Shown here: positions 1-34,452 of the stretch, in pieces
How positions within the stretch are numbered: the stretch's first letter is position 1
How the letters are laid out: every line of letters begins with the position of its first letter
From: an uncultured Clostridiaceae bacterium
GTDB taxonomy: Bacteria; Bacillota; Clostridia; TANB77; CAG-508
Assembly (NCBI GenBank): GCA_930990125.1
Contig: CAKNOI010000016.1
Span: 1-34,452 of the forward strand
Length of the DNA: 34,452 nt
Direction: 5' to 3'
Notes under the pieces: model-generated
Told to the model about the DNA's origin: nothing
The model's database searches: none
The model's input: only the letters and a program-made list of their open reading frames with translations
Translations under genes and position numbers: made by a program

Positions 1-19
1 ATAAAAATAAACTTGTGTT

Positions 20-505
20 TTATATCATGTTTTTTCTTAAAATTTCTGTTCTATCGTCTAACATTTTAATATCAGACCAAATTCCTTTTACATCATATTT
101 AATTTGTTTTACATCTTGTTTTAATTTTGCAGTATCTTCTTCTACTACATCTAGTCTAGCCTCTACTTTGTCTAGTCTTGCATTTACTTCGGCAAATCCT
201 TGTTGCATTTCTTCTCTTAGTTCTTGTTTCGTGCTTGCTATTTCTTCTCTTAGTTCCTGTTTGGTGCTTGCTATTTCTTCTCTTAGTTCTTGCTTTGTGC
301 TTGCTATTTCTTCTCTTAGTTCTTGCTTTGTGCTTGCTATTTCTTCTTTTAGCTCTTGCTTCGTGCTTGCTATTTCATTTCTTAGTTCTTGTTTGTTGCG
401 TTCCATTTCTTCTTTAAATTCTTGCATGCTTTGACTCATTTGCTCTTTAAATTCCTTAAATTGACAAAAAAAATCTTGCAAAATGGTATTAGTATTTTCT
501 TCCAT
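20..505 (-). CDS. coiled-coil protein with 11-residue (hendecad) repeats
   Basis: Hypothetical 161-residue cytoplasmic protein; I do not recognise a named family. There is no signal peptide or membrane segment. Residues 44-98 are five near-identical copies of the 11-residue unit EIASTKQELRE. The 11-residue period continues more loosely before (about 22-43) and after (about 99-150, with L, V and I at core positions), so nearly the whole chain should form one long charged helix. An 11-residue period favours a right-handed or straight coiled coil over the usual heptad type. The start is set by an AGGAGGTG ribosome binding site about 8 bases upstream, and a good promoter lies at 582-610. It is monocistronic, downstream of and separate from the glycosyltransferase pair. 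Function unknown; a structural, scaffold or DNA-associated role would be a guess. Confidence 0.75.
   Translation of the reverse strand: MEENTNTILQDFFCQFKEFKEQMSQSMQEFKEEMERNKQELRNEIASTKQELKEEIASTKQELREEIASTKQELREEIASTKQELREEIASTKQELREEMQQGFAEVNARLDKVEARLDVVEEDTAKLKQDVKQIKYDVKGIWSDIKMLDDRTEILRKNMI
212..376 (-). repeat. five tandem 33-bp coding repeats
   Basis: Five consecutive 33-bp units, each encoding the same 11 residues, with few base differences between copies. They lie wholly in frame in the coiled-coil gene, so copy number can change without a frameshift. Confidence 0.85.
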
Positions 506-581
506 ATCATACCACCTCCTATTGAAAAAATGTTTTTAGAAAAAATTATAATAAGAAAAGTATAATGTATAACTGACTATA

Positions 582-610
582 ACTATATATCCTTTTTTAC
601 ATTTTGTCAA
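582..610 (-). promoter_or_regulatory. promoter of the coiled-coil gene
   Basis: Read on the minus strand: TTGACA (605-610), 17-base spacer, TATAGT (582-587). The start codon is about 77 bases further on. Confidence 0.7.
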
Positions 611-620
611 TATAAAACCT

Positions 621-694
621 ATAAAAAATTTGTTACTGTTTTTCTATTGTTATGCCTATGTATTCTGTAATATTATTAAAATACAGTAACAAAT
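621..694 (-). terminator. long-looped inverted repeat, probable terminator of the glycosyltransferase pair
   Basis: A perfect 12-bp inverted repeat (ATTTGTTACTGT at 628-639, ACAGTAACAAAT at 683-694) lies ten bases past the stop of the family 39 gene. On the minus strand it is followed by TTTTTAT. The 43-base loop is unusually long for an intrinsic terminator. It ends just before the promoter of the next gene. Confidence 0.5.
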
Positions 695-703
695 CTCTTC
701 ATT

Positions 704-2227
704 TTATTCTTTTTCTAAGAGTAGAATATTATAAATGTAATTTTGATACTTGGTATCAAATCGAATTGGTCCTTCTACTATTCTTGTATCCTTTTTTGGA
801 AATTCATCATTATACATTCCCATATTTTCCGAATCGATGAGCCATATTCTACCATGATAATCTCTTAACACATCTTCATAATTATAGATAGTTTCCATCC
901 CTGGTCCATATGCCTTATACGCTTCTTCTACATCCCAATATGCTCCGTTATAAAAATACTGTTTATATTCTGGGAAAAAGGCTGCTATTACTCCTCCATT
1001 TCCAATATTGGAATATAAAATAATATCTCCTTCTTGCAAATTTTCTTCTAGATACTCTATTTGCTTCATATTACTACTATCATAATTAATTAAAATATTT
1101 TGTACATTGCTTGTAATTGCTAAAATACAAATAAGAGTAACAATTATAATTTTTAACCATTTTTTCTCTTCTTGTGCTATAAAATAAGCAAAAGTAAAAA
1201 TGTATAATCCTGTTAATACTAATAAATATCTTGCAAATAAAATTGGTCTAATAAGAGAAATGCAAAGCATAATACCAATAATTCCTAAATAAAGACCTAA
1301 AGATAAAATTCCCGGTTTCATTTCTATTTTTTGTTTTTTAGCTTTTATGATACGATATGCAATGTATACATACATCAAAATAGATGCTACTAATGCAATA
1401 ACTGTTGGTGCATTAAACGCAAACTGACTATCTAATTGCCTTACAAATTGGAAACTTAAAACTTGCACAAGTGTACTTAAATCTAATGTAATCCAAAATC
1501 CCCTGCCAACATGTATGATTTGCCCTATTAGGTACATAAGCCATGGTATGTATAGAAGAACTTGTAAAACAGCAAGTAGAATAAAGTTGCGAAGCATTGT
1601 TTTATCTTCTTTTCTATGCAAAATGAAGTAAATTAATAGCATTACGTTAATAACACCAGTAGTTACTAATGCATAATAATGAATAAAACAACATGCTATG
1701 CTAAAAATACCAAATAAAATAAGATTTTTAATCTTAAATTTTTTATCTGCATTTTCTTCTACATTTTTATATAAACGATATGCGTAAATAGCTACCAATG
1801 TAACAAATAAACAAGACCAAGAATACATTCTTATTTCTGCTGCATAAGTATTCATAACAGGTAAAAAGAATGCAAAGAAAGAAAACCAAAATCCTACTTT
1901 ATCACCAAAATCTTTACGAATATGGGTATATCCTAATATTCCTAAAATAGCAATTGCTACTACAGAAAATAATCGATACGCTATTACAGAATTACCAAAT
2001 ATAAGATAGATAATATGTAACATCCAATAATATAGTGCTGGATGGACATCATTTCCTGTAATGGTCCATATATCTGCAAAGGAATGTTTTGCTATTGCAA
2101 CAGAATAACTTTCATCAAACCAAATATCTTCATGAAATGCTGGTATAAATAGGAAAATAATTCCTACTATTAATAATACAATATGCCACTTTTGTAATGT
2201 CATTTTTTTATTTTTTTCTTTTTCCAT
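704..2227 (-). CDS. GT-C (family 39-like) membrane glycosyltransferase
   Basis: A 507-residue polytopic membrane protein of the ArnT/PMT-like class, which moves a sugar from a polyprenyl-phosphate donor to an acceptor outside the membrane. After the first transmembrane helix (about 14-32) comes the acidic DE pair of this class (D38, E39, in WFDESYSVA), then D60 with HP at 62-63 in the same external loop. About ten more hydrophobic helices follow to about residue 380, then a soluble C-terminal domain. The start is supported by AGAGG upstream. It lies 35 bases behind the GT2 gene and is probably cotranscribed. The GT2 enzyme may make a lipid-linked sugar that this enzyme uses (inference). The acceptor cannot be told from sequence. 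Confidence 0.8.
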   Translation of the reverse strand: MEKEKNKKMTLQKWHIVLLIVGIIFLFIPAFHEDIWFDESYSVAIAKHSFADIWTITGNDVHPALYYWMLHIIYLIFGNSVIAYRLFSVVAIAILGILGYTHIRKDFGDKVGFWFSFFAFFLPVMNTYAAEIRMYSWSCLFVTLVAIYAYRLYKNVEENADKKFKIKNLILFGIFSIACCFIHYYALVTTGVINVMLLIYFILHRKEDKTMLRNFILLAVLQVLLYIPWLMYLIGQIIHVGRGFWITLDLSTLVQVLSFQFVRQLDSQFAFNAPTVIALVASILMYVYIAYRIIKAKKQKIEMKPGILSLGLYLGIIGIMLCISLIRPILFARYLLVLTGLYIFTFAYFIAQEEKKWLKIIIVTLICILAITSNVQNILINYDSSNMKQIEYLEENLQEGDIILYSNIGNGGVIAAFFPEYKQYFYNGAYWDVEEAYKAYGPGMETIYNYEDVLRDYHGRIWLIDSENMGMYNDEFPKKDTRIVEGPIRFDTKYQNYIYNILLLEKE

Positions 2228-2262
2228 TCTTTTTCCTCTCTTTCTTAAAAAAAGAATTGACC

Positions 2263-3513
2263 CTAAATCAATTCTTTCTTTAATTCTGCTACTTCATCAA
2301 TTTTGATATCTCTTACATGATTGATTTTTTCCCATTTTGTATTTCTCTTAAATAGACATTTAAAATTAATTAGAAGCCAAGAACCTAAGAATAACGGATA
2401 ACATAGCAATCCCTTTATCATTGGTTTGATTGGTCTCTTATCTAATGTCATAATTAAAATAGCTGTTCCTATTGGTAATAAAAAGGTTGGTATTAAGTAG
2501 CGGAAGAAGTTAATCGCTAAATCTGCTGTTGTCATTCCATTTCCTAAATACATAATTACGTTTAACAATAATAGCACAAGTGTTAGTACAAACATTGGCA
2601 TACTACCTAAAATATATAAAAGTCCATCAAAATTCATTAATGTTTTATGTTCTTTTACTGCCACTGCTAATTTTTTTGTATACAATTCAATACATTGAAT
2701 ATGTCCCACTGTCCATCTGCTTCTTTGGGACCAACTTTGTTTAAATCCCACTGGTTGTTCATCATATACAATAGCATCGGTTGCCCAACCTAATTTTTTA
2801 CCTTTTATAATACGTTTTAAAGAAAACTCAATATCTTCCGTTAAGGTTTGTGTATCCCATCCATCTGGTTTTACAACATCAAAACGTACCATAAAACCGG
2901 TACCATTAATAAGTGGTGATAACCCTAGATTATATCTTGCCAAATGATAGAAACGATTCATAGTCCAGTAAAAGATAGCATACCCTGCGGTTATCCAACT
3001 ATCCGTTGGATTTTTAATATCTCTATAACCTTGAACCACATCTTCTCCTTGGCACAATTTTTTATTCATATTCTTTAAAAAATTAACATCTACAATATTA
3101 TCGGCATCAAAAATACAGAAAGCATCATAAGGAGCATCTTCTTCTATTTTTTGTTTTAAGAACCAATTTAAAGCATATCCCTTCGTTTTTTTAGAAGGGT
3201 CAAAACGTTCATACACAATAGCTCCTGCATTTCTTGCTACTTCTGCAGTATTGTCTGTACAATTATCCGCAATAACATAAATATCGTATAATTCTTTTGG
3301 ATAATCTTGTCTTTTTAAACTTTCTATTAAATTTACTACAACAGATTCTTCATTATGTGCTGGTATAATTGCCATAAATTTGTTATTCTTTTCTTCCAAA
3401 ATTGGTTTATCTTTTAGTTTTACTAAGGAACAAATACTTACCATTAATTGGTATAACCAAAAAATTGTAATAATCCAAACTAATGCTTGTTGAATAATAT
3501 ACAAATATTCCAT
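2263..3513 (-). CDS. membrane-bound family 2 glycosyltransferase
   Basis: A 416-residue processive-type GT2 enzyme of the NodC/IcaA/cellulose-synthase class. One N-terminal helix (about 5-30) precedes the GT-A domain. The domain shows PAHNEE (51-56), DADN (136-139, metal and nucleotide-sugar binding), TED (225-227, catalytic base region) and QRSRW (263-267, the QxxRW acceptor/translocation motif). Three or four C-terminal helices follow from about 290. Length and motif order are normal for the family. The start ATG follows GGAGAG, with promoter TTGCAA-17-TATAAT at 3569-3597. It is first in a two-gene unit with the family 39 enzyme. The likely substrate is an activated hexose or N-acetylhexosamine, but donor specificity cannot be read from these motifs. 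Confidence 0.85.
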   Translation of the reverse strand: MEYLYIIQQALVWIITIFWLYQLMVSICSLVKLKDKPILEEKNNKFMAIIPAHNEESVVVNLIESLKRQDYPKELYDIYVIADNCTDNTAEVARNAGAIVYERFDPSKKTKGYALNWFLKQKIEEDAPYDAFCIFDADNIVDVNFLKNMNKKLCQGEDVVQGYRDIKNPTDSWITAGYAIFYWTMNRFYHLARYNLGLSPLINGTGFMVRFDVVKPDGWDTQTLTEDIEFSLKRIIKGKKLGWATDAIVYDEQPVGFKQSWSQRSRWTVGHIQCIELYTKKLAVAVKEHKTLMNFDGLLYILGSMPMFVLTLVLLLLNVIMYLGNGMTTADLAINFFRYLIPTFLLPIGTAILIMTLDKRPIKPMIKGLLCYPLFLGSWLLINFKCLFKRNTKWEKINHVRDIKIDEVAELKKELI

Positions 3514-3568
3514 TTTTTCTCTCCTTCGTTTTTTCTATTCTTTCTCTATTTTATTCCTGTCCTTTTCT

Positions 3569-3597
3569 ATTATACTATTGGTTCTTATTTTTTGCAA
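3569..3597 (-). promoter_or_regulatory. promoter of the glycosyltransferase pair
   Basis: Minus strand: TTGCAA (3592-3597), 17-base spacer, consensus TATAAT (3569-3574), about 56 bases before the GT2 start codon. Confidence 0.65.
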
Positions 3598-3633
3598 CTT
3601 TCCTTATTATTTTTAAGAATTTATTAATAATTC

Positions 3634-5772
3634 TTATTGCTCTGCCTTCTCTTTTTCCTCTTCTTTTGCCTCTGCTTCTAGTGCTTTCATGCTCAAATTA
3701 ATCCTGCCTTGGTCATCAATATCGGTAACTTTTACCGTTATTTCATCACCTACAGCTAATACATCTTCTACTTTATCTATTCGTTTGCTAGAAATTTTAG
3801 AAATGTGTAATAATCCTTCTTTTCCATTTCCTACATCTACAAAAGCTCCAAATGGCATAATTTTAACAACCTTTCCTTCGTAGATACCTCCTGGCTCAAT
3901 TTCTCTTACAATATCTTCTATCATTTTTATTGCCTTTTTACTGCTTTCTTGGTCATTAGAATATACACATACTCTTCCATCTTCCTCAATGTCAATTTTT
4001 ACTCCAGTTTCTTCAATAATCTTATTAATTACCTTTCCACCAGTTCCTATAACCTCACGAATTTTATCTACTTTAATTTGCATCGTTTCAATTCTTGGTG
4101 CATATTTAGAAAGCTCTGCTCTTGGCTTATCAATTTGTTTTAACATTATTTCATCTAAAATATAGTCTCTTGCCACTTTGGTTCTTTCAAAAGCTTCTTT
4201 AATAATATCATAGGTTAAACCATCTACTTTAATATCTACCTGAATAGCTGTAATACCATCTTTAGTTCCACCCACTTTAAAATCCATGTCTCCAAAGAAA
4301 TCTTCTATTCCTTGAATATCGGTAAGCATTACGTATTCCTCTGGATTATCTGGATTGGTAATAAGTCCTGTAGAAATACCAGCTACTGGTTTTTTAATAG
4401 GAACACCAGCATCCATTAAAGCAAGGGTACTACCACAAATACTTGCCTGAGAAGTAGAACCATTAGAAGAAAGTACTTCTGATACCACACGAATGGCATA
4501 AGGGAATTCGTCTTCTGAAGGAAGTACAGGTACTAACGCTTTTTCTGCTAAAGCACCATGTCCTATTTCTCTTCTACCCGGTCCACGAGATGGTCTTGCC
4601 TCTCCTACAGAATAGGATGGGAAATTATATTGGTGCATATAGCGTTTGCTTTCCTCTGCATCTATGCCATCTAATACTTGTTCTTCGCTTTTCATACCTA
4701 AGGTAACAACAGACATTACCTGTGTTTGTCCTCTTGTGAAAATAGCACTACCATGTGTTCTTGGCAATACGCCTACTTCACAAGAAAGAGGACGTATTTC
4801 ATCTAGCTTCCTACCATCTGGTCTTTTATGCTCTTTAAAAATCATTTCACGAACACATTTCTTTTCCAAATCATGAATAGAATCTGCAATATTTCTTTTA
4901 TTTTCTTCTAGTGCTTCTTCTCCATGTTTTTCTACAAAGAAATTTTGAATATCTTCTGTTATTTTTTCAATATTCACATCTCTTGTCTCTTTATCTGGAG
5001 CTTGTACATCTTGGTACATTCTCTCTTTAAAGTTTTCTTCAATTTCCTTATATACTTCTTTATCCACTGCAAAAGATTTATATTCCATTTTTGGTTTTCC
5101 AATTTCTGCTTTTATGGCAACAATAAAATCACAAATTTTTTTAATTTCTACATGTGCTTTTTTTATTGCCTCTAGCATAATGTCGTTTGGAATTTCATCT
5201 GCCCCTGCCTCTATCATAGCTATTTTTTCTTTGGTACCTGCTACTGTTAAAGTAAGTTTGCTATTTTTTCTTTGCTCTTCGGTTGGGTTTAGGATAATAT
5301 TTCCATCCACATACCCTACATTAACAGCTGCTGTAGGACCACCAAAAGGAATATCGGAAATAGAAAGAGCACAAGAAGCACCAATCATAGCACATACTTC
5401 TGGTGAATTATCTTGGTCTACAGAAAGTACGGTAGCTACTACTACGGTATCATTTCTAAAATCTTTTGGAAAAAGTGGTCTTAGTGGTCTATCAATGGCA
5501 CGAGAAGTTAAAATAGCCTTATCAGAAGGTTTTCCTTCTCTTTTTTGAAAACTTCCTGGAATTTTACCAACCGCATATAACTTTTCTTCATAATCTACAG
5601 AAAGTGGGAAAAAATCTATATCCTCCTTTGGCTCTTTTGCCGCCGTAACATTTACCATTACAACGGTATCGCCGTATCTTACCACAACACTACCATTCGC
5701 AAGCTGTGCAATTTTTCCTGTTTCAATGGTTAATTTTCTGCCTGCTAATTCTGTTTCATAACTTTTAAACAT
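3634..5772 (-). CDS. pnp: polynucleotide phosphorylase
   Basis: A 712-residue 3'-5' phosphorolytic exoribonuclease that degrades mRNA using phosphate, normally as a trimer and often with other decay enzymes. Domain order is complete: a first RNase PH-like domain (about 10-140), a helical linker, the catalytic second RNase PH domain (about 320-540, with the acidic GDMDFKVGG motif), a KH domain (about 555-620, with IGTGGKVI as the GXXG loop) and an S1 domain (about 625-698). A short acidic/lysine-rich tail ends the protein. The ATG follows AGGAGG. It lies downstream of rpsO in the order common to bacteria, but a strong terminator separates the two, and a hairpin in the leader (5875-5921) could control expression. 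No anomalies seen. Confidence 0.98.
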
Positions 5773-5874
5773 AATTTACCTCCTAATTTATTCTATTTAG
5801 GAACAAAAAGCTTTTAAATTAGACGGTAACCTCTATTATCGGCACATGCAAACATTTACAGATAATACAAGCTA

Positions 5875-5921
5875 CTTCTATCTTAAAAGCATTTTCTTCC
5901 TAGTGTACTTTTAAATAGAAG
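5875..5921 (-). promoter_or_regulatory. stem-loop in the pnp leader
   Basis: Two arms (5875-5889 and 5908-5921) pair over 14 bp with one bulge and an 18-base loop, about 100 bases upstream of the pnp start. No T-run follows, so it is not a terminator. Known precedent: E. coli PNPase autoregulates through an RNase III-processed leader stem. A like role here is inference. Confidence 0.5.
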
Positions 5922-5964
5922 CTTTCAATAGCCTTTTTACTATTTAAAACCTATTCCAAGTTAG

Positions 5965-5992
5965 AAAAAAGGGCGCAAGATAGATAGCGCCC
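5965..5992 (-). terminator. rpsO terminator
   Basis: Minus strand: GGGCGC stem, 10-base loop, GCGCCC, then TTTTTT. It begins six bases after the rpsO stop codon and is one of the most GC-rich stems in the window. Confidence 0.9.
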
Positions 5993-5998
5993 ACATGA

Positions 5999-6262
5999 TT
6001 ATTTTCTTAATCCTAATTTTTCAACGATATCTCTATATCTTTGAATATCTTTTTTTGCTAAGTAGTTTAACAAATTTCTTCTAGAACCAACCATTTTTAA
6101 AAGACCACGTCTAGAATGGTTATCTTTTACATGAACTTTTAAATGCTCAGTAAGTTCGTTAATTCTTTCTGTTAAAAGAGCAATTTGAACTTCTGGTGAA
6201 CCAGTATCTTTTTCATCTCTACGATACTTAGCAATTACTTCTTGTTTTCTTTCCTTTGTCAT
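5999..6262 (-). CDS. rpsO: 30S ribosomal protein S15
   Basis: An 87-residue primary 16S rRNA-binding protein of the small-subunit platform. The sequence shows the conserved [12 protein letters not shown] and [20 protein letters not shown] segments. The open frame extends three codons further to a GTG at 6271, but that GTG overlaps the AGGAGG ribosome binding site. The ATG at 6262, eight or nine bases after AGGAGG, is therefore the true start and gives the usual family length and N-terminus (MTKERKQEV). Known in the family: S15 often represses its own mRNA through a leader structure. Here two candidate promoters lie upstream (6354-6382 and 6584-6613), and the distal one would give a leader of more than 300 bases. 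Confidence 0.97.
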
Positions 6263-6353
6263 CAAAGGCACCTCCTATATTTTTTCATTTGCCCTAAACT
6301 GAGAAAAAGCAGAGTCTAACCTTTTTCTAAGTCTAAGGTACTTTGCAAGTATT

Positions 6354-6382
6354 ATTCTACTACAAACAAAGGCAAAAAGCAA
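6354..6382 (-). promoter_or_regulatory. possible proximal rpsO promoter
   Basis: Minus strand: TTGCTT (6377-6382), 17-base spacer, TAGAAT (6354-6359), about 90 bases before the rpsO start. Confidence 0.4.
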
Positions 6383-6507
6383 GCGTTTTTGTGAAATTTC
6401 CGTTTTTAGGAAATTTATTCTTTTTTCTCTCTTTTTGCTTCTCTTTTCTCTATTTCTTCTTGCTTTTTTTATTTGCTCACTTTTCTCTTTCTTTGATTAC
6501 TGAAGTC

Positions 6508-6535
6508 CTTCTATTTCAGAAGACTTTTTTCTTCG
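6508..6535 (+). terminator. isolated terminator-like hairpin upstream of mutS2
   Basis: AAGTC-C-TTCT, loop ATTTC, AGAA-GACTT, then TTTTC on the plus strand: a 9-bp stem with one bulged C. No plus-strand gene lies before it, so it could end a small RNA, block antisense transcription, or be chance. Confidence 0.35.
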
Positions 6536-6583
6536 CAAGGTTTATTTTCAATGTTCTTCTTCCACAGAAGTTCTTCCTTTCTT

Positions 6584-6613
6584 ATTCTATTACTAACTCT
6601 TCCTTTTTGTCAA
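6584..6613 (-). promoter_or_regulatory. possible distal rpsO promoter
   Basis: Minus strand: perfect TTGACA (6608-6613), 18-base spacer, TAGAAT (6584-6589). It would give rpsO a leader of more than 300 bases with no open frame in it. Confidence 0.45.
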
Positions 6614-6679
6614 CTACTTTTTTCTTTTTTCCAAGTTATTGTTTCATGCTAGGTACGCATTTTAAGTCAGCAATAGGTA

Positions 6680-6708
6680 TTGCTATTTTTCTTGTTTTGT
6701 GAGATAAT
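6680..6708 (+). promoter_or_regulatory. mutS2 promoter
   Basis: TTGCTA (6680-6685), 17-base spacer, GATAAT (6703-6708) preceded by TGA, an extended -10 element. The start codon is 30 bases downstream. Confidence 0.6.
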
Positions 6709-6737
6709 TACAAGCGTTACAAAGAAAGGTGTTTACC

Positions 6738-9116
6738 ATGGATGATAAAGAACTTATTACATTAGAATATGTTAAAATTATAGAAAATTTGGCTAGTTTT
6801 GCTTGTACTTATTTAGGGAAAGAGCTTTGTTTAGCGTTAAAGCCTAGCAATAACAAGGAGGAAGTCCAAAGAGAACTTGCTATTACTACGGAAATGACAG
6901 AGCTTTTTACGCATATAGGAAATGCTCCTATTGCCGAAATTGCTCCTATTATGCTTTCTTTAAAGAAATTGGAGAGTAATTTAACTCTTTCTGCGAAAGA
7001 GTTATTGGATATTTCTGCTATTTTAAAACTTGCTAGAATATTAAAAACCTATTTCTTTTATGAAGAAGACGAAAAAATGCAAACTACTTTTCCTTATCTT
7101 TACCCGTATTTTTCTTCTTTGTACACCAACCAAGGCATAGAACATCGCATTTTTGTTAGTATTTTAGATGAAGATACCATTTCGGATGATGCTTCTCCTG
7201 CTTTAAAGGCAATTCGTAACAATATTAGGAAAGCGGAAACAGAGATTAAAGAAAAGCTAAGTGGTATGATTCATTCTGCAAGTTTTTCTAAGTATTTGCA
7301 AGAACCGGTTGTTACCATTCGTAGTGACCGTTTTGTTCTTCCGGTAAAAGAAGAGTACCGCTCTATGGTAAAGGGATTTATTCATGATATGTCTGCTAGT
7401 GGTTCTACAGTATTTATGGAGCCTACTTCTGTTTTTGAGTTAAATAATAAAATTGCAAGTTTAAAAGTAGAAGAAAATATAGAAATAGGAAAAATTTTAG
7501 AAGAATTATCCCTTTTATTTGTTCCTATTTTAGCAGAAATAAAGCAAAATGTTGAGACCATTGGAAAATTAGACCTATATTCTGCCAAAGCCTTATATGC
7601 AAAAGAATTGCAAGCAACAAGCCCTACACTTTCTGCCACCAAAAAAATTGTACTTAAAAAAGCAAGACATCCTTTGCTTGCCAAAGATACGGTTGTTCCT
7701 ATTGATATTGCACTTGGAAAAGATTATCGCTGTTTGGTAATTACCGGTCCTAACACTGGTGGTAAAACAGTTACCCTAAAAACCGTTGGTCTTCTTTGCT
7801 TAATGGCTTGCGCAGGATTACATATTCCTGCAAACGAAGGAAGTAGTATTTATGTGTTCGACCATATTTATGCCGATATTGGGGATGAACAAAGCATTGA
7901 AGCATCCCTTAGTACCTTTTCTTCCCATATGGTCAATATTTCAAGTATTGTAAAGGAAGCTACCTCAAACAGCCTTGTATTATTAGATGAACTAGGTTCT
8001 GGTACAGACCCACAAGAAGGAAGTAGTCTTGCTATTAGCATTTTAGACTATTTGTTTCAAAAAGGAGCCTTACTTCTTGCTACTACCCATTATCCAGAAA
8101 TGAAACACTATGCACTTGTTACCAAAGGCTTTGAAAATGCAAGCTGTGAATTTGATGTAGAAAAACTAAAACCTACTTATAAATTACTTATTGGAATTCC
8201 TGGTAAAAGCAATGCTTTTGCTATTAGTAAGAGATTAGGGTTATTAAATGAAATTTTAGAAAATGCCAAACAATATTTAACACCAGATTCTATTTCTATA
8301 GAAGAACTGCTAAAAGAAATTTATGATAATAAATTAAAAATAGAAAAAGAAAAGGAAGAAATAGAAAAAAATAAAATACAAATTGAAAATTTACGTAAAT
8401 CATTAGAAAAAGAAGATGCTAGAGTAAAAGAAAAGGAGCAGGCTATTTTAGAAAAGGCCAAAGAACAAGCAAGAGATATGTTACAGTCTGCTAAAAAAAC
8501 GGTAGCAGAATCTATTAAAGAATTAAACTCTATTACTATAGATTCAGAGGCTTCTAAAAAAGCAAATCAGATTCGAAACACACTAAATGAAAGTATGAAA
8601 AACATACACCCACAAGTTACCTCTTCTGCCTCTTATGTAACTTCTTTAACCAAACAAGAAATACAAGTAGGAATGATGGTTTCTATTCCTCATTTAAAAC
8701 AAACGGGAACCATTCTTTCTCTTCCTAATAAAGAGGAACAAGTAACTGTGCAAATAGAAAATATGAAAATGCAACTACCTTTGCAGTCACTTACTAAATT
8801 GGATAAACCAATGAAAAAAGAAAGCACTTCTACTTCTGTTAAGGCAAATTCTTCTTTTTTAAAATCCAAAACAGCAACTTCTGAAATTAACGTTATTGGA
8901 CTTACTGTAGAAGAAGCCACCTTGGTAGTAGATAAATTTTTAGACGATGCGGCACTTTCTCATCTAAGTACAGTACGCATTGTACACGGAAAAGGAACCG
9001 GCGCTTTAAGAACTGGAATACATCAGTTTTTAAAAAGACATCCTCATGTAGCCTCCTACCGCATTGGTAGTTTTGGCGAAGGAGAAATGGGTGTAACTAT
9101 TGTAGAAATCAAATAA
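6738..9116 (+). CDS. mutS2: endonuclease MutS2
   Basis: A 792-residue MutS-family ATPase lacking the mismatch-recognition domain; family members act on recombination intermediates and on collided ribosomes. The core and clamp fill the N-terminal third. The ATPase has Walker A GPNTGGKT (337-344), Walker B LVLLDELGSGTDP and the TTHYPEMK switch. A long charged coiled coil (about 515-620) leads to a KOW-like segment and a C-terminal Smr domain (about 713-792) with HGKGTGALR (750-758). The Smr LDLR motif reads INVIG (717-721), so its usual Asp is Asn; this may be a clostridial variant or reduced nuclease activity. The start ATG is 8 bases after AAAGG; the frame opens three codons earlier at a GTG overlapping that site. 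Confidence 0.95.
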   Translation: MDDKELITLEYVKIIENLASFACTYLGKELCLALKPSNNKEEVQRELAITTEMTELFTHIGNAPIAEIAPIMLSLKKLESNLTLSAKELLDISAILKLARILKTYFFYEEDEKMQTTFPYLYPYFSSLYTNQGIEHRIFVSILDEDTISDDASPALKAIRNNIRKAETEIKEKLSGMIHSASFSKYLQEPVVTIRSDRFVLPVKEEYRSMVKGFIHDMSASGSTVFMEPTSVFELNNKIASLKVEENIEIGKILEELSLLFVPILAEIKQNVETIGKLDLYSAKALYAKELQATSPTLSATKKIVLKKARHPLLAKDTVVPIDIALGKDYRCLVITGPNTGGKTVTLKTVGLLCLMACAGLHIPANEGSSIYVFDHIYADIGDEQSIEASLSTFSSHMVNISSIVKEATSNSLVLLDELGSGTDPQEGSSLAISILDYLFQKGALLLATTHYPEMKHYALVTKGFENASCEFDVEKLKPTYKLLIGIPGKSNAFAISKRLGLLNEILENAKQYLTPDSISIEELLKEIYDNKLKIEKEKEEIEKNKIQIENLRKSLEKEDARVKEKEQAILEKAKEQARDMLQSAKKTVAESIKELNSITIDSEASKKANQIRNTLNESMKNIHPQVTSSASYVTSLTKQEIQVGMMVSIPHLKQTGTILSLPNKEEQVTVQIENMKMQLPLQSLTKLDKPMKKESTSTSVKANSSFLKSKTATSEINVIGLTVEEATLVVDKFLDDAALSHLSTVRIVHGKGTGALRTGIHQFLKRHPHVASYRIGSFGEGEMGVTIVEIK

Positions 9117-9117
9117 A

Positions 9118-9161
9118 GGCTGTACCAATTGTAAAAACAATTGTGTACCTATGGTACAGCC
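9118..9161 (+). terminator. inverted repeat after mutS2, possible terminator or processing hairpin
   Basis: Outer arms GGCTGTACCA (9118-9127) and TGGTACAGCC (9152-9161) pair perfectly, and inside them AATTGT and ACAATT form a second stem. It starts two bases after the mutS2 stop. The following T-run is interrupted (CACCACTTTTATTT), and the tRNA-Leu gene begins 13 bases later with no clear promoter, so some read-through from mutS2 seems likely. Confidence 0.5.
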
Positions 9162-9174
9162 ACCACTTTTATTT

Positions 9175-9256
9175 GTCGATGTGGCGGAATGGCAGACGCG
9201 CAAGATTCAGGATCTTGTGGGAAACCGTGTGGGTTCGACTCCCATCATCGACACCA
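9175..9256 (+). tRNA. tRNA-Leu (anticodon CAG)
   Basis: Cloverleaf read by eye: acceptor GTCGATG/CATCGAC fully paired, anticodon stem CAAGA/TCTTG with loop TTCAGGA (CAG, reads CUG), a long class II variable region, T arm GTGGG-TTCGACT-CCCAT, discriminator A and encoded CCA. No promoter of its own is visible. Confidence 0.95.
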
Positions 9257-9283
9257 ATTATTTTAATAAAGGAGGAATTAGCT

Positions 9284-9667
9284 ATGGCCATTGATATAAT
9301 GTACGAAAGTATGGATTTTTATCAAAAATATAAATTAGGAATAAATTTAATAGAATATACATATGTAATTTTGGAATTAGTACTTCTTTCTTTAATTCTA
9401 GTAATACCAATTATCATTATTTATAAAAAAGTAAAGCTAAAAAATAAGCCCAATGACAATAGTAACTATGTTATTAAAACTCTGAAATCAGCAGAATTTT
9501 TATTTGTCTTTCTTCTCTTTCTTTGTTACATAATTGACAACGTTTTAAATAATTATGCGCCATCTCTGCCATATCCTGATAGCTTATATCCTGATATTTT
9601 CATTATCTTAATTTCATTTGTAACTATTGGAGTAGTATTGTATAAACTGTTAAAAAAACAACACTAA
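9284..9667 (+). CDS. small membrane protein with three transmembrane helices
   Basis: A 127-residue protein I do not recognise. Hydrophobic segments at about 22-45, 65-85 and 98-120 predict three membrane helices joined by a basic loop (KKVKLKNKPN). There is no signal peptide of the cleaved type. The open frame runs back through the tRNA-Leu gene, but the ATG at 9284 is the start because AAAGGAGG lies 8 bases before it. It lies 27 bases after the tRNA CCA end, so it is probably cotranscribed with, and released by processing of, tRNA-Leu, and it has its own terminator at 9688-9732. Function unknown. Confidence 0.7.
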   Translation: MAIDIMYESMDFYQKYKLGINLIEYTYVILELVLLSLILVIPIIIIYKKVKLKNKPNDNSNYVIKTLKSAEFLFVFLLFLCYIIDNVLNNYAPSLPYPDSLYPDIFIILISFVTIGVVLYKLLKKQH

Positions 9668-9687
9668 TTTTTATAAAATAAAAAAAT

Positions 9688-9732
9688 AAGAGATACTTAT
9701 AATAGAATAAAGAGTATCTCTTTTGATTTTTT
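9688..9732 (+). terminator. terminator of the small membrane protein gene
   Basis: AAGAGATACT (9688-9697) pairs with AGTATCTCTT (9713-9722), followed by TTTTGATTTTTT. Confidence 0.85.
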
Positions 9733-9790
9733 ACAATATATGACTGGGTTCTAATTAGTATAACACCTATTATATAATTGTCACCCTAAC

Positions 9791-10579
9791 CTATTCTTCT
9801 TCTGTACTTCCTGCTAAGGTATTTGGGTCAATTCCGTAGGTTTCGTAAAACCATTCGGAATAATTAAATGCTTTATGTGTTTCTGGAAGTCCATAGTCTA
9901 CTCCAAAAGTTTCTACTGTCATGCTTTCTATTACAGGTGGATTTACTGGTTTGTCTAATCCTTCTTCTGCTGTTTCGTCTCTTGTTACTACTTCTACATT
10001 AGAGATAGCATCTACTACTTCCATTCCTTCTATTACTTTACCAAATGCTGCATACAGACCATCTAAAGAGGTTTGTTCTGCTGTGGTAATAAAGAATTGG
10101 GAACCTGCTGAATTGTATCCTTCCTCTGTTAAACCAATACTACTATAATCTGCTCTTGCCATAGAGATAACTCCTCTTTCGTGATGGATGGTATTGTTTA
10201 CTTTGTTTGCAATAAATTCTCCATTAATAGAATATGCGGTATCATCTCCGTCATCTTTTAAATCTTTTAGGGTTGGAGAACCTGTTCCGTCTCCATTTTT
10301 ATCTCCTCCTTGTATCATAAAATCTGGTATGGTACGATGGAAGGTTAATCCATTATAAAATCCTCTTTGAATTAAGGCAATAAAGTTAGCAACCGTGTTT
10401 GGTGCTTGTTCTGGGTATAACTCTATTTTAACCGTTCCCATATCTTTTACATTCATGGTAACAATTGGATTTTTTACTTCCATGGTAGCATTTTGGTAAA
10501 TACCATATATTACATAGCCAATTGCTCCTAGTAAAATAATACATAATAAAATCATGATAATAAGTTTTGTTTTTTTCAT
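9791..10579 (-). CDS. membrane-anchored or secreted cyclophilin-type peptidyl-prolyl isomerase
   Basis: A 262-residue cyclophilin (EC 5.2.1.8) that speeds cis-trans isomerisation of proline bonds, placed outside the membrane by an N-terminal hydrophobic helix (about 6-28) without a lipobox. The cyclophilin domain starts near residue 38 and shows GTVKIELYPEQAPNTVANF, FHRTIPDFMIQGGD (active-site R and Q), MAR and GSQFFITT segments. It carries insertions typical of bacterial secreted forms and an acidic tail. The start is set by AGAGGAAGAAGAAA upstream. It follows the disA operon on the same strand, but a promoter at 10613-10641 suggests independent expression. Likely role: folding of exported proteins. 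Confidence 0.9.
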   Translation of the reverse strand: MKKTKLIIMILLCIILLGAIGYVIYGIYQNATMEVKNPIVTMNVKDMGTVKIELYPEQAPNTVANFIALIQRGFYNGLTFHRTIPDFMIQGGDKNGDGTGSPTLKDLKDDGDDTAYSINGEFIANKVNNTIHHERGVISMARADYSSIGLTEEGYNSAGSQFFITTAEQTSLDGLYAAFGKVIEGMEVVDAISNVEVVTRDETAEEGLDKPVNPPVIESMTVETFGVDYGLPETHKAFNYSEWFYETYGIDPNTLAGSTEEE

Positions 10580-10612
10580 TTTCTTCTTCCTCTCTTTTTA
10601 TTTGCTTGTTTT

Positions 10613-10641
10613 AGTTTATACTTTATTTTTGTGTTTGTCAA
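10613..10641 (-). promoter_or_regulatory. promoter of the cyclophilin gene
   Basis: Minus strand: TTGACA (10636-10641), 17-base spacer, TAAACT (10613-10618); an overlapping TATAAA gives a 15-base spacer. Confidence 0.5.
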
Positions 10642-10653
10642 CAGAAACTATTA

Positions 10654-11835
10654 CTATGGCGCTAATGTATATGGATTTTCTTCGCTTCCATCGCCAGATG
10701 TTATTTTGACTCCAGATTTCAGAAGTAATACAGGACGTAAACCGGCACTTACCTTATATAAAGTAGTTGCTACATCACCGCTAAATATATCGCATAAGTA
10801 TCGGTAGTGTAATTGATGGTTTACATCCACACAACGTACAGCAAAACCATTATAACTACCTAAATCATTTACAAATCTTGAAGCCAAAAAGTATTGTTTA
10901 CCTATATTATATATAACTAGGTTATTCATCTGATTCCAATCTTCTACATAGTTATTGTCTGCACTCTTGAACATATTATTAACCCCTTCAATAGAACTAC
11001 TATTATATATACCTGCTCCATCAAAACTTGGATTATTGGGTACACTTCCTACACATCTTGCCTCTTCTGCTATTCCATCATTTTTCTTTCTATACTTCTC
11101 TGCTTCTTGATTTAATGTAGCTATTACACTATTATAAGTATCTTTACATTTATTAAAAGCATCATCATTATAATCTGTACTTGGTACATCCTCTCCCAAT
11201 GACACATCTTCCACCGTATCTGCCGTTATTATCTGAATCCCATAACTACTATATTTTGCGTTTTCCGGTCCATATAGTACAATACACTTCTGTTTCGTGC
11301 CATTTGCATCTTCATACCAAACATAGTCGCCTTCTTTTAGGGTACTTTCTATTGTTGCTATTTCTTGTACGTTATACGACTCGCTTGGGAAGTCTTCTAG
11401 TTTGTAGCACATTTTCCCTGCGTCTTCTATTCCATTTACGGAAATAACTTCTCTTGTTTTTAGATTAATTAATACCGATTGATTTACGTTTTCAATACCC
11501 ATTTGTTGTAAGTCACTTACTCGGTAATACTTAAAATCTATTATCTCTTCTGCTGTTTTTCCTTGTAAGGGTCCTTTTACTAGCTTAGTCATTGTTTCTG
11601 TGTCTAGTCTTGATACTTCTATTCCTATAGCATCATAGGAAGTATCGCCTTGCTTTTGTTTTTCTACAATAACATTTACTTCCGATTGTACTATTTTTAG
11701 TTCTTGTATAAATGCCATTACTTTATTGGAGTCTATAATACTTCTTCCAGAAGAAATAGCGGTTCCTGCTAGGATAGACATTACTAATACCGTAATTACT
11801 AATGCTACTAAGGTAATTCCTTTTTCTTGTTTCAT
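10654..11835 (-). CDS. type IV pilin-like protein (prepilin N-terminus)
   Basis: A 393-residue surface protein with a class III (prepilin) leader: short basic start MKQEKG, cleavage after G6, then a hydrophobic helix ITLVALVITVLVMSIL. The Glu normally at position 5 of mature pilins is absent (Ala in ITLVA). After an amphipathic stretch (about 30-60) comes a large extracellular domain ending in LRPVLLLKSGVKITSGDG and ENPYTL, a C-terminus I associate with many clostridial surface proteins. Prepilin peptidase or pilus assembly genes are not in the window. It starts 22 bases after disA with GAAGGG upstream and no promoter, so it is the last gene of the murB-to-disA string. A minor pseudopilin or surface adhesin is possible. 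Confidence 0.7.
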   Translation of the reverse strand: MKQEKGITLVALVITVLVMSILAGTAISSGRSIIDSNKVMAFIQELKIVQSEVNVIVEKQKQGDTSYDAIGIEVSRLDTETMTKLVKGPLQGKTAEEIIDFKYYRVSDLQQMGIENVNQSVLINLKTREVISVNGIEDAGKMCYKLEDFPSESYNVQEIATIESTLKEGDYVWYEDANGTKQKCIVLYGPENAKYSSYGIQIITADTVEDVSLGEDVPSTDYNDDAFNKCKDTYNSVIATLNQEAEKYRKKNDGIAEEARCVGSVPNNPSFDGAGIYNSSSIEGVNNMFKSADNNYVEDWNQMNNLVIYNIGKQYFLASRFVNDLGSYNGFAVRCVDVNHQLHYRYLCDIFSGDVATTLYKVSAGLRPVLLLKSGVKITSGDGSEENPYTLAP

Positions 11836-11857
11836 TTTTTACCCTTCTTTCTTTTGT

Positions 11858-12934
11858 TTATAACATAACATTATCAAATACAAACTGTTCTTGCATTCTA
11901 TGTAGAGATTGTTTAATATTTCTCGCTCTTACTTCTCCTATTCCTTCTACTTCATCTAATGCTGGTAAATCGGCTGCCAAAATGTGTTGGAAGGAACGGA
12001 AGGATTTTACTAAATTATCTACAATATTGCTTGGCATTCTTGGTATTCTGTTTAAAATACGATAGCCTTTTGGATAAACGGCTACTTCGTCGTAATTGTC
12101 AAAAATATCATAACCTAATAATTTTACAATTAGTTGTGGTTTCATAAAATCATCTTGAGAGGAATTACGAATTTCTTCTAATACTCTTTCACACGTTCTT
12201 TTTTTGCCTGGTGCAATGTAGTCTTTTATAATAAGTAGCTCTTCTTTTTCTAGTCCTCCTACCAATTCTTCTAACTGCATTTCTACTAATCTTCCCTCTT
12301 CACCTAGTTCGTATATTTCCTTTTGTACTTCTTCTACAATTTTCATTACCATTTCTGCTCTTTGTATTGCTGTTACCACATTTTCCAGGGTAACAATGTC
12401 ATTAAATTCGTATTCGGTAAGCAAACTAAGCTTTCTATCAAATACTTTTTTATATTTTTCTACCGTTTGTAGTGCTTGGTTTGCCTTGGTAATGACACGA
12501 GCGGTATCTTCTAAAACATAACGATAATTTCCTTTAAAAATAGTAATTATATTTCTCCTTTGCGAAATACTTATCACCAGTTCTCCTGTTTGTTTTGCTG
12601 TACGCTCTGCTGTTCTATGTCTTGTACCTGTTTCGTTGGTAGAAATGTCAGAAGAAGGTATTAATTGTGCGTTTGCGTACAATATCTTTTTTAGGTCACT
12701 ACTTAAAATAATGGCTCCATCCATTTTGGCTAATTCATACAATCTAGATGGTGTATAATCTTGGTTAATTCCAAAACCGCCATCTACAATTTCTAATACT
12801 TCTTTGGAATCTCCAATAACAATAAGACCTCCTGTTTTTGCTTTTAAAATATTATCTAGTCCATCACGAATAGGGGTTCCTGGTGCTATCATTTTTAAAA
12901 TATCACTAATAAATTCGTCTTTCTTCCCAGTCAA
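11858..12934 (-). CDS. disA: DNA integrity scanning protein / diadenylate cyclase
   Basis: A 358-residue octameric c-di-AMP synthase (2 ATP to c-di-AMP), a DNA-binding checkpoint protein in Bacillus. The N-terminal DAC domain shows the DGA motif (72-74) and RHR (105-107), both needed for cyclase activity. A helical linker and a C-terminal helix-hairpin-helix (DEVEGIGEVRARNI, about 325-345) follow. The start is a TTG at 12934: an in-frame TGA lies only three codons upstream, and the protein then aligns with DisA from its usual N-terminus. The ribosome binding site is weak (GAAGTGAG). It lies 27 bases behind radA, matching the known functional link, since RadA controls DisA in Bacillus. Confidence 0.97.
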   Translation of the reverse strand: MTGKKDEFISDILKMIAPGTPIRDGLDNILKAKTGGLIVIGDSKEVLEIVDGGFGINQDYTPSRLYELAKMDGAIILSSDLKKILYANAQLIPSSDISTNETGTRHRTAERTAKQTGELVISISQRRNIITIFKGNYRYVLEDTARVITKANQALQTVEKYKKVFDRKLSLLTEYEFNDIVTLENVVTAIQRAEMVMKIVEEVQKEIYELGEEGRLVEMQLEELVGGLEKEELLIIKDYIAPGKKRTCERVLEEIRNSSQDDFMKPQLIVKLLGYDIFDNYDEVAVYPKGYRILNRIPRMPSNIVDNLVKSFRSFQHILAADLPALDEVEGIGEVRARNIKQSLHRMQEQFVFDNVML

Positions 12935-12961
12935 CTTTTCTCACTTCACTTTCTAAAAAGT

Positions 12962-14317
12962 CTATAGTCCTGCTCGCTTGATTGCCTCTCCTATATTTCT
13001 TACGCCTATTATATCTAATTTATAATTATCTTTCAATAGTTTTTTATTACTCTCTGGTATCATACAAGTTTTAAACCCTAATTTTTCCGCTTCTTTTAAC
13101 CTTTTTTCTATCAAATTAACACTTCTTACTTCTCCGGTAAGCCCTACTTCTCCTATGGCTACAAAATCGGTTGGTATTGGTTTATTTTTAAAGCTAGAAG
13201 CAGCTGCAAGTAAGATTCCTAAATCCACAGCCGGTTCTACAATACGTATTCCGCTTACTACATTTAAGTACACATCTTGATTTCCTAGTAACATTCCTAC
13301 CTTTTTTTCTAAAACCGCAATAAGGAGTGTAAGACGGTTAAAATCGATACCATTTGCTGTTCTCCTTGGCATTCCAAAAATACTTGGAGTAACTAAAGCT
13401 TGTAATTCTATTAATAGTGGTCTTGTTCCTTCCATGCTTGCCACAATAACAGAACCAGAAGGATTGTCTTCTCTTTCTGAAATAAGCACAGAAGATGGGT
13501 TGGTAATTTCCACCATGCCTTCGTTTTGCATTTCAAACATGCCTATTTCATTAGTAGAACCAAAACGATTTTTCACACTTCTTAAAATACGATAAGAAAA
13601 ATAGCGTTCTCCTTCTAAATATAATACCGTATCTACCATGTGTTCTAATACTCTAGGTCCTGCAATGTTACCATCTTTCGTTACATGTCCAATTAAAATA
13701 GTGGTTACTTCTTTTTGCTTACATGCTTTCATGATTCTTGCAGTAACCGCTCTTACTTGGCTTACACTACCGGCAGCAGAAGTAATTTCTTCGCTATACA
13801 TGGTCTGGATAGAATCCATAATAACCAGTTTTGGGTTTACCTCTGTAATGGCGTTTTCTATAACATCCATATCGGTTTCTCCTAAAAATAGGATGTCCTC
13901 ATTTGTTACTCCTAATCTATCGGCACGCAATTTTATTTGTTCTGCAGATTCCTCTCCAGAAACATATAGCACTTTTCCTTCTCCTTGTATTTTGTTGCAA
14001 ATTTGCAAAATAAGAGTAGATTTACCAATACCCGGCTCTCCTCCTACTAGTACCAAAGAACCTTTGACTAGTCCTCCTCCTAGTACTCTGTCTAATTCTC
14101 CAAATCCAGTTGCTAATCGTTTTGCTTCTTTCCCTTGAAACGATGTTAATGCTTTAGGAGTAGCAGATACCTTCTTTTTTTCCCCGGCTTCTGTAATAAT
14201 GTTTTGTTTTTCCTCATAAAAAGAATTCCACTCTCCACAACCCGGACATTTTCCTAGCCATTTGGCAGATTCATATCCACAACTGCTACATACAAAAATT
14301 GTTTTTGGTTTTGCCAT
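12962..14317 (-). CDS. radA: DNA repair protein RadA
   Basis: A 451-residue RecA-like branch-migration helicase for recombination intermediates. It has an N-terminal zinc finger (C10, C13, C24, C27), Walker A GGEPGIGKST (92-101), the family signature KNRFG (249-253) and a C-terminal Lon-protease-like domain (about 285-451). Length is normal. The ATG follows AAGGAG. It sits between holA and disA with gaps of 15 and 27 bases, so it is cotranscribed with both. No anomalies seen. Confidence 0.97.
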   Translation of the reverse strand: MAKPKTIFVCSSCGYESAKWLGKCPGCGEWNSFYEEKQNIITEAGEKKKVSATPKALTSFQGKEAKRLATGFGELDRVLGGGLVKGSLVLVGGEPGIGKSTLILQICNKIQGEGKVLYVSGEESAEQIKLRADRLGVTNEDILFLGETDMDVIENAITEVNPKLVIMDSIQTMYSEEITSAAGSVSQVRAVTARIMKACKQKEVTTILIGHVTKDGNIAGPRVLEHMVDTVLYLEGERYFSYRILRSVKNRFGSTNEIGMFEMQNEGMVEITNPSSVLISEREDNPSGSVIVASMEGTRPLLIELQALVTPSIFGMPRRTANGIDFNRLTLLIAVLEKKVGMLLGNQDVYLNVVSGIRIVEPAVDLGILLAAASSFKNKPIPTDFVAIGEVGLTGEVRSVNLIEKRLKEAEKLGFKTCMIPESNKKLLKDNYKLDIIGVRNIGEAIKRAGL

Positions 14318-14332
14318 GTGTTTTTCTCCTTT

Positions 14333-14641
14333 TTAAGAACAATATAAACAAAGAATTGCTTCTAACCCAATTTCTTCGTCTATGCTTCCTGTTTTATAGC
14401 CAACATCTAATTTAGCCAATTCTTCTAAGATATTTCTTAATTCTTTTTCTTTAAAGTAACCTGCTTGTGTTTTATATTTTCCTATTAAAAAGGTTTGGTT
14501 TGGTTTTAAATTTAATACACTTGCTACATCCTTTTTTTCCTGCAATGCTAATTTTACGAAAAATAGCTTTTTAAAATGATTATATAAGGTAATAATAATT
14601 TTAGGAATTGGCTCTTTCTGGTATATTAATTGTTGTAACAC
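14333..14641 (-). CDS. holA: DNA polymerase III delta subunit, C-terminal part (frameshifted)
   Basis: Carries the C-terminal third of HolA, the subunit that opens the sliding clamp as part of the clamp loader. The frame is open from about 14650 (AISVLQQLIY) to the stop at 14333, about 105 residues, and covers the helical collar domain (IIITLYNHFKKLFFVKLAL). The nominal GTG start at 14641 has no ribosome binding site and falls inside a conserved helix, so this is not an independent gene. Joined to the upstream part it gives about 343 residues, the normal HolA length. Either the sequence carries a one-base error or the gene is broken in this strain. Confidence 0.75.
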   Translation of the reverse strand: MLQQLIYQKEPIPKIIITLYNHFKKLFFVKLALQEKKDVASVLNLKPNQTFLIGKYKTQAGYFKEKELRNILEELAKLDVGYKTGSIDEEIGLEAILCLYCS

Positions 14642-15365
14642 CGAAATTGCCTTTCCGAGTGTCCTTTTTTCCTAGGGCATCGGTTACATCAAAAATAACG
14701 GCTTCTATTTTTTTATTGCATAAGGTATCTATATCTATTTTCTGTATCGTACCATTTTTTCCTGCATATTCGATTACTTTTCTTAATTCGTTTATCATTT
14801 CTTGCATATTGGTACCACAGTTTTCTAAAAAATAGCGTAAAGTGCTATCATCTGCTGTTACCCCATAGGCTTTACAAATTCCTTTTATTCTAGTCAAAAT
14901 AGCTGGCAACTTTTGTTCTTCAAAAGGACAAATGGTTGCATTCATTTTTTCTAATTGTTTGTACAAACTGTTTTTTTCTATTTCTTCTTCTACCCAAACC
15001 AGTACATTATACGATAACACCATTTCTTGCTCATTTTGCAAATACTTTATTAATTTTTCTCTAGCATCTGCTAATGCAGGATTTTTTCTTTTTCCTTCTT
15101 TTTTTAATAATCCTGTATTTTTTATCACAATCATTTTTTTAGCATATCCAAAGGCAGGTGTTTCTAAATTTGGAATTAACTCTGCTATTGTATTTTCTTC
15201 TATTACAATATAGTTAATACCTGGAACCACTTCTCCAAATGCTTTTTTTATCTTTTTAAAGCAACTTTCTAATAAAAACTTTTCTTCTCCATATAGCACA
15301 TAACAATTATGAAGAATTCCTTGTTTTAGTTCTTTTTCTAATGCTTCTATGGTAATTGTTGGCAT
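14601..15365 (-). CDS. holA: DNA polymerase III delta subunit, N-terminal part (frameshifted)
   Basis: Residues 1 to about 238 are the ATPase-like domains I and II of HolA (YVLYGEEKFLLE near the start, NPAL and LVWVEEE further on, NMQEMINELRKVIEYAG). The Walker A site is degenerate, as is normal for delta. After K238 (codon 14652-14654) the frame diverges: the last 16 residues are unlike HolA, and the true continuation is in the +1 frame. One extra base, either in the run of six A (14665-14670) or in the GG at 14650-14651, explains it. The ATG follows AAGGAGG. It lies between ruvC and radA. HolA is normally essential, so a sequencing or assembly error is the simplest account. Confidence 0.85.
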   Translation of the reverse strand: MPTITIEALEKELKQGILHNCYVLYGEEKFLLESCFKKIKKAFGEVVPGINYIVIEENTIAELIPNLETPAFGYAKKMIVIKNTGLLKKEGKRKNPALADAREKLIKYLQNEQEMVLSYNVLVWVEEEIEKNSLYKQLEKMNATICPFEEQKLPAILTRIKGICKAYGVTADDSTLRYFLENCGTNMQEMINELRKVIEYAGKNGTIQKIDIDTLCNKKIEAVIFDVTDALGKKDTRKGNFGVTTINIPERANS

Positions 15366-15389
15366 TTGGCGACCTCCTTTTTTGGTTTT

Positions 15390-15875
15390 TTATAATTTTT
15401 GTGAAAATTTAGCAGAATGGGCATGGCATATTGCTGCTGCCATGCTATCTGTTGTGTCATCTAGTTTTGGTAGTTTATCTACTCCTAAAATTGTTTTTAC
15501 CATTTTTTGTACTTGTATTTTATCAGCCCTGCCATATCCTACTACTGCTTGTTTAATTTGTAATGGTGTATATTCAAAAGTATCTATTTGCATTTTCCTT
15601 GCTGCTACTAAGATAACACCTCTTGCTTGTGCTACATTAATAGCTGTTTTTGCATTGTTGTTAAAAAATAATTCTTCTACCGAAATAGCATCTGGCTGAT
15701 AGTCTGTAATAATTTGTGTTAAATCATCAAATAGTTTTTCCAAACGTAATGGAAAAGAGGTATTGGCAGGTGTTGTAATAGCACCTGATGTAATTAAATG
15801 AAATTTATTTCCTATATAATCAATAACACTATATCCCGTAATAGCAAACCCTGGATCTACACCTAATATTCTCAT
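15390..15875 (-). CDS. ruvC: Holliday junction resolvase RuvC
   Basis: A 161-residue dimeric endonuclease that cuts Holliday junctions with RuvAB. The RNase H-like fold carries the four acidic active-site residues D7, E67, D140 and D143 (ILGVDPG, SVEELF, LDDTTDSMAAAICH). Its ATG overlaps the stop of the upstream debranching-enzyme gene (ATGA), and the AGGAGG site lies in that gene's last codons, so translational coupling is likely. ruvA and ruvB are not in the window. Confidence 0.95.
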   Translation of the reverse strand: MRILGVDPGFAITGYSVIDYIGNKFHLITSGAITTPANTSFPLRLEKLFDDLTQIITDYQPDAISVEELFFNNNAKTAINVAQARGVILVAARKMQIDTFEYTPLQIKQAVVGYGRADKIQVQKMVKTILGVDKLPKLDDTTDSMAAAICHAHSAKFSQKL

Positions 15876-17905
15876 TTTTCCTCCTGATGGTATGTATAAA
15901 TAATGCGTAGTACTTCAGCAGTACTCCATGCCTGAAAGGCAGCTCCTTTTGGCAAATATGGTGCTTTAGAATCATATAATTCTGAAATCCCCCCAACAGA
16001 ACCTTCCTCGTAAAATGCTTTTCGCATTACTTTTTCTGTTTTTTCACAAAAACTTTTGTATTTTTCTTCTTGTTCTTTCTTTTTATTTTTATCTTTTTCT
16101 GCTTTTAAAATTGCTCGCATACTATTAAAATACAGTCCTAGTAACCATGGCCAAGTAATCCCTTGGTGATAACTCATATCTCTTTTAAAAGAATCCCCCT
16201 CGTATACTTCTATGTAATCTTTTTCTCCTTTTGCTAATGTTTTTAATCCATAAGGAGTAAGCAGTTTTTTGGTAACCGTTTCTAGCATTTCTTTTGCTCT
16301 ATCGGATGCTGGATCCATTACAGGATAGGTTAAGCTTAATGCAAATAATTGGTTTGGTCTTATTTTGCTATCTCCTAATACGTCGTATAAACATTTTCTT
16401 CGTGCTTGGTAGAATTTTTCTTCAAAAGATTTTTTACACTTTGTCGCCATTTGTTCATATATTTTTGCATCTTCTTTGGTAGAAAAGATAAGAGTTAATT
16501 CTTGTAAAATTTTTAGTGCATTATACCACATACTATTTATTTCTACTGCTTTTCCATTTCTTGGGGTAACTGCAAAATCTCCATATTTTACATCCATCCA
16601 TGTGTTTTGTGTTGTTTCTGTTCCAGAAGATAATAGATAATCTTTATCTAAATAAATAGCATTATTATCATAATCTATACCTTTACGATAAGCATCAATA
16701 ATGCGAACCAAAACCGGATACATTTTTTCTTTTACAAATTTAAAATCGGAAGTATATTCTAAATATTTATGTACTGCTTCAAATAATAGTAAAGAACTAT
16801 CTACACTATTGTATAGTGGTCTATTATCATAACCAGAGTACCCATTTGGTACTAAACCATATTTTACATCTCGAATCATGGTAAGCAATACTTCTTTTGC
16901 TATTTCATATCGCTTGGTAACTAGGAGTAATCCTTCAAAAGAAATTAAGGTGTCTCTTCCCCAGTCTAAGAACCAATGGTATCCAGCTATCACAGTGTGT
17001 AGTCCAAAAGTAGGACGTTTTACAATAAAATTGTCCGTTGCAATAATAAAATCTTTCATCCATTCATTCCACTGCTTGTCCTCTTTTTTATAAGCCAGCT
17101 CAGAATCGTATAAAATTTCATTAATACGAATAATTTCTCTATCTATTACTTCCTTTGTATTTATTTCTTCAATGTTTTCTTCCATAGAAAGAATTAGTGA
17201 AATTTCTTTTTGTTCGTTTGGCTTAATAGTAACTTCAAACACTCCTGGCACTGCATGGTTTTCTTCTGGATAAAATCCTCTTTTTTCTTCTTCTAGATAA
17301 TACATGTTATAGAATTGATCTTCTAAATGCTGAATATAGGTTCCTTCTGAAATATGCATATAAAGCGGAGTTTGTGAATTTTGGTCCACAACTATTTTTA
17401 CTTTTTTATCTTTTACTTCTTGCCTTATATTAAAATGATGGTTGGTACTCATAGAATGAAAATCTCTAAAATTTACCAAAGGTGCTAGTTTTAATGTAGT
17501 TTCTGCATCTTGGTTTTGAATACGATATAATAAACATACTGTATTTTTACCATAGTCCATGCAAATTAATTTTTTTATGGTAATTCCTTCTACTTGGTAT
17601 GTAAAAATAGGAATATAGTCTTTTTCAAAGCTTTCTAAGTATTTATATCCTTCTGCTACATAATTTTTGCAAATATTAGTATAAATAGGATATTCTTTTC
17701 CACCTGTTACTACACTTTCATCTATTTTAGAAACCACCACTTTTCTGTTTCCTGGTGCAGATAATGCCGCTACTAATAATCCATGATATTTTCTGGTATT
17801 GGCTCCTACAATAGTAGAAGAAGCATAGCCTCCTATTCCATTTGTAATAAGCCATTCTTTTGTTAACCCATTTTCTAAATTTAGTTCCTTTTTTTCAAAT
17901 TTCAT
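15872..17905 (-). CDS. glycogen debranching enzyme (amylo-alpha-1,6-glucosidase type)
   Basis: A 677-residue cytoplasmic enzyme of the archaeal/bacterial GDE family (GH133-like), which hydrolyses alpha-1,6 branch glucosyl residues of glycogen. The N-terminal beta-sandwich domain (about 1-275) opens with the family signature EWLITNGIGGYASST and TRKYHGLLVA. The C-terminal (alpha/alpha)6-barrel shows HWFLDWGRDTLIS (310-322), NSVDSSLLLF and MSYHQGITWPWLLG. Length is normal. The start follows AAGGAGGAAACAA. It lies 33 bases behind yvcK and overlaps ruvC by four bases. Other glycogen genes are not in the window. Its pairing with the gluconeogenesis-linked YvcK is suggestive. Confidence 0.93.
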   Translation of the reverse strand: MKFEKKELNLENGLTKEWLITNGIGGYASSTIVGANTRKYHGLLVAALSAPGNRKVVVSKIDESVVTGGKEYPIYTNICKNYVAEGYKYLESFEKDYIPIFTYQVEGITIKKLICMDYGKNTVCLLYRIQNQDAETTLKLAPLVNFRDFHSMSTNHHFNIRQEVKDKKVKIVVDQNSQTPLYMHISEGTYIQHLEDQFYNMYYLEEEKRGFYPEENHAVPGVFEVTIKPNEQKEISLILSMEENIEEINTKEVIDREIIRINEILYDSELAYKKEDKQWNEWMKDFIIATDNFIVKRPTFGLHTVIAGYHWFLDWGRDTLISFEGLLLVTKRYEIAKEVLLTMIRDVKYGLVPNGYSGYDNRPLYNSVDSSLLLFEAVHKYLEYTSDFKFVKEKMYPVLVRIIDAYRKGIDYDNNAIYLDKDYLLSSGTETTQNTWMDVKYGDFAVTPRNGKAVEINSMWYNALKILQELTLIFSTKEDAKIYEQMATKCKKSFEEKFYQARRKCLYDVLGDSKIRPNQLFALSLTYPVMDPASDRAKEMLETVTKKLLTPYGLKTLAKGEKDYIEVYEGDSFKRDMSYHQGITWPWLLGLYFNSMRAILKAEKDKNKKKEQEEKYKSFCEKTEKVMRKAFYEEGSVGGISELYDSKAPYLPKGAAFQAWSTAEVLRIIYTYHQEEK

Positions 17906-17938
17906 TTGTTTCCTCCTTTTTCTTTTCCTTTGCTTTTC

Positions 17939-19492
17939 CTATTTGGTTGCCTTCTCGTGCTTTTTAGAATGTTTTTGTTTTTTATTTCTTTTTGCAGTCT
18001 CTTTTTTGGTATCTTCTGCTTCTTTTACCTTTGCCGGTTTTGCTTTTTCACTATGTCTTATGGATTGTATTCTTTCCTCATATTTAGCTTGGAACTTGCT
18101 CTTTTTTCTGTTTCCTTGCTTTTTATGTTCTTTTGGTAATACCGTTTTTTCTTTTTTAATCTTTCTCTTCTTTTCCTTTAACATAGAATTTAATTTTAAA
18201 AATTCTGGTGCATTTTGTCTGTCTTCAAATTTCAAATCATCGCAAATAAGTTCAATAATGCTAGCTGCAATAGCATCTGGATTATGTCTAATATATTCTC
18301 CTTCTACAAAAGATAAGTTACGTTGTAATAGGTTTACTCCCTTTCCTTTTGCTTTTACAATATCTTGTTCTACTAAATCCGCACCTTGTCTGTTATATCT
18401 TTTAATAAACTCTGGTATAATTTCTCCTGTATCATAAATACAATAATCAACAATGCCTTTTCCTGCATGGTCAATAATAGCTTGTAAGTGGTCAGAAACG
18501 CCATAATTATCTGTTTGACCTGGCTCTGTCATGATATTGCTTACATAAATCTTAATTGCTTTACTTTCTCGTATGGTTTTTGCTACATTTTTTATTAATA
18601 AGTTTGGAATAACATTGGTATAAAGACTTCCCGGTCCTATTACAATAGCATCTGCTTCTGCAATTGCTTCTAAAACTCCTGGCGCTGGTCTACAGTTGGT
18701 TGGTCTTACAAAAATTCTTGCTATTTTACTTACTTTTTCATATACCATTTGTGGTATTTTGTCCTTTTCCTCTACAATAGTGCCATCTTCTAATTCTGCA
18801 CAAATTGTCATTTCGTCTAATGTTACAGGAAGTACTTTTCCTACCATATTTAAAACATCTTTGCTTTCTTTTACCGATTCTGTAAAATCTCCATACAGCT
18901 TATTCATACTAGAAAAGTAGATATCTCCAAAGGATAAATCTCGTAATACACCTTCTGTAAATGTAGTGGAAAATAACCCTTCCATTGCTGCTTCGTTATG
19001 TGAAAGTGCTACTATACTTTCTTTAATATCCTCTATTGGTAAAGAATTTAATTGTTTTTGTGAATTAGTTCTATTTTTTCCATAATTAGAAACCGTTACA
19101 ATGGCAGTAATATTATTGGTATAGTGTTTTAATCCCTTAAGCACTGTATTTAAACCTGTTCCTCCACCTATTACTACCACTTTTGGTCCTTCATTATATA
19201 CTTTTTTATTAAAAATTAAAGAATTCACATCTTTTTTATTTTGTAATCTACTGTCACTTGCTTCTACCAATAATTCTAGTGTTCTTTTTTGCATAAAAAC
19301 AAGTGCTAATATCACACATGTAAATCCTAATACAAATATAAGAATAATTTTTGCCACATCTGCAAATGCTAATTCTTTTGAAACAAGTATGGTTGCCATA
19401 CCATATCCTGCAAGAATAATTCCTACTAATAGTAATAATATCCATCGTTTCATTTTTGTTCCTGATTTAAACCATTCTAAAAAGCCTTTCAT
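17939..19492 (-). CDS. yvcK: YvcK/CofD-like protein with membrane anchor and basic tail
   Basis: A 517-residue homologue of YvcK, a UDP-sugar-binding factor needed for growth on gluconeogenic carbon and for peptidoglycan synthesis in Bacillus. The CofD-like core (about 103-430) has IGGGTGLNTVLKGLK (108-122), ADAIVIGPGSLYTNVIPNLL and IMTEPGQTDNY. Two unusual parts flank it: two N-terminal transmembrane helices (about 16-37 and 44-67) and a lysine-rich tail (about 435-517). The segment after the first strand, usually DDGGSSGRLR, reads SNYGKNRTNSQKQL (135-148), so the classical ligand motif is altered. It starts three bases after murB, with its ribosome binding site inside murB, which strengthens the cell-wall link. 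Confidence 0.88.
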   Translation of the reverse strand: MKGFLEWFKSGTKMKRWILLLLVGIILAGYGMATILVSKELAFADVAKIILIFVLGFTCVILALVFMQKRTLELLVEASDSRLQNKKDVNSLIFNKKVYNEGPKVVVIGGGTGLNTVLKGLKHYTNNITAIVTVSNYGKNRTNSQKQLNSLPIEDIKESIVALSHNEAAMEGLFSTTFTEGVLRDLSFGDIYFSSMNKLYGDFTESVKESKDVLNMVGKVLPVTLDEMTICAELEDGTIVEEKDKIPQMVYEKVSKIARIFVRPTNCRPAPGVLEAIAEADAIVIGPGSLYTNVIPNLLIKNVAKTIRESKAIKIYVSNIMTEPGQTDNYGVSDHLQAIIDHAGKGIVDYCIYDTGEIIPEFIKRYNRQGADLVEQDIVKAKGKGVNLLQRNLSFVEGEYIRHNPDAIAASIIELICDDLKFEDRQNAPEFLKLNSMLKEKKRKIKKEKTVLPKEHKKQGNRKKSKFQAKYEERIQSIRHSEKAKPAKVKEAEDTKKETAKRNKKQKHSKKHEKATK

Positions 19493-19495
19493 TTT

Positions 19496-20398
19496 TTAAT
19501 CCTCTCCTATTACAATTATTTCTAATTTAATTTCTTTATGAAATAGTTCCTTTATTACTTGTTTTGTATGTTCTACTACTGCCAGTACATCTTTTGCAGT
19601 AGCATTACCTTTATTTACAATAAAACCTGCATGTTTGGTAGAAATCTCCGCTCCACCTACCTGATAGCCTTTTAACCCTGCTTCATCTATTAGTTTTGCA
19701 GTAATAAAGCCATCTCCTCTTTTAAAAGTACTTCCTGCGCTAGGATATTCCAAAGGCTGATTTTGTTTTCTAGAAGCCAAATTTTCTTCCATTCTTTGCC
19801 TAATTTCTTCTTCCTTTCCTTTGGTTAACTGTAGCTTTGCTTCTAGTATCACACCAATATTTTTCTCAAAAATACTATGACGATAGGAAAATTGATGTTC
19901 TTCATTAGAAATAGTATGTATGTTGCCTTCTTTATCCATATAGGTAGTGGTAAGCAAAACATCTTTTATTTCAGAACCATAGGCTCCTCCATTCATGCGG
20001 ATTAAACCGCCTACTGTTCCTGGAATTCCATATAAATTTTCTAAACCAGACAAGGAATAAGTCGCCATTTTTCCTGCCAAATACGGGACTTTTACTCCAG
20101 CTCCAACGGTAACTACTGTATCTTGCACCTCTATTTTTTGGAAATCTATTTGCAAAACTATTCCTCGTATTCCACCATCTTTTACTAATATATTGGTTCC
20201 ATTTCCCAAAATAAATATTGGCACTTGATAGGACTTAGCTATTTTTAAAACCTTAGCTAATTCTTCATATTGGTGAATTTTAATAAACAAATCCGCCTTT
20301 CCACCAATGTGAAAGCTTGTATGTTTGCTCATTGGTTCTTCTTGCAAAATATCTTCTGGTTTTATCCATTTTATTAACTCTTGATAACAATCGTTCAA
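19496..20398 (-). CDS. murB: UDP-N-acetylenolpyruvoylglucosamine reductase
   Basis: A 300-residue FAD enzyme that uses NADPH to reduce enolpyruvyl-UDP-GlcNAc to UDP-MurNAc, the second committed step of peptidoglycan synthesis. The FAD domain shows HTSFHIGGKADLFI, GNGTNILVKDGGIRG and GLENLYGIPGTVGG. The catalytic Ser lies in SAGSTFKR, and the conserved Glu is near the end (KLEIIVIGED). This is the short MurB type found in Gram-positives. The start is a TTG at 20398 with AGAGGTGAG upstream; the nearby GTG is out of frame and quickly stopped. It is first in the long operon, with promoter TTGTAA-17-TAAAAT at 20467-20495. Confidence 0.96.
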   Translation of the reverse strand: MNDCYQELIKWIKPEDILQEEPMSKHTSFHIGGKADLFIKIHQYEELAKVLKIAKSYQVPIFILGNGTNILVKDGGIRGIVLQIDFQKIEVQDTVVTVGAGVKVPYLAGKMATYSLSGLENLYGIPGTVGGLIRMNGGAYGSEIKDVLLTTTYMDKEGNIHTISNEEHQFSYRHSIFEKNIGVILEAKLQLTKGKEEEIRQRMEENLASRKQNQPLEYPSAGSTFKRGDGFITAKLIDEAGLKGYQVGGAEISTKHAGFIVNKGNATAKDVLAVVEHTKQVIKELFHKEIKLEIIVIGED

Positions 20399-20466
20399 TC
20401 CGTTCTCACCTCTACTATTTTCTCTATTGTATGGTTTCTTTTTTTGATTCAGAACTTCTGCTTACG

Positions 20467-20495
20467 ATTTTATCATTTTTTCCTTTTCTTTACAA
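20467..20495 (-). promoter_or_regulatory. promoter of the murB-to-pilin operon
   Basis: Minus strand: TTGTAA (20490-20495), 17-base spacer, TAAAAT (20467-20472), in the 113-base gap between the DUF4363 gene and murB. Confidence 0.5.
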
Positions 20496-20511
20496 GCTTT
20501 CCCTATGAATT

Positions 20512-20898
20512 TTAAAAAATATTGATAAAAGAAAAAACCTGTTTTTCTTTTATGTGTTCTAATAAATAAATGGCTTTCTCTAATTCTACAACTCCTGCCT
20601 CATAATCCTCTACTGCCAAGCTTGCTTTTAGTCCCGTTAACCCAGTTTCTACTTTTTCTAGTTCATCATGTTCAATATAATATGCCATTGTTTCATCTAT
20701 TTTGTGCCATTTATCCATGCTTTCTTCCATTTTCTTTTCTATTTGCTGTTTATTCTGATGTTCCATCATATCCTCTTTTAAACTTTGCAATTCTTGTGTC
20801 ATAATCTCCACACTTTTTGTAGTATTACTTTGTGTAAGATAATTTCCCACAAAAAGCAAGACTAGAATAACAATAATAATGGTTACTTCTCGCCACAT
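20512..20898 (-). CDS. DUF4363 family protein
   Basis: A 128-residue protein with one N-terminal hydrophobic helix (about 4-22) and a remaining all-helical, glutamate- and lysine-rich domain likely facing outward. It resembles DUF4363 proteins of clostridia and relatives. Its ATG follows the stop of the DUF421 gene directly (TAAATG), so the pair is translationally coupled. Function unknown. The repeated pairing of these two families suggests that this protein assists or modulates its DUF421 partner. Confidence 0.75.
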   Translation of the reverse strand: MWREVTIIIVILVLLFVGNYLTQSNTTKSVEIMTQELQSLKEDMMEHQNKQQIEKKMEESMDKWHKIDETMAYYIEHDELEKVETGLTGLKASLAVEDYEAGVVELEKAIYLLEHIKEKQVFSFINIF

Positions 20899-21576
20899 TT
20901 ATTTTTTCCTTTCTTTTTCTTGACAAAAAATTTGATTCTTTCCATCAATGGTTGCCACCAGTACATTTTCTGGTTCCACCTTAAATTTGCTAATTTCTTT
21001 TCTTAGCCACTGATAATCTTTTCCAATCGCCTTTAAATTATCGTACATAATTTTTCCATCTACAATTAAATCATACGGAACACCTTCATATTCTGGCATC
21101 ATATTAAAGTCTTCTGGAATTGTCGTTCTTTTATTTGGTTTTTGAATAACTGTTACTTGTCCACTGGTCTCTAAGATAGCATATTCCACATCTCCAATGT
21201 TAATAACGTTGTTACCACGTAACCTTTCTTGTAATTCATTAATAGTAAATCTTTCTTTTTTCATTACTGTTTCATCAATTCTACCTCGATAAATTAAAAT
21301 AGCAGGTTTTCCGCAAATTATTTTTCTAGCTTTAATGCTTTTTATGTTAACAATAGATATTAAAAGATGCATTAACAATAATCCTAAAATAGGAATAATA
21401 CCATTGGAAATAGGAATTCCTGTGTCTGCCATTGGTATTGTTGCCAAATCCGCAATCATAATAGAAATAGCAAGCTCAAATGGTTGTAATTGCCCAATTT
21501 CTCTTTTCCCCATTAAACGCATTACCACAAGTACTAAAATATATAACACAATTGCTCTAATAAATGTAATTACCAT
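20899..21576 (-). CDS. DUF421 family membrane protein (YetF/YdfR-like)
   Basis: A 225-residue protein with three N-terminal transmembrane helices (about 5-22, 35-55, 60-80) followed by a cytoplasmic DUF421 domain. That domain has the family landmarks MRLMGKREIGQLQPFELAISIMIADLATIPM, NGIIPILGLL, GKPAILIYRGRI and a YDLIVDGKI segment. Bacillus relatives include YetF, YdfR and YrbG; some are linked to spores or stress, but no reaction is established. The start follows AAGGAAGG. It is first in a two-gene unit with the DUF4363 gene. Confidence 0.88.
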   Translation of the reverse strand: MVITFIRAIVLYILVLVVMRLMGKREIGQLQPFELAISIMIADLATIPMADTGIPISNGIIPILGLLLMHLLISIVNIKSIKARKIICGKPAILIYRGRIDETVMKKERFTINELQERLRGNNVINIGDVEYAILETSGQVTVIQKPNKRTTIPEDFNMMPEYEGVPYDLIVDGKIMYDNLKAIGKDYQWLRKEISKFKVEPENVLVATIDGKNQIFCQEKERKK

Positions 21577-21692
21577 ATTTTACCTTCCTTTGTTTTTCCA
21601 ATTTTTTATTCATTTTACAATATTCTTTACCATATCCATAAAATTATACTTTGTTTTTGCATAATATTATTTTTTTTGTGAATACTAGATGT

Positions 21693-21752
21693 ATAAGAAA
21701 AAAATTTCTTATTAGAGGAATGTTGTTTTTTAGGTGAAAAATAGATTTTCAC
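21693..21752 (+). promoter_or_regulatory. two dyads in the leader of the holin-like gene
   Basis: ATAAGAAA/TTTCTTAT (21693-21712, four-base centre) and GTGAAAA/TTTTCAC (21734-21752, five-base loop). The second ends five bases before the AAGGAGG site and could fold next to it and affect translation. A weak promoter (TTGCAT at 21657, 18 bases, AATACT at 21681) precedes them. Confidence 0.4.
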
Positions 21753-21771
21753 TTTTAAGGAGGTTTGTAAC

Positions 21772-22143
21772 ATGGCAGATAATAACGCACAAAGTAAATC
21801 TACAATGGGCACTGTTGGTCAAATTGTTGGTAGATTCATTGCATCTGCAATTGTACTCGCTATTACTGCATTTTTTACACCAGGTTTCAGTATTAACAAT
21901 ATTTGGACATTAGCTTTAGCAGCTGTTGTTCTTACTGCAATGGATTACTTGATTGTAAAATTTACAGGATTACATGCAAGTGCTTTTGGTAAGGGATTTG
22001 TAGGTTTTGCTCTAGCTGCTGTCATTTTATATTTGACACAGTATTTAGTAGCAGGATATACTATTTCTTGGATTGCTGCAATTATTGGTGCTTTCATTTA
22101 CGGTGTTGTAGATTACTTTATACCAGGAAATCAAACATTATAA
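21772..22143 (+). CDS. small four-helix membrane protein of the phage-holin family 4 type
   Basis: A 123-residue protein with four hydrophobic helices (about 19-36, 44-62, 70-90, 97-115) and glycine/alanine-rich packing. The segment FIASAIVLAITAFFTPGFSI followed by a second helix ending in MDYLIVK resembles the Phage_holin_4_2 family, which is widespread in non-phage chromosomes. No endolysin or phage gene is nearby, so a lysis role is unlikely. A strong AAGGAGG site lies before the ATG. It stands alone on the plus strand between two minus-strand units and ends at a bidirectional terminator (22206-22256). Confidence 0.65.
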   Translation: MADNNAQSKSTMGTVGQIVGRFIASAIVLAITAFFTPGFSINNIWTLALAAVVLTAMDYLIVKFTGLHASAFGKGFVGFALAAVILYLTQYLVAGYTISWIAAIIGAFIYGVVDYFIPGNQTL

Positions 22144-22146
22144 GAA

Positions 22147-22202
22147 AGGTAACTTAAGTCTTATTGTATAGTCAAAATCTTGCAATTTTTACTATACAAT
22201 AA
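22147..22202. repeat. 56-bp hairpin repeat, copy 1
   Basis: Starts three bases after the holin-like gene. A perfect 12-bp inverted repeat (TTATTGTATAGT at 22161-22172, ACTATACAATAA at 22191-22202) encloses an inner AAAAT/ATTTT stem. About 47 of 56 bases match the copy at 22921-22976 in the same orientation. Some changes in the other copy keep pairing through G-T pairs. Confidence 0.7.
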
Positions 22203-22205
22203 CCA

Positions 22206-22256
22206 AAAACAAAAAAGAGAAACAAAGTATAAAGTACCTTGTTTCTCTTTTTCTTT
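22206..22256. terminator. bidirectional terminator between convergent genes
   Basis: AAAAAGAGAAACAA (22212-22225) pairs with TTGTTTCTCTTTTT (22239-22252), with A-runs on one side and T-runs on the other. It serves the holin-like gene on the plus strand and the kinase-like gene on the minus strand. Confidence 0.85.
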
Positions 22257-22786
22257 TATTCTGCATATTGGGTAAGAATATCATTTACAGCTTTTTGTAA
22301 ATTGACATTTTCTATTACTACATCTGCTACTTTTTCCACTTCTTTAAATTTTTCTTTGTCCATACGCAAACGCTCTTGTATTGCTTCTATGGAATCTCCT
22401 CTTTTTAACATTCTTTTCGTACGTTCTTCTGCTGGTACATGAATGTAAAATACTTTCATTTTTACCAAATCTTTTCCTAACCTTTTTAGCCCTTCTCTCA
22501 TATCAGGAATAGAATCTACAATTTGAATACAGCAAGAACTTTCGGATACATTTTCTGCACTAATCCCATAAAACTCTCCATTATATTCTGCTCTTTGTAA
22601 TAACTTTCCTTGGCTCCATAATCTTTCAAATTCCTCTTTTGTTACAAATACATACTCGTTATTTTGTTCTTCTTTTTCTCGTTTTGGTCTTGTTGTGTAA
22701 TCTAACATTTTATTATAACCTATTTTTTCTAACTCATTTAAAATAGTTGTTTTTCCAGAACCACTTTCTCCAATTAATACAATCAT
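22256..22786 (-). CDS. guanylate-kinase-like ATP-binding protein
   Basis: A 176-residue P-loop protein of the guanylate kinase fold. The P-loop is GESGSGKTT (6-14), the GMP-binding region is DYTTRPKREKE and YNGEFYGIS, and the lid/arginine region is ERTKRMLKRGDSIEAIQERLRMD. It is shorter than housekeeping Gmk (about 200 residues), with an altered central strand (SCCIQIVDSIP instead of the usual DIDVQG pattern). A paralogue with a different nucleotide or protein substrate is as likely as true GMP kinase. The start follows AGGAGGAAACAAG, with promoter TTGTTT-17-TATAAT at 22806-22834. The gene is bracketed by two direct copies of a 56-bp repeat. Confidence 0.75.
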   Translation of the reverse strand: MIVLIGESGSGKTTILNELEKIGYNKMLDYTTRPKREKEEQNNEYVFVTKEEFERLWSQGKLLQRAEYNGEFYGISAENVSESSCCIQIVDSIPDMREGLKRLGKDLVKMKVFYIHVPAEERTKRMLKRGDSIEAIQERLRMDKEKFKEVEKVADVVIENVNLQKAVNDILTQYAE

Positions 22787-22805
22787 CTTGTTTCCTCCTG
22801 CTATT

Positions 22806-22834
22806 ATTATATTCCTTTTCCTTTTTCAAAACAA
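22806..22834 (-). promoter_or_regulatory. promoter of the kinase-like gene
   Basis: Minus strand: TTGTTT (22829-22834), 17-base spacer, TATAAT (22806-22811), about 20 bases before the start codon. Confidence 0.55.
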
Positions 22835-22867
22835 TAACAATTATATTAAGTTTATATTACTAATATA

Positions 22868-22976
22868 AGAAAAGTGGCTTCGCCATATGTACAGGTTTGC
22901 CTTGCAAATCGCGCAGTCCAAGGTAACTTAGTCCTTGTTGTACAGCAAAAATCTGGCAATTTTTCCTATACAATAA
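22868..22976. repeat. structured GC-richer segment with 56-bp hairpin repeat, copy 2
   Basis: 22921-22976 is the second copy of the hairpin repeat. The 50 bases before it are clearly richer in G and C than their surroundings and hold two small hairpins (TGGC-TTC-GCCA and TTTGC-CTT-GCAAA) and a CAAGG/CCTTG pair. There is no open frame. It could be a dispersed repeat or a small structured RNA; which strand would be active is unclear. Confidence 0.55.
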
Positions 22977-23010
22977 AAAAATAATACAAACAGCTAAAGT
23001 TCGTATTATT
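22974..23010 (-). terminator. terminator of the tRNA-His/tRNA-Gln unit
   Basis: Minus strand: AATAATACGAAC pairs with GTTTGTATTATT (arms 22999-23010 and 22980-22991, one mismatch), followed by a T-run. Confidence 0.75.
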
Positions 23011-23016
23011 TTTATT

Positions 23017-23092
23017 TGGCTGGGCTGGGTAGATTCGAACTACCGAAATGCTAGAGTCAAAGTCTAGTGCCTTACCGCTTGGCTACAGCCCA
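23017..23092 (-). tRNA. tRNA-Gln (anticodon TTG)
   Basis: Acceptor TGGGCTG/CAGCCCA fully paired, anticodon stem CTAGA/TCTAG with loop CTTTGAC (TTG), T arm GGTAG-TTCGAAT-CTACC, discriminator G, encoded CCA. Second in a two-tRNA unit. Confidence 0.96.
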
Positions 23093-23098
23093 ATATAA

Positions 23099-23176
23099 TG
23101 GGGTGGAAGATGGGATTCGAACCCACGACCTCTAGTGCCACAAACTAGCGCTCTAACCAACTGCGCTACATCCACC
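23099..23176 (-). tRNA. tRNA-His (anticodon GTG)
   Basis: Anticodon stem CTAGT/ACTAG with loop TTGTGGC (GTG). The encoded extra G(-1) opposite discriminator C is the histidine identity mark. The acceptor GTGGATG/CTTCCAC has a T6:T67 mismatch. CCA is encoded. First in the unit, with tRNA-Gln six bases on. Confidence 0.95.
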
Positions 23177-23180
23177 ATTT

Positions 23181-23234
23181 GCGTGTTTGCCACACGCATT
23201 TACTATTTTAAACTATTTTGTACCCTTTTGTCAA
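23181..23234 (-). promoter_or_regulatory. promoter and leader hairpin of the tRNA-His/tRNA-Gln unit
   Basis: Minus strand: TTGACA (23229-23234), 18-base spacer, TAAAAT (23205-23210), then a GCGTGT/ACACGC hairpin (23181-23197) just before the mature tRNA-His 5' end. Confidence 0.65.
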
Positions 23235-23277
23235 TAGAAATTTATGTTTTTTCTCATTTTATTTTTTAAAATTTTAA

Positions 23278-24006
23278 TTAATCTGCTGATGCAAAAATAA
23301 CAATTCTTTGGTTGGTATAATCGGTACAGGTTAATAATACAATTTCTCTTTTTCCATCTGTATCTCTTTCTAAATAAGATGCATCTTCTGGGGTTGTTTC
23401 GTATTTGTTATAAATAGTATAAGTAACTTTATTACCGCTTTCATCTGTAATGTATACTTTATCTCCTGCCTCTAATTTTTTATTGTTTGAGAAAAACAAT
23501 CCATTACGATAATTATGTCCTTCTATTACCGTATTTCCCACTTGGTTTAGCCCTCCTGTTGTATGTAAAATAGCTACACCTTTTTCAATAGAATCTCTGG
23601 TAGCTTTACTGTAAATTGGATATTCACAATCTGTTTTTGGAATTTCTATTTTTCCTACAGTATAGTATGGTTTTTTCGAATTGTTACTAGATCCTGTATT
23701 AGAAGAACCTGTATTTCCTCCTGTTACTACATTGCTAACCGTATTGGTAGTAGGAATAGTAATATTGGTATCGGTATTTGTAGTAGGAACATTTGTTACT
23801 CCATTGGATACCATATTTGTTTTTGTGTTATTCACAATTGTTTTATCAAATTCATTTAAAGCTGCATCTGCTTCTTTTGTTACATAATATTTTCGAATAA
23901 TATCATACCCTAAAAATCCTAATAATCCTACTATTAAAATAATAGCTATGATTAAAAGGATTGTTAAAAATTTACTATATTGACCACCTAATTTATCTTT
24001 AAACAT
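23278..24006 (-). CDS. sortase with long Thr/Asn-rich linker
   Basis: A 242-residue membrane-anchored transpeptidase that attaches sorting-signal proteins to the cell wall or to one another. One helix (about 13-35) is followed by a low-complexity T/N/S/V linker (about 58-112) and a sortase domain (about 113-242). Catalytic residues are H164 (EGHNYR), C227 (LLTCTDY) and R234 (NQRIVIF). The compact domain and TCTDYTNQR motif suggest the class D or E group, not class A. The start follows AGAGGTGGAACT, with an extended -10 TGTTATAAT at 24039-24047. No LPXTG-type sorting signal is found in the window, so its substrates are elsewhere. Confidence 0.88.
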   Translation of the reverse strand: MFKDKLGGQYSKFLTILLIIAIILIVGLLGFLGYDIIRKYYVTKEADAALNEFDKTIVNNTKTNMVSNGVTNVPTTNTDTNITIPTTNTVSNVVTGGNTGSSNTGSSNNSKKPYYTVGKIEIPKTDCEYPIYSKATRDSIEKGVAILHTTGGLNQVGNTVIEGHNYRNGLFFSNNKKLEAGDKVYITDESGNKVTYTIYNKYETTPEDASYLERDTDGKREIVLLTCTDYTNQRIVIFASAD

Positions 24007-24038
24007 AGTTCCACCTCTTTTGTTACTAATTCTATTTT

Positions 24039-24047
24039 ATTATAACA
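24039..24047 (-). promoter_or_regulatory. extended -10 element of the sortase gene
   Basis: Minus strand TGTTATAAT, a TGn-TATAAT extended -10, with no good -35; about 33 bases before the start codon. Confidence 0.4.
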
Positions 24048-24127
24048 TATTTTTTTCTGTTTTACTATACTTTTCCCTAATTTTTTACTATTCTATTATT
24101 ATTTCTTTTTTATATTATTTTAAACAC

Positions 24128-24175
24128 AACAAAGAAGAGGATATTTCTATTTTCATAGTATATCCTCTCCTTGTT
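24128..24175 (-). terminator. hairpin after the PIN-domain gene
   Basis: AACAAAGAAGAGGATAT (24128-24144) pairs with ATATCCTCTCCTTGTT (24160-24175) with small imperfections. On the minus strand the tail is GTGTTTAAAATAAT, so the U-run is poor. Probable terminator, starting five bases after the stop. Confidence 0.6.
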
Positions 24176-24179
24176 TGCG

Positions 24180-25220
24180 CTAAGTAATTTCTCGTATGAA
24201 TTTACATATCTTGCCTGTGTCACTGGTTTGAACAGGTTCTTTAAAGTACCCCCTTTTTTGTAATAAGACATTATTATTGCCTCTATAATGTAGGATTAAA
24301 AATTGTTCAATACAATTTTTTTGTACCTTATAAAAAACTGTTCCTGCAGCTAGATAGTCGTTTGCATCTAGGATGTGTATTCCGGTTCCATCATTTGGGT
24401 AAGTGCAATACATTGGAAAATTGTATCTGGTATTCCAGTAATAAGCATCGTTACTAAACATACTAAGATCCATCGTATTTTCTTGGTTTACTTCTTCTAC
24501 TTTGAGAAAAACCTTTTCTGTTTTGGGTGTAGGTAACGTATTTTTCTGTACTGTTTGTTCCTTTACTGTTTCCATTACCTGAGGTGTTTCCTTTCCTTTT
24601 GTTGCTACCAAATTAGTAGGCACTGTCATTTCTTCATCAATAAACAGAAATGGAATGCTTAAACTTTTGGTAATAGCAGCAAAACTTAAATCTGCGGTAA
24701 AAACAATAACATCTCTTTTTTGTTCTTGCCATAAGTCCCACGCTACTCGTATAATTCTAGCATCCTTTGTATTAATTCGCCATCCTGGCAAATTTGCTTC
24801 TGTTTTACATGGCATTACCTTATTTTCCTCTTTTACTGCAAGCCTTAAAAGGACACTAACATTTTTTCTTTCTAAAACAGAAAGTGTTTCGTCTTTTTTT
24901 AGTCCCTCTAATTCTTCAATAACAATACTGGAAAACACCAAAATAGCATCCAAAGCACTTAGCTTTTCTTCTAACTGCCATACACCTATAATAGATGTAT
25001 CAATTACTACTAGCTGTTTTTGTGTTTTATTTTCCTGCAGTTTAGCAATGTATTGCCGTGCCTCTTCTGCAGAAAAATAGGAATGAATTGAGTAGAAAAT
25101 TTGCTTATTGGTTAAGCTTTCTAGAAAAGAAATATCTTTTTTAGAATATCCCTTTTCTATTAATCTTCCTATTCTAATTCCATCTTCTTTGATTTGTTTT
25201 GTTGTCCGTGCCTTTTTCAT
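24180..25220 (-). CDS. PIN-domain protein (predicted RNase) with unknown flanking domains
   Basis: A 346-residue protein with a central PIN nuclease domain (about 69-200) of the type found in PhoH-like proteins. Acidic metal ligands are D74 (VVIDTS), E102 or E105 (IEELEGLK), D153 (KDARII) and D177 (FTADLS). PIN domains usually cleave single-stranded or structured RNA. The N-terminal 65 residues look helical. The C-terminal part (about 265-346, with YYWNTRYNFPMY and LILHYRGNNNVLL) matches no family I know. There is no PhoH ATPase domain and no antitoxin-like small gene next to it, so it is not a standard toxin-antitoxin pair. The ATG follows AAGGAGG. A promoter (25297-25325) and a dyad operator (25250-25273) lie upstream. 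Confidence 0.72.
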   Translation of the reverse strand: MKKARTTKQIKEDGIRIGRLIEKGYSKKDISFLESLTNKQIFYSIHSYFSAEEARQYIAKLQENKTQKQLVVIDTSIIGVWQLEEKLSALDAILVFSSIVIEELEGLKKDETLSVLERKNVSVLLRLAVKEENKVMPCKTEANLPGWRINTKDARIIRVAWDLWQEQKRDVIVFTADLSFAAITKSLSIPFLFIDEEMTVPTNLVATKGKETPQVMETVKEQTVQKNTLPTPKTEKVFLKVEEVNQENTMDLSMFSNDAYYWNTRYNFPMYCTYPNDGTGIHILDANDYLAAGTVFYKVQKNCIEQFLILHYRGNNNVLLQKRGYFKEPVQTSDTGKICKFIREIT

Positions 25221-25249
25221 ACTAAGTTCCTCCTTACGCTTTGCTTACG

Positions 25250-25273
25250 TTGTATTTACATTTGTAAATACAA
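25250..25273. promoter_or_regulatory. CopY/BlaI-like dyad operator in the PIN gene leader
   Basis: A perfect 10-bp inverted repeat around four bases (TTGTATTTAC-ATTT-GTAAATACAA), lying between the predicted transcription start and the ribosome binding site. Its core TACATTTGTA fits the TACANNTGTA pattern of CopY/BlaI/MecI repressor sites. No such repressor is encoded in the window. Confidence 0.5.
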
Positions 25274-25296
25274 ATACTAAACAGTCTATCATCTAT

Positions 25297-25325
25297 ATAT
25301 TAACATAATTTTCCACTTTCGTCAA
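25297..25325 (-). promoter_or_regulatory. promoter of the PIN-domain gene
   Basis: Minus strand: TTGACG (25320-25325), 17-base spacer, TAATAT (25297-25302) preceded by TGT (extended -10). Confidence 0.65.
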
Positions 25326-25363
25326 CGACCATAATTAGGAAGCCATTATTTTTCTTAATAATA

Positions 25364-26437
25364 TTACCTTTCTGATACCGTTTCTGGCATATTTTCATAG
25401 AGTGGAACAATAAAATGTAATGAAGCATCTACTGTATTTGAGCTTTCATAAATTGCTCGCATATTGCTTGCTTCCGATTGTGGGGCTAACAAATTTTGCA
25501 TATATTGATGCGCATATAGGCTTCCATCTTGATTTACCACATCAAATTTTTGCAAATATAAAGTATTTTGTCCTACATTAATATAGGCATCTTTAATAAA
25601 TTCCACACCACCTATTAAAGCTTTTTCTATACTATCCCAACCTTGACTATAGGCATATTGTGCTGCATTTTCTAAAATTTCTTCTCTAGAATTTCCACTA
25701 GCACCAATATTAAACACATTGTATACCAAACTTTCTTTGTATTCATAACCTCTTGATAGAGTAGTCCCTTCTCTGCCTTGTTCTTGAATTAACCTAGAAG
25801 CAATAAAATAGGGATCTACATTTGCTTTTTTCCCAGCTTGTAATAATGCCTCAGCAATAGCTTCTCCCTCTAAGAAAGAACCTTGCGTAATACTTCCTAA
25901 CCCCTCTGCAGTTTGTGCACCTTCTACGTAAATTAATTCTGCAAATTGAAAAACATTTTCTTCTTTTAATATATTCCTTGGGTCCATTTGATAGGCTATT
26001 GCTTTATCCGAAGCACAGAGCCATGTTCCATTATCAAAAGTCTTATCCTTGTCTATTTCACATCTCCAATCTTCTGGATATTCAGTGGAATCTGGAATTA
26101 AATTTAAAGGATATGCCGTATTATCTTTGTGTCCTTCGTTTTTGATTACTTCAGACCAATCTAATCTTGTATACAGTAAGGTAAACTCCCAGTTTGGATG
26201 CCTTTCTTGCAATGCATCTAGTAATTCTTTGTATCCAGGATATTTACTTTCGTTTATATTTTTTCCATTATATGCAACATACTTCTGTTTCTTATTTTCG
26301 TTACTTATCCAAACAAAAATCACGCAACAAATAAGGACAATAACAAGAACAATAGCCGTTATTATCTTTACTTTTTTAGGAATCCTTTGTATTACATTTT
26401 TTATAAATAGTATAAAATTTTGTATTTTTTCTTTCAT
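25364..26437 (-). CDS. membrane-anchored N-acetylglucosaminidase (GH73-like peptidoglycan hydrolase)
   Basis: A 357-residue cell-wall hydrolase predicted to cleave the GlcNAc-MurNAc bond of peptidoglycan. One N-terminal helix (about 23-45) anchors or exports it. The next region (SKYPGYKELLDALQ...HPNWEFTLLYT, about 64-90) is the substrate-binding domain often paired with LytD-type glucosaminidases. The catalytic domain (about 165-330) shows QMDPRNILKEENVFQF, SRLIQEQGREGTTLSRG (likely catalytic Glu) and YNVFNIGA. The start follows GAAAGGAAA. It begins 70 bases downstream of the divergent tRNA-Gly on the same strand with no strong promoter between, so cotranscription from the tRNA promoter is possible. 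Activity is inferred from family. Confidence 0.85.
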   Translation of the reverse strand: MKEKIQNFILFIKNVIQRIPKKVKIITAIVLVIVLICCVIFVWISNENKKQKYVAYNGKNINESKYPGYKELLDALQERHPNWEFTLLYTRLDWSEVIKNEGHKDNTAYPLNLIPDSTEYPEDWRCEIDKDKTFDNGTWLCASDKAIAYQMDPRNILKEENVFQFAELIYVEGAQTAEGLGSITQGSFLEGEAIAEALLQAGKKANVDPYFIASRLIQEQGREGTTLSRGYEYKESLVYNVFNIGASGNSREEILENAAQYAYSQGWDSIEKALIGGVEFIKDAYINVGQNTLYLQKFDVVNQDGSLYAHQYMQNLLAPQSEASNMRAIYESSNTVDASLHFIVPLYENMPETVSER

Positions 26438-26507
26438 TTTGTTTTCCTTTCTTGGATCCTAGGATTATTTAAAATAAGGTATTTCAGAATTTCGTGGGAG
26501 TAATTTT

Positions 26508-26581
<74 letters not shown>

Positions 26582-26593
26582 TTATTTTTTATT

Positions 26594-26622
26594 AGTATAT
26601 CATTTTGTTTATCTTTTGTCTA
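26594..26622 (-). promoter_or_regulatory. promoter of the divergent tRNA-Gly
   Basis: Minus strand: TAGACA (26617-26622), 17-base spacer, TATACT (26594-26599), ending 13 bases before the tRNA. Confidence 0.6.
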
Positions 26623-26674
26623 TATAGGATTTAAAAAATTACTAAACAAAAAATGTATTACGTAAATTCTAAAG

Positions 26675-26715
26675 AAAAACTAGATAATAGCCAATAAATC
26701 TATTATCTAGTTTTT
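26675..26715. terminator. terminator of the transglutaminase-like gene
   Basis: ACTAGATAATAG (26679-26690) and CTATTATCTAGT (26700-26711) pair perfectly with a nine-base loop and with A- and T-runs on both sides. It lies about 85 bases after the stop of the minus-strand gene and would also work on the plus strand. Confidence 0.85.
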
Positions 26716-26798
26716 TCTTGTGGTTTCGGTTATTCTTCCTGATATTCTTGTACAAGACTTTCTCCTGTTTGTGCATTACTTACAATATGTGAAATTTT

Positions 26799-29192
26799 TT
26801 ACTTTGTTACCGTTACCGTGCCACCCTGAGATGATGTAGTATGTTTTAAATTATCTATTACATAAGAATAATACATTCTAATTCTTGCGGTTCCAGGACC
26901 TACTGCCGTTACGTTACCATTGTCATCTACCGTGGCCACTTCTTCATTAGTACTTCTCCAATATCTTTCCTCATAAGCTGCGTTAGATGGTGTTACCGTA
27001 TACTCCATTTTTTGCTTTTGACCTACTTTTAACGTTACATCTTTTACTACTATATCATCTGGTTTTACTCCTGTTTTTAAGGTAAATGACTTTGATATTC
27101 CATTTACTTTTACTGTAATAGTTGTTGTTCCTACTCCTACTACGGAAACATTTCCATCTTTATCTATGGTTGCCACATTTTTATTACTAGAGGTATAGGT
27201 TGGTTTATCTGTAGTACCATATGGGAATAGTCGTATTCTTAAGCTAAAAGTTTCTCCTACTCCTCCTTGTTCTTTTTCTCTTATCCAAAAACTGGTAGCC
27301 GGAACTGTTCCTTCTGTTATACCTGTTTTATCTTGATAATATGCTACTCCTTTAAATTCTGACCATTTATAGTCATCGTATTTGGTAGAAGTACATGGGC
27401 GTAATTCATTTTTTTTGATTAGCATTTCTTCATCACTTTTTAAGAACCATGTTCTATCCACATCTCCATATGCATAATAGTCACTACCTTCGCAATCTAC
27501 ATGATACCACTGACCATCTATTTTTGCTAAACTCCAATGATGGTTTCCTGAACCATGTGCCGCATCTACTTGATGTTGATTTATCATGTCTGTTTCAATT
27601 CCTACATAAGCACATAGGGTATTAAATGCAGAGGATACCCCAATACAGTCTCCCATACCAGATAATAGTGTATCTTTATAATATCCCCATGCTACATCAT
27701 ATTCAGAATTAGATACTTCTCCTCTTTCATCATAAGCAGTATGCTCACTTCTCATAAAGTTAGAGCAAACATAATCGTGAATAACAAGTGCTTTTTCTGC
27801 TTGTGACATGTCATTTGTGATATATTTTTTTACTACATTTTTACAATGTTCATCAATTTCTTTTAATGTTTCTGTATAAGGATCTATAACGTCAATAGCA
27901 TAGCTTTTCTTTTGTAACAATGCATCTTCTAGCTCGTCAGTGGTTCTTACAATTGTTTTTCCTGTAGCTAGTTTGGTTTCACTATTTTTGTAATTTATGC
28001 TAGAACGATACTCTGGCCATTCCACACCATAATATTTAGTAGATGTAGAAGTATTATCGGATACCGGGGTATAGAAGAATTGTACATGTCCTTCCCAAAA
28101 TCCATCTTCTAACTGTTCTGTGTTTCGTAAGAAGAAATATCTTCTCACTTTGTTTTTTCCCTCTACTTGAGATATATAACTATCTGCTCCGCAAGAAACG
28201 TAATATATTTCTCCATCTATTGTTACTTCATTAATAGCATTTTGACCATAATTAGCATATCTATCTCTTTTTATTTCTGATGGAATTCCTGCAATTCCTA
28301 AAAGGCAAGTATAAGTATTGGCAAAACCTAATTGGTTCATGGTTCCACCTAAATTGCAGATATTGCTTTCTTTACTATTTGTTTCGCAAATATCTTCTTC
28401 ATAATTTAACTTTGTTCCTGTAACCAAATAATCATGTAATACCAATGCTTTGGTAGCTTCTGACATATCCTCTGTACAATATTTTGCTACTACATCTTGT
28501 AATTTTTTGTAGTATGTAGTTATTTCTTTGTAATTGGAAGCTGATGAGTCAAATTCTAATTTGGTATTGCATTGTCCTAATTGTGTATACAAATCACTAT
28601 AAGAAGATATGGTTGCTGTTCTATTACGTGATTGTGTAATATCTGTTTTACCCAATCTGTATTTTATAATAGCTAACGCATCAGCAGAAGATGGTACTGC
28701 ATCTTTATCACGAGTTACTTTAGTAATTCTTCCTGCTTCTATACCATACTCATTTGGTATTTTCACTTTTCCCGTTTTATTTTTCACAATAGCAAGTGCA
28801 TCAGAAGCTGTAATATTTCCATCTCCATTAATATCTCCATATAGCACTAAAGTAATAGTATCTAATACATAATCCCATTGTTGTACTACTTTTAATGTAC
28901 AGCCTGTTCCCATTTTAGCAGAACCTGTAAGTTCTTCTCCCTTTTGATTATATGCTTTTATTTTAAAAGCACTATTGTATAAATTTAAAGACATATTAGA
29001 AAGAATTGTCTCTGCTGTAACATCCTTTGCATCCAAATTAGCTAAAATTTTATTGTCTTCTTCATAAATTTTGTACTTTGTTGTTTTAAAATAGTTCATT
29101 GTATTCGTAGATGCCATAGAAATATTAGAAAACGCAATCATCATAAGCATAACTGCAATTCCTAATATGAAACAAATTTTACATTTTTTCAC
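26799..29192 (-). CDS. secreted dockerin/transglutaminase-like/bacterial Ig-like protein
   Basis: A 797-residue exported protein. Signal peptide about 1-27. A dockerin-like domain (about 117-185) has two calcium loops (DINGDGNITASDALAIVK and a second ending SSADALAIIKYRLG). Two transglutaminase-like domains follow, each opening with a related segment (KALVLHDYL at 248, KALVIHDYV at 467). The second has a full triad, C516, H551 or H552, and D566. The first keeps C296, but the His and Asp positions read N318 and S333, so it is probably inactive. Two Ig-like (BIG2) domains (about 648-708, 715-797) end the protein. The start is a GTG with AAGGGGGG upstream. Likely a surface peptidase or crosslinking enzyme; the dockerin partner is not in the window. 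Confidence 0.85.
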   Translation of the reverse strand: MKKCKICFILGIAVMLMMIAFSNISMASTNTMNYFKTTKYKIYEEDNKILANLDAKDVTAETILSNMSLNLYNSAFKIKAYNQKGEELTGSAKMGTGCTLKVVQQWDYVLDTITLVLYGDINGDGNITASDALAIVKNKTGKVKIPNEYGIEAGRITKVTRDKDAVPSSADALAIIKYRLGKTDITQSRNRTATISSYSDLYTQLGQCNTKLEFDSSASNYKEITTYYKKLQDVVAKYCTEDMSEATKALVLHDYLVTGTKLNYEEDICETNSKESNICNLGGTMNQLGFANTYTCLLGIAGIPSEIKRDRYANYGQNAINEVTIDGEIYYVSCGADSYISQVEGKNKVRRYFFLRNTEQLEDGFWEGHVQFFYTPVSDNTSTSTKYYGVEWPEYRSSINYKNSETKLATGKTIVRTTDELEDALLQKKSYAIDVIDPYTETLKEIDEHCKNVVKKYITNDMSQAEKALVIHDYVCSNFMRSEHTAYDERGEVSNSEYDVAWGYYKDTLLSGMGDCIGVSSAFNTLCAYVGIETDMINQHQVDAAHGSGNHHWSLAKIDGQWYHVDCEGSDYYAYGDVDRTWFLKSDEEMLIKKNELRPCTSTKYDDYKWSEFKGVAYYQDKTGITEGTVPATSFWIREKEQGGVGETFSLRIRLFPYGTTDKPTYTSSNKNVATIDKDGNVSVVGVGTTTITVKVNGISKSFTLKTGVKPDDIVVKDVTLKVGQKQKMEYTVTPSNAAYEERYWRSTNEEVATVDDNGNVTAVGPGTARIRMYYSYVIDNLKHTTSSQGGTVTVTK

Positions 29193-29216
29193 TAAAATCC
29201 CCCCTTATTTGTCCCT

Positions 29217-29246
29217 ATTATATCGCTACTCTTGAAGCACTGTCAA
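29217..29246 (-). promoter_or_regulatory. promoter of the transglutaminase-like gene
   Basis: Minus strand: perfect TTGACA (29241-29246), 18-base spacer, perfect TATAAT (29217-29222). Confidence 0.8.
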
Positions 29247-29345
29247 TAGGAACGAAGATTTTGACAATGTTTACTTATTATTTCATTTTTCATTATTGTA
29301 GTTTCGTAAAAATCTTGACATTCAGCCTTTCTCTTTTTTTACAAC

Positions 29346-29376
29346 AAAAAAAATGATATAATTGAAAAATTATACC
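29346..29376 (-). terminator. terminator of the tandem tRNA-Gly unit
   Basis: Minus strand: GGTATAATT, loop TTTC, AATTATATC (one G-T pair), then ATTTTTTTT. Confidence 0.75.
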
Positions 29377-29459
29377 ATACTATTTTTGTATTCTTTGTAG
29401 AAACAAGAATCATTTAATTTGTTTATTATTTAAAATTTGTCAAAATCTCTATTGAAATT

Positions 29460-29533
<74 letters not shown>

Positions 29534-29594
29534 ATTTGATTTCATTTTTGTAGTTTGGGCTTTTTACTTGTAGTATCCATAACGTCTATGCATT

Positions 29595-29668
<74 letters not shown>

Positions 29669-29693
29669 GTCTCAAATTTCTAGCACGTTATTT

Positions 29694-29722
29694 ATTATAA
29701 CGAGTAAATCTATTTTTGTCAA
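29694..29722 (-). promoter_or_regulatory. consensus promoter of the tandem tRNA-Gly genes
   Basis: Minus strand: perfect TTGACA (29717-29722), 17-base spacer, perfect TATAAT (29694-29699). A CGTTAT/ATAACG dyad overlaps the -10. Confidence 0.9.
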
Positions 29723-29739
29723 TACAAAATTTAAATTTT

Positions 29740-30726
29740 TTAAGAAAAAATTTCTCCTATTGGAATGGTATTACCTCTTAGAAAGTCATAAATGTTCATT
29801 TTCTTACTATTTTCTGCTTGTAATTCTATTACTTCTATGATGGCGTCCTTTGCTTTAATATAAAGACCATTCTTATCTCCTGAAAACATCACGGTTCCTG
29901 GTACAATTTCTGGCAATTTATAAGCATATTCTGCTAAATCTGGAAATAAGTCAAATAGTTTTTCATAGGAAATAACATTTACTTTCCAAAATTTTATTTT
30001 TTTCTCCTTCCAGAAAGTATATGCTCCCATAATAGGATTCATTCCTCGTACCAAATTTTTTATTCCTTGTGCTGTTTCTTGCTTCCAATCTATTTTAGCC
30101 ATTTCCTTTGTTAACATTGGTGCTAAGGTAAAATCTTCTCCCTGTGGCGTTCCTCGTAAGTCTCCTGCTTCTATTTTTTGAAGTGTTTTTACCAAAAGAT
30201 CTCCTCCTATTTCTTTTAGCCTATTCCATAGCTCTCCTGTTGTTTCGTCTGGTCCAATGGTTACTTCTTCTTTTAATAACATATCACCTGTATCCATTCC
30301 TACATCCATATACATGGTCGTTATGCCTGTTTTTTCTTCACCATGAATAACAGCCCATTGAATTGGTGCTGCTCCTCTATATTTAGGAAGTAAAGAACCA
30401 TGTACATTAATGCAACCAAGCCTTGGAATGTCTAGTATTTCTTTAGGAAGAATTTTTCCATATGCTACTACACAAATACAGTCTGGTTTTAAACTTTTTA
30501 ATTCTTCTAAAAATTCTGGATTATTTTTTATTTTGGTTGGTTGGTAAATCTTTAATCCTTTTTGCAAAGCATATTCTTTTACTGGAGAAGGAGTAAGAAT
30601 CATTTTTCTTCCCTTTGGTTTATCGGGATTGGTTACTATTCCTACTATATCATACCCCGCTTCGTACAATTTTTGTAAAGAAGCCTGTGCAAAATCTGGT
30701 GTTCCCATAAATACAATTCTTAACAT
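29740..30726 (-). CDS. fmt: methionyl-tRNA formyltransferase
   Basis: A 328-residue enzyme that formylates initiator Met-tRNA using 10-formyl-tetrahydrofolate. The N-terminal Rossmann domain shows RIVFMGTPDFA, CINVHGSLLPKYRGAAPIQWA (catalytic N and H) and the TTMYMDVGMDTGDM signature. The C-terminal OB-like tRNA-binding domain starts near residue 205 and carries an extra acidic stretch of about 20 residues (YEKLFDLFPDLAEYAYKLPE), which explains the slightly long chain. The ATG follows AAGGAGGAG. It lies 15 bases behind def, the usual pairing of the enzymes that add and remove formyl groups. Confidence 0.97.
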   Translation of the reverse strand: MLRIVFMGTPDFAQASLQKLYEAGYDIVGIVTNPDKPKGRKMILTPSPVKEYALQKGLKIYQPTKIKNNPEFLEELKSLKPDCICVVAYGKILPKEILDIPRLGCINVHGSLLPKYRGAAPIQWAVIHGEEKTGITTMYMDVGMDTGDMLLKEEVTIGPDETTGELWNRLKEIGGDLLVKTLQKIEAGDLRGTPQGEDFTLAPMLTKEMAKIDWKQETAQGIKNLVRGMNPIMGAYTFWKEKKIKFWKVNVISYEKLFDLFPDLAEYAYKLPEIVPGTVMFSGDKNGLYIKAKDAIIEVIELQAENSKKMNIYDFLRGNTIPIGEIFS

Positions 30727-30741
30727 CGCTTCTCCTCCTTT

Positions 30742-31224
30742 TTAATCTTGATTATTTGGCTCTACAATTTCCATTGTTCCTGGAATCATTAAGTCAACAA
30801 ACAAAATTCCATTTAAATGGTCTATTTCATGCATTAATGCTTGTGCTAATAATTCTTTTCCTTCTACTCGTATTTTTTCTCCTTTTTCATTAAGAGCTTC
30901 TACTATTACTTCTTTTGGTCTTACTACTTTTGCATACTGGTTTGGAAAGCTTAGGCAACCTTCTTCTACGGTTTGCTCCCCTTTGGTTTTGATAATTTTA
31001 GGATTAATTAAAACAAGCACATCACTACCATCATAAGTATCTATTACAATTACTCTTTTTAAAATGCCAACCTGTGGTGCAGCAAGTCCCACACCATTGT
31101 ACTTATGTAGGGTTTCTATCATATCTTCTACTAATACTTTTATTCTTTCGTCTACTACTTCTACTTCTTTTGCAGTTTTCCTTAAGATAGGATCTCCATT
31201 TTCTATTATTGTTCGAATTGCCAT
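30742..31224 (-). CDS. def: peptide deformylase
   Basis: A 160-residue metalloenzyme that removes the N-formyl group from nascent proteins. All three motifs are present: GVGLAAPQVG, EEGCLSFP (metal-binding Cys) and HEIDHLNG (two His ligands and catalytic Glu). The spacing and short length suit a type 1-like form. The start follows GAAAGAGG. It sits between priA and fmt with gaps of 16 and 17 bases, so the three form an operon. Confidence 0.97.
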   Translation of the reverse strand: MAIRTIIENGDPILRKTAKEVEVVDERIKVLVEDMIETLHKYNGVGLAAPQVGILKRVIVIDTYDGSDVLVLINPKIIKTKGEQTVEEGCLSFPNQYAKVVRPKEVIVEALNEKGEKIRVEGKELLAQALMHEIDHLNGILFVDLMIPGTMEIVEPNNQD

Positions 31225-31240
31225 TTTTTTCCTCTCTTTC

Positions 31241-33478
31241 TTATATCATATTATTGGGATTTCGATACACTGCAATTTGTGCCTTTGCATTTTTATTTTT
31301 TTCTAAGCAATTTCCTAATGTATCGATGATAGTATCTCCAAAATTACATTTTATAATCATGCGAAATCGATATTTATTTTTAATACGGTCTATAGGAGCT
31401 GGCATGGGAGAATATACATACGTATTTTCCAGTTGTTCTAAAGAAGGTCTTATTTCTTTTTCTAACTTTTGTATTACCTCTTGTGCCAGTTCTTTTTTCT
31501 CGCTACTAACCACCAGTACTATTATATCGCAAAATGGCGGATATTTCAAGCTCTGCCTAATGGTTTGTTCCATCTCATAAAAGGATAGGTAGTCTTGGTC
31601 TTTGGCATATACAATACTATAACTATCGGTATTATAGGTCTGAACAATTACTTTTCCAGGTATATTTCCTTCTCTTCCCGCTCTTCCTGCTACTTGTACT
31701 AGTAAATCAAAAGTTCTTTCATTTGCCCTATAATCTTCCATATGCAAACTACTATCTGCTGCCATTACGCCTACTAATGTAACATCTGGAAAATGGTGTC
31801 CTTTTACTACCATTTGTGTTCCTATTAAAATATCTATTTTTTCTTTTTGAAAGGCTTCTAGTATTTTTTCATGCGAATTTTTTTGGCTTACGGTATCTAC
31901 ATCCATTCGGATGGTAGTAGCTTCTGGAAATAGCTTATGTACTTCTGCTTCTACTTTTTGTGTGCCTGTACCAAAGTAGCGTACTTTCTTACTGCCACAC
32001 TCTGGGCAGGTAATAATACAATCCGTTTCGAAGCCACAATAATGACACTTTAATTTGTTGGTTTTTGCATGATAGGTTAGGCTAATATTACAATTTTTGC
32101 ACTTTGCCACATATCCGCAATCTCTACACATAATAAAGGTAGAATATCCTCTTCTGTTTAAAAATAATATTGTCTGTTTTTTCTGCTTTAATGTTTTAGC
32201 TATTTCTTCTTGCAAACGACTACTAAACATAGAGCGATTACCGTTTGCCAGTTCTTTTCGTAAATCCACAATTTCCACTTCTGGTAAAGGAGCATGGTTT
32301 GCTCTTTTATTTAATACTAATAATGTCTTTTCTCCCGTTTTGGTTTGATAAAAACTGTTAATACTTGGTGTTGCACTTCCTAATACACAAGGAATATGGT
32401 TTTCTTTTGCTAAATATTCTGCTATTTCTTTTGCATCATACCTAGGAGACATTTCGGACTGGTAAGAAGAATCGTGTTCTTCGTCAATAATAATAATTCC
32501 TAGGTTAGAAATTGGTGCAAATATAGCAGACCTTGCCCCAATTACAATACTTGCTTCTTTTCTTTGAATGCGTCTCCATTCGTCATATCTTTCTCCTACC
32601 GATAGCTTACTATGTAAAATAGCTATTTTTTCTTTTCCAAAACGAGAAGCAAAGCGATAAATCATTTGCGGGGTAAGGGAAATTTCTGGAACCAGTACCA
32701 ATGCAGACTTTCCTTTTTCTAATACTTTCTGGATAAGTTGTAAATAGATTTCTGTTTTTCCTGAACCTGTCACTCCCATTAGTAAAAAAGAGGTATAGCT
32801 TTCTTCTTCTATGTTTTTTGCTACTTCCTGATATGCTTCTTCTTGCTCTTTCGTAAATTGCAAATTACTTGTTTTTTCTATTTCTCTATCTGTAATAGGG
32901 TTTCTATCAATGTTTTTTTCTTGTATTTCTAGAAATCCGTTTTTTTCTAATGTTTTTATTACTGCTTTGCTAGCATCTGCATACACACTTAAATCTGATG
33001 TTGTAACACCTTCGTTTTCTAGTAAAAATCGAAGGATGCGAATTTGCTTTTCCGATTTTATTTGTTTTGTTTCTATGGCTTCTTCTATTTCTTCTGCATC
33101 TTTTTTTAAAAAGACACACTGAATACATTTTTCTTTAATACGATTTTCTATCTTTTTGGTAATCTTTCCTGGCGGTAAAAACAGCTTAATGGCATCTGCT
33201 ATATTGCAAAAATATCTTTTTGCTATCCATTTAGCAAGCTGTATTTTATGCTCATCTAAATATTGCTCTTTTTCTACTTGTGCAATCTCTTTTACCTCAA
33301 AAGGCGATGTCTCTTTTAGCCCAATAACAAAACCTTCTTCTAACTTTTTTGTATTTCCAAAAGGAACCAAAACACGACTACCAATTGTTATTTGTGGTAG
33401 CATTTCCTCGTTTATGTTATAGTCAAATACTCTATTTAAGTTACGTACATTGCTATTAATAATTACTTCTGCTATCAT
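31241..33478 (-). CDS. priA: primosomal protein N' (replication restart helicase PriA)
   Basis: A 745-residue 3'-5' superfamily 2 helicase that reloads the replisome at stalled forks. An N-terminal DNA-binding domain (about 1-200) precedes the helicase core, with Walker A GVTGSGKT (235-242), DEEH (332-335) and GSATPS (367-372). Between the lobes lie eight zinc-binding Cys (451, 454, 460, 463, 478, 481, 491, 494). The conserved VAGRAGR arginine-finger motif follows in the second lobe. Length and motifs are normal. The ATG follows AAAGGAAG. First in priA-def-fmt. The 173 bases upstream hold the relic at 33517-33594 and no clear promoter. Confidence 0.97.
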   Translation of the reverse strand: MIAEVIINSNVRNLNRVFDYNINEEMLPQITIGSRVLVPFGNTKKLEEGFVIGLKETSPFEVKEIAQVEKEQYLDEHKIQLAKWIAKRYFCNIADAIKLFLPPGKITKKIENRIKEKCIQCVFLKKDAEEIEEAIETKQIKSEKQIRILRFLLENEGVTTSDLSVYADASKAVIKTLEKNGFLEIQEKNIDRNPITDREIEKTSNLQFTKEQEEAYQEVAKNIEEESYTSFLLMGVTGSGKTEIYLQLIQKVLEKGKSALVLVPEISLTPQMIYRFASRFGKEKIAILHSKLSVGERYDEWRRIQRKEASIVIGARSAIFAPISNLGIIIIDEEHDSSYQSEMSPRYDAKEIAEYLAKENHIPCVLGSATPSINSFYQTKTGEKTLLVLNKRANHAPLPEVEIVDLRKELANGNRSMFSSRLQEEIAKTLKQKKQTILFLNRRGYSTFIMCRDCGYVAKCKNCNISLTYHAKTNKLKCHYCGFETDCIITCPECGSKKVRYFGTGTQKVEAEVHKLFPEATTIRMDVDTVSQKNSHEKILEAFQKEKIDILIGTQMVVKGHHFPDVTLVGVMAADSSLHMEDYRANERTFDLLVQVAGRAGREGNIPGKVIVQTYNTDSYSIVYAKDQDYLSFYEMEQTIRQSLKYPPFCDIIVLVVSSEKKELAQEVIQKLEKEIRPSLEQLENTYVYSPMPAPIDRIKNKYRFRMIIKCNFGDTIIDTLGNCLEKNKNAKAQIAVYRNPNNMI

Positions 33479-33516
33479 GTGTCTTCTTCCTTTCTTTTTT
33501 CTGGTCTTATTATATT

Positions 33517-33594
33517 CTATTTCAGAATAGCTGGGTCTTTTTTTGCTGCTAGTTTTGATGGAACTAATCCTGCTATTACACTGTATTGTCTATA
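33517..33594 (-). pseudogene. relic of an ABC-transporter permease C-terminus (FtsX/MacB type)
   Basis: A 25-codon open stretch on the minus strand, bounded by stops and without a start, reads QYSVIAGLVPSKLAAKKDP and then AILK. This matches the C-terminal pattern of FtsX/MacB-type permeases: a last helix into GL-P-A-KAAK-DP-EAL. Nothing of the rest of such a gene is visible, so it is most likely a deletion remnant. It lies in the priA 5' region. Short length limits certainty. Confidence 0.5.
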
Positions 33595-33651
33595 CTATTA
33601 ATCCTTATTTCACAAAAGGTTCACAAATGTAAGCACATAGTTTCATAAAAT

Positions 33652-34209
33652 CTAGCTATTTTGACCTTGGAATGAAAAACATCCTTCTTCATGGGAATAG
33701 ATAATACCTATTGCTTGCAAATACGAATAAATAATAACAGAACCAACAAATTTCATTCCTCTTTTTTGTAAATCTTTAGAAATAGCATCTGACAAAGGAG
33801 ATGTTGTTTTTCCTATTTCGTAATACTGCTTTCCATGGGTAAAGGTAAGTAAATACTTTTTAAAAGAACCAAACTCTTTTTGTATTTCCTGAAAAATTTT
33901 CGAATTTTGAATACTTGCCTTTATTTTTAACTTATTGCGTATAATATTTGGATTTTGCAACAATTCTTGTATTTTCTCTTCTTGGTAATTTACTACCTTA
34001 TCAATAGCAAAAAAATCAAAAGCCTTTCGAAAAGCTTCTCTTTTATTCAGCACACACTCCCACGAAAGCCCAGCTTGAAAAGAGTCTAGTATTAGCATTT
34101 CATATAAATATTGTTCTTCTAAATTTAATTTTCCCCATTCTTCATCATGGTATACTATGTAAATAGGATTTTTCCCATTACACCATTTGCATCTTGTCAC
34201 TTGTTCCAT
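33652..34209 (-). CDS. tag: DNA-3-methyladenine glycosylase I
   Basis: A 185-residue helix-hairpin-helix glycosylase that removes 3-methyladenine from alkylated DNA. It shows RCKWC and YHDEEWG near the start and the LSWECVLNKREAFRKAF region. The TAG zinc-snap ligands are recognisable as C7, H21, H173 and C177, matching E. coli C4, H17, H175 and C179. Length is normal. The ATG follows AGGAGGAATGT. That ribosome binding site comes directly after the T-run of a terminator-like hairpin (34220-34251), so expression may depend on read-through. It is monocistronic, between the tRNA cluster and priA. Confidence 0.95.
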   Translation of the reverse strand: MEQVTRCKWCNGKNPIYIVYHDEEWGKLNLEEQYLYEMLILDSFQAGLSWECVLNKREAFRKAFDFFAIDKVVNYQEEKIQELLQNPNIIRNKLKIKASIQNSKIFQEIQKEFGSFKKYLLTFTHGKQYYEIGKTTSPLSDAISKDLQKRGMKFVGSVIIYSYLQAIGIIYSHEEGCFSFQGQNS

Positions 34210-34219
34210 ACATTCCTCC

Positions 34220-34251
34220 TAAAAAATCGGAGACAATATCCCCGATTTTTT
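34220..34251. terminator. terminator-like hairpin directly before tag
   Basis: AAAAAATCGG and CCGATTTTTT pair around a short loop, with T-runs on both strands. On the minus strand the stem's T-run touches the tag ribosome binding site. A -10-like TATAAT at about 34260-34265 lies before it. Confidence 0.65.
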
Positions 34252-34290
34252 AATTTTTTTATTATAATAAAATTTAATCTTTTATATATC

Positions 34291-34321
34291 ACAAAAAACT
34301 GAGTTGTTTAACTCAGTTTTT
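34291..34321. terminator. terminator after tRNA-Phe
   Basis: AACTGAGTT and AACTCAGTT pair around a five-base loop with T-runs on both strands, two bases from the tRNA-Phe CCA end. It ends the tRNA-Asp/tRNA-Phe transcript on the minus strand. Confidence 0.85.
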
Positions 34322-34322
34322 T

Positions 34323-34398
34323 TGGTGCCCGGACGTGGAATCGAACCACGGACACAGGGATTTTCAGTCCCTTGCTCTACCAACTGAGCTATCGGGGC
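34323..34398 (-). tRNA. tRNA-Phe (anticodon GAA)
   Basis: Anticodon stem AGGGA/TCCCT with loop CTGAAAA (GAA), T arm CGTGG-TTCGATT-CCACG, discriminator A, encoded CCA. The acceptor GCCCCGA/TCCGGGC has a C5:C68 mismatch. Confidence 0.95.
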
Positions 34399-34405
34399 AA
34401 AAAAA

Positions 34406-34452
34406 TGGCGACCTGGAACGGGCTCGAACCGTCGACCTCTAGCGTGACAGGC
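34406..34452 (-). tRNA. tRNA-Asp (anticodon GTC), 3' part, cut by the window end
   Basis: Visible on the minus strand: anticodon loop CTGTCAC (GTC), 3' anticodon strand GCTAG, T arm GACGG-TTCGAGC-CCGTT, acceptor strand CCAGGTC, discriminator G, CCA. The 5' half lies beyond 34452. It precedes tRNA-Phe by seven bases. Confidence 0.9.

Follow-up and report, generated by a model that had tools for sequence, protein, structure and literature searches.

The closest described systems belong to Ruminococcus flavefaciens. According to excerpts of the relevant reports, group 4b of strain FD-1 includes transglutaminase-like (TGL-like) dockerin proteins, ORF01263-01266, beside the LRR-dockerin protein ORF01267 (PMC2930009), and RflaF_05439 combines tandem NlpC/P60 cysteine-peptidase modules with a C-terminal, ScaE-binding XDoc (PMC3573020). 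The strain 17 version of RflaF_05439 has Ser for the catalytic Cys in its first module (PMC3573020). ScaE is described as a protein with one cohesin that is attached by sortase (PMC5301203). Cohesin-dockerin systems without a plant-fibre role are represented, in the portions available, by the Limousia mucinolysome (PMC12997984) and by scaffoldin-containing non-cellulolytic bacteria (PMC11557425); the word 'transglutaminase' is absent from the texts of both. Within the accessible part of the open-licence literature on dockerins and transglutaminases, no report was seen to describe the protein layout presented here, and the open-licence literature gave no match for a transglutaminase-like pseudoenzyme or for the Streptococcus TglA transglutaminase.

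The window analyzed here, a stretch of DNA of 34,452 nucleotides, is contig C16 of a host genome (G000) of 1.38 Mb in 53 contigs that is 97.9% complete. A single open frame with a GTG start on the minus strand (26799..29192) encodes a protein of 797 aa, which agrees with the two-lobed transglutaminase-like protein described at this place in the initial annotation. Its parts, all given below on the minus strand, are arranged in the order signal peptide, X-like module, dockerin, lobe 1, lobe 2, and two Big_2 domains. The signal peptide (about residues 1-29; 29106..29192) was judged by eye from the hydrophobic N-terminus, and Pfam detects two Big_2 domains, one Transglut_core, and one sub-cut-off Dockerin_1 at residues 118-138. 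The Big_2 Ig-like domains (27069..27296 and 26802..27068) are seen both as Pfam matches and in the AlphaFold model, the full-length model being poor (mean pLDDT 53.9, pTM 0.33). A role as anchors, previously proposed for the Ig-like domains, finds no support in the C-terminus, where a sorting signal and a membrane helix are both absent, leaving the protein without a visible anchor of its own; the second Big_2 is moreover missing in the paralogue on contig C1 (TGLa).

With moderate confidence, the protein is read here as a wall-docked secreted TGL cysteine enzyme in which a dead lobe 1 would act as a platform, lobe 2 would be live, and the X-dockerin would sit on the cohesin of a protein encoded on contig C1. 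Like ORF01263-01266, it is secreted, TGL-like, equipped with a dockerin, and grouped with LRR-dockerin proteins. In contrast with FD-1, where the dockerin is C-terminal and the cellulosome large, its dockerin is N-terminal, follows an X-like module, and is accompanied by single cohesins only. The excerpted text mentions no dead lobe for the FD-1 TGL-like dockerin proteins, whereas the window protein has one (PMC2930009).

Lobe 2 (residues 420-640; 27273..27935) is the TGL domain of active type. Transglut_core (PF01841) spans residues 453-567 with 42.6 bits against a cut-off of 23, and the full triad that had been assigned to this lobe is present as the nucleophile C516 (27645..27647), H551 (27540..27542), and D566 (27495..27497). 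The catalytic columns were read from an alignment that combines eight lobes, two from each family member, with 32 other Clostridia TGL domains; the four members, which come from two genomes in all, are the window protein (copy b), both copies of genome G040 from another genus (a and b), and the C1 paralogue (G000 a). All three residues are invariant in 4/4 second lobes and in 32/32 other TGL domains, the latter count being biased toward active domains because the comparison set was drawn from further searches and from loci whose matches to a tandem TGL protein of genome G672 lie chiefly in the active half of that protein. Two of the 32 domains are identical (L121 and L122), and two entries were removed before counting as duplicates of other places (L115 of L080, L130 of L078). 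Lobe 2 is probably a thiol enzyme, either a protease, an amidase, or an acyl transferase, and the evidence does not single out a protease over a crosslinker. The sole NCBIfam match of the protein, at window positions 27363-27851 (residues 448-610), is to the mycoplasma 'MAG6410 family transglutaminase-related lipoprotein' with an E of 8.6e-11, far under the cut-off.

Lobe 1 (residues 192-400; 27993..28619) is a TGL pseudoenzyme that, as judged from the alignment, has none of the three catalytic residues. The initial annotation had correctly noted Asn in place of the His and Ser in place of the Asp, which are N318 (28239..28241) and S333 (28194..28196), but its statement that the lobe keeps its Cys is contradicted by the nucleophile column, which holds Q287 (28332..28334); the lobe is thus more dead than had been claimed. 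In the order window b, G040 b, G040 a, and G000 a, the first lobes have Q, Q, D, and T in the Cys column, N, N, N, and a gap in the His column, and S, S, S, and F in the Asp column. In both models, Q287 begins a helix, the one that bears the nucleophile in active TGL domains. The hhalign comparison of the two lobes is gapped beyond the nucleophile and would set T284, rather than Q287, opposite C516, an alternative that was set aside; the alignment of lobe 1 to the 32 TGL domains is ungapped at this point and pairs the Cys with Q287, and under either alignment Cys is absent from the site. C296 (28305..28307) was rejected as a nucleophile, as it lies off the active-site position, nine residues past the nucleophile site on the same helix, and the site itself holds Q287. 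Its column contains Leu in 19 of the 32 other domains and otherwise Arg, Met, Ile, Ala, or Glu, with Thr in the four second lobes and Ser in the G040 a first lobe. A C296 mutant, one of the activity tests suggested earlier, would be uninformative because the dead lobe has already lost its nucleophile Cys.

An alternative active site within lobe 1 is very improbable. Five residues that could contribute to one (C239, H253, C334, D326, and D337) do not vary among the first lobes of the four members, but H253 belongs to an HDY motif found across other TGL domains and hence is no replacement, C334 corresponds to C567, which adjoins the active-site Asp of lobe 2, and neither C239 nor C334 is at the start of the catalytic helix. 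A close precedent for the arrangement is RflaF_05439, which shares two tandem papain-like modules with an X-dockerin and a complete second module; the excerpted description gives it NlpC/P60 modules, the first of which keeps its His, whereas the window protein has TGL lobes and has lost all three residues from the first (PMC3573020).

Despite the loss of its triad, lobe 1 is still a TGL domain by sequence comparison, with a match that exceeds chance. Alignment by hhalign to the 32 other TGL domains gave a probability of 98.6% (E 6.7e-16) and alignment to lobe 2 gave 98.2% (E 3.6e-14), while the best of 50 column shuffles used as a control reached 3.8%. Pfam returned 0 families for residues 192-400 at E up to 1. 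An AF2 model of the lobe built from three sequences is of middling quality (mean pLDDT 61.1, pTM 0.67); its top VIA match is S. pyogenes TglA (9crn; Z 8.6, rmsd 4.3, 152 aligned), and the TGase 4xz7_B also matches (Z 7.7, rmsd 4.2, 121 aligned). The lower VIA rows include human transglutaminases, factor XIII, and arylamine N-acetyltransferases. Also among the VIA matches is erythrocyte protein 4.2, a relative of transglutaminases that is not known to be active. Foldseek found no match for the model at E up to 0.001, and its top rows are TGL or cysteine-protease entries, the best being 3isr_A (E 4.5e-3).

Both lobes consist of a TGL core and a tail (TSTKY..WPE.., conserved as TSTKY..W.E). A tree of the eight family lobes, lobe 1 of the tandem protein at L080, and other TGL domains places the four first lobes in one clade and the four second lobes in another, and joins the two clades, each of these groupings with a support of 100. 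The simplest reading of the tree is that the lobes arose by duplication inside the gene, that the triad was lost in the first copy, and that the gene then split into a and b. An ancestral TGL domain would have been duplicated together with its own C-terminal tail, the first copy losing all three catalytic residues before the gene duplication that gave the a and b paralogues, and the second copy keeping Cys516-His551-Asp566. The tandem TGL protein of G672 (L080:5693-7993) resembles the family in having a first lobe without Cys and His, which are Ser and Gly, and a complete second lobe, the Asp of its first lobe being kept. As this first lobe lies outside the family first-lobe clade, its loss looks independent, and a dead and live TGL tandem has probably arisen more than once.

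Between the window and G040 b copies, the lobe 1 core is identical at 85/115 positions (74%) and the lobe 2 core at 97/130 (75%); in the remaining pairs, the values are 47-62% for lobe 1 and 55-63% for lobe 2. A core conserved as well as that of the live lobe argues for maintenance, though the residues of the dead site drift, and lobe 1 is probably a maintained pseudoenzyme. A less favored explanation, which we regard as doubtful, is that lobe 1 is either a structural spacer or a copy left over from the duplication and now decaying, without a binding role, lobe 2 alone being functional. The variation of the lost-site residues among the four members is what a freely drifting site would display, the first-lobe clade has a long stem (1.22 substitutions per site), and a third copy in the same genome (C6:23445-24053, or L026:5446-6054, minus strand), which immediately follows an ABC transporter gene, has already been truncated at its 5' end to a remnant holding only the lobe 2 tail and two Ig domains. 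Set against this are the equal conservation of the two cores across genera and the retention of lobe 1 in 4/4 full-length members.

Between the signal peptide and lobe 1 are an X-like module (about residues 40-117; 28842..29075) and a dockerin (residues 118-186; 28635..28841), the latter in agreement with the N-terminal dockerin noted earlier. Taken together (residues 41-190), they have counterparts in two LRR proteins encoded by the host genome, at E 4e-25 and 2e-23, and this similarity is also the basis for delimiting the X-like module. The Dockerin_1 (PF00404) score of the window protein is 21.6 bits in one scan and 24.8 in another, with a cut-off of 22.9, and the three relatives score 27.5, 26.6, and 24.1; by phmmer, residues 117-183 match the solved dockerin 4uyq (E 0.0065). 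The Dockerin_1 motif alone proves little, since 9/14 control genomes match it at E up to 1, two of them above the cut-off. The host genome has 10 Dockerin_1 places.

The initial annotation had named missing calcium loops as evidence against its dockerin, and the two loops give different answers: only the first of the two canonical loops of a type I dockerin is present. The first (residues 120-131, with D120, N122, D124, and D131; 28800..28835) is intact and invariant in 4/4 members. The second (residues 160-171; 28680..28715) is degenerate, with T/D/D/D in the window protein; the three relatives have T at position 1, Q or K at 3, and N, A, or G at 5. Acidic residues at positions 1, 3, and 5 are thus lacking in 3/4 members, while the window protein has T-x-D-x-D. 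The conserved form of this loop is TR....P.S.D, and it is five residues longer than in the C11/C12 dockerins of the same genome. This replaced-loop class is common to the four TGL proteins and three LRR proteins, in which it is C-terminal and in which first-loop positions 3 and 5 are also non-acidic. The window dockerin is 53-59% identical to the LRR dockerins and 27-33% identical to those of C11/C12. Given the degenerate second loop and the non-acidic first-loop positions of the LRR proteins, binding could differ from that of classic cohesin-dockerin pairs.

A search of the host genome for cohesins, proposed earlier, found three matches in three separate frames, all with sorting-type C-termini (IPQAG, LPKTG, and LPKTG), and a sortase gene is present beside two of the three. 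One of the proteins (C1:61.6-62.3 kb) has a single cohesin (25.9 bits; cut-off 24.1) and ends in IPQAG, a hydrophobic stretch, and a basic tail, as recognized by eye, LPXTG profiles all being below cut-off. It is flanked by a sortase in the adjoining gene (89.7 bits), two LRR proteins of the replaced-loop dockerin class, a polytopic membrane protein that looks O-antigen-ligase-like by eye, and TGLa, which is 48% identical to the window protein. In G040, which has a full-length relative 62% identical to the window protein, both paralogues occur in one cluster with the membrane protein, LRR proteins, a sortase, and an IPQAG cohesin, and additionally with an Amidase_3-dockerin protein and another protein with a dockerin-like C-terminus. 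The C1 and G040 cohesin proteins are 47% identical, and the assignment of the latter is based on this identity, as Pfam makes no direct call on it. The G040 membrane protein (L031:5667-7332) is split into two overlapping frames, compared with one in G000, which reflects a frameshift or an assembly error.

The shared dockerin class, the paralogue in the C1 cluster, and the conserved cluster in G040 lead us to infer that the window protein, although encoded on a different contig (C16) from its presumed partner, most likely docks on the C1 cohesin via its X-dockerin. The docking proposed in the initial annotation is supported in this respect, with the amendment that the partner would be a single-cohesin anchor of sortase type and not a multi-cohesin scaffold: the host genome, at its stated completeness, has single cohesins only and no multi-cohesin scaffoldin. 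A second interpretation, which we consider rather unlikely, is that the dockerin-like segment is a stabilizing EF-hand-like module that does not bind cohesin, the protein being released or held otherwise. The second loop, degenerate in 4/4 members, the sub-cut-off score in one scan, and the matches in control genomes are all compatible with such a module; the fact that TGL and LRR proteins with one shared dockerin class cluster with cohesin and sortase in two genera speaks against it, as does the occurrence of cohesins in 162/195 family genomes compared with 1/14 controls. In comparison with ScaE, the C1 protein likewise has one cohesin, a sorting signal, and predicted surface X-dockerin clients; it differs, as far as ScaE is covered by the excerpt, in having IPQAG instead of LPXTG, in a multi-enzyme scaffoldin not being seen, and in its binding being a prediction (PMC5301203).

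Other components of the docking repertoire are distributed over the genome. A sortase gene of 242 aa (PF04203, 91.3 bits) is located near the TGL gene (23278..24006, minus strand). No GH domain was found in the dockerin proteins put to Pfam, which cover part of the 10 Dockerin_1 places. X-dockerins occur on an SH3-containing protein and on N-acetylmuramoyl-L-alanine amidases (L025:3740-5470, 6334-7488; L031:144-1385), so that wall hydrolases seem to be docked too. A second cluster (L023:4169-8665, 8686-11436, 15285-16076) encodes large Ig-repeat proteins that bear another dockerin class, together with an LPKTG cohesin; a sortase gene was not seen in the stretch read. The gene downstream of the TGL gene (window 25364-26437) has no Pfam family over cut-off; relatives were found in 21/31 genomes searched, the host included, and those in the host carry dockerins or X-like modules.

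The TGL gene is surrounded by tRNA-Gly(tcc) genes, one downstream (26508-26581) and two upstream (29460-29533 and 29595-29668); in G040, the cohesin gene is followed by a tRNA-Gly(tcc), and TGLb is closely preceded by a tRNA-Thr. A tRNA-linked insertion of the TGL gene is possible. A dedicated insertion site was set aside because no empty site was found, the surroundings of three orthologues of the neighbor gene containing no fmt, def, or priA.

The prevalence of the components differs widely. Whole-protein relatives were found in 2/390 genomes of the family, with scoring limited to two candidates per genome, and two-lobe relatives in 2/385 genomes of the order, which are the same two genomes. 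The search for proteins of the same layout, also suggested earlier, yields four full-length members, from two genomes. Cohesins are present in 38/39 genera of the family, and 16 of the best 20 rows fall in frames between 184 and 329 aa long, similar to the anchors found in the host genome. On these sequence counts, the docking system is widespread in the family and the TGL client rare, and a family-wide non-cellulosomal docking system seems likely. The mucinolysome and the systems of non-cellulolytic bacteria are similar in their sortase-type or membrane-bound single-cohesin anchors, and differ, in the portions available, by having larger scaffoldins (PMC12997984, PMC11557425). Each part of the window protein has known relatives; the combination and the commonness of cohesins in the family look new. 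The protein is set apart by its N-terminal X-dockerin with a replaced loop, the complete loss of the lobe 1 triad, and the lack of a multi-cohesin scaffoldin.

In the proposed mechanism, the X-like module and dockerin would bind the single cohesin of the C1 sortase-type surface protein, as XDoc binds ScaE in R. flavefaciens, and lobe 2 would cleave cell-surface peptides or proteins or transfer acyl groups on them. The role envisaged for lobe 1 is that of a non-catalytic platform, either to position lobe 2 or to hold the peptide, substrate binding by this lobe being a guess. A broader and distinctly speculative extension, to which we give little weight, is a plug-in system of family-wide sortase-attached single cohesins and replaced-loop dockerin clients, in which the pseudo-TGL lobe would capture a surface or client protein, such as a co-clustered LRR protein, and present it to the active lobe for crosslinking or trimming, thereby building or remodelling a protein coat rather than digesting polymers. 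With a dead and a live twin from one duplication in four members, the protein offers a clean paired case for the role of a pseudo-transglutaminase lobe, and the replaced-loop dockerin class could yield a new, small, orthogonal binding pair. For the family as a whole, whose genomes are roughly 1 to 2 Mb, cohesin-dockerin docking seems to be in use throughout.
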